Source of the DNA: Auricularia sp. M13
Taxonomy: Eukaryota > Basidiomycota > Agaricomycetes > Auriculariales > Auriculariaceae
Direction: 5' to 3'
Assembly (NCBI GenBank): GCA_037042915.1
Contig: CM073199.1
Coordinates: 3,720,001-3,784,000, forward strand
DNA: 64,000 nucleotides
The translations under genes and the position numbers were made by a program. Positions 1 through 64,000 of this stretch are shown one piece after another (position 1 is the stretch's first letter; every line of letters begins with the position of its first letter). The notes beneath the pieces were generated by a model that saw nothing but the letters and a program-made list of their open reading frames with translations, was not told the DNA's origin and searched no databases.

Positions 1-1
1 A

Positions 2-807
2 GACTGGGTCCAGTCGGCATCGTGCCGCGCATGGAGAGATGGGTTCTGTATGGTCGACGGGACCTTAGTACGGCTATATGAGAAGCCGGGATGGCACGGT
101 GAAGCGTACTTCTGCCGCAAGAGTAGCTACGCCCTGAATATACAGGTATTTTTTCCCTACATGGGGTACCTGTACTAAATTGTCCGTAGATAGTGAATTT
201 GCCCAATAGGATCATCATCGACTACGTTCTGGGCCACTGTGGCAGCGCACACGACTCCACTTGCTTTGCTGACAGCCGTGTTGCAAACGAGCACAACACT
301 CTGCTCCCAGACGGAGAGTGGATCTGGGCAGACTCGGCATATGCTACTCAAGTCTGGTGTGTTGTCCCTTACAAAGGCAACGCTGCCAAAGTCCAGGAGA
401 ACCGCACCTTCAACTTCCATCTCTCAAGCGTATGCCTGCAATTCTAGCCTAGATTTATCTTAACCCTCAAATAGATTCGAGTACGGAGTGAACATACGAT
501 GGGCCTCTTGAAGGGGCGGTTTTCCTCACTGAGAGATCTTCGACAGCAAATCAACAACGAGCGCGCGCACCGCATGGCGCTGGCCTGGATACGGTGCTGC
601 CTCATACTGCACAACATGATTCAGATCACCTCCGGCGGCAGTGAGGACGAGGACTTTGTAGCAGAAATGCTGAGACTTGGTGCCGATAACGACGGAGAAG
701 GCGAGGACCTCGTTGGTGAGGACATACCGATGCAGATTGCACGACTCTCAGCGGGACAACGGAAGCGCGAGGAGCTCAAGGCCGCACTCTTTCGCAGTCT
801 AGGATGA
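2..807 (+). CDS. PIF/Harbinger DDE transposase (5' end outside window)
   Basis: DDE-superfamily endonuclease (DDE_Tnp_4 type) that cuts and pastes its own element. Three exons are visible: 2-145, 190-429 and 475-807, with introns of 44-45 bp; the first intron uses the acceptor ending at 189, the only one that keeps the frame. The reading contains the first catalytic Asp in VDGT, a GSAHDS stretch, the second Asp in WADSAYA, and the Glu in RSEHTMGLLKGRF, followed by the usual helical C-terminus ending RRCL-like (IRCCLILHNM). The N-terminal helix-turn-helix region must lie upstream of base 1. The C-terminal tail is acidic and variable. No frameshift or stop was found in the visible part. Confidence 0.85.
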
Positions 808-886
808 TGATTAATGAGTGTGTATCTACTCGGTTGCGTTAATTAGGATGTTTTCTAGTCTATATACCCATCGCCGATCGTCAGCG

Positions 887-2382
887 TCAGAAACCCAGGC
901 CAGGATCGGGAGCACCAAAGTCTGCAAATGCTCCAGGGAAGTTCAGAGGGGCTGGTGCAGCCGAACGTTGTGCAAGCGCGATCTGCAACTCCATGCGCTT
1001 AAGCACCAGCTGGTGCTCACGATCCGCCTGAGCCTGACGTGCCTGATGCTCACGCTCTTTCTCAGCCCGCTGATCCTCAAGCTCCAATCGCATACGCTTG
1101 AGACGCATACCTTCCATCATTTCATCATGCTCAAAGCGACGCTTGGTCGAGAGACGCTCGGTGTCCGCAAGACGTGTCTCCCGGAGCACGTCAAGCGGGG
1201 TCTGCTTGTTCTTCTTCGATACCTGAGGCTGCAAGCCGGCAGCAGGCAGCACAGCCTGAACGGCAGATGGAGCGGCGGGTGTAGCAGGGTGGGCAGCGGG
1301 TGCGGAGCGGTGAACGGGGGGCAGCAGAGAGGTAGCACGGGCGGCAGCAGTCTTAGCGGCAGCAGTCTTAGTGGCAGCAGCAGCAGCGGAATCGTCTTCA
1401 TCCACATCCCAGCCCTCAAGACCACTAGACGACGAATTACGACGAGCAACGTGCTGCGCGGGCGGTGAGTAATTGCTGCCGCTGTCGTCGAACTCTTCAA
1501 AGCCACGGCCAACGGCGCCAGCAGACGCCGCATCCACGTCATCGTCGTCGGCCTGTGCAGTCTCAGCCTTATCCCGAGATGACAGTTCACTGTACATACC
1601 TGAGGATCTGCATCAAGTTCGGCGCGTTCCTCATCGCCGACATCGGCATCGGCGCCTGTATGACCTGGTGCGTTGAAGAGGGATGCTGCGGTTCCAGCGT
1701 GATCCGTGCCAGGCGTCGCCGAGCTGACGGCACAAGGTGCATAGTTGGGCAACTCGGACCAGAAGCCGTGGAGCTCATCCCACCATGGCCATTCTACACG
1801 GATACCCTCTGAGGCAAGCATGAGCTCCATAAAACATAGTATAATGACGAACACCCGCACCAATTTGGTTCAAAACCCCTGGGGTTTGCACGACGATACC
1901 GTTGCCTGTCTGTCCGAGTTCCTTGCGGTAATACTGGTAGTCCTTGCGCAGTCTATCCCGTTGCAGATATCAACACAGAATCATGGCAGAAAGAAAAGAA
2001 AAAATGCGCACCGTGCGAGACGCTGTCCAACGGCATCCGCAAACTTCTTCTTGCTGCTATCAAAGGCGGCCTTGTCCTCGGGATCGACGAAGATGGCCTC
2101 GGCGAGCGTAGTGTAGAGCAGCACCTTCGACTCCTTGGCAGTCTGCCGTCTTCGTCCGTCCTTCTTGGCGTCGCCCACCGCATCCGAAAAGAGCTTGATG
2201 CGGAAGCCAGGGTGTTCAGAAAGATAGCTGAGCAGCCGTTCCGTCAGGACGGGCCGTTTGGCCCATTCGACGCGCCCACGGTTGGCCGAGGCGGTGGGCG
2301 GATTGGCAGCGTCGTCCGCGGTTGCGCTGCTGTGCTGCGTTGCGGCCTTGGCGGCGGCTGCCTTGCCCTTGCGGGGCGGCAT
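887..2382 (-). CDS. Myb/SANT-like DNA-binding partner of the Harbinger transposase
   Basis: Harbinger elements need a second protein with a Myb/SANT-like domain that binds the element ends and brings the transposase to the nucleus. Here the N-terminus (ATG at 2382, MPPRKGKAAAAK) is a basic Ala-rich tail followed by a trihelix/SANT-like block of about 90 residues (VEWAKRPVLTERLLSYLSEH to KKKFADAVGQRL), continuing over an intron into RLRKDYQYYRKELGQTGNGI. Further exons give a WPWWDELHGFWSELP aromatic stretch, an acidic linker, and a long Arg/Glu/Gln-rich coiled coil (about residues 270-340) before the stop at 887. I see three introns; the third, near 1570-1605, would be unusually short, so that border is uncertain. 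Tail-to-tail with the transposase, 79 bp apart. Confidence 0.65.
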
Positions 2383-2499
2383 GGTGGTTGGAAGGAAGGA
2401 CTGGTCCTGACGTGGAGCCTGTGTGCCGATAGAAGCGGGCGAGAGGAAAAAAGAAAGTTAGAAAAGGGAGAAAAACGAAACGAGCCGACAGAAACGACT

Positions 2500-2644
2500 T
2501 GAACTCGTTTCTGCAAAAGCCGTTTCTCGGTCGTTTCCGGCCTTTTTTCGCGTGTTCCGGGGTCCCGTTTTTGCAGAAATGGACAAACAAAATGCTCTGA
2601 GAAACGGCGTAGAAACGGCCCAGAAACGCTACCGTGAAACCCCC
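2500..2644. repeat. Subterminal repeats and right end of the Harbinger element
   Basis: GAAACG and its complement CGTTTC recur about ten times between 2500 and 2640, in both orientations, ending with ACCGTGAAACCCCC directly before TAA at 2645-2647. Clustered short motifs in both orientations next to an end are the usual look of transposase-binding sites. The terminal inverted repeat partner is outside the window. Confidence 0.5.
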
Positions 2645-2682
2645 TAATGTCTTGCAGATGATACTGTACATTACAACCAAGT

Positions 2683-5600
2683 CTACGACATCTCCTCCTC
2701 GTCGTCCTCATGTAGGTCGTCCCGGTCGTCGGTGGCCTCCGCTATCCGGCGACACATCGCTTGGACGAATTTTTGTCGAGTCGTGGCGTCAGGGCCAACC
2801 AACTCCTTGGGCTTCAATCAACGGATGTGAGCAAACCAACAGAGAATATAGGACAAGCAGAAACTCACCAACTCCAACGACTCGATGCGCGAGAGCGCCG
2901 GCGCAAGAAGTCTCCGCAACGCATCCCCCATCCCATTCCCAGACGCCGCCCCATGCGTCGATATTTGCCCGAAACCCGCGAGCCGCCCCGCCGAGCTCGT
3001 GCCAAGCCCGAGTGATGTGTGCGCGAGCGCGGGCCAGTGCTGCAGGTGTTCGCATACGAGGAGCAGTAGGACCTCCAGCATATCTGCTTCTACGTCAGTA
3101 ACGAAGAAACCGAGACGGGGAAGCACGCACGCAAGGAGCTTAATATTCGACCATGCGCGGCCGTGTGCGCGCGCTCCAGTTCCTGCACGGCCAGCTCTCA
3201 TCTCCGAGGCAGGTCGAGCTCAGGTAGCAGCTCCGAGCCAGACGTAGACGCAATCTACGGCCGGGTTCGTCAGCAAGGGCCACTAAAGAAGACTAGATGA
3301 TAGGATGACGAACTTCATCGATCTCCTCCAGACTCAAGGAGTCCTTGTCGTCGAGCTTGACCGCCAGGTCGTACACTTCGGCGAGGCCATCCTCGACAGC
3401 AGCAACGGCCTCGTTCAGTGCAGTAATGGAATCGGATATCGTGGGACCCGATGCTACATCGCGGTCAGTCACATGCGGAATGAAGACCAAGCCCAGCCAA
3501 CTTGCCTAGCGCAGTAGGGTGCATGTCGGCCTATGAGCAGAACAGATAGTATGTCCTCGCCTGCACAAATAAATCAACAATGCCAGCGGAACTCCAACGA
3601 GAGAGGCTGACCTGTCCCGCTCCTGCTGGCCGCAGACAAATAGACGGTACACCACTTTCGGAGTAGCGCGACCGACTCGTATAACCGGACCTCGAAGATG
3701 GAGGCGTTGGTGCCATATCCTGTATCCGAGCACGTCAGAAAAGCACCGCGCACGATGTATCAAACGGTACGCACCGGGTGCGCGCCCCTTCGTCATCTCA
3801 TACTCCGCCTCGTCGGTCACGCGCGCGTCGATGTCGCCGTAGCGCGAGCTCAAGAAGCGACCAGCGACGGCGAGGATAGCAGCGTGAATGCCCCCGAAGC
3901 CTGCATAGCCGGACTGCAATTGATGCTGATCAGCAGGAGGGAGAACAGTGGCACGAGCTACTGACCAGTTCGGCAGGCGGAACTTAGGGGACGACGAAAG
4001 AGCAGACCGCGACAACCAGCTGGAGTGAGCCGAGTACCGCGAGCGTCACGCGCGGCGCGATGTCGCGCAAGATGGGCCAGGAACGTCTCGCGATGCGACA
4101 TCAAGAACGAGAGCGCCTACAAATCATATCAGCCGTCGTCAACAGAGGGCGACGCCGCCATACCTGCTTGGCGGCCGTAGCACTTGCAACGCCGCCACTT
4201 GCGAGCACACTATTGACAAGCTGCAGGGCGGGCACGAGCAGCTGGTGATAGCGAGCGACGACGGAGGGTAGGAACGATGTATCGTCTGTCTACTAGTCAG
4301 CAACAGTAACGAACACTGCGCACCCAGAATAGACTAACCGAGATACGCCTCGTCCGCCTCGGGTCGCGCATCCAAGAATTCGCAAGAAGCCAGAGTCGAA
4401 ATCGCGCGCGCCTTGAAGACCTCGTCCGCCCCAGCGCGCGTCTGCGCGAGCCGCACGAGCAGCGCCATCTTGGCCTCGTAAACGTACAGCGCGTTCAAGT
4501 CGTCTACAATAGCATCCATCAGCGCCCGAAGCCCAGCAGTCAAAGCAAGACAACAACGCACCAGGATCCGCAGCAAGAACCGAAAACAGCTCCTCCTCGC
4601 CATGCTTGATCTCCTGTACAAACGTCTGGAGGTATCCGCTCGTCGCCAGCGTATTCAGGACCTTGTGCCGCTTCTCCTTCCTGCTGAGCCGAACGAGCGC
4701 ATCGAGCAGCGAAAACGCAACAGTCTTCCAGACGGCCGCGCCGTCCACCGCGTTGCGACATACGATAGGAACGAACCGTTCGACGATGGAGTCGACGATG
4801 GCCAAGACGCCCGCCTCGGCATCGCCGTCGGACGCCTCGATGAGGTGCAAGAAATGGATGAGCGCGGCGTACACGTTCCCGCGCGCGATGCCGGCCAGCG
4901 CGAGCGCGCACTCGAACAGGCCGCGCGCGAGCGCCAGCAGGCGGTCGCTCGGAACGTCCGACGGACCATTCCTTAAGGCCGCAACGAGCGCGACGAGCGT
5001 CTGCGCCAGTGCCTCCTCGCCGGCGCCGCCACCGACTCCACCCGCCAGCGCAGCGCAGACAGCAAGCGACAGCTCGCACACGATGTCCTCGTCGACCAGC
5101 TTCCCTCCCCGCGCGAGCGCCACGCGCACGACGCGCGCCCACGCCTCGAAGCCGAGCGCCTTGGCGTGCTCCAGCTGCCGCCGTCAATTCTCCACGGCCG
5201 CGCGCTCCAGAACGTACTTCATCTCGCGCCGCGTCTGCTCCTTATTCCCGGGGTCGACGGTCGACAGCAGCGCCAGGAGCGAGTCGACGTCATAAATCGG
5301 GCACCCCGCGCCGTCGTCCCGCACGCAGCTCTCAAAGTCCAGCGCGCGCAGCGACTGCAGCTCCACGCCCTCCTCGGGGTTGATCGAGTCCACCCAGTGC
5401 ACACTGAGCGCGCGCAGCGCCTCGACCGCCAGCTCCCGCCGTGGTCCTCCTCGGCAAACAATATCGCGAGCAGACGCCTCGGCGCGGTCGTCGCAGCGGA
5501 CACATGCATCTCGAGCGCGACGAGCTCCGCGACCCACGCGCGCGCGCGCAGGAACGCCGTCGCGCCTCGTGCATCCACCGCGACGCTCGCGCCGTCCGCG

Positions 5601-7561
5601 AAGACCAGCAGCCCGTCGCTCTCGCCCTCGGGTTGCGGCGGCGGGCGCAGCGGCAGCGCGCGCAGGTGCCGCGCGCAGAAGTCCTCGCGCGTGCGCAGGT
5701 AGCGCAGCGTCGCCTCGCCCAGCCGCGCGTCCGCGCACAGGTTGCGCAGCAGCTTGTAGTACTTCTCCGCGAGCACCGGCAGCGTCGTCGCCAAAATCGG
5801 ATGTGTATGATGGTGGGTTGAGGCGGCGCCGTCGCGCGGCACGCCTTGCGAGAGCGCAGAGAGGATGACGTGCAGGCAGCCCGCGCGGCCCTTCGCGGCT
5901 GACGGGTCTTCCAGCCTGCCCTGCGCGTCGTACCCGAGCAAGAATCGCGCCACGGGGCCCTCCTGGAGCAGCAGCACCATCGTCGCCTCCTTAATGGCCG
6001 CGGTAAGGTCGAGCGGCACGCGCGGGTCGGGCTCAAGAACAACGCCCAATGCAGCGTCAGCGCCGCGCGCATCGCCGGCGTCTTCCACTCGGTCTTGCTG
6101 TTGAGCAGCCGGGTGCCGGTGTCGGCGACGAAGGTCTTGTCGTCGCAGAGCGAGGTGTCGTCCTCGGGGACGTCGAGCGCGAAGAGCACGGCGGTGAACA
6201 CGTAGGGCGTCATCTCGTCGTTGGTAGCGTGCGCGGCGAGCCACTCTATTTGCCGCGATATTTCGACGCCGGTGAGGTTGCGGGTGGCGGCGATGGCGAA
6301 GAGCACGTATCCGAGGATGTGCCGCTCGTCGCGCAGCCGTGCCAGTCGCAGAGTCAGAGTGCTGTGGGCGAGGCTGTATGGCGCTGAAATAAATGTCAGA
6401 ATCATCCCAAATAAAATTACAGCTTTTGCAGCAAAGCTTGTCAATAGCGGTTTTTTCTTCCCAATGAACTTTTATTCTGCGATCAATTGCAGCAGTCGAT
6501 GGGCCTGCTTCTGCACGTCGTCGAGGCGCGATAAGGGGTCGCCGAGGAGTCGCATAGCGTGTTCTGGTATGCACAACATGTTTGCGACCCCTCGGAAGAC
6601 CCTCCGCTGTGCGTTCGGCTGACGTTCATCTTGCCGGGGGGTCGCAACCGTGTTGTGCATACCAGAACACGCTATGCGACCCTTCAGCGACCCTTTGTCG
6701 CACCTCAACGACGTGCAGAAGCAGGCCCAACGACTGCTGCAATTGATCGCAGAATAAAAGTTCATTCTCCGTGGGATCGACGTCGCCCTTCCCCTCGGAA
6801 GACCCTCCGCTGCGCGTTCGGCTGACGTTCATCCTGCCGGGGGGGAGGGCGACATCGATCCCACGGAGAACCAGCCTGTTGCTTGCCCACGGGGACCGCA
6901 GAAAAAAAGTGACTTCCGAAAAAAAGTCGCCACTGACAAGCTTTACTGCAATCGCTGTAATTTGAGACTTACTCGTTGCGGCCGTTGTGGCGTTGGCGAG
7001 CGCATTGGCCACTGCGCCCATCGTCGCCGTGACATTGTCGATCTCGAGCAGGACCTTCTCCGCCAATCGCACGCGTTTGCCGCCGGGGAGGTCCAGCATC
7101 GTCGTCATGAGCGCTCCGCGGAACTGCTCGAGGTCGGGCTCGACGAAGAGGGTGAGCAGGCATTTGGCGGTGAGCAAGCGGGCGTCGTGGAACTGGACGA
7201 TGGCACGGGTCAGGCGGTCGTTGGGGTCGGCGTTGGGGTGCGTGGCCTCGATGTCCTTGAGCAGCCGGGCGCAGTAGTCGAGCTGGTCGGCGAGCGCGAG
7301 CGCGGCCTGCTGGAACTCGCCGTTGAGCAGCAGCCGCTGCCCGTTGTAGATTATTTTCCCTGCGGCATATAATTCAGCCCTAAATGTATGCGTACCAGGG
7401 CTGCTGGCGCGCACCAGACTCGACTTCCGCCCAAAGTCAAAGAGCGCGAGCAGCTGCGTCCGGTTTGCCTCGAGCGCGCGGTAGACCTCGTACTGGTCCA
7501 CGTGGCCCGCGCGGCCGAGGTCGTTCAGGACGTCGTAGAGCTCGCCGATGCCGGAGTCCAT
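2683..7561 (-). pseudogene. NUP192: Nucleoporin Nup192/NUP205, broken copy
   Basis: Nup192 (NUP205) is a large alpha-helical scaffold of the inner ring of the nuclear pore. Family signs by eye: N-terminus MDSGIGELYDVLNDLGRAG with the GKIIYNGQRLLLNGEF block; YLRTREDFCARHL; VENxRRQLEHAKALGFEAWARV; DPDDLNALYVYEAKMALLVRLAQTRAG; CEFLDARPEADEAYLDDTSFLPS with RYHQLL; and a tail ending in DDEEEMS. Exons read: 7561-6973, 6383-4562, 4503-4339, 4285-4164, then several short ones to the stop at 2683. Defects: about 500-700 residues of the centre are missing, joined near 6032 where the frame also changes; a one-base loss near 5436; in-frame TGA at 5184-5186; one-base gains near 4075 and 3988. About 1,300 codons remain, against about 1,680 (yeast) to 2,010 (human). 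A 550 bp MITE sits in intron 1. A functional copy must exist elsewhere if this reading is right; base errors could explain the one-base changes but not the central loss. Confidence 0.8.
6414..6963. mobile_element. MITE-like element inside Nup192 intron 1, with two hairpins
   Basis: The intron (6384-6972) has a normal donor (GTAAGT) and a normal branch site and acceptor (TCTGAC...TTTCAG), and between them an element with terminal inverted repeats of roughly 45 bp: AAATTACAGC...AAAGCTTGTCA at the left and its imperfect complement ending GCTGTAATTT at the right. Inside lie two inverted repeats in a row: a long one with arms about 6462-6594 and 6638-6765, and a short one with arms about 6767-6795 and 6840-6868. 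Both enclose the same 44-base loop (starting TCGGAAGACCCTCCGCTG). No target duplication was obvious. No open frame of its own. The insertion starts 9 bp behind the donor site, so splicing may still work. Confidence 0.7.
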
Positions 7562-7757
7562 GGCGGCGCGGCGTGCGGAACGGGAGCAGGTTGGGCGGAG
7601 TTTTAACCGCGCGTCAACCTTTTGTTCTCTTATTTTTCTGCTCCTCGAACGAGACGTGCACAGGCTCATTATTCCGCAGACTCGTGTGTGCTACATTCAG
7701 AAACAACCTTCTACACTATGGCAGGTCCAGTCGGCTATCATCATTCAGTCACTGCTA

Positions 7758-8300
7758 TCACTTCTTGTCACAGTGGTCCATGCTCATCAGCTTATTCTTC
7801 GCCTCTACGCCAACAGTCAGCGCCGTCTTTGTTACTCGCAGGGACATACATACCTTTGAGCTTATCACCGACTTCGCGGACAATAGGCCCGAGATGACCC
7901 AAGTCGCGGTCCTCTTCAAACGTATCCGCCCGGCCGAGCTCGCCGAACCTGTTCTCCGCATACGCGTCCTCCGCGCGTCCGACGTTCTGCTGCGTTTGCG
8001 ACGCGGGGACTGCTGGCTCTACTTCCTCATGTCAGTTCGTCGCGACTCGCAGTGGGACTTGGACGCCAGCTTACCTGTTGCCGATGTCGACTCCATGGGC
8101 TTGACGTCGTTCGCGGACGATTCGTAGCTGGGTGGCTGCTGCTGCTGGGCGTGCATGGCTTGGTTATGTGTAAGATGTCTTTCTTGGGCAATGAAGTTGC
8201 TCTTATACTGCTTTTCCTGGTACAGCCCGCGGCCGCACATGACGTGACGTCCAGCGCCGAGTCGGCGAGCAGCCTCGATAACGGCCGTCGGCGAGCTCAT
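7758..8300 (-). CDS. Small hydrophilic protein, not recognised
   Basis: Three exons on the minus strand give about 145 residues. Exon 1 runs from the ATG at 8300 (MSSPTAVIEAARRLGAGRHV) to a GTAAGC donor near 8075; the acceptor that restores the frame is GAAGTAG, giving TEPAVPASQTQQNVGRAEDA; the last intron (GTATGT to GGCGTAG) leads to the end KEAKNKLMSMDHCDKK. The protein has a basic N-terminus with a CGRGLYQEKQ stretch, a Gln/Pro/Ser linker and an acidic C-terminal part (FEEDRDLGHLGPIVREVGDKLKE). No signal peptide or membrane segment. All splice sites are canonical and the frame is open, so it looks real. It lies 196 bp upstream of, and in the same direction as, the Nup192 copy. Function unknown. 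Confidence 0.55.
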
Positions 8301-8722
8301 TCACCGGGCTCGCCTCATGATGTCACTTCACGTACATACTCCCCCCGCAGCGCCGATGAGTCCAGTATCGTCGCGCGGGCTCCCAGGCGGTCATCCAGTC
8401 ACAGGCGCGGTCTGTACTCAGGCTGTAACACCGGACCGCGCGCGAAGGATAGCCCAGTCAGAGCTACATTTATACCCTCAACTGATAATTCACCAGTTTT
8501 CCTCCGGTGGTCTGTTCAGGAAGCACTGCACACCCGCGTGCCATGCAGAACAGGGAAGCAGTACCCTGACACATCAGGAAAACGTCGCTCCGCTCATGTG
8601 CGCGATGGACGCTCTATAGCGAGCCGTGCGCAGGACCTATCCCCCCCTGTTTATAGCGGACAGCCATCGCTCTGGTGCGGCCATTTGCGCACTGGCTCTT
8701 GATACGTCAGCTCCTTGCCGCA
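8301..8722. other. Intergenic, no gene seen
   Basis: Between the start of the small gene at 8300 and the proposed Helitron end at 8723. Open frames here are short, overlap each other and show no recognisable protein. It should hold the promoter of the small minus-strand gene; no clear TATA box was found. Confidence 0.5.
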
Positions 8723-8767
8723 CTAGAATCCACACTTTTGCACCCCATGGTCTTCATATGTGCAAAA
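8723..8767 (-). other. Helitron 3' end: hairpin plus CTAG
   Basis: Plus-strand TTTTGCAC (8736-8743) and GTGCAAAA (8760-8767) form a perfect 8 bp stem around a 16-base loop. Read on the minus strand it is followed by nine bases and CTAG, then the host T. Spacing and order fit the Helitron terminator of rolling-circle transposition. Confidence 0.6.
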
Positions 8768-8854
8768 AAACAAGACCGTCGCTGCGCGCTGCGCGCTTCG
8801 CCTGCGGCCAACGGGCACTACAAAAATCGAAATAAGGGCAACTGTAGGTAACAT

Positions 8855-11800
8855 TCATACATCAGGTAGCAGCTCTTTCCACACAACGTTGCGCGTCAGA
8901 GTCGAATCGTCACCGATTGACTTGAGAATAAGAACATCGGCAGCCTCGGGGACACGTGTCACTGCGCAGTACAGCTGGCCGTGTGAAAATACGGGCCTTC
9001 TGAGGTCAATTGCAAGACGCTGCACTGTGAGACCTTGGCAACTATTGAATGTCACCGCGTATGAGAGGACAATAGGGAACTGCTTTCGGTGTACGATAAA
9101 GTTTCCCTTTGGCGGTGAGAATTGGAAATCAATTCGGGGAACAGGGATCTTGACCTGCAAATGTCTGTGAGTATGACAATGTGGCTCAGAAGGACCAAAT
9201 GGTTCGCACCGAGGGTAGAGTTCGTTTTCCCACAACCGTCGGAAGCGTGGCAACTTCGACGGTGTATTTGTTTAATCGTGTAACGATCGCTCGAGTGTTC
9301 TTGGTGATGCCGCGGGGTCCCGAGAAGTTGCGAACGAAGCGGACTATGGAACCGACCTTGAGGCGAAGCTCATGAGGAGGTATCCCAGGTTCCTTGAGGG
9401 AGTTCAAGAAATCTGGTGATGCAAGGGGATTATCAGCGCCACCAATACGGTTCTCGTCGTCTTCAACGGAGTCAGTGCTGTAATATGTCCTGTCATCGCC
9501 CGGTATGCGGTCGAGAACCCGGTTGTTGAGCTCGTCGACAAAGTCGTTCAGAGGACTGAGAATGGCGCGCTTCACACAGGCCGATGGATCTGCCGTGATG
9601 TCGGAAGGGAAAACAAAGTCGAGAACATCGTCGATGGAGTCGGTATGCGCAAGCCTCCCGAGGTCGACGGTGTCGTGCTCGTGATCATCGCCGATGCTGT
9701 CTAACCACGAAGAAAAGTCGGGATCATTGGCCTGGCGCATTGGTTCGTGCAACCGGAGAATCTCAAACTGGTTGAAGATGGACTGTGTTCGGAGAGAGGC
9801 TGCACAGATCTCCTTCCGCCCGCCCCTGCGTACAACGGGTGCAGTCTGTGATAGTGCACATTAGATCGTGTTCACAGAGAATGTACAACCCACCTGGCGA
9901 AAATCCCCTAAGGTAATTAACATGCGCCCTCCCCATACACTATTGGTCTTTGTCAAAGACCGCATGAGACGATCTGCACAGTCAAATGCTTTGTAGTGCA
10001 GAGACCCGACTTCGTCGACTATGTGGCAGGCTGCGTCGAGTAGCAGAGCCGCACGGTCACTGTTGGGTTTGATAGCCGATTGGAGAAATGGACAGTTCTC
10101 GTCGACAGGTATACCATAAAGGTAATGGTGGGTACGACCGCCTGGGTAGTTCTTCGCTGCGTAAGCAGATGAGGCGGAGATGAGGACAATCTTGTCCTCC
10201 TTCCTCAAAGCACCGATTAAAGGATAAACACAGTACGTTTTCCCTCTTCCAGCACGCCCGTCTATGTGAACCGGACGGGGAGTCGCCGAATTGCAAAGCG
10301 CCCGCACATGCTCGAAGATGGTTCTCTGTAGAAATGTGAGCAATACATAACAATCACTTGTGAGCACTCTAACCTGATCATTTGTCAGTGAGTCCTCGAA
10401 GGAATGCAGGTCGTCAGGATCTCCACCCCACATCAAACGTTCGCTGTCAACTTCACGGCGGCGTGCTGTGGGCTGCGGGAGTCCGATATCGGACAGCCTC
10501 TTCCCCATTCCTGACAGCATGTCCTGCAGCTGTAGAAGGAGCTCATTCCGGACACTGGAAGCAGAAACCCCAGCAGAGATGCGCTTATGCCGCTCTACAA
10601 TGTCAAGAGCCAAAGCCTCCTCATACTCCTCCCAGAGTGCAATCACAGGATGACCCTCTGATGCAAGAACACAGAAAAGCCACCTGAGTTGCGCTGGGGA
10701 GACTCCCTGCTCGACCAACTCGCGGAAAGCGAGTTCCCCCTCGTTCGCGTTGTCAAGGAGACCCATCGCGCGCGCGGCTTCCTGGTATGTCGCGTACACA
10801 ATTCCGTCAATCGTTCGAGCGTCGAGAAAGCTGCATGCCGGACGGTGCGCCAGAATGCACCGAAGATAGAAGACGTCTCCGTGCCGCGGATAGACCATGA
10901 GCATGCGGGCAACACAGGTGCTGCTGTCTTCATAAAATCGAATACGCCGCTGTGTGCGCCCTCGAACCTCGTCTTCAAGGATTTCCAGCTCGTGGAGTGG
11001 TGATGAATCGTGTGTGACGAAGCGGCATGACTCGCCGAACTGGATATAAGTCATGTTGTCGAGACGTGGATGCCGGGGTCGATCGAGATACCGCATGAGA
11101 AACGTAGCGTCAGATTTAACACCGTCCTTCCTACCCATCTGGCCATGTTGTTGGTTAGGTAAATGTATAGGGAGGCGTGTGACCCCGGGATATTTATCGG
11201 AAATGTGAAAGCCGGCAAGGCGCCACGCGGCTTCCATAGCAGAGAGCCATCGGGCACGTTCATAATTCTTGATCTCGTCGACGTGTTGGAGCGAAGAATC
11301 AATTGAAGTACCGGAGGAGGTCGACGGCGCACCCGGAGCTGCCTTTGAAATAGCGAACCGCGTTTGGTCCGGACCCTTGAAGAAATACTTGTAGAGGTAG
11401 ACGGGAAGTACGGAAGATGCACCGTATTCCACATTCATGTGCCCGTCCCACAACAGTAGAAGCTGAGGGCTGTACAGCACCACCCATTCATCGCCTTCTT
11501 TGCGTCGGCGAGGCACAAATGTACCTAAAAGGGTATCAGTATTTCAGAGTGATGTACGTAGCTGAAAACTTACCATTTTCCGTGAAAGATGATGCTGTGT
11601 TCAAGGGCTTTGGGAAGCCGTAATGGCAGTGCTTTTCCGGATAGCCACAGCGCGAATACTTGCGAGTTGGACTGTGGTCGTGCAGCATATGCGCCATCAC
11701 AGCATCCCGAAGCGCGCCAGGTTCCGGTGGGATCTCAGCGCTGAGGATATGGTCTAGCTCCTCCGGGCTGAGTGGTACATATCGAAGAGCAAGCGCAAGG

Positions 11801-13773
11801 TGGACATGAGGCAGTCCTCGTTTCTGAAACTCTGCGACACTGATGTGATAGCGTTCGGGCCCAAAAAGTTGCCGAATGTACTTGAGTATAGCTGAGAGAC
11901 GGGCCTTGAATACGCGTATCGTGACGTCGGGCCGGTCCTGCGCAGTTTGTCCAGGAAGAAGTTGTGAGAGGATTTCGGGCCATTTGGGATTGCAGGTCAA
12001 AGTGATGACGAAGGTGATGTTCCCATGCTTTCGTCGAAGCGCAAGGCAGTCGGCAACGTGTGCCTTTGACCATGCTGGAGAGTGGATAAACGAAGACGGC
12101 AAACGTACGTCTGCCGTCGTGTTGTCATCATCATCACCAAAGGCTTCGTTCTCTTCGTCGTCGTCATTCTTGTGTTGATTTGCGCGGATGTACGAAAGAC
12201 GCGATTCCTCGATAGCACTCCACGCGTCAACCAGCCATTCACCTTAATGAACGGTTATCAACATAAAATGATACAACCGACGGAATCATACCTGTGAGCC
12301 GAGAGAATACACTCATTTGTGGTGCGTTCATGAAGTAGCGCGTACGAAACCACCGCATTTGCGATATGAGTTGTCCAGACGAAGAGCGCTGTCCGATAGA
12401 CCAACCCAGGGTACCGTAAGGCAGGAGCATGAGGTAGTGAAGCGGTTCAATGAGAGGCGACGTGTTCTCGAGGAACCGATGTTCAGTCTCTCCTTTATAG
12501 CGGATGACATAGCGCCGAGGAACGGGCAGACCGGCTGGCGCCACCGACACCACAGCAGCTATTTCGGATGACGCGACAGAGTCTGGGAACTCGATTTGTA
12601 GCGATAGGTCTTCCTCGAGCGGGCCCTGTACAGCGAGTATCTCGAGCTTCGCAATGAAGGGATTGACACGTTTGAGGCCCTCAAGAGTAGCGGCAATCCA
12701 CTCCGCATTGACCTTTCGTTCAGCCCCGTGCTTGTGAAGCGCGTCGGGATCATAGAGAAACCAGCGGATGGCATGTTCGCCTTCTTCCGCGGGAATCATG
12801 CGATGGTAGGTTCTTCCGCCATTGAGCGTCACAGCAGAAAGGCCAGGACCGAAGTTTTCGAAGGAGCCGTTGTCGACGCCAAGCGCGGTAAGCAAGAAAA
12901 GGTTGTTCATATCTCGTGAAACACCGCCAAGCTTGGGAGAGTCGATGAAAATGTCCCATTCCTTCGGATATGCTGGTAACCGATGCATGAGGTTCTTTCC
13001 GTCGGGACCACAGACAAAGCATCGTCGATGAGTCTGCTCGCCAGTAATGACCTTAAGGAGTAGATGAAATTAGGGTAATCAGAGGTAGCGCAGGTCACTC
13101 ACCGCAATCCCGCAAGAGTCGCATTTTCTGGACCAAGTAAGGCGGATGGGCTTGACGTCGACAGGATTCGGCAGAGACAGCCACCAGGTCGGTCCGCCAA
13201 AAGCAGAGCTGGCCAGTTTGCGCTTCTCCCGGTGAGCGGCACGATTGTTCTCGCGAATTTGAGCGACCCTATCCTGGGAAAGTGCAGCGCGCTGTTTGCG
13301 ATGCTGAACGGTATTGGCGTGGCGTATTGCGGCCGCAGTATCGTCGTCGAGTTGCGCCCGTTTGTTTTGCCGCCAGACACGATCGCGGTCACGGCGACGT
13401 TGCTGCGCAAGAACACTGGATAGCTTGAGTTTAGATAACCCGATGAAGCCATGTAGGAAACGTACCGTGGAGAAGGGACGTTCGAAAAGTCCATCCAGTC
13501 AGTGAATGTGGGAGGCAAAGAGCGGGTAAGTCGATGTGTCTCATTAAAGGAAGAATAAAGGCGGCCAAAGCACAATAATGGAGGGCCCAAGTACTCGGCC
13601 AGTGCTGGGCAGCTGGCCATGTTTCGTGGTCCAAGAACACGGCACTGGATTGCACAGAGTGCTGCAATGCAACGCTTGGTGACAGGAGCACGCAAAAGCA
13701 CAACGGGAAGGTGCTTGGAACTGTGAGAGTGGTGTTGACGCGAACGGAGATGGTCAAAGTGGGTCATGGGCAT
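8855..13773 (-). CDS. Helitron Rep/Pif1-type helicase protein
   Basis: The single protein of autonomous Helitrons: an HUH endonuclease that nicks and joins DNA ends, fused to an SF1 helicase. Order seen: N-terminal region from ATG 13773, basic Arg/Gln stretch, zinc-binding CDSCG and CFVCG pairs (about 13120 and 13010), Rep domain with the HUH motif in GLPHVHLAL (about 11800) and two tyrosines in YLYKYFFKG (about 11390), Pif1-type helicase with Walker A GRAGRGKTY, Walker B-like VDEVGSLHYKAF, GDFRQTAPVV, and the late motif TFNSCQGLTV...SHGQLYCAVTR. Introns of about 45-60 bp were placed at about 13440, 13080, 12250-12295, 11530-11572, 10330-10378, 9840-9890 and 9140-9200; across all of them the frame stays open. 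I found no stop or frameshift, so the element may be autonomous. The first exon is the least certain part. Confidence 0.8.
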
Positions 13774-14036
13774 GGACGGCGGTGAAAACGGCGAGCGATT
13801 ACTCAATGACAGTCAGATCTGCGCGGCCAAACGCGACAGAGGGAATAGTAGCGATGAAAGCCGCAAGCAATTCGTCAAAATGTCTATATTGGCAGTCTGG
13901 AGCGTGTGGAAGCAGCGGGCAGTGAGTGGGAGGAGCATGGTCGAGGACGGTGGGCAAGGCAGTCACGGCCATTACCGAACAACAGAGCTCGGACCGTGAC
14001 GACGGACGGACGGTGGAAATTTTAAAAAGGGGTTGA

Positions 14037-14940
14037 TAGCTGCGCTTTGTTCGCTCTCATCACTCCGCCGTCTTCCCCACATCCCAAATCAGATAATCGA
14101 ATAAATTGGTATTATTACGGTTTGCACTAGCTAAACTAGCGGCACGCATGCACGCAAGCAACACCACGGATATACAAGCGGGGGGAACAAGTGAAATGAT
14201 CGCGCCCTGCGCCCTGCTAACATCGTCAAGGCGCGCCCGCCAGTTCTGCCTGCAAATAACAACCAAGATAGAATTTCGTGAACATCGACAATGGAGGATT
14301 ACGAACGCACCAGCGACCCGCAAATAACGACAAAACTCTTTTGGAGCGCCGCAGATCTGGAGGGCTAGTTAGCGTGAGTTTGAGGAGGCTGCTGCAGCAA
14401 GAGCGCACACACCGAGCCAACGCATCTCGCTGCAAGCTCGGCAAGCGATTGATGATATGAGCAAGAAGATCCAGAGCAGCACGAAAACCTGTTTGACGAT
14501 GGTGCTCACCTCGAGATCCGACAGCCTACGCTGAATGAAACGAGATGACAAGGTTTTGCGATTCCTTTGCGCAGTGAACACATATCAGGGGGCTGGGAAT
14601 AGGGCGGCAGCAATGGTCGGCACTCACAGCGCATAGAAAACCAGCCAGGCATAGTCGCATCTGGTGCTTACCGCTCGAGAGGGCAGTGGGTGGGTCAGAT
14701 TCTGCGGCGGCGGCGGCGACGACGACAACACAGTGGAAAGGACAGTGAGCGAACAAGCTGAAAGAAAACCTGCTGGGAATTATAGCCACGGCGCAAGAAG
14801 AGAAACGGGATACTCGCGTCTCGAACGCGCGCGCGTGTGTGTGTGATGCCTTGGGCGACGAGGTGGAGGTTGAAGGTCAAGGAGCAACAAACTCCGACCC
14901 AACCATCACCGGAGTTCAATGCTCGCAGAGTTTGACAGTT
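14037..14940. other. No convincing gene
   Basis: Only short overlapping open frames. A minus-strand stretch near 14270-14500 reads as a hydrophobic or Arg/Leu-rich peptide in two frames but with no start, splice pattern or known motif that I could settle. A (CGG)/(CGA) run lies at 14700-14727 and a (TG) run near 14832-14843. Confidence 0.4.
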
Positions 14941-14954
14941 TGGACTAGTCCAGT

Positions 14955-15392
14955 AATCGTGCGTGTTCCTGTTCCTGGCTACCCAGTTGGTCCAGAGAGC
15001 TCTGAATCTGGTTGACTTCGTCTCTCAAACTGTCTCTGCGTGTTGGATGCAGCCTGCCGCAGCCGGGGCCTCATATGTACTCATCGCCAGCATGCGCTCG
15101 ACACAGTGGTCGGCTGTGGATATCGTCTAAGGCAATGTGGGTGCTCCTCGACTGCATGCTGGGCAGCTGGAGGGAAAGTCTCAATCTCGGTAAGTGAGAG
15201 CGGCACATGCGAGATATGCGCACGGGAGCGTATGAGATCTCGGATTGAATGCTCCAGATACTGGCTAGCAGCTGCTGCCCGCTCCTTGGCTCCAGAGATT
15301 GCCGTGTGGTAGCTCCGGGATGCGCTCGCAGCGCCAGAAGTCAGATTGAGTTGCACTGGAGGCACCGTCCCGAAAGAGACGGACTGCGGCAA
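14955..15392 (-). pseudogene. Possible fragment of a coiled-coil protein gene
   Basis: Two minus-strand pieces look coding: 15392-15081, with YHTAISGAKERAAAASQYLE and LIRSRAHISHVPLSLTEIE, and a second one ending at about 14944 with DSLRDEVNQIQSSLDQLGSQ and EQEHARLLD. Both are helical and could belong to one coiled-coil protein, but they are in different frames and I could not join them with a normal intron (the only GT-AG between is under 30 bp). Best read as a decayed gene or as two exons whose link I cannot see. Not recognised. Confidence 0.3.
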
Positions 15393-15429
15393 CGGGTATC
15401 AACGCGCACGTCAACAGAGTTCAGTTAGG

Positions 15430-15750
15430 TCGCACTAGGGAGAATCGGGTTTTCCTGATGCAGGCGATCCCTCTGGATTCCGCACACGACGCCCAAACCT
15501 CCGTGCTAAGGGGTGCCATCCGCATAGTATGGACTCGGACTTCGAGCAGGCCAAACGTCCCAGGCCCCTGTCTCTCTTTTTCTCTTACGTATCCACCGCT
15601 ATTCCAGGGTCCCATGCTTGAACACGAGCACAATGAACGAAGCACTCTGCATCACTACGCAGGAAGAAATGCACAAACAACGGCTCGGTGAGCGCGGCGA
15701 ACTGACTCAGTCGTATGGCCAAATGATTCCCTCCTCTCGGCCTGACCCAA
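15430..15750 (+). repeat. Diverged direct repeat, left copy (partner at 21395-21665)
   Basis: Shared landmarks in the same order and strand include AAACCTCCGTGC, CAGGGTC, CACAATGAACG/CACAACGAACG, GAAATGCACAA, and GAGCGCGGCGAACTGA against GAGCGCGGCAAACTGA. The two copies flank the foldback-like element between them. In one frame both keep a similar peptide (EEMHKQRLGERGELTQS and DEMHNRRPGVAERGKLSQS), so the source may once have been coding. Confidence 0.5.
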
Positions 15751-15834
15751 TGAAACCGCAGCAAGATAGGTTTGTGCACGTTCGTCTTCCCTTCCCACAC
15801 GCTGGCCAATTACCCATCCCTCACGTCTCCAGTT

Positions 15835-16070
15835 ACCCTTCCTGCACGATCTTTATCCCTTCCCACACGATCTTTATGCCTTCCTGCACGTGCAGTAGGC
15901 CTTCCTACACGTCCATTATTACCCTTCCCACACGCTCCAATAACCCTTCTAACACGCTCCAATAACCCTTCTAACACGTCCTTATAACCCTTCCTACACG
16001 CTGGTATTACCCTTCTTACACGTCCTTTTAACCCTTCCTGCACGTTCTAGTATCCCTTCCTGCACGCTCC
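15835..16070 (+). repeat. 22 bp minisatellite, left arm of foldback-like element
   Basis: About eleven head-to-tail units of AACCCTTCTAACACGCTCCA-like sequence, 21-23 bp each, varying mostly in the second half. The same array stands inverted at 21110-21345. Confidence 0.8.
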
Positions 16071-17348
16071 CAGGGAGAACTCTAGTACACATCAAAGGAG
16101 TGCTCCAAAAATTCTGGAAACTGGATGAAAAATGTCTAGAATTCAGATAAAAAATAATGGGATACTTATAAGGACCCTGGGTGCTGTGCATGATTTGATA
16201 TCGAGTTTGCTTTCCTTTTTGGGTGGGTGCGAGTGATGCTGAACTCTACAGCACCAGAAACAGACTGCCAAAAAATTCCAGTTATACATTCATAAATCAC
16301 CATAATACAAATGAAAAATACCTGGCCAGTTTTCGGAGTTCAATCGCATTTCCAAATCTGGTAACAAATCCTGTTTAAGCTCGCACTACAGCCTACATGG
16401 CACAACCATCCTTGAGTGCAAAAATACTGTTATATTGCAACTCATTCATGAGCATTGCTAGAGAGAGTAAGCAGGACTACATAGGAGCTGCAGACAAAAC
16501 GGTAGGTGGGTCGAGTATACCCAATACATGAGAGAATAGAGGTGTACAGTGGGGAAACTTGAGAATGCCGGTCGATAAAATCGCATATACCACGGAATCT
16601 ACTGCATGGAGGACTATGGTGTATATATGAGACTTGTAGCTCTCGAGAAGCTCTATCAGGTGGTATATGATTAGTGGCCAAAGGGTGCAATCCGGGGGTG
16701 AGAGAGAGGATCCGATGAAGAGGTCGAAAATCACATCGCCAGAAACGCGTCCTCCAGATCATTTGAGGTTGGCCTCTTATTCTATATGTAATTCTGAGGT
16801 GGGTTTATTATTTGAGTTAAGCTGGTTGGATATCCCATTCTGGAGCAATTCCTCAATTAACCTGGATTCCATGATTTCTATATCCGGGAATTGAATGACC
16901 TTGATGGCCAACCAAGGGTCAGAAACTCCTTCTCACAGCCTAAAACTACATATAATGTACTCTAGAGCATGTCTTGGTTCAGGGAAATGCAGTTAGGTAG
17001 GCCATTGTCTGTTTGAGAGGTTGAGCAAGCAGAAATTGCAGGTGCACTAGCTCCAGAATTGGATATCCAACCACCTTGACTCAAATAATAAACCCACCTC
17101 AGAATTACATATAGAATAAGAGGCCAACCTCAAATGATCTGGAGGACGCGTTTCTGGCGATGTGATTTTCGACCTCTTCATCGGATCCTCTCTCTCACCC
17201 CCGGATTGCACCCTTTGGCCACTAATCATATACCACCTGATAGAGCTTCTCGAGAGCTACAAGTCTCATATATACACCATAGTCCTCCATGCAGTAGATT
17301 CCGTGGTATATGCGATTTTATCGACCGGCATTCTCAAGTTTCCCCACT

Positions 17349-20272
17349 GTAGATTTTGAGGGAAAGTGTTGCGGTCATCATGGCCGTCGCAAGCTCTGTC
17401 TGTTCGTCCGCGGGCTTTATGCCGCTTTGCCGAGCGTTCAGTCGCTGCTGCATACAGTCGGTGCACTGTTTTCCCGCGGACTGAGACTCGGCCAGGGTTG
17501 TAGGCCTCAGGCTGTGCAACCCGGGATATGATCTATGCGCCACTCTCCATCTGTCTATGGGGTGAGACGACCTCGGCGCATACCCCAATTCGGCTCAGTG
17601 AAGCAGGTGTGTGCTTTGCCTTTGTGCCTGCACAGGGGAAGTCTATGACTGCGTGAACACGGTGAACACATGTAACACAGATTGTGAGGAAATGACATGG
17701 TGGAGAGGGAATGAATAGTGTGGAACCATGAGAGTCGGGGCCATGTCACGGCAGAGCGCTTGTCACTCGCCGAGACCGACGCCCAAAGGAGGAGAGAGGG
17801 ACGAGGGAGAATGGACAAGCGGTACAATTGACCAGACCAAACCTACGGTACACGCATCTACACCCCACAACCTATATACCCATCTCCAGAGACCGATGAT
17901 CCGATCCAGGGTGATCCCGGGGATAGTGAGCGCATCCACCATCATCTCCTAGGGCGCCGACACCCCGCCAGACCTCCGGTCGAGCATGGTCCGAGGCGGG
18001 GCTAAGGTGTCGAGATATACCATACACCCCGAGGACACGGACCGAGGAGGAGGGCATCACACGGGCGCATAGGGATGGTGTCGAGCCGCTGCGAGCCAAA
18101 GCCGAGAGTCCGAGGATGTAGCCAAGCTTGTACCAGGCGAGAGCAGCCTCACCACTATCTGTCCGAGAGATAGCGCGCCAGTGGGAGGCCCAATAGAGGC
18201 GTTTCTGAGCCTCCGGGGCTGCACAGGGTGACCAGCCAAGCCCGTCCAAGGTCCGAAGGGGGGCCTAGAGTCTGTCCCAAGCGTCCCAGCGCACGTACCC
18301 GACGCATACAGCGAGGTGAGAGCAGCCGAACCATGGTCCGAGGGTAGGAAACCTCCACCGAGCCGAATTGGAGTATGCGCCGAGGTCGTCTCACCCCATA
18401 GACCAATAGAGAGCGGCGCGTAGATCATATCCCGAGCCGTTCAGCCCGAGGTCTACAACCCTGGCCGAGTCTCAGTCCGAGGGTAAACAGTACGCCAACT
18501 GTATGCAGCAGCGACCGAACGCTCGGCGAAGCGGCGTAGAATCCACGGACAAACAGACAGAGCTTGCGGAGACCATGAAGACCGCAACAGGCCATGCACC
18601 AGGGGAGCGGGAGGAACTGGATTTGAAGCCATCGGAGATGGCTGGGGGTAACTGAGATTTTGATTTGGTACAAACTAGAATGGAGGACAAGTGCGAGGAC
18701 AAGAACTGAGCTCCAGAGTGCACAAAACTGTACCACTGGTAAGCTGAATGCTTGTGAGCCACTGTGCTGGGGGAAAACTACCTAACTACACATTATACAA
18801 CAGCCTAGCCAACAAAGATCTCATTCTGAGCTGTACCAGAAATGTCCATGCAATAGGAAGAGTGCATGGAAGTCACATACAAGCTGTGATTGCACAAGGG
18901 TTGTGCAATTCGTGTTCATGAGCCAATGTGAATTGTTCTTGAGAGCGGGTGACTCAGCTTATTGCTCCAAGAAAGCCAGCCAATCATCTATGTGAGTGCT
19001 GTGGTTGTATCTGCTGTTTGGATGACACAATGGACCGTGGAATAGCTTGATGGAATCACAATGACTGGGTTTCTGTCACGGCAAAGTGCTTGTCACTCGC
19101 CGAGACTGACGCCCAAGAGAGGAGAGAGAGACAAGGAAGAACGGACAAGTTCCGGGGCGCACCAGCGTTTCGGGGCTATTATGGACCCAATTTGCAGGAT
19201 GGCTGCGAGTTGGGCCATACACTAGTCAGTCGGACCCTTCACTTGGAGTACCTCAATGGTGGATCTCGACCACCTGCCACACCGCAGCACGCATTCCTCG
19301 GTCTTGGCCATTCGCTGCACAGCTGCTGCTGCACTCCTCCTTCTTGGCCCTTCTCAGATACCCGCCCAATACCCCTATAGGCATGGACTCTAGTTTAGTA
19401 TGATTCCCTGCACCTTCCTTTTGTTGCCACCTTCGGTGTTTCCACTTTCATTCGCTTTGTCACTGTCCCCTCACGTTGCCGCAGTACCTCAGTGTCCTTC
19501 TATTTGTGTCTTTGCCCTCTGTCACCTCCCCTATCCTTCCCCCTTCTATTCCGCACCTCAGTCCGTTCTGTAGGGTGTTGTGGCTGTGCTTCCTTTGCCT
19601 CTGGACCGGCTATAGTTACCAGCTATCATTGAGCTGTGTACCCTAGGTCGGATCTGGTCTGTTATGTGTACAACCTTCCCCTCCTGAGTACCCTTCCTGG
19701 TTGGCTATGCCTCCTGGTCAGTGGTGTATGCAGCACACTGTGACGTTTCTTTGAGTCACACACAATCCCCCTCATTTGGTGCATGGTATCAACTTTTGCA
19801 ATCACACACTGCTCCTCTCCCATTTCCTCCCAATGCCCCAATTTTATCAATCATTGTTGTGTTCACACACAGTCATAGACTTTGCCCGTGAAGTGTCAAA
19901 GAGTGATATCATTTATTCGTTCACATCCCCAGCTTGACTCTCTTGATTCCCTTTGCATTTGCTTGCTTCTGGTTAGCCCCGTTGACTGTACCTGTGTCAT
20001 TTTCATAGCATAGCAATTTTGTGTTCAGAAAGTTTATACTCCCCAAATGAAGTAATTGGTCCAGCCATACTGGCAGTCCGACTACCCCATTGGGCAGCTG
20101 AGGTTTTACCAAATGTTCAGAATGTTCAAGAGGCTGTGCAGTGTTTATTTTTCCTTTGTCAGCTATATGTTCTCTATCATATATATATTCTGTCCTTACT
20201 TGTCATGCCGTCATTTCAAATTATTCTCCATCCCTTTCACATGCCCTTCTTCCCTGCTCCCACTTTCTGGAA
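17349..20272. other. Mosaic block inside right arm, no gene
   Basis: Replaces part of the foldback arm. It holds its own inverted pair (17368-17601 against 18359-18591, roughly 80 percent alike) and a direct pair of about 75 bp (17744-17820 and 19074-19149, sharing CTTGTCACTCGCCGAGAC). 17840-18360 is GC-rich and 19400-20270 is pyrimidine-rich. Open frames are short and unlike any family I know. It looks like several layered, decayed insertions. Confidence 0.5.
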
Positions 20273-20682
20273 ATGCTCATGAATGAGTTGCAATATAACA
20301 GTATTTTTGCACTCAAGGATGGTTGTGCCATGTAGGCTGTAGTGCGAGCTTAAACAGGATTTGTTACCAGATTTGGAAATGCGATTGAACTCCGAAAACT
20401 GGCCAGGTATTTTTCATTTGTATTATGGTGATTTATGAATGTATAACTGGAATTTTTTGGCAGTCTGTTTCTGGTGCTGTAGAGTTCAGCATCACTCGCA
20501 CCCACCCAAAAAGGAAAGCAAACTCGATATCAAATCATGCACAGCACCCAGGGTCCTTATAAGTATCCCATTATTTTTTATCTGAATTCTAGACATTTTT
20601 CATCCAGTTTCCAGAATTTTTGGAGCACTCCTTTGATGTGTACTAGAGTTCTCCCTGGGAGCGTGCAGGAAGGGATACTAGA

Positions 20683-21101
20683 CAAGGGGGGCGCGGAAGC
20701 AAAGTTCCGGACCGGAACATAGATAGGTACCTCCGTCCATCCGCGAGCTGCAGGATTTCGGAACTCAGGCTTGGCATTATCTCCGGCGGATGATCCGCAG
20801 ATTTGGGTACTTATGTAAGCCTGTAGAGCACCTATGACCAGACCTCAAGCTGCAGTTAAGATCATGGAATATGCTTCTAAATCCTCAAAGGAGCATTTTT
20901 CAAGGCTGGGGAAGCATCCTGGGTACCACAGTGACGGGCCATACGGACATAAGGAATTTGACTGCCGGCGGTGGGTTCGGATCAGGGCCTCGGAAGATAA
21001 TCCGCGGAGGGTCCGCGGACCATAGGTAGGTAGGTCAGGTCACGCTGGGCTTGCAGCGGATGCTGACCCCGTGCCATTGATTTGCTTCCGCGCCCCCCTT
21101 G
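20683..21101. mobile_element. hAT-type MITE, 419 bp, with 8 bp target duplication
   Basis: Perfect terminal inverted repeats of at least 20 bp, CAAGGGGGGCGCGGAAGCAA at the left and its complement at the right. The element is flanked on both sides by ATACTAGA (20675-20682 and 21102-21109). The uninterrupted site, with one ATACTAGA, is visible in the inverted arm near 16046-16056. An 8 bp duplication and ends beginning CA are typical of hAT transposons. No coding sequence, so it must be moved by a transposase elsewhere. Confidence 0.9.
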
Positions 21102-21109
21102 ATACTAGA

Positions 21110-21345
21110 ACGTGCAGGAAGGGTTAAAAGGACGTGTAAGAAGGGTAATACCAGCGTGTAGGAAGGGTTATAAGGACGTGTTAGAAGGGTTATTGGAGCG
21201 TGTTAGAAGGGTTATTGGAGCGTGTGGGAAGGGTAATAATGGACGTGTAGGAAGGCATACTGCACGTGCAGGAAGGCATAAAGATCGTGTGGGAAGGGTT
21301 TGTAGAGACGTGTAGGAAGGGTAATTACAAAGATCGTGCAGGAAG
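21110..21345 (-). repeat. 22 bp minisatellite, right arm of foldback-like element
   Basis: Inverted counterpart of 15835-16070. Unit order and even single variants match between the arms (for example the pair of identical units with GTTATTGGAGCGTG), so the arms were copied as a whole, not grown separately. Confidence 0.8.
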
Positions 21346-21394
21346 GGAAAGTCAACGTGTGGGATGGGAAATGGAACGTGAGGAAACAGATTTT

Positions 21395-21665
21395 TGGAAA
21401 CCGCACAAGATGCCCGAATTCAAACCTCCGTGCCGCCTTCGAATTGGACTCCCAAACGACCAAACATCCACGGCCGCGGCTCTCTTGTGTGGTACATATG
21501 TACGTTTCGGCCGCAGTTCAATCCAGGGTCTTCTGATCGACAAGCTGACAGTCGAGCAGAAGCACAACGAACGCAGCACAAGGACGAAATGCACAATCGA
21601 CGGCCCGGGGTTGCTGAGCGCGGCAAACTGAGTCAGTCTGTCGGTGAGTCCGATCGCTTCCACAA
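21395..21665 (+). repeat. Diverged direct repeat, right copy (partner at 15430-15750)
   Basis: See the left copy for shared landmarks. Indels and substitutions are frequent, so the duplication is old compared with the arms of the element in between, which are almost identical. Confidence 0.5.
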
Positions 21666-21846
21666 CGCACTGGCAGAAGACACAACGGCGATAGCCCGTG
21701 CATTCCCAGATCCTCCCCGTCTTCTCAGCCCCTTGTGCTCTTGCGCCGACTGAGACTTGTCTATCTCTTCCGAAGAGGTATTTAATCTGGCGTCCGTCCA
21801 GCCAGCTGGGAAAGCAACTCGGACTCTTCGCCCTTGGTTCTGCGCC

Positions 21847-22560
21847 ATGGCAGATCTAGACGCCACCAACGCAGAAGCAGAAACAACCAACGCGCACGAT
21901 GGACAGCAGGTACGCTCCCCTCTTCACAGCGCCGTTCAATTGTCGTCACGCTGTGCTGACAGTGCGCGGCGTAGCCCCAACTTGCGCACCCCACAGCCCG
22001 GCAGGACACTCCCAGGTGCGCTGTCTGTCCTTCGGAATATGGACCACGGCAGTCTTAACGGCCTCCTAGGACGGGTGGAGCGTATGTGGTGGATGATGGG
22101 CCTCCAGACATAGACGATGTCCGGCGGGGTTACTACGAGCGTGCGTCACTGGACGGTGTGTGCTACCCTCCGCCTGTGACTAGGCTGGGTCAGTCATCGC
22201 AGGCAAATTTTCTGATGAGCCTTACTTACCTGTCTTCTCTTGGTGTATTAATCTCAATGCACTAGGTACCATGCCTTCCAAACAAACAGCCGAGGCTGGC
22301 GCTGTTGGGCGCGTGAACACTCACAGCAGCAGGTGAGCAGCCCTTCTGGTCCTACAGCAAGTTATTCCTTCTTTGACCCGCATCAGTGAGAATCCTGACG
22401 CCCGGACCCCGACGGACCATAATCCTCCACCGTCGCGTGAAGTTCACCCGCACCCTGCCCAGAGTGCGGATGGCGAAACCAGGTAGATAACGACTCTGAG
22501 ATCTGAAAGAAAAGTGTCTCTAACAGTAACGGAATCCCAGGCAGACGACGAGCGACGTAA
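21847..22560 (+). CDS. Small disordered protein, not recognised
   Basis: Five or six small exons with canonical sites: 21847-21909 (MADLDATNAEAETTNAHDGQQ), 21975-22015, 22080 onward (TGGAYVVDDGPPDIDDVRRG, then YYERASLDGVCYPPPVTR), one starting after CACTAG near 22264 (TMPSKQTAEAGAVGR), and one after CGCATCAG near 22386 (ENPDARTPTDHNPPPSREVH). The last exon is ambiguous: in the spliced frame it ends SNGIPGRRRAT at 22560, but one base over there is a longer coding-like reading to 22717 (ESQADDERRKRSYKRLVTVS, then a further 57 bp intron). The protein is polar, rich in Pro, Asp and Thr, with no signal peptide or membrane segment. Function unknown; it could also be a decaying gene. Confidence 0.45.
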
Positions 22561-23057
22561 GCGCTCCTACAAGCGCCTAGTCACGGTCTCCCCCGCACTG
22601 GTCAGTTATCTATCCTGCATGCTGTATATGTTGTGGCTGGTTACTTGCAACCTGCAGCCTGAGGTCTCGCCGAATGCCCCGCCCCAGGCTACCCTGTGGA
22701 GAAAGCGCCCGGATTAATCGTTCACGTGCTGTAATTCTCATTGATGTTGCGTCCCAAAGAATGGTAGCGCATACTTGGCTGTGCGCAATGCCCACAATTT
22801 CCTAGCGCAAGGGCAGCGCGGCCGCGGGGGATTGACAATAGAGTGAAATGGGCTGCAGCCGGCCCAACTTGACTGAGGAATGCATGATGTGTGCAAGCAC
22901 GCCCGCACTGACTTGTTAACCAATATGCCGCCGCAGCCATAGCTCCTTCGCGCCCATCAGGGACCGTGAACAAAGTACGCTGTGGCGCGCGATGCGTGAG
23001 TTGTGCAGACTGAGTGATAAACGAGAGAGCGCAGACATACGGAAGCGGCGGTACACC
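22561..23057. other. Intergenic, possible alternative last exons of the upstream gene
   Basis: Up to 22717 there is a coding-like frame one base out of step with the gene at 21847. From 22720 to 23057 I see no gene. Confidence 0.4.
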
Positions 23058-24401
23058 TTATTCCAGATCTCTGATCAGAGAGAAGACCCGGTCGAATTTG
23101 TCCAGCCTGGCTGTGTTGGCGGCACCGAAGTCGAGCAGGATATTCTTGAGGTCAATCGCGATCGGGAAGCAGACGCTGCGAAAACGGGCGGAGGCGAATT
23201 CCACGAACATATTCTCTGGGAGCTTCCTGCATCGTCCGACGCTCGATTGGAAGACGATTTGTCTGAGCGTAGGACACTCAAGAACCACGCGGAGAGGTGG
23301 AATCTCCTCAGCGAAGACAACGTGCACCGTGGCGAGACAAGACAGCTCCGGGAGAAGGACCACGATTCTGTCCCACAGCGAGCAGTCCATCGTGATGTAG
23401 ATGATACGGTGGGCGAGATCTGGCAGCGTGAAGAGATAGTGTTGAAACGAATCACGGTCTTTGAGCCAATCCTTTGACAACAGCATGGACCGAGATGTGC
23501 CGTCTGCGTCGGCCAGATCGACCGAGGATGTTTCGGCGCTGCAATCATCGAAGACGACTTGAGCGCATCCGCATATGTGAGACAAGAGAGTTTGAATGTG
23601 CACCGACGACGGGAACTTGATCTCGACGAATGGGATGCGGGATAGGGGAAGTAGTTCCATCTGGACACGGTGAGCGGTGTGGACCAAGTCGAACCGCACG
23701 ACTTTGACTGCAGACCAGGACGCGTGCTGCAGATATACGTGGCGAAGCAAGCTGAATTGCCCCTGTATACGAAGCTCCCGCAGGTTGGGAAAGTGTGGAA
23801 ATACGTTCGGTACGATGGTCTGAGGATTTGAATAGTAGGCGAGCCCAACACCCCATACTGTTCGAAAAGCGCGAACTGGAGATTCGTCGGGAAGTATTAC
23901 GTTGCAGAAGCCGATGACTTCAAGGCTTGGGGCGTGCCCGCCGAAAAGGGCCGGAGGAAATGGTGGGAGGACGTGGTCGAATTGGGTCAGGATGGCGGCA
24001 AAATAGCAATATAGAAGCAGGGGAGCGGGAGAGCACAGGTAATCAAGTAGACTGCGCGATTGCGACATATGAACCCGCAAATCCATCTTGGAAACATGGT
24101 GCAAATGGGCCCGTATTGCGGGGAACGCCCGTTCCAAGTTGCGCCAGTCGTTTTGGATGAAAACAGACAGTACAAACGGTCGTCCATATGTGCGATGAAG
24201 ACGCACAACGAAAAGATTGACCGCTGCATCGGAGGCCACCGTCAAGGTGATGGATGTCCAGTACGCTTGAGCGTTGAGCGCAATCTCGCGCCATCGTCGG
24301 GATGTAGCCAGCAGCGGTAACAGCTCGGAAAAATCGAAGTCCTCCGTTATGTGCTGCAGCAGCTCCGGAGGTAGCATGCTCGTGTGGTCCCGGGGCATCA
24401 T
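23058..24401 (-). CDS. F-box-like protein, 447 residues
   Basis: F-box proteins bind Skp1 and bring substrates to SCF ubiquitin ligases. The first ATG in frame is at 24401; the open frame extends upstream only with non-ATG codons. The N-terminus has an F-box-like block, LPPELLQHITEDFDFSELLP then LLATSRRWREIALNAQAYWTSI (about residues 10-55). The rest is a Leu/Val-rich repeat-like region without an obvious domain, as is usual for the expanded fungal F-box families. Intronless. It is divergent from the NmrA-like gene at 24898, with a shared upstream region of about 500 bp. It is one of at least seven F-box-like loci in the window; it is not a close copy of the others. Confidence 0.75.
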   Translation of the reverse strand: MMPRDHTSMLPPELLQHITEDFDFSELLPLLATSRRWREIALNAQAYWTSITLTVASDAAVNLFVVRLHRTYGRPFVLSVFIQNDWRNLERAFPAIRAHLHHVSKMDLRVHMSQSRSLLDYLCSPAPLLLYCYFAAILTQFDHVLPPFPPALFGGHAPSLEVIGFCNVILPDESPVRAFRTVWGVGLAYYSNPQTIVPNVFPHFPNLRELRIQGQFSLLRHVYLQHASWSAVKVVRFDLVHTAHRVQMELLPLSRIPFVEIKFPSSVHIQTLLSHICGCAQVVFDDCSAETSSVDLADADGTSRSMLLSKDWLKDRDSFQHYLFTLPDLAHRIIYITMDCSLWDRIVVLLPELSCLATVHVVFAEEIPPLRVVLECPTLRQIVFQSSVGRCRKLPENMFVEFASARFRSVCFPIAIDLKNILLDFGAANTARLDKFDRVFSLIRDLE

Positions 24402-24897
24402 GGAGACTGGAACAGTGGAAGGTGTTGGGAAAGTATGTTCTGACTCCGCCAGCGTCAAGCGGAAATATCGGCCCGCATCAGCGGCTTGCGTCAGATTTTG
24501 CCGGTGCCGTCAGTTTGCATCCGGTGTCCCCTTGGAGAAGAGATGCTGTACTTACTTACTGCCAGGAGGCGAATGAACCGGAAGCCCGCGCCAGGATGAG
24601 CGTGGGCCAGTGCCGCTCGTGGACTACACGCGCAACTCATTGTCAGCATGGACGCTGTGCTTTCCCTCAATTTTCTTACATGGGCTGGCGCTCGCGGTCC
24701 GTCTTTCCATCAGGCTCCCAGACGTCGAAAACGGTCACTGCTGAGTCATCGACTGCGCCGGCGTTGCCTGTGCTGACACATCTACTCTAATCGCTGCGAT
24801 TCGTCAGCAACAGGAATCGGTGTATATATTGATAATCAGCTCGCTCGCAGTCCGTCTTTGCATCTCCCAGATTGCTATCCTCGGCGACACCTCACCA
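24402..24897. promoter_or_regulatory. Shared upstream region of F-box-like and NmrA-like genes
   Basis: The two genes are transcribed away from each other, so this 0.5 kb must hold both promoters. A TATATTGATA stretch at 24821-24833 lies about 70 bp upstream of the NmrA-like ATG. No other motif is clear. Confidence 0.35.
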
Positions 24898-26144
24898 ATG
24901 TCTGCCCCCATCAAGACCGTCGTTGTACATGGCGCGACCGGACGTCAGGGTAAGACTACCGCTGCGCAATTCGGCGATTTGTATTTCTGAGTGCGTTGTC
25001 GTTCACAGGCGGCTCCGTCGTCCGCTCCCTCGCTGCTGCGGGCTTCAGAGTTCGTGCAGCTGTTAGGGACCCCGAGGCGCCGAAGGCGCGCGAGATTGCT
25101 ACCGTCCCTGGCGTCGCACTCGTCGTAATCGATCTCGACGACATCAAGACGCTCGTGCAAGCGTACACGGGCGCTGACGCTGTACGATGCTGCAATTTCT
25201 GTACTACCGTCGGCACATCGTCTTATCTAATCATCTCAGGTCTTTTCCGTGACTGTCGCGACGGACAAAGAGGTGGCGCAGGGCAAGAACATGGCTGACG
25301 CCGCGAAGACCGCCGGCGTGCGCCACTTCGTCTGGTCCGCGCTTGAGTCCGTGGAGAAGCGGACCAAGGGCGAGTTGACCGCGCGCCCTTTCGACCAGAA
25401 GGCCGTTATCACCGAGCACATTGCGTCCATTGGGCTCCCCGCGACCATTCTTTTCGTCGGTGCATTCATGGAAAGTAAGGACTCTCATTATTGCTTTGGT
25501 GTGAACGAGACTACTAACGAGGCTGAGCGACTCTTCTCACTGGCAGATTACGTCTACTTCCCCGGATATACCGTTTACAATGCTGAGGAGGACACTATCG
25601 TCCTGACCTACGGTGGCGCCGTGCCTGGCATACCATGTACGTGCTCAGGCATTGATGATTCGGGCACTGATCAGTCACACAGACCCAATGGTTCGCATTG
25701 AGAAAGATGCCGGCGAGGCGGTCAGAATCATCTTATCGCGTCCCGACGCCTTTGTCGGCCAAGAGGTCGTGCTAGGGCACAACCTCCTCACCCTGCAAGA
25801 GCAGGCCGATATCCTGGCCAAAGTCTCCGGTCGTAAAGTTCGCATTGGCCCGCCAATGACGTTCGACGGCCTGCCGGTATGTTTTCTGAGTTTCTATTCG
25901 CAGTTGTCTCGGGCTGACGTGAAATCTGCTCAAGGACCTCGCGGCAATGTATAAATTTTGCAACGATCCGCGGTATGGCATGTACACGGACAGGAAGATC
26001 CCAGATCCTTTGCTTGAGAGTAAGCCCTACCTAAAGCGTTAATCTGTCGATCGTGTTTCTGACCAGCTTGCAGAATACGGCTTCAAGCCTGCCACCTTCG
26101 AGAGTTTTGTGCGCGAGCATCTTTTACCTCATCTCAAGATGTGA
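24898..26144 (+). CDS. NmrA-like NAD(P)-binding protein
   Basis: NmrA-like proteins are short-chain-dehydrogenase relatives that act as redox sensors or as reductases. Seven exons: 24898-24949, 25009-25181, 25240-25474, 25547-25636, 25683-25876, 25935-26019 and 26074-26144, all with GT-AG introns of 46-72 bp and an open frame throughout. The Rossmann motif is GATGRQGGSV near residue 13, followed by AAVRDP (adenine and phosphate side), VIDLDD, and DKEVAQGKNMADAAKTAGVR with HFVWSALESVEK. The C-terminal half has LTLQEQADILAKVSGRKVRI, typical of the NmrA substrate side. About 295 residues, a usual family length. It converges with the F-box-like gene at 26364. Confidence 0.85.
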
Positions 26145-26363
26145 TTACCCTACTGCCTCGAGCAAAGGTTTTTAAATGGACAAGCCATCGTGTTTCTATT
26201 AACGGCGCCGCGCGGATTCTTGGATGATTACATTGTCTGGAGACAGCAAGAAGATCTAGTCTAAATCGTACTATGAGAGCAAGAATCGGACTGCGCGGGA
26301 TCTGAAGTTTTGTGGCGCAACTATCGAGTCACCATTCCCCTGGTATACATAAATAAGCCATAT

Positions 26364-27770
26364 TCAAGCTGCCGTTGGGAAGCAGCACGTAAATATAGCA
26401 AAATCATCAATACGGCACAGTAGCGGCGCCTTATCGGCGACGCGCAAGCCGGAGGTGCAGAAAACGCTACACTCGCCGCCGCCAAAGACGGCGTTCTTCA
26501 TGAAGTCGACATCGTGAGGCGAGATGGAAGCCAGTCGCCCATCACCGCCGGACAAGACGATAGCCTCGAGCGCCGGCGCAGTCCAGCGGCCTGAGTACGG
26601 GACCTGCGGCGCGTACATGTCGAGCACAATTGCGCGCAGCGCGGGGAACACGTTTCCCATCCAGGTGCCGACGCATTGGAGCATTTCGAGCGGGAGGATG
26701 GCCATCGAGATGCGAGGGGCCAGGACTGCGAGGAATGCCGCGCTCTCGGACGCTGGCACGAATACGTCGGCGTCATAAACATGGAGCGGGAGGCGGGAGA
26801 GGCATCGGGTGACGTGCTTTGATGCACATGTGAACACGGCGCGGAATGAGCGCGCGCCGGGGTTGCGTTCGACGAGAAGCTCGATTTCCTCGGTGTCATC
26901 CTGCAGAAGCGGCGCGAAGAATGCGGCGGAATTGGCGCAGTCGTGCAGTTCAATTTCGGGCACGAGTTGAAGCGCCGGGCAGGACAGGAATCGCTCGAGA
27001 TCGACATCCGTGTCGACATGCACGCACACCTTCGTCAGATTCGGCAGCATTGGCGGAATAAGTTCGAGGCGGGACAGTGCCGGGGCATCCAGCATCAGGA
27101 ATGAAAGGCCAGGTACGTGCATCAAGACGGCGCCTACATCGATTGCGTCGTCTGAAACGAGCTCGAGAGCCGCTGTGTCGCACATGGTGCTCGGGAGCTG
27201 CGAGGGCAATATGATACTGCCCAGTGCAGCGCAGCGCAGGGATGCTGTGTTGTCGAAGAGCCTGAAGGGCAATTGTAGGCGAAGCGCCGAGCGACATGCA
27301 TCCAGTCTAAGCGAGCGGCAATGGGGCGCTCCCGTGGATAGCATGCCATGCAAAGCGCTGACTACACGGGAATCCACCGGGAACGCCTGGAAGTCGATAT
27401 CGAGGTTGCGAATACGACCTAGCTGCAATTTAATGGCTAGTATAACGTTTGATGCCAGCGCAAGGCTGAGTACGCCGTCTGTCAGCCGCACAGTGACGTC
27501 CAGCGGCTCGCTCGAGATATAGCCTAGCCGATCCGCGAACAATGCAACGGCGCCAGCTGACGGATGCCAGAGATGAACGTGGCGCCGATAGTTTGGGTGG
27601 CTACGCGCAGCCAAGCGCCACGACTGGCAGATCCAGGACGCCACAAGGAGCTCATCAACGGAAAGAAAATCAAAAATAAGTGCGAGGGCGGACGGCGTGA
27701 GCCGCAGACCACCACTAGTATCCGGAGGCGAAATCACGACGCGTTGAGTATCAAACTGCAGCTCGGGCAT
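26364..27770 (-). CDS. F-box-like protein, 468 residues
   Basis: The first ATG in frame is 27770 (MPELQFDTQRVVIS). The F-box-like block is LTPSALALIFDFLSVDELLV then ASWICQSWRLAARSHPNYRR (about residues 22-62). The remainder is a Leu/Val-rich, probably repeat-like C-terminal region ending FAIFTCCFPTAA. Intronless and open. A short decayed relative of its N-terminus lies at 35633-35821 on the plus strand. Substrates unknown. Confidence 0.75.
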   Translation of the reverse strand: MPELQFDTQRVVISPPDTSGGLRLTPSALALIFDFLSVDELLVASWICQSWRLAARSHPNYRRHVHLWHPSAGAVALFADRLGYISSEPLDVTVRLTDGVLSLALASNVILAIKLQLGRIRNLDIDFQAFPVDSRVVSALHGMLSTGAPHCRSLRLDACRSALRLQLPFRLFDNTASLRCAALGSIILPSQLPSTMCDTAALELVSDDAIDVGAVLMHVPGLSFLMLDAPALSRLELIPPMLPNLTKVCVHVDTDVDLERFLSCPALQLVPEIELHDCANSAAFFAPLLQDDTEEIELLVERNPGARSFRAVFTCASKHVTRCLSRLPLHVYDADVFVPASESAAFLAVLAPRISMAILPLEMLQCVGTWMGNVFPALRAIVLDMYAPQVPYSGRWTAPALEAIVLSGGDGRLASISPHDVDFMKNAVFGGGECSVFCTSGLRVADKAPLLCRIDDFAIFTCCFPTAA

Positions 27771-28827
27771 AGCAGCGCGAAAAGACACCAGCGAAAAGTT
27801 TGAGCGGACTTCCAAAAGCGTGTCACCGAATGAAACTCCGGCGCCGCAAACTCCGACACTTCATTTTCTCCGCATCGCGACCGGGCAGCGCAGAACGGAC
27901 CTGGCCCTGCTCCTTCCAAGAGAGGTTTCCATGAAACGCGAGACACAGAGCCGGACCAGGGGGTGACGCCTGTGCCCAGCGACATATTCTCTGACGCTCT
28001 GGCCAACTCGGCTACTCGCACGTCGTCACCAGTCGGACGCTACCAGGTCCTTTCTGGCGCACAGAACTCCAGCTTCTGTGCGATGATACTGGCGAATACT
28101 TCGAACCCTGTCATGGACAATGGCCATGCGCTCCAATAATTGTGTACGGTCTGGGTTCAGACTCTATTCTTGGGCTCAGATCTCTGGTTCAACGTCGATA
28201 CCAGGCCAAGCGCGGCAGAATGCTCTTGCCTCATGTAATCGCACAGCTAACACTACGCTCCTCCGCGTTTCTGACTTGATATGCTGGTGGATGCCTGGAC
28301 CGACTCCAACCCTGCGGCGGAATCTACCTGCAGGCTCAGACATCAACCAATTCGTTTCAATACTGTCTCGGAGTTATCTGCGCCTCCAATTAACCTATCT
28401 ACTTTGCCTTACTCTCTTTTCTGTGTGCTCCTGGAGGACGAGCAGCTCGACTCGGCTTCTCCCTATCATGTTGGAGCAACGCTCAGTAATTCGTGCAGCT
28501 CTAAGGCGTCACCCCATCTTGGTCGTCGTTCTCAGAGTGTGCGCATTCGAGGCGCACCATTCCATTCGCAGGTACGGCTAGCGCGCTTTGCTACCATTCG
28601 GTTTCCTTGTTCATCCAGGTACCTGCGCTCTTCCGTACTTTGTATCTTCCAACTCCGGAGCCTGGCTTTATCTCAGCATTTTACGGCAGCGCCCGTCATG
28701 CTTGAAGGCGGCCGTCTGCATAGTTCTCGCGGACCCTTCCTGGCATGGTCTCCCTTTGGTCTTCTCGCCGCTTTAACTGGTGGGAGAGCGCTGTTTGGTT
28801 CTCATCTTTACCCAATTCAAAGCCATC

Positions 28828-29211
28828 ATGTCTTCACAGGTGATTGACTCTGCCTATACGAGAATGGGTACTTTGCACGATAAACTGGCACCGCAATCGC
28901 TCGGATGGCCCAGTGATGAAGGCATTCAACCTGGCATCCGCATTAATCTGATACAGTACGGTCTCCAAGCTTCTGCGCATGGGTACTTCTTTGGTATACA
29001 GCTAGCCATGCTTTGTCTGGCGATGGCATCGACCCGTGTGCCCGCGCCGAGACTCTATTGGCATGTGAGGGTCTTGCCTCGTTCGTTGGTTCGTGGATGT
29101 GGCACGTCGCACCACAACAACCCGCGCAGGCGTACGCGTGCGCATCGACCAGGTGTCGCTTCGGGTGCACTCCAGAACTACAGTCCGCCGTTAGATGCCG
29201 CTTGCGGTTAA
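28828..29211 (+). CDS. Weak open frame, possible membrane-protein fragment
   Basis: ATG at 28828 opens 127 codons: MSSQVIDSAYTRMGTLHDKL, then IQPGIRINLIQYGLQASAHG followed by YFFGIQLAMLCLAMAS, which could be one membrane segment, then an Arg-rich tail without character. The N-terminal 65 residues look more coding than the rest. It may be the first exon of a decayed multi-exon gene. No family recognised. Confidence 0.25.
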   Translation: MSSQVIDSAYTRMGTLHDKLAPQSLGWPSDEGIQPGIRINLIQYGLQASAHGYFFGIQLAMLCLAMASTRVPAPRLYWHVRVLPRSLVRGCGTSHHNNPRRRTRAHRPGVASGALQNYSPPLDAACG

Positions 29212-29499
29212 TGCGTTCCCTCAAGGGTGTCAGATTTCCTCGTCGATGGGACTCTTGTTTGCTCTCTCGTCGAGACAGAATCAGCAGCGTATCGACGTGA
29301 GATCTATTGTGTGCCAGGTGATCTTTCGAGCGTTCATACTGCCACTTAGGGCGATGTGCGGCAGTGCATCCGAAGCTCCGGCCTGGAGTGAATTGCTCAC
29401 GTGCTTGCGACGATCCGCCGTAAGGGCCCCGTGTCTTCTCGAGATTCTGTCCTTGCAGGTCATCTGCAGATTTGCGCGTTCTTGTATCGAAAGCGTTAA

Positions 29500-29580
29500 A
29501 GTTAAAAACGCCCCCGCTTTGCAGCCAGGGATCGAACCCAGAGCCCTCTGCTCCCTGCGACTTCGCGATTGACCGGTCCC
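29500..29580 (-). repeat. tRNA-like B-box repeat, possible SINE remnant
   Basis: The minus strand reads GGGCTCTGGGTTCGATCCCTGG, in which GGTTCGATCCC fits the pol III B box. A similar GGGCTCGGGATCGATCC stands at about 30117-30140, also minus, and both are followed upstream at a distance by GTGAGTTTGCA(C/T)..GGGCGCA-like sequence (about 29700 and 30195). No cloverleaf with a matching acceptor stem could be built, so it is not called a tRNA. Confidence 0.3.
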
Positions 29581-32085
29581 AAATGGAGAACCGGACACAG
29601 TGAACCGGGATGCTCATCGACATGCTTCTATCGCCAGCATCGGGACGTAATACAAGAGTCCTGCAGCGGCGTTGCATTCTGCCGTGTATCGCCATTGCAC
29701 CCTGTGCAAACTCACACAGTCTGGGCTCACCCATGTGTTTGTGCAGCCGTTGTGTCAATCCTCACCGCGAGCGTGGCAGGAGCGGCGTTAGAGGCGAAAC
29801 ATTGCAACTTCCGCGACACAGTATCAGGCTGGCATATGGCCGCCATCGCTCCATGAATCCTCTCACGCCTTCAGCCTCCCGGTTTCAATTCCAATACATC
29901 TCGAGCCGATTAACGCGTAAAGTTGGCGCTTAAGAATTGGCGCTCAGATAATGCACTCCTAAGCTCCTGAGAGCAGGGCGCGTCCACGCAGAAAGCTCTC
30001 ACCTAACTCATCTCAGGAATTTCTAGAAGCAGTGAGCGTATGACGACTATGTGGAGCTCGCTTAACTGCGGCTATTGCACCATTCCGCGCACCCGCTAGC
30101 GTCGGCGCCGGCGCCACGCCCCTAGGATCGATCCCGAGCCCAAGCACATATATGGAGCATACCCGCTCTCTCACGCGGTGTGCTGCCTGCGCCCGATGCA
30201 AACTCACAGGCTAATGGCTTCGTCGGTCACCCCTGCGTTTCACTGCTCGCGAGCGACTTACTCGACTGAATCGTTGCTGCTGGCCAGCGGCCAGGCCGCT
30301 TTGCGCAACCGACGTGTCAGCGTGCGAACTCGCAGCTCCACAATCAGCTCGACAGAGTCACAGCCCGTATCTCATTGTCCGAACGGGCAGGCCTCTACCC
30401 TGCGCCTCGACATCAGGTGCGTTTCGTCGTTAGAGGAGTTACAAAAATATTTATGCTGTGTCGCAGCGAACACGCGTTGCTAGAGGACGATGAAGCGTCT
30501 CGACATGCGCAGCTTAGCAAGGCTCAGACGTTCACGGTTGCCTCGCATCAGCCATGTGCTCGGCCACGCCGGGTCCTAGTACGCGTCTGGAAAAATGTCT
30601 CAGGTTCGATGCGGAAGTCTGTGCCCGAGTCCTTTGTACCCGAGGGATTCGAGATTGTTAGTCGCAAACGCTGATCTTTGCATGATCGTGCAATGAGTGC
30701 ATATCTATCGATTCATTGTATCATAAGACCGCATACAAAATTCGAAGCCCTTCAAACTGACTCATCAACGCCATTGACGAGGGCAATTGCCACGATCTGA
30801 GATCAAGATTTTCTCAATTTGCGTATGGCTGCGTCTCGTATTAATGAAATATACTTTCCACGACGATCGTCGAGAAGACTTTGGCATCATTACGATAGAC
30901 GCCTGCCAAAGCGATTTATTCGGCCGGACAAACATGCCCATTGCTTTAATGGTTGGGATCTTACGGATGCAGATACATTCCCACGTAATTGTCTATCGCC
31001 GCATTAACCTACGTTGGGCGAGTTGCCTTCACAGCGTCCGGAAGATTCTTGCCCCCGAGCCAACGAAAACAGTCGCCCTTGCAGCGGGAGTGAATCCTCA
31101 TTGGAGGCTCCTGCGACCTTCTCACGAGCGAGACGTCTACTCGGTAGATGATCACGAATACTCTTAATCTAACCATCCTGGATCGTCTTCCTTCCTTCTT
31201 ATCTACCGCATATACAAATGCCAGCTCCCTGGCTTGCATCTGGTCAACGTCATGAGAGAAGGCAGCAAATGACTATGAGACGAGATTGGATTGATCTTTA
31301 TGACGAAGTCGCAGACCATTATTTTCCCGACGGGGCTTCCCCATACGGCCCCTAATGATTACCGGAGATCTCATTCAGACACTTCATCATCACCGTCCCT
31401 ATAGCTGCCTGGATTTCGGTAGATCATCGATTGCATGACGAACTCATCTCCGTAGGCAATTCGCATGAAGCCGAATGAGCGATGCGCGGACATTAATACT
31501 TCGGATTTGTGTCTCGTGAGAGGCGGTGCTCTTGTTTCACCAGGTTTCCCTAAACATGGCGGCCGAGCACGCAAGCTTCGTCCAACCCCGTGCGATCAGA
31601 CCAGGACTCGGGTTACCTCTGGAAATATTAGCGCACCGAGGCGCAAGTTCTTTGCAGCATCTTCGATATGTCGAGAAGCTCGTCGGGATCGGATTGAAGG
31701 ACGATTCTGACCGTGCTTGGACAACCAGTCCCGTCGTTTGCTCCCGGCCCAGTATCCTGCCTGCGAGCCTGCCATCACGCCCCGTTATCGATGCCTCGTC
31801 GTCTCATCACTCGTGATTTAGCATGATTAGCATTGCCGTAAACCCCTTCTTTCGGCTAACCCGATGGCTCAAAGTCTATTGTTTGTTTAGGATCCTGACA
31901 TTGTCGCGAAGGACGTGGTTATACCCTCCGGTTGCGTCGCGCTTCTCTTCGATGCGCCGGATTCCTTGAAGCTACGTACTGGTGGTTCTTGAACCACACC
32001 CAGGACATTTAAAAGGTGGGCAGGGCGATCTACAGGAATTGTCTGTGTTGACAACGCGCTCGGTACACGACTCCTCCCCGGCAAG

Positions 32086-32774
32086 ATGTCCTCAAACCGG
32101 TCTCAGCAACAGCAACAGCAGGCTGCACAGCAGCTAACTCAACAGCAGGCCGCGGCGCGCCTGGCCCAGCAACAGGCTGCCGCGTTGGCTGCACAGCAAG
32201 CTGGTCAGGTGACGCGCACGTCTGTTCCCGCAGGCATGGCCCATCTCCTAAACCCAGCGCAATCGGGAGGTGTGCATCGTTTCCTGCGATCTCGCGTTGT
32301 TAGCACGATTGACTCGCATGCACAGCGATGCAGGGCTCGCGTCCCGGAGCCCAGGCTCAGCAGCAGCAGCAGTCGTCCCTTATCTACCCCACGAGTGCTG
32401 CGCGCGGCAGCGGCAATACGCCCCCGCCCATCGATCCGAGCTCGACGGCCTTGCTCGATGAAATCTTCGGGCGATCCTCCGGCACGGCGGCGCCCGCTCC
32501 CCCGCCTGTCGCGCGCCGCACCGCGCGCACCCCAATCCTCGCGCGCGATTACGTGGGGCGGCCGACGCCGCTCGCCTGGCGTAAGGGGCAGTTCCTCGTC
32601 GACTTCCAGCACACCACCGAGCGCCGCCTCGACCAGCGCCGCTGGATCTGCCCCTGCTGCGACTTCAAGGACTACGACGCGTACAACGTCATGGATCACT
32701 ACGTCGCGAGCCACACGGACCGCCGGCGGTCGGAGGACTCTACCCAGCTGCTGCGCTCATTCCTGAACGAATAG
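32086..32774 (+). CDS. Gln-rich C2H2 zinc-finger protein
   Basis: Two exons, 32086-32269 and 32326-32774, with a GT-AG intron of 56 bp. The protein starts MSSNRSQQQQQQAAQQLTQQ with a Gln/Ala-rich low-complexity region of about 45 residues, then a second Gln run, a Pro/Ser/Thr linker (NTPPPIDPSSTALLDEIFGR), a conserved-looking block RDYVGRPTPLAWRKGQFLVD, and near the C-terminus one finger of the form C-x2-C-x12-H-x4-H in CPCCDFKDYDAYNVMDHYVASH. About 210 residues. Probably a nuclear nucleic-acid-binding or regulatory protein; the Gln-rich part may be an activation or condensation segment. No close family name recognised. The CAG-repeat coding could vary in length between strains. Confidence 0.75.
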
Positions 32775-34300
32775 GAAGGCGTTGAGAAATTGTGCTTGTT
32801 GTGCGCCCAGCGCCGAAAATGCGGCTGACCTTACGTGTCTGTTGCCGTGCTCTGTCTCTTATTGTGGCATGTCGCGCTATGGACTGCTTTTGTACGCTTC
32901 CCGAAGGCTCCCAAAAATGCTCTGTACATAGATGCCGGTTCCGTCTTGTCTCCTAGCCAGGTCTAGCCCAAAACCAGAATGCCCGAGTCCGTCCTATGCA
33001 CTGCAGCGCGAGCTTTATCGGCGCCATATTTGAAGAACAATGGTTGGCAACAGGGTGGGAAGCGAAGCAGGATGTTCAGCAAGCACTCCCTAGCTCCGGA
33101 GGTATCGTAAGGAGTGGATAGCAAGGATCGATCCGCCGACCTGGGCGCCCATCGATGCTCAAGGTCCTGTGATCGTGCTCAGTTGCTTGAAGAGTCCACC
33201 GCAGCAGAAGCACCGCCAACGGCGGTCCCGAGCAGCAGGAGAGTAGCAACTGAGACCGCCAAGCACTGCGATCGGCGAGAAATTGACGGAGGGTCAACAG
33301 GAACCGCGCAGCGCATATTTCCGAAGCATGGGACTAGGAGGACGACTTGGCTGATCTATGAGCCTGAAGGCAGATGTCGCCGCAGGGTTGTATACGGTCT
33401 AGACATCGTAGCAGCAGAGCGACTGCACCGAGGATGGTCATGTGACGTCTTGAAGGGCGGGAGTCTGAAACCACTCGTGGGCCCATATCGTTATTGCATA
33501 TGAGCGCAAGAATACCGACAGGCCAGGTGCCGGTCTTCGGATAATTTGTGAGCGCGCGAGCACGGCCATTGTCCATTGTATTGATCTGCAGCACGCGCAG
33601 GTAGCGCTTGGGGCACGTGGCTATCATCTAGCCAGAAATTCAGTTCGAGAGCTGCGGTAGCCCATTGCGCGGCACAGCAGAGCTAGTCGTGGTGGATGGC
33701 CAAGAGACGGAACGGACTTGGAACGGACCGACGGACCGTCCAAGCGGCACATTGATTACATAAGGCCGCGCTCAACGTGGGACTGCTAGTCTCCTTAAAG
33801 TTTACTAGTTGAAGCAGGTCACTGTTTACAGTGCGTTCTTGAATCGGCGGGAGGGCAGGCGCGCTGTTTAGTGTGGGACCTGACTGGGATAGCTTGCTTG
33901 TTAAAGTATTTACTGTGCACCATACAGTATGTCTGAATATACTGCTTGTACTCAGGAGTTAATTCACGAGCGGCCCTGTCTACAAGGAGGTTGGTATCTA
34001 TGCTGAGTTAATAGTGCGCAACCTCACTCCATACGAAGTCCCGTTCGAGGGCCTCCCTAACAGCAATCTAACTGTGCGCGTAATTTGATGAGCGTGCAGA
34101 GATTTGCGTCATTGAAGGACACAGACCTTCAAGCAGATCTGTTGCGATATTCCACGTGAGAAAGGCGCAAAATCAAAGTTGATGTCCCGCTGTATGTCGA
34201 GCGCAACATCTTCCAGGCAGAGTTGGATGGGGAACTGAACGCCATCCAGATCGACCATCGCGAAGTGCGTCAAAGTCTGGGGAGCTATGTCAGCGCTCCG
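32775..34300. other. No convincing gene
   Basis: Open frames at 33114-33503 (plus) and 33334-33627 (minus) overlap and neither shows a known motif. 33700-34150 is relatively AT-rich with short frames only. Confidence 0.45.
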
Positions 34301-35429
34301 TTATCCGAGTCGGTCCATTTCCAAGCGCATAACGAGAATGCGCACGTTCAGACGGTGGACCTTGTACAATATATCCTCTGCTCTGCGCCGCGGCGGGCTG
34401 TCTCCGACGAGCCGAAGCTCGCTCGGCAGCTCAACGTTGCGAAGACAGTGCGTCATAGTACGCCAGAGGGAGACCGGAAGCGTCAGGCTTGCGATTCCGT
34501 ACGCAAAGGATGGTCGGGATATAAGCAGATCTTCATCCATGGCGTTTGTACCCAGCGAATTCCGGGTCTCGCGGAAGGTACGTCCATTTCGCGACGCCTG
34601 AAAACGGTTCGAAGACGAAGAGCGCTGTCCCATGACTACTTCTCCAGTTCCGCGCGTTCTCCGGAGTAACGCGTCCAGCCGTGAAGAACAACGTGCTGAA
34701 CAGCGTCGAGGGGCCAGAGCGCGCACGGCTTGGCATCCGCGGAGAGCTCGACATGAGTCAGCGCGGCGAAGCCGTGCTCGTCGTCTAAGTGTCGAGTGTC
34801 CCGATAATGCTTCCGTACATCCCGTGCGCGCGCGCAGAGGGAAAGTGGAAGAAGATATCCGGTGCCGGAGATGTGGCCGCCGAGATGCACGCAGCGTACA
34901 TTGGAGAAGGATGACAGAGCATAGTACTCCTGAACGTTGATGTTTTCCACGCGGAGGTAGGTAAGCAAGTGGGACGGGCTGTTACCCAGCACGTCGGATG
35001 GCATTGCCGGCAAGAAAGTATCAGAGTCCGGCAGAACCACGGCCAGAGATAAAGAGCGTAGCAAATATGCAGCCTTTTTGCGAAACAATTGAAGAAGGTC
35101 GCCACATTTTGACAACGGTAGAATGATGTCCAAGGATTCGATATGACGCAGGTGCTCGGCCACAAAGGGAAGAATACCAGTGTCGAGTTTAGTAGCAGTG
35201 GGTGAATGAAGGTCTATACTGGATACTCGACCCTTTGACATTAGTATACGACGCTTGAAGAGCTCCGGGCGAAGTTAACGGCCTGGGGCAGGGAAATGTC
35301 GCGCCAGAAAGCGGGACTCGTTTCCGCAAGTGTGCGCCAGCAGGTGCAGACGCCGAGTATCGGAAGTCGTTCCGCAAATGTGAGTCTACTGAAAATAGGT
35401 GCCATCAGCTCAGAAGGAAGGCGATTCAT
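34301..35429 (-). pseudogene. F-box-like gene, frameshifted relic
   Basis: From ATG 35429 the reading begins with a good F-box, MNRLPSELMAPIFSRLTFAE then RLPILGVCTCWRTLAETSPA with FWRDISLPQAVNFA, but the frame then closes. One base over it continues ELFKRRILMSKGRVSSIDLH and a Leu-rich body to HGWTRYSGERAELEK at 34636; a loss of one base near 35275 would explain the switch. Further down, another frame (to 34301) reads NVELPSELRLVGDSPPRRRA, possibly the old C-terminus. The copy is shorter than its intact relatives (about 450-490 residues). Unless the base is an assembly error, it is not functional. Confidence 0.6.
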
Positions 35430-35632
35430 GTCTGTATGGTTTTGCGATTTGGGCAAGATGAAAGGAAGGAAAGAGTCGGAGTTTACGGAACGGCTTCCGG
35501 ATCCGTAAATGGTATTCAATGTCCGCTGCCTCTCTTCTTCTCGTCTCTATTCGCTCTGAAATGTGCGAGGCACGATATGATGCTCATACTTGCGCAAATG
35601 CACTTTCTAGCGTTCCTCGAGGCCCCCCCGCC

Positions 35633-35821
35633 ATGCGGTCCGCTGTGGCGCTTATATTTGCTCTGCTTTCGCCGGTCGATGAGCTGCTCGTTGTGTCCTG
35701 GACCAGCTTGTGGCGCTCTGCGCGCCGGCGCCGAGGGATCCCGCACATTTGCTTGCATTCCATATTTGGCTGTGGCCTGGTTGCGTTATTGTACTTGTTC
35801 GCCGATAGGCTTTCCATTTGA
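35633..35821 (+). pseudogene. F-box fragment related to the gene at 26364-27770
   Basis: The reading AVALIFALLSPVDELLVVSW to LVALLYLFADRLS follows the N-terminus of the 26364-27770 product (ALALIFDFLSVDELLVASWI ... AVALFADRLGYIS) at the same spacing, with small insertions. Nothing recognisable follows. A decayed copy in the opposite orientation. Confidence 0.6.
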
Positions 35822-36935
35822 ATGACTGCTGCTAGGACGTTCTCGTCATTACGGAGGCTAAGGTGCTAAGCATACAGCACTGACATCGAGATATCTGATT
35901 TCTACTGGTTTTCACTCGCTCTGTCAATGTGCTCTGCCGCTCATTCTGGCTGGATGCGTGCGCTTCGCGTGTAATTGATTCCATGAATCTGGTGCTCCGA
36001 CACATCCCCACTGCGGATTTTTGCGTGGTCATTGCAGGGTCTATACTACGCAAAATCGGAAGAATGAATTCGGAGGACTGTAACAGCGACCCAGTCCAAC
36101 TCCGCGGCGCATTCTAATCTTGTCTGGGAGCGACTGGGCTGAATGAATTTAGAGACTCTGAAGATGATGGTTAAGGACGCTCTTCAACCGCTCGCGGTGC
36201 GTGGAAGGGCGGGAAGACTTCAGGTTCTGTTTTGCTGGAAGATGCTCGCACTGTCAATGCTGCAAGTGCCTGCAACCGTCGCATTACATCGTTGCTGGGA
36301 TGTTCTGTGGACCATAGCAGCAGATAATTCGCTCGCCCAACGCCAACAAGTTCGTGCTATCTGTGAGGTTAAAAATTCCACATGGGCTTTAGTGCATCTT
36401 CAAGTTCTTGCCGCTAAAAATCGAGACATTCTGGATCTGTCAGCAGCCGACTTCCGGGCAACTTTCTCGTCATGATCATGGGCATTTAATTGAGAAGCCA
36501 AATTGCGATGACCCGCGAACATTAGCAATGACGGAGAGAACACCCCCATAGGTCTTACCAAGCAGTCCCCATAGGCCTGCTTCAACGTTCAACGCCGGCA
36601 AGCTTACCTGAGGCCTTCCATCGTCCGGGTCAAATCCCGGAGAAGGATATCTGTCATCCCGAAGCGACGTTGCTCTAGGTAAGTACGGTCAATTTTGATG
36701 TGCAATCCGTTCATATTCCGGCCGGCGACACCTTCCCGGTAGGCAATTGCAAACTTTCAGTCAACATTGCGTGTCCTAATTGACTCATCCGCTGATAAGA
36801 TTGGTAAGCTCTGTCGAAGTCAAATGTGAACCGTGGGGCTGATGTATCTGTCGGGGTATATCAGAGCTGGAGTCGCGAGCTCTCAGACTCATCCGAATAT
36901 CGAACAACACTGCGACCTTGACTGCAGACCCAGCC
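35822..36935. other. Mostly empty; one weak open frame
   Basis: An open frame at 36143-36475 (110 codons, from MNLETLKMMVKDALQPLAVR) is helical but has no known motif. It may be the tail of the F-box relic at 35633, since it lies downstream on the same strand. A TCAAATCCCGG hairpin near 36630 resembles a tRNA T-arm but has no matching acceptor stem. The last 200 bp should hold the promoter of the gene at 36936. Confidence 0.35.
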
Positions 36936-37887
36936 ATGTCCCTGACTTACTCCTCGTTTGCGGTCGCCGGCGCTGGCTCCCTCGGCTCGCTCATCGTTTC
37001 CGAGCTGCTCAAGCAAGGTGTCAACGTCACCGTCCTCACGCGCGGCGGCAACGCCAACATCCCAGAGGGCGCCACGACAAAGGTTGTCGACTACACCAAG
37101 CCCGACGAGCTCCATGCAGCGCTTCAGGGCGTCGAGGTCGTTATCTCTGTCTTGAACAAGGCGGGCTTCGCACTCCAGCCCGCGCTGGCGGACGCTGCGA
37201 AGGCGGCCGGAGCGAAGCTCTTTGTCCCTGCGTGCGTGCACTATGCTTGCTGTGCCTGTTTGCTCGATGTTGAACGGTCACAGCGAATACGGCCTTGTTT
37301 CGCATGAACTTCCGGACGGTCTCCTGTCCTCAAAGCGGAAGTTCCAAGAGTACCTCAAGTCGATCGGGCTGCCGTTCACTGTGTTCTATACTGGTATTTT
37401 TGCGGATTTGCCACTCTTCTTGTAAGCAGATGTCCGTGCAGTCGAGGTCAGATCACTGACCTCTTTGCGCAGTTTCCCGGGCTTTGACCGTGAGAAGAAG
37501 ACGCTTGCAAACGTCGGATCGGACGAAGCCAAGATCTCTGCGACCACGCGTCCGGACATCGCGCATTTCATCGCGTACACCCTGACGCATGTCCCGGCGG
37601 CGAAGCTGGAGAATGCCCGGCTGGGAGTTGAGGCAGAGAAGGTGACCTGGAAGGAGATCGCGGCGGCTTTTGAGAAGAAGTATGGCGGCAAGTGGACGCT
37701 CCTCAACCGCGACCCCGCTCAGGTCGAGAAGGACGTTCAGGAGAAGGGAGCCGCTGCTCTTGGCGATTACTACATCTTGATGTTTGGAAAGGGTTATGCT
37801 GACGTCGGGGAGAACCATAACGCGCTTGTGCCTGGCTGGTCTCCCTTGACCTACGCTCAAGCGGTGGAAAAATACTACCCGGCGTAG
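36936..37887 (+). CDS. NmrA/isoflavone-reductase-like NAD(P)-binding protein
   Basis: Three exons, 36936-37231, 37284-37421 and 37473-37887, with two introns of 51-52 bp. The true ATG is 36936; the frame is open a little further up only with TTG. The N-terminal Rossmann fold reads FAVAGAGSLGSLIVSELLKQ, then VTVLTRGG, VVDYTKPDELHAALQGVEVV, ISVLNKAG and KLFVPAEYGL, then SSKRKFQEYLKSIGLPFTVF, the order typical of isoflavone-reductase-like NmrA proteins. The C-terminal part (TWKEIAAAFEKKYGGKWTLL) is the usual substrate side. About 280 residues. The Gly motif is GxGxxG, unlike the GxTGxxGG of the other NmrA-like gene at 24898, so the two are not recent copies. Substrate unknown. Confidence 0.85.
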
Positions 37888-38090
37888 TGTGCGGCTTAAG
37901 AAGCACCTGATTGCGCCCATCAAATACATTTATTAATCGAATCATGTTCCCAGGTCAGCTACAAACACCCACGTTGCAGATGTTCCCTTATGCCATGAAA
38001 TCTGCTAATCTCAGATTGGTGGAGGTCGATGAACGGATAACTGTGTCCTGTATGAGCGCACTTGAATTCCGCTACGACAACCACGACTAC

Positions 38091-39545
38091 TTACTCCCAG
38101 TGTTTGCTTGAGCTCCAATGCACGGAGAAGCTTTCATACAAGCTCGAGACTGGACCTTCTTCGTTGTTGAGTAGGACCACGTCCTCGAGGACCAGCTCCA
38201 CGGGGAGGCGCACACTGCCCAATGATCGACATATAAAGGACGCAACGACGTCGGGTTGTACGAAATAGTGGGCGTCTTCGCAGCGCAGGATTAAGCGCCG
38301 TAAAGACGGACATACAATGCGACCAAGAGCTCCGAGAGCGCCCAGTTCGACTCTGTGTTCAAAGTTGAACACGATCCTGAGTTCTAGCACGCTGGGAAGC
38401 GGTACAGCGTCTCGAGTCATGTATTCCCAGACTGCGTCGTGGACAGTAAGCGACACGATGCGCTCAGCAGCTATCAACTGAAATATTAGCCTGAACGGCG
38501 ACGAGTCGGCGGGTTCCAATTCAGCGAGTTCGGCCCTAAAGCAACGAGACCGCTGCCAGCCCATATCGCCGAAGAATATGTGAACAGCTTCCCTTCCGGG
38601 AAGGTATTGGGCTGCAAGCTGCACACTACCATCGACGTGCGACGATAGTTCCTCAACGATCCTCGGTAAAGCACAGGGAACACTGACGTAGGGAACACCG
38701 CTGAGTTGGGCGTGCCCAGCTTGAAACGTACGTTCGAGCGCGGCGTCATAGGTTTCAAACAACACTCGTTGGAGTTGGTTCCATTGGATAGAATCAAGAA
38801 CACATTGCCCCAGAAAAGCTGATCCGGCGACCAGGAGAACGCGCATATTCGGAAAAGACGACCACAGGTTCGGCACCTCCCCTGTCGAAAACTGTTGGTA
38901 GCCGAATCCTCCGATAATAACGGATTCGAGCACAGGGGGAGGAGGATCAGGAATAATGACGTTTTCAACCCAGAAATAAGTGAGGTGCGGTGCGCATCCT
39001 TGGAAGAGATTCTGGGGAAGAGTGGGGAGGGGGTCGTCGTCGTCGTCGAGCTCAAATCCGATGGTCACGCCCACAAGCTGTGGAGCCGGCAGAAGCACGA
39101 GTTGCATTACTGCATTGCTGTGCGAAATGTGGACCACGAGCGTCATCGAAGCAATGCAACCGAAACTGGGTGCGATAGCCGGGAAGACGATGGACGACAG
39201 CAGCTCGTTGGGACGGTAGGTGGCGAGATCGAGTATCAAGGGCCGGTGCTGACCCCTCTGTATACGTAGCGCCAGTGTTTGCGCCTGGCTCTCGTTGTGC
39301 GGTGAGATCCAGATGGGTGAGCGGTAAGCCGGACAGTCGATCACGATCTGCCTCCATCTGCGACAGCAGCCAAGCACTGGAAGCAGTTCGTCGTAGCTGA
39401 ATGTTTCCAGTATACGGTGCGCCAATTCGACCGGTAGGTCCGAAATGAAGTCGCGCGGGGCCATGCTGCTACGGTTGACGTGGAGGTTGACTCGACCGGA
39501 CACAAAGCGGGCCGGCAAAAAGCTGTGCTTCCGCACCGGATTCAT
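38091..39545 (-). CDS. F-box-like protein, 484 residues, paralogue 1
   Basis: ATG at 39545 (MNPVRKHSFLPARFVSGRVN). The F-box-like block is FISDLPVELAHRILETFSYD then ELLPVLGCCRRWRQIVIDCP (about residues 32-75). The body is Leu/Val-rich, with VLLVAGSAFLGQCVLDSIQW and LRRLILRCEDAHYF, probably leucine-rich-repeat-like, ending SVHWSSSKHWE. Intronless and open. The first 80 or so residues and the upstream DNA are nearly identical to the paralogue at 51694-53163, while the remaining body is only about 80 percent alike. Divergent from the gene at 40757. Confidence 0.75.
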   Translation of the reverse strand: MNPVRKHSFLPARFVSGRVNLHVNRSSMAPRDFISDLPVELAHRILETFSYDELLPVLGCCRRWRQIVIDCPAYRSPIWISPHNESQAQTLALRIQRGQHRPLILDLATYRPNELLSSIVFPAIAPSFGCIASMTLVVHISHSNAVMQLVLLPAPQLVGVTIGFELDDDDDPLPTLPQNLFQGCAPHLTYFWVENVIIPDPPPPVLESVIIGGFGYQQFSTGEVPNLWSSFPNMRVLLVAGSAFLGQCVLDSIQWNQLQRVLFETYDAALERTFQAGHAQLSGVPYVSVPCALPRIVEELSSHVDGSVQLAAQYLPGREAVHIFFGDMGWQRSRCFRAELAELEPADSSPFRLIFQLIAAERIVSLTVHDAVWEYMTRDAVPLPSVLELRIVFNFEHRVELGALGALGRIVCPSLRRLILRCEDAHYFVQPDVVASFICRSLGSVRLPVELVLEDVVLLNNEEGPVSSLYESFSVHWSSSKHWE

Positions 39546-40756
39546 TTCCAACCTACATGCGTCTGACGCATCGTACTGACTACAAGATCAGATGAACAGT
39601 GGAGGGATCGAATTTCTGAACAACGCTACTGCTATATTGAATTCGAAAGTGAACATGCTTTAGCGGAGGCCAACCACAACGCAGTTTCGCAAATGTGGCT
39701 AAGGCCCACCTGGTATCGATTGACGGAAGACGTTGCAACATTTGGCGTGCGTTGCAAGTGTTTTCGGCTCTCCGGAATAGCTATGCGCACTTCTGAGCGC
39801 TGTGAGTCCAGATCCAGACCCACGAGGCATGCAAACTGTCAGATGAATGGGTGTAAGCAAACAAGGATCCCTTGCCCAGCCCGATCGCGTGCTTCTCGTG
39901 TATCAGGGGTTACCCCGTCGAGGCCATATGAATCGCTCGATTCTAACAGTCTTGCGGATTCGTGTCAGGGCGAAAGGAGCGTGGGGACGAGGCCTTGGGA
40001 TAAACATTGGTTCGGCAACTGACAGATCACCCCAGATCCCGCAAATGCCCGGGGAACGAACCGTCAGGAAACTGGAACTGAACGGAGGGTGCCCGCTGAC
40101 GTGCGTCTCGGAAAGTTGCAGAGTATAGCTTCTGTTGTGAATAGACGTGCAGGATACGCTGCCGGGACTTGATGCAAATCCAAGCCATCGGCACGAGGAG
40201 CGGAGTCGTGCAATTTGTCCGCCGCCGTTTCACTCCGTCTTCCATGGCGAGCCAACACCATTGCCGTATCCCAGACCCGCTGCTGACGCCCTTGAACGGG
40301 CAGCTCGGAGAGTCACACGCATCGCCTCGGCGCTATGGATGGATGCTTCGAGGCTGCAAGGAAGCCAATGTACGCTGCCCATCCTCCTAACACTACGCTC
40401 TTCCCGTGCTCCAGCATTCTGTCGTCCCCGCGCTCCGCAGTCGCGGGTTTGCTGCCATCCGGCATTGCACGCTTCGAAGCCCATGCTACGGTCGTCATTC
40501 TTTGTTACACCAGACCCAGAAAATCGGAACTGCTGCATTTCCTGAGCAGAGCGAATCGGATTCCAGCTCGTGGCCCTCGCCAGATGATTCTTTTGCGGTT
40601 TCCCGGGGTCCCATTGTGTCTGGCGAGCGCCCTGACGCAGCACATGGCCATTTTGTGCGTTGTGGCTAAGAGATCGGCAGGCCTATAAATGCGTCTTTCC
40701 CAGCATCCTGCCAGAGGGACGCACTTCAGACGATACAGCGCACTCCCCCTCTCGTC
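39546..40756. promoter_or_regulatory. Shared 1.2 kb upstream region, copied almost unchanged at 53164-54394
   Basis: Lies between two genes read away from each other. The open frames in it are broken or shifted in the other copy (for example the minus frame 40643-40230 has a stop in its partner near 54090), so it is not coding despite about 99 percent identity over its first 830 bp. A 20-odd bp indel separates the copies at about 40378. Confidence 0.5.
40684..40690 (+). promoter_or_regulatory. TATA box (TATAAAT)
   Basis: TATAAAT 67 bp before the ATG at 40757, kept at the same place in the duplicate (54322-54328). Confidence 0.55.
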
Positions 40757-41364
40757 ATGGCATCGTTCAACAACGGCTCAGCTACCACTGGCGGCGGCGG
40801 GACGCAGGGTGGCCCGCATGGGAACCCGCATGCGGGCAACGCTGGGCAAGGATCGTCGACCAACAGTACGTGCTCCACGTCGACTGTCTCTCTCCTTGCT
40901 TATCGCTCACTGCCTGCCGGCTGCTGCAGATGCATTCGGGCGTTATCCGCCGCTCGAAGCTGTTCTCGCGGCTGCCAAGCGGGATCTCGCGCATCGGAAG
41001 GCCACGGGCACTGACTATCCCCCGGCTCGCGTCAGGGCTATGATCGCCAATGGAACGTGGCCGCCGGGCACGCAGCCCCCGGCGCAGGCGCAGCACAACG
41101 CGCAGGCGGCGCAGAACCTCAACGCCCACCATGCGCCCGCGCCCGCGCCCGCGCCTGCGCCCGCGCCCGCCCCGGCCCCTCCTCCCCCCGTCCCGCAGCA
41201 TGTTGCTCACAACCCGGTGCGCGTTCCACACCGATCTTATATTGCTCTTTGCTGACTGGAAGTCTAGGCGCCGCAGCAGGGCAGCTCGCAGTCGGGGCCA
41301 TCGCAGAACGTGAGTGGCACGCTGCATCCATCTTGCAAAACATCTATATCTGACGTTGCAGTAA
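40757..41364 (+). CDS. Gly/Ala/Pro-rich small protein, paralogue 1
   Basis: Exons 40757-40865, 40930-41216, 41268-41309 and a last exon that is just the stop codon TAA at 41362-41364. Intron sites are canonical and shared with the paralogue at 54395. The protein starts MASFNNGSATTGGGGTQGGP, a Gly/Asn/His-rich tail, then AAKRDLAHRKATGTDYPPAR with VRAMIANGTWPPGTQPPAQA, the part most conserved between the copies, then an (Ala-Pro)n run and a Gln/Ser tail. About 145 residues, no membrane segment or signal peptide. The segment around YPPARVRAMIANGTWPPG may bind a partner; the rest looks disordered. Its exon-2 start (AFGRYPPLEAVLA) differs from the paralogue's. Function unknown. Confidence 0.65.
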
Positions 41365-42404
41365 TCCGCAACGGCCGCGCCTGCCCCTCGCGTCGCTTCC
41401 GTCGCCGATGGTCTCGCGTCGAATCTGTTTACCAACGTCCGCAACTTTGTCCCGGCAACTAACTCAACAAAACACAAAAACACAAGGAAAATCTCAGAAA
41501 ACCCGTCACATGATCCGTCTCTTTTTTGTCATCGCTCACTTTCTCGCCGTTCCGCTTATCCTTCGGCACCAATATGTACTATGGCTAGTCGTGTACCTCG
41601 TTGTTGTCAGTGTGATTTGGCCGGAGCCGCTCAATTTGATTCCACATTGTGTCCTGTACGAGAATCTGTGACACGAAGCGATGCGCCAGATAGCCGGCTC
41701 GTCGTCGACTGTTGCTTAAAGGTACCAAGAAACCGGCGCCAGGCACGTGCGATCTGCGTGCGATGCGCGAATCATCCGCGCGGACCCCGGGTGCACCCCC
41801 GCTTCGAATCATGTGCCCGCCGAGAGCGTCTCAGCCGGAGATAACTCGCGGTCATCAATACTTAACTACGGCGCGAAGCTTGAGGTTCGCGATGGGATAC
41901 TGGCTGGGCCCCGAGTATCGTATAGCTGGCAGTAACATACATAGCCCAGCTGTAACGCGCGGCCGCTGATACGCTCCGATGCTCATCAAAGATTAATGCA
42001 CGGGAATGACTCTTGTGTTCACGATCTCTGGGGGCTTCTTGCGTTCTCGAGCGACGATAATTCCGAAATCAGGCAATGAGCTTCATGGCACGCTGAGGCT
42101 CTATACACTGCCATGTACTTTGGGAGTTTTGCGGGCGCGCTACGTGCCACAGTGCAGTTGAGAAAACATAGGATTATTCGCGCAGCAGCCAAGTTGGATA
42201 ATCATTGTTCACGACTCCGTCAGACGCGTGGGAGACGTAATAAATTTCGATTTTGGATTTTCAGCGCCAGAGCTTGATATCAAGCGGTGGTTCTGCTGAG
42301 CGGCAGACTGCAAGTCCCAGCGCCGAAGAAAGCTTGAGGCAAAAGAGCGAGGCACCCGGCCCGGTCCGATCCGACTTTATCTCTTTTTTCCGTTCTCATC
42401 GCCG
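41365..42404. other. Intergenic, no gene seen
   Basis: Up to 41660 this is the 3' flank of the duplicated segment. The rest has only short overlapping frames. Confidence 0.5.
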
Positions 42405-43189
42405 TTGTCAGCGAGCAACCTGGACTGGACGCCGCGCTACGCGCCCAGCGACACAACCGACAAGTAAATGTGCGTTTTATCCACGTTTGTCCTTCCACAA
42501 CATCGTGCTCCTACTCAACTCGCTGTCCGGTGCTGAAGAGGTGGCCGACCATCATCACGGGCCTCATCGACCGCGTCTACCGCGACAATCACGACACCCT
42601 CATGGAAAACACTGCTCTGCTGCTGAAGAATACGAATACGAGGAGCTGAATGACGAGGAGAAGAAGGCGAAGGTGGAGGAGGGCAAGACTGTCATCGCGC
42701 TCGCGAGCAAGCTCAAGTACGACAATGCGCGTGATAGGCCGTTGGAGTTTCCTGATCTTTTCCGGTGAATGCATGCGCTGATGGACGCGAAGCCCGCACC
42801 TCCGCATCGACCTCGCCGCACACGCTCCCTCCTTGACCACGCCCCGCACCGTGCCCGCACATAGAGCTCGCCAACACGATGCACGAGCTCTCGCTCGAGC
42901 GCGACGCGCTGCTCGCCGACCGCGCCAAGCTCGAGATCCTCTTCAAGGAGATGCTGCACATCTGCCTGTGGGGGAACGCCACCGTACGTCCCTAGTCCTC
43001 TATCCCCCCTCCTCCTCCACGTCCCCTTCGCTTTTCTCTCTTGAGCCCTCCCCTTGCCATCTTCCGTTCGCCGCGCGCCAGAGCGACGCGCTGCGCACCC
43101 CATCCCGTCGGCAACACACCGCAGCGCGCCGTCCGTTTCGTAAGCAAACGCGCGCCGTGCCCAGTCGCCTACGCCCTGTAGGCAGACGG

Positions 43190-43965
43190 GCCGCGTTCAA
43201 CGGGCGTCGACGGTCGCCTGCGTTCTGAGCGTCGATGGTCGCCGGCGTCCTGCGTCCTGCGCGGAGACGGTCGCCCGCCACATGGTCACACATCCCACGT
43301 ACGACTGCGCGCACCCGGGATCCCGGTCGCCTTGCAACTTGCAGCCGGTCGCCAGCAACTCGCAGACGGCCGCCCGCGTTCGGCGCACAGACGGTCGCCC
43401 GGTCGCTCGGATTGTGTGCGCAGACCGTCGCCCGAATTCTGTGCGTAGAGGGTCGCCCGAATTCTGCGCGTAGAGGGTCGCCCACGTGCTTCGCCCAGAC
43501 GTTCTGCGCGCAGACGCGGTCGACCGTCTCCGCGCGGAGGCGGGCGCTCGCAGGCCGCCCGCATCATTGCGCGCAAAGGCGGTCGCCTGCATATTTTGTG
43601 CAGACGGTCGCCCGCATAATGTGCTCGGACGGTCGCTCGGATTCCGTGCGCAGACGGTCGTCCGCATACTGTGCGCAGACGGCCGCCCGCAGACTGCGCT
43701 CAGGCGCTCGCCTGCGCTCTGAGCGCAGACGGTCGCCCGTGTACTGCGCGCAGACGGTCGCTCGAAATTTCTGTGCGCAGATTTTCGCTCGGATTCCGTG
43801 CGCAGACGGGTCCTGCAAGGGCAAGGCGGACCGCCCGCATCGCCACGCACGGACGGCCGCCCGCATCCTGCAGTCGACCGTCTCCGCGCGTCGCAGATCG
43901 GCCCCTTCACCGCACGTAGACGCTCGTCTACGTTGTGCGCGCAGATCGGTCGGCCGCCTCCCGCA
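43190..43965 (+). repeat. 25 bp tandem array in intron 6 of ARMT1 copy A
   Basis: About 30 units of the type GACGGTCGCCCGCATAATGT plus five bases, 25 bp each, with scattered changes and a few 26-27 bp units. Reads toward the gene in the same orientation as in the other two ARMT1 copies. Confidence 0.85.
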
Positions 43966-43989
43966 TTCCTAGCTGTGCCGGGCGAACTA

Positions 43990-45400
43990 GCACTTTTGCC
44001 GCGCTTCGTGCTGGGCGATGACTGCTGTACAAATCGTAGAAGGAGCCCGGGCGTCGTGCGGGCGGGTGGCCGTCGCGTCTGCCAGAGGCGGACGAGTGGC
44101 CGGCCGCTCTCATTCAGACGCCCTTTCCCCGCGCGCCCGAGAACTCTCTAGCCGCCGTGTCCGGCCAGGTCGGGTAAGCGGAAAGGCTGCTGGACCTGGC
44201 GCTGTACGGGCGCGCGGCTTCTGCGTCCGGAGAACAGTAGCCGCGTGCTCGTCCGATGAACCGCACAGACGGTCTATCGGTTGCTGTGTTGGATCTGGCG
44301 CGCGATGTCCTGCTGCGTTGCGCGCAAACGGTCGATGCGTTGCGCGCACGAACGGTCGATGTATTGGGTCAGCATACGGTCGCTCTTGCGCGGGGCGTCC
44401 GAAGTAGCCCCTGCCGCTGGGTTGCGCGCGTACGGCCGGCGGCAGATGTATCGCAAACCGTGCTGCTGCATCTGATAATCGCATGCGCGAACAGTCGCTT
44501 CAGCAGCGGCCGTTCGTGCCTGCGAACCATTTGACGCGCCTGGCTGTCTCGCGAATGCCCACCGCGTCGCGCGAGCGGAGCCGCTTCTGGCACGTCGCGC
44601 GCGCGTACTGGGTATTGCGTCGGACGAGCGCAACAGCTGCCGAGGTTGGCACGTCGCGTGTGCGAATCGGCTGCTGCATCGTGCGCATAGAACGGCCGCT
44701 GCACCGCGCGCGTAGAACGGCTGCTGCTTCGCGCGCGTAGAATGGCTGCTGCTTCGCGCGCGGGGAACGGCTGGTATCTCTCGCGCGTGAACTAGCACGC
44801 GCCTCGGGTTGCCGAACGCGCGGGCGAAGCGGCCGCCGTCGTGGATGCGCGATGGAACGAGCGTCTTGTCGCGCGCGCAAACTGTTGCTGCAAATCGCGC
44901 GCGGGGACGATTGCTGAGCTGGGCGATTGGGCCGCGGTTTCCACGATGTGCCGTGTAGGGAGAGCCAACAGTTGATGCTGTGAATGGCTTGGCGTCTTGC
45001 TGCCGCGCTGGAATTGACGGGTAAAACTGCTGTTGCGTCCACAGCGATACGGCCGCTGTCTGAGAATGGTATCTGGTCTCAGCAGCATAGGGGAGCAAAT
45101 TGATATCGCTAGCAGTCCCAGTGTCGCGGGAGTGCTAAACCGCAGCGTGCGAGCGCCGGGGCCGCAGCCTGCGAGCGAGGCTATCGCCTCGCGAGTCGCC
45201 AGTCGCAGCGGTGTCTTATCGAGTGAATGCTGCTTCCTCGCTCGAGGCGGCGCGCTCTCGACGATTGTGGCGCCACTTAACGCAGACGTTTGAACCGATC
45301 GCAGCGTTGGCAATTCCGACTTCGGGCTTGCATCCCAACTACCTCCTCCCTCTACTCTCAATACCTCCTCCCTCCTCCCTCGTCAACAAACACTAACCTC
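43990..45400 (+). repeat. Second part of intron 6: short GC-rich repeats and a conserved 3' block
   Basis: After the array comes a region with looser repeats, clearest at 44685-44775 (GCGCGTAGAACGGCTGCTGC recurring every 24-27 bp). Near 44920-44980 lies a block (GGGCGATTGGGCCGCGGTTT and on) repeated almost unchanged at 48402-48460 and, inverted, near 58430-58480. It leads to the exon 7 acceptor at 45422. Confidence 0.6.
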
Positions 45401-46979
45401 CCGTCTCCCCTCACACCACAGGACCTAAGCCTGCTCACCAACCTCACGCACGAGGACATCCAGAAGCTGCAGACGGTGGAAAAAGACGCGCAGGCCGCGC
45501 GCGCGGCGTTCATCCTGCGCGACGACGCCAACGCCGCGTGGGCGCAGCTCAGCGGGATGAAGGACGGGCGGGTTGATATCGTGCTGGATAATTGTGCGTC
45601 CGCCCTCATTTCGATTGCAGCATCTTTTGTTTGACGTGTCGCGTTTGTTTTTCTTTTGCGGGATGTAGCGGGATTTGAGGTACGCCGAAGCTGTTTGACG
45701 GGGTGAGAGAAAGTGTGCGCTGATGGTTTGGTAGCTCTTTACGAATTTGATATTCGCGGATTTCTTGCTCACGTATACGCCGTTCGTGTCCAAGGTCGTC
45801 TTCCAGTACGTTTTCTATTCTACTGTATCCTATCCCTGGCCATGTCTCCCACTCCATACCCTCGTCGCGTCCATCACACTTAGCGCACCGTTTACCATTC
45901 TGAACACTCTCCGCGTCACACCTTTCTCTGGACGCTCGCCTTGTCCGCGCTGGGATCTCACTCCGTGGACTCTTCCTCTTCCCCGGATGCTGCCCTCGCC
46001 CAAATGCCTCACTCACTCACTGTGCCCTGAATGCTCTCCTCTTCCGTCCCGCATGCGTGCTTCGTTCAACGTGCGCCGAATTCTTGCCGCGTCGACCGCG
46101 CGCGTTGTCGCTCGTTCTGCCGCCGTCATCACGTCTCCGGTCCCACACCCGGCGCATTCGTGCCGCCTCCCCGGTCCAACCCCTCTGTCCTTCCTCGTCA
46201 GCGTCTGTGTGACCCGCGCACGACTTACGTCTATCAAAGACCGCGTGTGACCGGCTATGTTGCGCGCGCTGTCCGCGGCATCACGCTGTGCGCTAGCGCA
46301 TCGTTTCAACTCCTCTTCTATCATATTTCCTCAATATTCACCAACCCCACAACGTCTTGCCCACTCGCACGCAATGCGCTGGACGGATCTCGCGGAGTTC
46401 CACTGTGTCGTGTTCTTGATCGCTGCCCTTCCCTGCAGTGGCTAGTCGTTCTGCGATGCTCTCCTCCCGCGTCGGGCTGTTGTCCATGTTCGCGCGCCAT
46501 GCACCGATTTGCCGTTCTTCGGTCGCCCTTGCGCTCCAAACTCTCATCTCTCCTCCTTTCCCAAAACTAACCGCGGACGCCGTCCACTTCGCGCACCGTC
46601 CTCGCTCACATTCGCATCTCACGCCGTCCTCGGAGTCACACGCTAACCTCCTCCCACGCGCACAGCCCGAAATCCTTCCCCTGGTTCGTCTCCGACGTGA
46701 CGCCTGCCGACTTCGCCTGGACACTCGACACGCTCTCCTCCTCGCCCTCCACCTTCTTCTCCTCCCTCGCCCCGGAGCAGACCAACGAGCACCTCGCGCT
46801 GCTGGTCGCGCGGTGGACCAAGCACGTCGAGCTTCGAACTAAGGATGGACGACTGGTGGACGCATTGGGCTGCGTACCATTATATGCCTGAGAGGTTGAG
46901 GTAGGAGTTGGGGAGTGCAAGTGGGTTGGTGGTGTTTAAAGGGGATTTGAAGTGCGTTTCTTCGCTGTTTTGTTTTTTG

Positions 46980-49175
46980 CGAAAGGACTGCTTCACGCTT
47001 GCAATTTGCAGAAGGGTCGCCCGCATCCTGCTCGCAGACGGTCCCCCGTATACTGTGCGTAGACGGCCTCCCGCGGATGGGATCAGCGCATATGCTCTCC
47101 CGCCCTGGCGTTCTACGCGCACACGGTCGCCCAGACGTTCTGCGCGCAGACGTGCTTCGCCCACACGCGGTCGACCCGTCTCCGCGCAGGTAGGCGCGCG
47201 TTCTGCTCGCAGACGTCGCTCGCAGGCAGCGCGCAGACGGTCGCTTGAACTCCGTGCGCAGACGGTCGCTCGAATTCCGTACGCAGACGGCCGCCCGCAG
47301 ACTGCGCGCAGACATGGTCGACCGTCTCCGCGCAGCAGGCGCGCATTCTGCTCGCAGGCCGCCCGCATCACCACGCATGGACGGCCGCCCGCATACTGCG
47401 CGCGGTGAGCCGTGCGTAGAGGGTCACCCACGTGCTTCGCCCAGACGTTCTGCGCGCAGAACGTCTGCGCGCAGACGCTGTCGACCGTCTCAGCGCGGAG
47501 GCAGGCGCGCGTCGCAGACCGCCAGCATCGCCGCGCGCGGACGTTTTACCGCATACTACAGACAGAGGGTCGCCCGAGTTTGACGCGTCTATTACTGCTG
47601 CGTCGGGCGAGTAGCTCTGGGTGCGCGACGCAATGGCTGCTCTGCCGGACATGGAAGAAGCCTTTGCCTCAGGTGAACTGGCGGTCGTCGCGTCCGCCAG
47701 AGGCAGACGAGTGCCCGCTCTCATTCAGACGCCCTTTGCCCGTGCGAGCGAGAACTCACTAGTCGCCGTGTCCGGCCAGATGCCAGCTGGCTCGGGTGAG
47801 CGGAGAGCTCTTGGACCTGGCGTGTCGGGTAGCAAACGGCCTTTACGTCCGGTGATGCGCGTAGACGGTCGTTGCTTCATCGGCAGCTGTGCTGCACCGG
47901 TTGCCTTGCCCGCATCGGGCGCGCGATGGGCTACAGCGTTGGGTGCGGACGGTTGATGCCTCGAGCGCGCGAACGGTCGATGCGTTGGGCGCGCGAGCGA
48001 TCGATCTGTCCGGTCCGCGGACGGCTGGGGCTTCAGAAGGAGTCCCTCCTGCTGGGTTGTGCGCGTACGGCAAACGGCAGTCCCGCGCAGCAGATGTGTC
48101 GCGCCGTCCTGCGAGAACCGTGCTGCTGCATGTGATGATGCCTCGCGCGCGTGGAACGGCTGTTGCGTCCTCACTCAAGCAACGGCTGTTGTGCCGGGCG
48201 CGCGCAAATGCTAGAACATCGCGGGCGCCGACAATTACCAAACGTGCGTGCAATGCGTCCGCCGCTTCGCGCAGGCGGAACGGCCGCCACGTCGAGCTTG
48301 CGAAACGGCTGGCCGCCGCCGCCTTGGGTGCGCGATGCGGTGACCGTCTTGTCGCGCGCGCAAACTGTGGCTGCACATCACGCGCGGGGACGATTCTTGA
48401 GCTGGGCGATTGGGCCGCGGTTTCCACGATGTGCCGTGTAGGGCGGGCCAACAGTTGCTGCTGCGAACAGCCTTGCATCTGGCTACCGCGCTCGAGACGC
48501 AGCATCCGACGGGTAAAACTGCTGCTGCGTCCTCAGAGATGCTGCCTCCCGCGTGCGCATCGTCCCTTATCTCTGCATCGTCCGGCGAGCAGATGTGTAC
48601 CGTGAGCAGCCGGTAAAGTCGTGGGAGCGCGGGGGCCGTGTCGTGCGAGTAATCGTGCAACGGTCAGTTCTTTCGAGGAGTCGTCGCTGTGCCACGTGAG
48701 CGACTGGATACCTGTCCGTCCGCACGTGTTCTCGACCATTCGTGGCTCCGCGTTTTCTTTTGACGTTCTTGCAACCTTGGAAAATCTGATTCCCTGTGCT
48801 GCAAATACTGGCTCCCTCTGCCCCAACCGCCTCCCTCTACCCCGAATGCCTCCTCCCTCTGCTCCCAATACCTCCTACCTCCTCCCTCCTCCCTCAGCGC
48901 TAGATACTTACTCCCCGCGCCTCCGCAGGACCTGAGCCTTCTCACCAACCTCACGCACAAGGACATCCAGAAGTTTCAGACGGTCGAGAAGGAGGCGCAG
49001 GCCGTGCACGCGGGCTTTCATCCTGCGCGACGCCGCCGCTGCGTGGGCGCAGCTCAGCGGGACGAAGGACGGGCGGGTTGACATTACTGTGGATAATTGT
49101 GCGTGGCGCCACTCCGCGAGGCAGACATGTGGGAGCGTCTGCTGATGAGATGTTGCAGCTCTTCACCGACCTGGT
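46980..49175 (+). pseudogene. DUF89/ARMT1 partial copy (intron 6 to exon 9 start)
   Basis: A tandem, second partial copy directly behind copy A. It holds a 25 bp array (47005-47585), the looser repeat region (47600-48480), exon 7 (DLSLLTNLTHKDIQKFQTVE, 48930-49095) and a trace of exon 9 (CTCTTCACCGACCTG, 49154-49168), after which homology ends. Exon 7 has a one-base gain in the AAFIL position (GCGGGCTTTCATC for GCGGCGTTCATC), so it is frameshifted. Confidence 0.7.
47005..47585 (+). repeat. 25 bp tandem array in ARMT1 partial copy
   Basis: Same unit family and orientation as 43190-43965, about 22 units, with several copies of TTCTGCGCGCAGACG that also occur in copy A near 43498-43515. Confidence 0.8.
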
Positions 49176-50539
49176 ATCCGGGGTCGGGTTGGGCGAGTAT
49201 GATAGAAGAGGCTTATGATAGCTGCCTAAAATGGGAATATTTTGCAGAAGAGGTTGCGTGCTCAGATCTCAATATAGATTATTTCAACAAAACAACAGCA
49301 TTGAACGCTTTACATGGTCGGGAAGTAATGAAAAGTGACCATGCATCCTAATCGCTACTCTGACAGCGAGCCTGATACCTGCAACGTTATCAAATGGCAT
49401 AAAGCCGGACTCATTTTCGAGCGCTCTCATGTTCCGCCGGACATTGATAACACTATCAACTGACTTTTTGGGCTGTGATAATGGTTTGCAATTCTGTGGC
49501 AGTAACGTACAATATGCATGGAATGGAAGAGCAGAAGACCGGATGAAGACTTGGTGTGTAGTAGCTACCTGGAGCCCGAATCGTGCTTCATGTCTATGAA
49601 CCCATGCATAGTGCACAAAGATGTGATGGCGACTCTGAATCGAGGGCCAGGGGAATGCGCTCAGTCACAGCGAAGGGTGCAGGAACGGCGAGACAATGAG
49701 AGTATGGGAGCACAGTGCGGATATGGAGAAGTTTATGCATTATAGTAGCTATGTAGCTAGAACAAACGGTTGTAGTTGCATCCCATGTGCGTTGGCGAGC
49801 GATTTCAGCATGGCAATGCAGAGCCATCAGGATATGAAACTATCGCTGGCTCCATTAAGTTCTTGACGCTCAACAGGCTTGCTGAAGCTGCAGCGAACTC
49901 GTTGTATATGTGTGGTGACGGAGGAGAGATGCTACCGGAAATACGGGTGCACGTGCGCTCCGGTGGTTACAATCGATGGACTCCCGAGCGGAGCGCTCGA
50001 GTCTCGAGTTCGACAGTTCGGGACTGAAGGCTCCGATCTCATTTTCAGCGTCTTGCAATGCTTCTCGGCACCAGGAGAGTCATGGGGTCAAAAGTGATAT
50101 TCAAAGCGGCTCCGCAAGATCTACTACACGTGTACAACAAATCATACAGGCGTTAGAAGACAATTGGAGAGGCGAGGAGAAGGTTCGAGATGGCACGGAA
50201 AGAACGGCACTGGTAACGAGTCAGATGTCACGGGGTTTCTCGGATTTTCTTCATTTTTTTGTGATTGTTTCGTGAGTTTCCTGGTCAGACGTTGGTGGAA
50301 AGGAAATGTCTGGCGACGATCTCGGACCGGCCGAGCTGGAGGATGACGACCTCAGACGCGCGGCGGGCCTTGACCCGGCTTCGGCGGACCCTGGCCAGGC
50401 TTCGGGTTGCCAAAACCGCCAAAATTCCCGGGCTTCTATTGGCTGGTGAGAAGGTGAAGCAGCATTGCGGCGGGAAACTCACCGGAGGCTGGTTGGCCCG
50501 AGGGGCGTTCTGTGGAAGGCATCAGTGCGACATTCGACG
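49176..50539. other. No convincing gene
   Basis: Short frames only. A plus frame 50264-50552 and a minus frame near 50480-50560 (RTDAFHRTPLGPTSLR) may belong to the relic that follows. Confidence 0.4.
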
Positions 50540-51179
50540 CTACTGCGAATAACGTACCGGAGGGAGGTTCGGTGGGGGAAACTGGCCCTGACCTGCCTGT
50601 GGGCTCGGAGCGCCATGTCCGGGGGATCCAGAGCCGCCCTGGAGAGCATCTCGCGGTATAACCCGATCAGATCCACCCTCAATCGTGAGGTAGTTTCGAT
50701 TCTGGGCAGGAACGGGTGTCGCTTGCATTGGAGGGGGTGGAGGGCTTGGCACTGGCGGAGCCGCCAGTCTGTGCTGCGTATGGACGAGAGGATCTCCACT
50801 TCCTCCGATACCCGCACCGTGGCCCGGCATGGTGGAAGGAAGCCCATGACCGAGTCTAGCATGTCCGCCAGCGCTTCCACCACCGCCAGCGCCCGACGCT
50901 CCACCGCCAGCGATGTTCCTAGAAGGGACTGGCGGAGGTTGCGCCTGACGAGGGATCGGTGGCTGAGTCTGGGGAACGGGAGGCTGGGTTTGACGCTGCG
51001 TCTGTGGCTGAGCCTGAGGAGGTTGGGGCTGCGTCTGACGCTGCGTCTGAGAAGGCGGAGCCGGTGGAGGGACGGGGGAAGCCTGGGTCTGCGACGGCTG
51101 GGTGTCCTTCGGGGGGGACTGGCGGGGCCTGCCCTTGGTCGCGAGGACCGAGCGGCTTTCCTATACGCCGACCAGACAT
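50540..51179 (-). pseudogene. Pro/Gln-rich open frame with one frameshift, possibly retroelement gag-like
   Basis: ATG at 51179 starts MSGRRIGKPLGPRDQG; one base over, the reading goes on as RPRQSPPKDTQPSQTQASPV, then a run of TQRQTQPQPPQAQPQTQ, a Gly/Ser/His-rich part (GGGASGAGGGGSAGHARLGH) and MQATPVPAQNRNYLTIEGG, to a stop at 50540. A one-base change in a C/G run near 51125 would unite it. Basic start plus long Pro/Gln-rich low complexity is seen in gag regions of fungal LTR retroelements, but no zinc knuckle, protease or reverse transcriptase is near, so this is only a guess. Confidence 0.35.
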
Positions 51180-51693
51180 GGTGTTCAAGGACTGGGAGTA
51201 GGGAGTGCAGCGGATTGAGGGGGAAGGACAGCATGCAGGAGCCCTTTTATATATTTATGCGATTGAGTGACACGTTCATTCTGTCCGCGCTCTGAAGGGG
51301 GAATAGCCAGGGAGCTCGGCAGAGTCCCATGTGGCTAGCAGGTTACAATGGCATGGGACCCCGGATACCAGATGATTCCGTTGTTTACAGGCGGTCAGGA
51401 ATGCTGCCTTCTCGCGGACAAATTTAGGGGAGTCATGCTGCCTTCTGAACACGTGCAATCCGATCTACCGGATGTGCTTATCAGAGACAATGCCGCTGAG
51501 CTGCATGCGCACGGAAGTAAATATGATGAACCTTGAAAATGGCAGCTTAAACATCGCACTGCTTGGCTATACATGCCCTCTTAGTAGTTGTTTTCTAATG
51601 CTTTTGTATCTACCAATCTCGGGCCGATGGAGGTCGACGAACGGATAACTGTATCCTGTATGAGCCCGACTTCCGCCGCAAACCCATGACGAC

Positions 51694-53163
51694 TTACTCC
51701 CAGTGTTTACTTGAGCTCCAATGCACGGAGAAGATTTCATACAAACTCGAGAGTGGACCATCATCGTCGTTGAGTAAGACCACGTCCTCGAGGACCAGCT
51801 GCACGGGGAGGCGCACACTACCCAATGATTGACATATAAAGGACGCAACGACGTCGGGTTTTACGAAATGGTCGGCGTCTTCGCAGCGCAGGATTAGGCG
51901 CCTTAGAGACGGACATACAATGCGGCCAAGAGCTCTGAGAGTGCCGAGCTCGACTCCGTGTTCAACGTTGAACACGATCCTGAGTTCTAACACGTTGGGA
52001 AGAGGTACAGTATCCCGAGTCATGTATTCCCAGACTGCGTCATGGACAGTCAGCGATACGATGCGCTTAGCAGCTATCAACTGAAATATTAGCCTGGACG
52101 GCGACGACTGGGCGTGCTCGAATTCCGAGAGACCTGTCGAGAAGCATCGACACCGCTGCCAGGCCAAATCCCCGAAGTATATCTGAACAGCCTGAGGCGG
52201 GTCCCTTGCGGGAAGGTATCGGGCTGCAAGCTGCACAATGCCATCGACGTGCGACGATATTTCCTCGATGATCTGCGGCATAGCACAGGGAACCTGGACG
52301 TACGGAACACCGCTGAGTTGAGTATGCGCAGCTTGAAACGTACGTTCAAGCGCGGCGTCATAGGTTTCGAACGTCACTCGTTGGAGTTGGTTCCACTGGA
52401 TCGAATCAAGAACACAGTCTCCCAGAAAAGCTGTGCCGGCGACAAGGAGAACGCGCATATTTGGATAACAAGACCACAGGTAGGGCGCCTCTGTCGTTGT
52501 CTCCCAGGACTGTTGATACCCGAACCCCCCGACGATAACGGACTCGAGCACAGGGGGAGGAGGATCAGGAATGATGGCATTCTCCACCCAGACCAAAAGA
52601 AGGTGCGGAGCGCATCCGTGGAAGAGATTCTGCGGCAGAATGGGGAGGGGGTCGTCGGCGTAATCGAGCTCAAATCCGATGGTCACGCCCACAAGCTGCG
52701 GTGCCGGTAGGAGAAGAATTTGGGTTACTGTGTTGCTGTACGACATGTGGACGTAGAGCTTCATCCAAACGATGCTGTCGAAACTGCTGGCAATTGCGGG
52801 AAAAACGACGGACGGCAGCAGTTCGTTGGGATGGAAGGTGATAACTTCAAGTGTGAAGGGCCGGTGCTGACCCCTCTGTATACGTAGCGCCAGTGTTTGC
52901 GCCTGGCCCTCGGTGAGCGATGAGATCCAGATGGGTGAGCGGTAAGCTGGACAGTCAATCACGATCTGCCTCCATCTGCGACAGCAGCCAAGCACTGGAA
53001 GCAGTTCGTCGTAGCTGAATGTTTCCAGTATACGGTGCGCCAATTCGACCGGTAGGTCCGAAATGAAGTCGCGCGGGGCCATGCTGCTACGGTTGACGTG
53101 GAGGTTGACTCGACCGGACACAAAGCGGGCCGGCAAAAAGCTGTGCTTCCGCACCGGATTCAT
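51694..53163 (-). CDS. F-box-like protein, 489 residues, paralogue 2
   Basis: ATG at 53163, the same N-terminus as the 38091-39545 product (MNPVRKHSFLPARFVSGRVN and DLPVELAHRILETFSYDELL). From about residue 85 on, it differs at about one residue in five, including local length changes (QQSWETTTEAPYLW against QQFSTGEVPNLW; PARDPPQAVQIYFG against PGREAVHIFFG), while the last residues (SVHWSSSKHWE) are the same. Intronless and open. Variation in the presumed substrate-binding body with a fixed F-box is what one expects if the copies are diverging in target choice. Confidence 0.75.
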   Translation of the reverse strand: MNPVRKHSFLPARFVSGRVNLHVNRSSMAPRDFISDLPVELAHRILETFSYDELLPVLGCCRRWRQIVIDCPAYRSPIWISSLTEGQAQTLALRIQRGQHRPFTLEVITFHPNELLPSVVFPAIASSFDSIVWMKLYVHMSYSNTVTQILLLPAPQLVGVTIGFELDYADDPLPILPQNLFHGCAPHLLLVWVENAIIPDPPPPVLESVIVGGFGYQQSWETTTEAPYLWSCYPNMRVLLVAGTAFLGDCVLDSIQWNQLQRVTFETYDAALERTFQAAHTQLSGVPYVQVPCAMPQIIEEISSHVDGIVQLAARYLPARDPPQAVQIYFGDLAWQRCRCFSTGLSEFEHAQSSPSRLIFQLIAAKRIVSLTVHDAVWEYMTRDTVPLPNVLELRIVFNVEHGVELGTLRALGRIVCPSLRRLILRCEDADHFVKPDVVASFICQSLGSVRLPVQLVLEDVVLLNDDDGPLSSLYEIFSVHWSSSKHWE

Positions 53164-54321
53164 TTCCAACCTACATGCGTCTGACGCATCGTACTGACTA
53201 CAAGATCAGATGAACAGCGGAGGGATCGAATTTCTGAACAACGCTACTGCTATATTGAATTCGAAAGTGAACATGCTTTAGCGGAGGCCAACCACAACGC
53301 AGTTTCGCAAATGTGGCTAAGGCCCACCTGGTATCGATTGACGGAAGACGTTGCAACATTTGGCGTGCGTTGCAAGTGTTTTCGGCTCTCCGGAATAGCT
53401 ATGCGCACTTCTGAGCGCTGTGAGTCCAGATCCAGACCCACGAGGCATGCAAACTGTCAGATGAATGGGTGTAAGCAAACAAGGATCCCTTGCCCAGCCC
53501 GATCGCGTGCTTCTCGTGTATCAGGGGTTACCCCGTCGAGGCCATATGAATCGCTCGATTCTAACAGTCATGCGGATTCGTGTCAGGGCGAAAGGAGCGT
53601 GGGGACGAGGCCTTGGGATAAACATTGGTTCGGGGACTGACAGAGCACCCCAGATCCCGCAAATGCCCGGGGAAAGAACCGTCAGGAAACTGGAACTGAA
53701 CGGAGGGTGCCCGCTGACGTGCGTCTCGGAAAGTTGCAGGGTATAGCTTCTGTTGTGAATAGACGTGCAGGATACGCTGCCGGGACTTGATGCAAATCCA
53801 AGCCATTGGCACGAGGAGCGGAGTCGTGCAATTCGTCCGCCGCCGTTTCACTCCGTCTTCCATGGCGAGCCAACACCATTGCCGTATCCCAGACCCGCTG
53901 CTGACGCCCTTGAACGGGCAGCTCGGAGAGTCACACGCATCGCCTCGGCGCTATGGATGGACGCTTCGAGGCTGCAAGGAAGCCAACGTACGTCGTGCTT
54001 CAATATTCTGCCCTGACCATCCTCCTAACACTACGCTCTTCCCGTGCTCCAGCATTCTGTCGTCCCCGCGCTCCGCAGTCGCGGGTTTGTTACCATCCGG
54101 CATTGCACGCTTCAAAGCCCATGCTAGGGTTGTCATTCTTTGTTACACCAGACCCAGAAAATCGGAACTGCTGCATTTCCTGAGCAGAGCGAATGGGATT
54201 CCAGCTCGTGGCCCTCGCCAGACGATCATTTTGTGGTGTCCCGGGGTCCCATTGTGTCTGGCGAGCGCGCTGACGCAGCACATCGCCATTTTGTGCGTTG
54301 TGGCTAAGAGATCGGCAGACC

Positions 54322-54328
54322 TATAAAT
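54322..54328 (+). promoter_or_regulatory. TATA box (TATAAAT)
   Basis: Counterpart of 40684-40690, 67 bp before the ATG at 54395. Confidence 0.55.
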
Positions 54329-54394
54329 GCGTCTTTCCCAGCATCCTGCCAAAGGGACGCACTTCATACAATACAGCGCACTCTCCCTCTCGTC

Positions 54395-55040
54395 ATGGCA
54401 TCGTTCAACAACGGCTCAGCGACCACTGGCGGCGGCGGAACGCAGGGTGGCCCGCATGGGAACCCGCATGCGGGAAACGCTGGGCAAGGACCCTTAATCA
54501 ACAGTACGTGCCCCACGTCGATGTTGCTCGCTCATCACCCATTGTATATGGACGCTGCAGATCCAGTCGCCAACATGACTTTGGGCCGGCCGTTCCCGAG
54601 GCCTACCGAACAAATCCTCGAAGCCGCCAAGCGTGATCTCGAGCATCGGAAGGCCACGGGCACTGACTATCCCCCGGCTCGCGTCAGGGCTATGATTGCC
54701 AATGGAACGTGGCCGCCGGGCACGCAGCCCCCGGCGCAGGCGCAGCACAACGCGCAGGCGGCGCAGAACCTCAACGCCCACCATGCGCCCGCGCCCCCAC
54801 CCGCGCCCGCCCCGGCCCCTCCCCCCGTCCCGCAGCAGGTTGCTCATAACCCCGTGGGCGTTCCACACCTATCTTATATTGCTCTTTGCTGACTGGAAGT
54901 CTAGGCGCCCCAGCAGGGCAGCTCGCAGTCGGGGCCATCGCAGAATGTGAGTGGAATGCTGGATCCATTTTCCCAAGTCTCTCTATCTGAATTTGCGACA
55001 GAACGCCCAAGTCTGGCCCACGCGTCGCTTCCGTCGCTGA
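54395..55040 (+). CDS. Gly/Ala/Pro-rich small protein, paralogue 2
   Basis: Exons 54395-54503, 54561-54853, 54905-54946 and 55002-55040. The first exon and the block RKATGTDYPPARVRAMIANG match the paralogue at 40757 almost exactly. Exon 2 begins differently (PVANMTLGRPFPRPTEQILE), and the last exon codes for 12 residues (NAQVWPTRRFRR) where paralogue 1 meets a stop at once. The Ala-Pro run is shorter. About 160 residues. Function unknown. Confidence 0.65.
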
Positions 55041-55310
55041 TGGCCTCGTGTTGAGTCCATTGAAGATACCAATTCACGAATGTCCGCAACTTTGTCCCGG
55101 CAACTAACTCAAGAAAACACAAAAACATAAGGAAAATCGCAGAAAACTCCTTACATGATCCGTCTCATTTTTTGTGCTCACTTACTTTCTCGCCGTTCCG
55201 CTTGTCTTTGCGCAGCGATACGTATTGTGACTCGTCGTGTACTTCGTTGTTGCCAGTGTAGACTCGGCTGGAGCCGCTCAATTTGAATTTTCATTGTGTC
55301 CGGTATATGA

Positions 55311-56302
55311 ACGCCCTGTTGACGGGTGGTTGTGCCTTAGTAAATGCCGACCAGGAGTGACCCGCCAAACAGCCGGGTCGGGTCGTGGTAGTTTAAGTTA
55401 AATTAACTGTGGGTTCCGGCAAACCCATTCAGTTGATCGGATGGCTTAGTCGGGACACATTACCACGAGCAGTCTGTGACATGTGACCCTTACCTACCGT
55501 CAGCGCAGAATTATCCTATCTTTAAACATACAATGCGACTCTGCAAGAGTCCAATGAAGAGGATGAAGTATGATCATATATAACATGAGATAGCATAGTA
55601 AGTAAGGCCTATTGCGCATAGCGCAGCAGAAAAATTGGCATATTTCGAAGCTTTGGACATGTTGTGACATGTGGGAAACGTTACCACCACCCGCTTGTGA
55701 CCCGTGACAGTCGCGTTTTATTACCACACCACGAAGGGCCTGTGACCCGTGACGTGGTAATGTGACGCGCGGGTACAGTATCCTCAGTTCATTACTTGTC
55801 ACCGCAATGTACTGGCACACGATTCCTTATGCATTGCGTCTCGTTCATGCCATGGCAAGTACTTACCAGTGCACGTAACTGGGCGAGGGTCAGCACGCTA
55901 GCCCAGGCAGTATCATCCAGCCAAGGTGGTCAAAAGCCGCCTCGGATAGTTGCGTGTAAGCTCAAGAGCGCTCCTCGGGCAGGGCGCCGGCGGGTGTCAC
56001 AGCATGATTGTTAGTCTCCTTACAGCTGGCCAACACTTACAGCGCGTCCGTGAACCGGCGGACGGACGGGGAACATGGATGGCGGGAATGCAGCACTGTG
56101 AATTTCGGATCCCACTCTCACTCAGAGTTTACCTTGCCAATAATTTAGCAGGAGACGACGAAGTAGAGTGAAAATCAAATATTGCCATATTTCGGCTGTG
56201 TCATACGGACGGCTCTCGACGACTTCAGAGTCGATTGATGATTCTATTTCCACTATGGCCGTCGCGAGTCCCGCATTAGTCTCAGCTAACGACAACTGCG
56301 TC
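55311..56302. other. Intergenic with a short repeated motif
   Basis: No gene seen. Between 55455 and 55770 the pair TTACCAC ... TGTGACCCGTGAC-like occurs three times (about 55461-55490, 55680-55710, 55720-55755), plus GTGGTAATGTGACGCGC in the other direction near 55755. It may be the remnant of an insertion or a cluster of binding sites. Confidence 0.4.
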
Positions 56303-59300
56303 TCACTTGGAGAACTCAACGACGGCATACCGCCCGCTCACGCGCCACCGCGCGTCCTCCTCCTCGGCCGCGCGCGCGCGGTCCGCGGGCACGCCGACGA
56401 TCACGTCCGCCTTGTTCGTGCGCAGCACGAGCAGCGGGAACGCGCCGCGCAGGGGACCTTGCGCAAAGCGGCGGGCGTCAGCGAGGTGCGGAATGTGGCA
56501 ATGAAGTGAGGGTGCGAGACAGCGATTTCTGGCGGGGATGACTCGGAGCGGGTCAGACACGCACCGAGCGCTTCCTCGAACGGCGTGTCGACTGGCCACT
56601 TGACGTCGCCCGTCAGCCTCGAGCGAGCATTAGCATCAGCGCGCCTCATCTCATGCAGCTAGTAGAACACGTACTTGCGGTAACTGCAAACCCATCACTT
56701 ACTCAGCACATATCCCCCCGCAAAAGCAAGAAAAAAAAACGCACTTCAAATCGCCCTTAAACACCACCAACCCGCTCTGACTCCCCAGCTCCTCCCGCAG
56801 TCTCTCGGGCATATAATGGTACGCAGCCCAATGCGTCCACCAGTCGTCCATCCTGAGTTCAAAGCGGCCCTCCTCGACGTGCTTGCTCCAGCGCGCGACG
56901 AGCGGCGCGAGGTGCTCGTTGGTCTGCTCCGGGGCGAGGGAGGAGAAGAAGGTCGAGGGCGAGGAGGAGAGCGTGTCGAGTGTCCAGGCAAAGTCGGCGG
57001 GCGTCACGTCCGAGACGAACCAGGGGAAGGATTTCGGGCTGTGCGCATGGGTGCGCGTTAGCGGACGGTGTGAGATGTAAACGCGAGCGAGGAGTGGACG
57101 GCGTGAGATGTGAACGCGAGTGAGGGGTGGACGGCGTTCGCGGTTAGCGGGTGAGAGGCGAGGGTGGGGAGCGCGCAGATGGCAGGCGCTGAACGGCTAA
57201 GCGGGACGATGGACGAGCAGTGCGCCGACGCAACGGGTTGGTGAACAGTGAGTAAATGCGGCGAACGAGGAGTGAAGGGTGGAGGAGCTGTGAACTGTGG
57301 TCCACACAGGGCAGCGTGCGGGACTTCCGCAAAGCAGACGGCGGGCGGTGTGTACGACGCAGCGGGTTGCACATGGACAGGCTGACGAGGAATGACGGAG
57401 GAGAAGCCAGCACGGGTGCGCTTAGCGCGCGAGTTGGCGGTCGGAAGGATGTGGGTGCGTGCGATCGACGAAGAGAGATTTTGGCGCGCGCGCGGGATGA
57501 GGGAGTACAAGGAAGGGTGTCCCGGGAGCGTGCGAGGAGAGACGAGAGCGAGTGAAGCGAGGGTGCGCGTCGCAGGAAATGGCGGATCGATGGTGAGACG
57601 ACGTACTGGAAGACGACCTTGGACACGAACGGCGTATACGTGAGCAAGAAGTCCGCGAATATGAAATCCGTGAAGAGCTGCCAAACAACACATCAGCGTC
57701 CACTCTGAGTCTCACGCACCCGCCAGAAGAGTTTTACGCACCTCGAATCCCGCTGCATCCCGCAAAAAAGCGATATGTCAGCACAAACAAGCGATACGTC
57801 AGCACGAAAAAAGCGATACGTCAGCACAAAAAAAAAAGAAGCCGAGTTTGAGAAACAGAGAAAACGCACAATTATCCAGCACGATATCAACCCGCCCGTC
57901 CTTCAGCGAGCTGAGCTGCGCCCACGCGGCGTCGGCGTCGTCGCGCAGGATGAACGCCGCGCGCGCGGCCTGCGCGTCCTTCTCGACCGTCTGCAGCTTC
58001 TGGATGTCCTCGTGCGTCAGGTTGGTCAGCAGGCTTAGGTCCTGCGTCGGGAAAGGGGAGTTAGTATCTGGCGCTGAGGGAAGTGTTGGGAGCATAGGGA
58101 GGAGAAATCTGGACCGCAGGGAGGCGGTATTATGGTCTTTGCGGGTGCGACAAAAGTAAACGTGGCGCCGAGAATATTCGCGAGCGCGTGCGCGCGGAGC
58201 AGTATCCAGTTGACCACGCACACGCACAGCGACGACTCCTAGAAAGGGGCTGACCGTCGCAGGAATGCTCTCACGCTGCGGCCCCGCACACCCATGATAC
58301 CGCGACTGAGAGCGGTTCTGCTCTCCTGATGCTGCTGAGACCAAAGATCATTCGCACGCGGGAGAAAGAATCTCTGAAGACGCAACAGTTTTACCCGTCG
58401 GGGCCAGCGCGGTAGCCAGACGCCAGCAGCGACTGTTGGCCCGCCCATCGTGGAACCCGCCCGCTCGGTTGGCACAAACAATCGTCCCCGCGAGTCGACC
58501 GTGCAGCAACAGTTTGCGCGAAAAGACGGACGCTCCGTCGCATCACAAGCTAGCGGACGTTCTGCCCGCGTGTTCGTGCGCGCAATTGCCCACGACTGCA
58601 GGGCACAAGAGGCATCTCGCGCGCTAGGCAGCATCCGTCTCGCGTGCCGACGTTGCGCTCATCCGGCACAATGCGCGGACAGCCAGGCGCATCAATTGCT
58701 CGCAGGCCAGAGGGAGAGCGAACACGGTTTGCGATACATCTGCCGCGGCAACCCAGCGGGCGGGACTCCTTCTGAATCCCCAGCCCCGACAGATCGATCC
58801 GTTCGCATCCACACCGGCCGATGCAGAAAAACCGTCTGCACGGGGACGAGCGGCGACCGGTAGCCGCGCACAGCAGCTCCTCACTCACGGCGACTAGCGC
58901 GCGCGGGGAAAGGGCGCCGGAATGACAGCGGGCACTGGTCCGACGAGCGACCGTTCACCCGACGTGCTGCCTTCTTCGGCGACTATTTTGTCGCCACGGC
59001 ACAGGTAGGAATGGACATGAACGCGGCCGACCGATCTGCGCGCGGTGAAGGCGATGCGCGGAGACGGTCGACTGCGGCACGCGGGCGACCGTCCGTGCGT
59101 GGCGATGCGGGCGCGCGTCTACCCTGCGTGCAGTACGCGGGACGTCGTCTGCACACGGAATTCGAGCGACGTCTGCGCGCAGGATACGGGTGACGTCTGC
59201 GCGCAGGATGCGGGCGACGTCTGCGCGCAGGATGCGGGCGACCGTCTGCGCGCAGTATGTTGTCGGCCGTCTGCGCGCTGGATGCGGGCCACCGTCTGCG

Positions 59301-61731
59301 GGCAACAGTCTGCAAGCTGCCAGCGTGACGCAGGCGACCGGGTGCGAGCAGGATACGTGCGACCGTCTGCGGACAGTATGCGAGCGACCGTCTACACGCA
59401 GGTTGCGGGCGACCGTCTGCGCGCAGTATGCGGGCGCCCGTCTGCGCGCAGAGCGCAGGACCGTCTGCAAGCTGCAAGCGTGACGCAGACGACCGGGTGC
59501 GCGCGCGGATTCGAGCGACCGTCTGCGGGCGCAGTTCGAGCGACATTATGAGCGCAGGACGCAGGCGAGCGTCTGGGAGCACGATGCGGGGGGCCGTCTG
59601 CAAGCTGCAAGCGCGACGCAGCGCGCAGGATGCGGGCGATCGTCTGGGAGCAGGATGCGGGCGACCGTCTGCGAGCAGGATGCGGGCGGCCCTCTGCGCA
59701 CAGAACTCGAGCGACCGTCTGCGAGCAGGATACGGGCGACGTCTGGGAGCAGGATGCGGGCGGCTGTCTGAGCGCAGGATGCGGGTGACGGCTGGGAGCA
59801 GGACGTATGGGAGCAGGATGCGGGCGATAGTCTGCGAACAGGATGCGGGCGGCTGTCTGCGCGCAGGTTGCAGGCGAGATCTGCGAGCAGAATTCGAGAG
59901 ACCGTCTGGGAGCAGGATGCAGGCGACGGTCTGCGCGTAGGATGCGAGCGACCATCTGCGAGCAGGATGCGGGCGCCGTCTGCGCGCAGTCTGCGGGCGG
60001 CCGTCTGCGCGCACAACGTAGGCGAGCGCCTAGCCGGAGCACGCGGGCGACCGTCTACGCGCAGGATACGGTGACGTCTGCGCGCAGTATACGGGCGACC
60101 GTCTGCACATGGAATCCGAGCGACCGTCTGCGCACATAAATTTTTCGGGACCGTCTGCGCACAGTATACGGGCGCCCGTCTGTGTAGCATGCGAGCGACC
60201 GTCTGCGCGCAGAATTCGAGAGACCGTCTGAGCGCAGGAGCCGGGCGAGCCACTGAACACGGGATTCGAGCGACGGTCTGCGTAGAGGATACGCGGGGCC
60301 ATCTGCGCGCACATGACGCCGGCGAGCGTCTGCGCGCCGAACACGGGATGCGAGCGTCTACGCGCCGAACACGGGATGCAGGTGACCATGCGCGCGACCG
60401 TCGAAGCTCGGAACACGGCCGTTCAACGCTCGGAACACGGCCGTTCGGCGCTCGGAAAACGACCGTCGAACGCGGGCGGCCGCCTATAGGACGTAGGCGA
60501 CCGAGCACGGCGCGCGTTTGGTTACGAAAAGGACGGCGCGCAGCGGTGCGGTGCGGACGGGATGGGGTGCGCAGCGACCCGGTCGGGCGTGCGGGCGGAA
60601 CGGCAGACAGGAAAGGGAGGAGGACTCGAGGGAGAAGAGCACGAAATACGACCGGGAGGGATAGAGGAGGCGGGACGTACGGTGGCATTTCCCCAGAGGC
60701 AGATCTGGAGCATCTCCTTGAAGAGGATCTCGAGTTTCGCGCGGTCGGCGAGCAGCGCGGCGCGCTCGAGCGACAGCTCGTGCATCGTGTTGGCGAGCTC
60801 TGCGCCGGCGAGCATGCGGTGCGTGCGGCGGGCAGAAATGTCGTGTGCGTGCGGCGGGCAGAAATGTTGTGAGCGTGTGACGTCAGAAAGCGCAGGAGAA
60901 GGACGCACTGTACACCGCAGCACCGCTCGACCTGAACGCGTCGACCTTCTGCGCGCGGAACGGGTCGTACGTCGTCCAGTACTTTGTCTGTGCGAACCAG
61001 CCCCGGAACACGCGGTACCTGCGCCCACCGCTATTGTATCAGCCCCGCACTGCACCTTGCACTTTGGATGACGCACAAGTAGCATCTGCGAATCAGAGTT
61101 CAGTATGAGTATGCAGGAAAAGGAGGAAAGGCGGGGAAGGAGGGGTGAAGAGGACGCACTCTGCAAAGAGCCAGGGCGCGGTGAACCACGTGTTCCGGCC
61201 GGCCGCTTCGAGCTGCGCGAGGCGCGCGTTGTACGCCGATGCGAGGGGCGCGCCGTCGTCTGTCGGGATCGGGCTGCGCATTCATCAGCATCCATTTCGT
61301 CATCAGCGCTGCAAGGAGAGGAAGGGAGAGGGCAGACAGGACGCACTCCAAAGCGCGATCGCGCGCCATCTCGTACTTGAGCTTGCCCGCGCGCGCGATG
61401 ACGGCCTTGCCCTCTTCCACCTTGGCTTTCTTCTCCTCCTCGTCCAGCTCTTCTTCCTCCTCTTCCTCTTGCTCTTCATCGGGGGAGGATGGGGAAGAGG
61501 AGAGGGTGGCGTGGTTGTCGCGGTAGACGCGGTCGATGAGGCCCGTGATGATGATCGGCCACCGTTTCAGCACCGTTTCGTATGAAAAGCTACGGCGCTG
61601 CGTATGAGTGGGGTGTGGTGTGGATGGGGTGGGGTGGGGTGGGGTCGAGCAGACCTGGATTTGTCGGTCGGGTCGCTTGGTGGGTAGGGCGGTGTCCAGT
61701 CTAGGTTGCTCGCTGTCGGTTCGGATGCCAT
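56303..61731 (-). CDS. DUF89/ARMT1-type protein (damage-control phosphatase family), intact copy B
   Basis: The DUF89 family comprises metal-dependent phosphatases acting on damaged sugar phosphates (yeast YMR027W) and the reported human carboxyl methyltransferase ARMT1. Thirteen exons: 61731-61655, 61589-61347, 61273-61160, 61085-61077, 61018-60909, 60799-60681, 58041-57882 approximately, 57752-57742, 57677-57607, 57038-56745, 56683-56675, 56617-56565 and 56457-56303. Family blocks in order: SFSYETVLKRWPIIITGLID; RNTWFTAPWLFAECYLYRVF; FAQTKYWTTYDPFRAQK; MHELSLERAALLADRAKLEI with CLWGNAT; DLSLLTNLTHEDIQKLQTVE; VDIVLDNSGFE (metal site Asp/Asn); FADFLLTYTPFVSKVVFHPK; PWFVSDVTPADF; VVFKGDLNYRKLTGDVKWPV; and LRTNKADVIVG. 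Exons 4, 8 and 11 are only 9, 11 and 9 nt, yet each is needed for the conserved text (ECYLYR, NSGFE, LNYRK). Intron 6 is 2,639 bp with a 25 bp array. No stop or frameshift found. Cytosolic, no signal peptide. Confidence 0.85.
57770..57836 (-). repeat. Three 21-22 bp repeats before the exon 8 acceptor of ARMT1 copy B
   Basis: Read along the gene, GTGCTGACGTATCGCTTTTT is repeated three times. Each unit contains CTGAC/CTGACA, a good branch-point sequence, and a pyrimidine run, just upstream of the 11 nt exon 8. Confidence 0.7.
59040..60430 (-). repeat. 25 bp tandem array in intron 6 of ARMT1 copy B
   Basis: About 50-55 units. The plus strand reads GCGCAGGATGCGGGCGACCG plus TCTGC, 25 bp; read along the gene this is the same unit and orientation as the arrays at 43190 and 47005. 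Several units carry an inserted block of about 30 bp with TGCAAGCTGCAAGCGTGACG (near 59310, 59465 and 59600). Confidence 0.85.
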
Positions 61732-62005
61732 CGTCGACGGTAGACGAGAATGGAGAAGAGATAAAACGGATCGGATCGGGCCGGTGCCGCGTGCTAGACT
61801 CCGTTTTTCCCGAGTTTGAATTTTGAGGCGCCTGTCGCTGAGGCTGCCGCTGTGCATACGTACTATACAGACGACGATGCGCTTGCTTTACCTACAACGA
61901 CGACGATGTTGGCTACAGCGCGGCGCGTTGTGTGACGTACAACACCCGCCTGCCCGTCGCTCCGCCCTCAAATAGCTCTGCCCGACGGCTAGAGCAAGAC
62001 GAACG
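61732..62005. promoter_or_regulatory. Shared 274 bp upstream region of ARMT1 copy B and the F-box-like gene
   Basis: The two genes are read in opposite directions from here. A pair of ACGACGATG sites lies at 61872-61880 and 61897-61906; no TATA box is clear. Confidence 0.4.
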
Positions 62006-62717
62006 ATGTTCACGCCCTTCGCCAACCTCCCGCTCGAGCTCGTCCTCCTCATCATCGAATACGCCGGCCGGTCCGCCGTGCGCCACGCTCCTGGCTGGGT
62101 CGCCTCGACGTTGCGCGTGAACAGCACGTTCCACCGCGCGCTCTTGCCGATACTCTACCGCACCGTCTTCATCACACCGTCCAACGTTCACACCCTCTCT
62201 CTCCTCCCCAGCGCACAACGAAGGAATTTTGCTATGACGCGGCGCCTCGTCTTAGGGGTGGACTGCCGCGCTGCGATGCAGCTCACGGGGATGTTCGGCC
62301 ATCTGAGCGCTGTGGCGTGCGATATCCCGTCATTCTTTGCCCTCTGCCATGACGCGGCGTTTAAGCCGGATGTGGTGGTGCTGACCAGCCGGTGTGAGGT
62401 ACGACGAGGCGTTCGTTCCCGGTACGCTGGTGCTGACGAGCCGGTGTGAGGTGCGCGATGTGTTCGGCTGGCTTGTGCGTAGTGCGCAGTTTCGGTGTGT
62501 GCGGACTTTGGGTGTGGTGCATCCGTTGATGGGGGTGGATGAGGTGTGGGATGAGGGGGGATGGGAGGGTGTGAGGGTGAAGAGGATTGTGCTGAATTGC
62601 GCGGATGCGGGATTTGAGGGGCAGTTGTTGGCTGCGATGCCTGTGTTGGAGAGGGTGGAGTTCTTCTCGGAGCGCACAGACTACGGCGACGCGTTGATTG
62701 ACTGGCTTGAATCTTGA
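62006..62717 (+). CDS. F-box-like protein with one duplication-born intron
   Basis: ATG at 62006 (MFTPFANLPLELVLLIIEYA). F-box-like block LPLELVLLIIEYAGRSAVRH then GWVASTLRVNSTFHRALLPI. Exons 62006-62398 and 62451-62717; the intron 62399-62450 starts GTACGA, has a GCTGAC branch site and ends GTGTGAG. The unspliced message would shift frame (52 bp), giving a stop 17 codons on, while splicing joins VVVLTSRCE to VRDVFGWLVRSAQ in frame and runs to DALIDWLES at 62717. The product, about 219 residues, is short for an F-box protein and seems to lack long repeats. It is divergent from ARMT1 copy B, with 274 bp between the start codons. Target unknown. Confidence 0.7.
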
Positions 62718-63197
62718 CCTTTATAATATGTATCCCCCCAGCCGGGGCCTGTCATGGTCCGCATTTTCTCTTGCTAACTTTTGATCTATTGCACGCTGAG
62801 TCCGTTTAACTTTGCTGCTTTCGTTTCGTATTAAAGTGGCGCCTTGGACTCTGAGGCTGCATCGTCCGTGAGCGTGAATGAAAATTCGGGCAGGCTGAGC
62901 AGCAGTATCTTAAAAGTATGAGTCATGACGTCGACTGCAACGGCGCTCAGAGTCACTATCTGCGCGATCCTCGCCAGCACCAGTGACCAATCGACTATAT
63001 AATCCCACGACTTTTTGACTTGACATTGGAACGATTATCTTCCATCGTAAAGTCTGCAAAGGAGGCTACTTTTTGACGTGCTCTTGTCTCGGCTCCCCGA
63101 CATCTACTCTACTCTACTCTGCACTCTCGCGATCGGCATCTGCTACCTGCCATTTGAGTCTCACACGATTACTGTACGTTTATTGCCTCTCATCGCT

Positions 63198-63320
63198 GCG
63201 CGTCGACGGCCTGCGCTGCGCACATCGCGTCGACAGCCTGCACGGCGCACGTCGCGTCGACAGCCTGCGCTGCGCACGTCACCCATCGCGTCGACAGTTT
63301 GCGTTGCGCGTCGACAGCGT
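63198..63320 (+). repeat. 27 bp tandem repeat
   Basis: About four to five units of CGCGTCGACAGCCTGCGCTG plus CGCACGT, 27 bp, the last ones degenerate. Each holds GTCGAC. Confidence 0.75.
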
Positions 63321-63954
63321 TGACTACTTGGGATCAATGAAGGGGCATGGCGTGTCGGCGCGCTCTAAAAACTCGAGAGCATCTGGCAGTGACAGGCCTA
63401 GGTGGTCCTCGTTGACTGGCAGCGGGACTGGTCGGTGGTCGTGCGGCATTACGGAGTGCGTTTTGCGAGGTCGAGGGAATCGGGAGAGAGAGAGACCGCG
63501 TTATTGGACACTGAGCAAGACTCTGAGACTCGGACTTCAAGTGCAGACCAGGAAATATTATTATTCTACGAGCGCGGCAGGGAAGGTAATGAGAAATTGA
63601 TACTGTAGATGGCGGCCCTGCGGACTCACCAGCTAGAAAAGCCGAGCGCTGGGCGGTATTGGTCGGGGAAAAGATGAGAGTGAGACTCGGCGAGTGGAGC
63701 CGTACGAGTCTGAGGGATTCAATATTCGATGCGAAGAAAAGGCTGTGCGAGCCCACGCATGCGCAGCGTGTGGGGAAACTGAAGCACGAATTTAAACGGG
63801 CACTGTCAATGGCAGGAGGGAGCGCGCGTGGCCTGGGACTCGTACGGAACCGGCTGTGCACCACTTGAAGCTTGAAGTTTCAAGTAGACTGCTGGACTGC
63901 GACTTGAGAGACGCCGGCTGCGCTTGTTGCAATATTTCGTCGCGGCCTGGTGAA

Positions 63955-63980
63955 GATGGGATGGGATGGGATGGGATGCA
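63955..63980 (+). repeat. GATGG microsatellite
   Basis: Five units of GATGG ending GATGCAGG. Confidence 0.8.
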
Positions 63981-64000
63981 GGTAGCGAGGGAAAGGAAAA

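Follow-up and report, generated by a model that had tools for sequence, protein, structure and literature searches.

How can a gene that has acquired a second copy of a 52-bp piece of its own coding sequence still encode its protein? A locus of Auricularia sp. M13 raises this question, in a 64,000-nt stretch of the genome (contig C7, 3720001-3784000; hereafter the window), where the original prediction took the second copy to be a new spliceosomal intron with its source still lying beside it. The source of most recent intron gains is unrecognisable, and hence the origin of spliceosomal introns is debated (PMC4974935).

Bases 62347-62398 and 62399-62450, which had been described as similar over their whole length, are identical at 38 of 52 positions without gaps. 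At period 52 the identity is highest (40/52) with units starting at 62349, 62351 or 62352, and in the first of these registers the CC/GT mismatch at the boundary drawn earlier vanishes. The two units are as follows:

62349..62400, + strand: copy 1 of the 52-bp tandem duplication in its best register, with AGGT at its end (40/52 identical to 62401-62452)
62401..62452, + strand: copy 2 of the 52-bp tandem duplication, with AGGT at its end (from the comparison of period-52 registers)

GAGGT is found at 62396-62400 and again at 62448-62452, that is, AG|GT flanks both ends of the proposed intron, and since the unit 62349-62400 closes on AGGT, a single tandem duplication produces both without further change, just as had been proposed. 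The mismatches are unevenly spread within this unit, with 10 in the first 26 bases and 2 in the second 26 (Fisher p = 0.019). A chance origin of the repeat is excluded, as the best 26-base match has 24 identities, against at most 21 in 300 codon shuffles of 62006-62717 at any period from 27 to 150. When a 22-base core was searched for in the genome with up to 3 mismatches, both copies were recovered with 0 mismatches together with two places with 3 mismatches, while the reversed core, used as a control in the same search, gave 4 matches; no further copy of the duplicated sequence was found in the 52.1 Mb of the 14-contig genome, and 62300-62500 as a query found one place. The 52-bp repeat is absent from the output of Tandem Repeats Finder at score 40. 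The duplication is as certain as the assembly itself. An in-frame 51-bp peptide repeat combined with a sequencing indel is unlikely, since both halves of the repeat hold one 52-bp register; the profile of the gene family introduced below neither requires nor rules out an in-frame repeat (100.0 bits).

The effect on the reading frame is that stated in the original prediction. The frame opened by the ATG at 62006 passes through copy 1 and, if the transcript is unspliced, ends inside copy 2 at the TGA 62447-62449 with a product of 147 residues, and a second frame spans copy 2 and reaches the TGA ending at 62717. The parts of the gene on either side of the proposed intron, both in phase 0, are:

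62006..62398, + strand: open frame 1, the proposed exon 1, 131 codons, coding for the N-terminal region of an F-box-like family protein and closing with copy 1 (98.5 bits on the family profile; coding score +14.9)
62451..62717, + strand: open frame 2, the proposed exon 2, 88 codons plus TGA (codon-position bias p = 0.0015; -0.6 bits alone on the family profile)

Removal of the 52 bases fuses the two frames into a 219-residue protein, and the frame is preserved only when about one copy is taken out. Gene prediction on both strands chose a spurious long minus-strand chain over the locus, which we did not take as gene evidence. Upstream of the gene lies a divergent neighbour (window 60522-61891, minus strand), the downstream part of which heads toward a large array of diverged 25-bp units (window 59124-60473, ~1.2 kb) that ends ~1.5 kb upstream of the gene under study; the neighbour's frame 60522-61475 (minus strand) has a sub-threshold match to PF01937 (ARMT1-like phosphatase domain; E 0.043). 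Similar 25-bp arrays are present in the window at 43.4-44.8 kb and 47.0-47.5 kb.

The gene belongs to a family of F-box-like genes with other members in the same genome, the counts of which are lower bounds. We fetched 21 paralogue loci and used 18 of them; one locus was dropped because its frame is broken (L013) and two because no frame was recognised by motif (L042 and L044), though both are elsewhere listed as open. On the profile of these 18 paralogues the 98.5 bits of exon 1 fall within the range of 57.6-131.1 bits obtained by the N-terminal 131 residues of left-out paralogues. The Pfam model PF12937 (F-box-like) gives 12.3 bits, under its curated cut-off of 24.3, and 18.5 bits with the N-terminal 60 residues of one paralogue (L036), while the joined 219-residue protein has no match in Pfam or NCBIfam. 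In all 18 of the paralogues used (paralogues, not orthologues, from the 21 fetched), the site of the duplication is uninterrupted and lies in one open frame, which suggests that the unduplicated, intronless state is probably the ancestral one and the extra 52 bp derived. Copy 1 was rejected as the extra copy, because the family profile favours it (101.6 bits with copy 1 kept vs 97.6 with copy 2 kept); this better fit of ~4 bits gives moderate support to copy 2 as the copy released from constraint. Contig C7 carries seven family places in a stretch of ~75 kb close to its left end (51121-125328), and F-box-like genes occur near both ends of this contig, the gene in the window being ~95 kb from the right end. 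Two places on contig C11 (119482-120240 and 2335292-2336050) have equal scores and frame lengths and are possibly a recent duplicate pair.

Whether copy 2 looks like an intron of this genome was judged with a basic gene model for which the window plus 200 kb of contig C1 served as training sequence; it yielded 369 self-trained introns, some of them surely false. These introns have a median length of 56 nt, are mostly of 46-61 nt and most commonly of 51, 53, 49 or 52 nt (52 nt in 20/369); their donors are mostly of the GTGCGT or GTACGT type, and their acceptors are CAG (229), TAG (86), AAG (33) or GAG (21), with GAG found in only 1/92 of a strict set. The branch-site motif CTRAY, present in 128/368 introns, peaks 10-24 nt from the intron ends, where a control motif shows no peak. 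The candidate and its branch-site motif are as follows:

62399..62450, + strand: proposed 52-nt intron, GTACGA...TGTGAG, with GAG|GT at both ends
62433..62437, + strand: branch-site motif CTGAC in copy 2, its A (62436) being the 15th base from the intron end, within the CTRAY peak

The donor GAG|GTACGA stands at the 49.5 percentile of the self-trained introns and above 95% of the GTs of the window, and CTGAC beats 98% of these introns on a branch matrix. The acceptor TGTGAG reaches no more than the 0.3 percentile and exceeds just 17% of the AGs of the window, the pyrimidine content near it is at the 17th percentile of introns, and the G+C content of the candidate is 65%, vs an intron mean of 54% (SD 9) and 57% for the window. 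The splice signals originally listed are thus borne out in part: length, donor and branch site match predicted introns, and the acceptor is poor. When 366 predicted introns were compared with their flanks without gaps (732 comparisons), none reached the 73% identity of the candidate, the runners-up being one at 62% inside a tandem array and the next at 50%. No other convincing duplication-born intron was found among the 366, as the sole high one, at ~43.4 kb of the window, sits in a 25-bp tandem array.

These features suggest the following course of events. A 52-bp coding piece ending in AGGT underwent tandem duplication in a member of the family that, judging from the paralogues, probably had no intron at this place; the first AGGT would then have become the donor (GAG|GTACGA) and the second the acceptor (GAG|GT), and a CTGAC that the coding sequence already contained lies at the branch-site distance of the introns predicted for this genome. 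Excision of copy 2 by the spliceosome would restore the old reading frame and presumably the old protein, and copy 2 may have drifted afterwards, as the closer fit of copy 1 to the family faintly suggests. That copy 2 is spliced out in exactly this way, as an intron at 62399-62450, is the single likeliest reading of the locus, though we give it somewhat less than an even chance. Slightly more tentative still is the broader proposal of a precise intron birth beside its source, in which donor, branch site and acceptor would all have come from one coding segment, in a member of an otherwise uninterrupted family that lies near the chromosome end.

The strongest competitor, which we consider rather unlikely, is that the duplication did no more than disrupt the gene, of which a 147-residue fragment or a pseudogene would be left in repeat-rich surroundings close to a chromosome end. 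The number 52 is not divisible by three, and the frame stops within copy 2; the locus is ~95 kb from the contig end and ~1.5 kb from the 1.2-kb tandem array; and damaged family members do exist. In one of them (L013 1390-2349; contig C11, ~794.6-795.6 kb) the frame breaks just past the FRPRE motif, near the position equivalent to that of the duplication, and later parts are in other frames, and one further family place has an in-frame TGA. The 3' half of the gene also fits a broken gene, being weakly coding and leaving the gene shorter than most of its family. On its own, 62451-62717 does not match the family profile (-0.6 bits), whereas the corresponding residues of the 18 left-out paralogues score 6.8-50.0 bits. 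Placed behind exon 1, it raises the score by 3.1 bits, a gain reached by 2.0% of 1000 shuffles; when its first 30 residues were spared from shuffling, the observed score was reached in 3.6% of 500, so that much of this small gain is owed to these 30 residues, and exon 2 appears only marginally family-like. Its coding score of -0.104 per codon is nonetheless the best of the six frames, and is below that of the matching stretch in all 12 paralogues scored (lowest -0.037, one paralogue having few codons there). Exon 2 is not as long as the C-terminal part in most paralogues and stops before a W..G motif seen by eye in most of them, and the paralogues' C-terminal part was not found in the six frames of 62301-63300. 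The end of the gene has diverged and become shorter, and is either still in use or decaying.

Against a broken gene stand the intron signals themselves, the codon-position bias of exon 2 given above, although the 3' flank also gives p = 0.0165, and the state of the flanking frames, both of which are stop-free though the copies differ at 12/52 positions. When the whole gene was allowed to drift from an identical duplication in 2000 simulations, which cover substitutions and leave indels aside, both frames stayed stop-free in 43% of runs at 0.05 changes per site, in 11% at 0.14 and in 2% at 0.28. The stop-free frames argue with moderate strength that the gene has been constrained since the duplication, an argument that fails if the copies were already differing alleles when joined. 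On balance, a duplication-born intron of some kind is favoured over a broken gene.

Such an intron may also have arisen imprecisely, if the duplication exposed other GT-AG pairs that overlap copy 2 and keep the frame while altering the protein, an outcome that is among those described in a review (PMC3443670) and that we consider improbable here. Two pairs compete with 62399-62450:

62422..62482, + strand: 61 nt, GTACGC...GCGTAG, no good branch site; best without a branch term and with a present/absent term, poor on the branch matrix
62444..62489, + strand: 46 nt, GTGTGA...GCGCAG, no good branch site; from splice scoring with and without a branch term

On donor, acceptor and length, without a branch term, 62422-62482 leads the frame-keeping pairs with 5.5 vs 1.9 for 62399-62450, which is fourth among them and at the 21st percentile of introns. 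On the branch matrix 62399-62450 leads with 8.73 vs -0.67 and -4.55 for the two competitors, and only 0.28% of 3517 random GT-AG pairs of the window score as high, while 75% of introns score no higher; this matrix was trained only on CTRAY-bearing introns and overweights CTRAY. With a term for the mere presence or absence of a branch site, scored with matrices from only the 275 introns found in the C1 stretch, 62422-62482 (9.67) and 62444-62489 (8.58) come first and second of 10 frame-keeping pairs, ahead of 62399-62450 (8.09), a score that 1.5% of 10,001 random pairs reach. The ranking flips with the weight given to the branch term, and the motifs therefore do not settle the exact splice pair. 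Choosing the splice sites by homology failed as well, since the family profile gives the five spliced variants 98.8-102.3 bits, a spread of no more than 3.5 bits, and gives 100.6 bits to the unspliced frame; the 61-nt variant is the highest by 0.7 bits (102.3 vs 101.6). Neither competitor has a good branch site 9-31 nt from its acceptor (5th and 3rd percentile of introns), and 62422-62482 would delete VRDVFGW, a stretch that looks family-like by eye. Of the original claim of a duplication-born intron, then, the tandem copy of an AGGT-bearing exon piece stands, while two overlapping pairs outscore the proposed one under the present/absent branch term.

It is very unlikely that the repeat is an artefact of assembly or haplotype, in which two diverged alleles or the ends of paralogues were merged without removal of a 52-bp overlap; the uneven distribution of differences (10 vs 2 per half) could arise if the copies came from different alleles, but the locus is single in the 14-contig assembly, a second allele was not found, the best other relative shares only 35% protein identity with the gene, and exactly abutting units ending in AGGT are what one duplication predicts. 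An introner-like element was rejected, as no second copy was found in the genome.

Cryptococcus, like Auricularia, is a basidiomycete. The route favoured here, tandem duplication of an AGGT-containing segment, was rightly presented as a known one (PMC3443670; PMC4974935), but its rarity was overstated: 188 intron gains by tandem duplication, with precise and imprecise outcomes, are tabulated from seven kinds of organism including Cryptococcus (PMC3443670). The Rogers model and the vertebrate ATP2A1 case, recounted together with a potato case in PMC4974935, resemble the candidate in the tandem AGGT-bearing exonic unit, in the donor and acceptor drawn from the two AGGT copies, in the branch site pre-existing in the coding sequence and in the restoration of the protein by excision; they differ in that the birth of the ATP2A1 intron was reproduced experimentally in ATP2A2, whereas the present intron is a prediction from sequence and has a weak acceptor. 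Among 62 gains, two fission-yeast introns are reported to derive from tandem exon repeats (PMC3629103). These, in SPOG_01682 and SOCG_00815, are likewise fungal phase-0 introns from non-identical repeats, but with 24-nt multi-copy units and AGGC proto-splice sites instead of a single 52-bp AGGT duplication, and with spliced ESTs, one of them showing a longer excision than the annotated intron (PMC3629103). The potato RdRp intron is also recent, of tandem-duplication origin and recognisable in its source, but its unit spanned an existing intron-exon boundary and 106 RNA-seq reads attest its splicing (PMC4974935), while the Auricularia unit is wholly exonic. Fungal introner-like elements also create new introns in fungi, but are multi-copy (PMC4457414; PMC3443670), unlike the present sequence. 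Among the titles found on intron gain, tandem duplication and basidiomycetes, none announces such a case from a mushroom-like fungus, although titles are no proof of absence.

The mechanism is already accepted with many recorded cases, and the present one adds a single instance even if copy 2 is spliced. If the reading of 62399-62450 as an intron is true, this short duplication, which lies entirely in exon sequence and still has its source next to it, would offer a compact way to test whether coding sequence can provide every splice signal by itself, and the ancestral sequence, readable beside the intron, would be open to testing for its competence in splicing.
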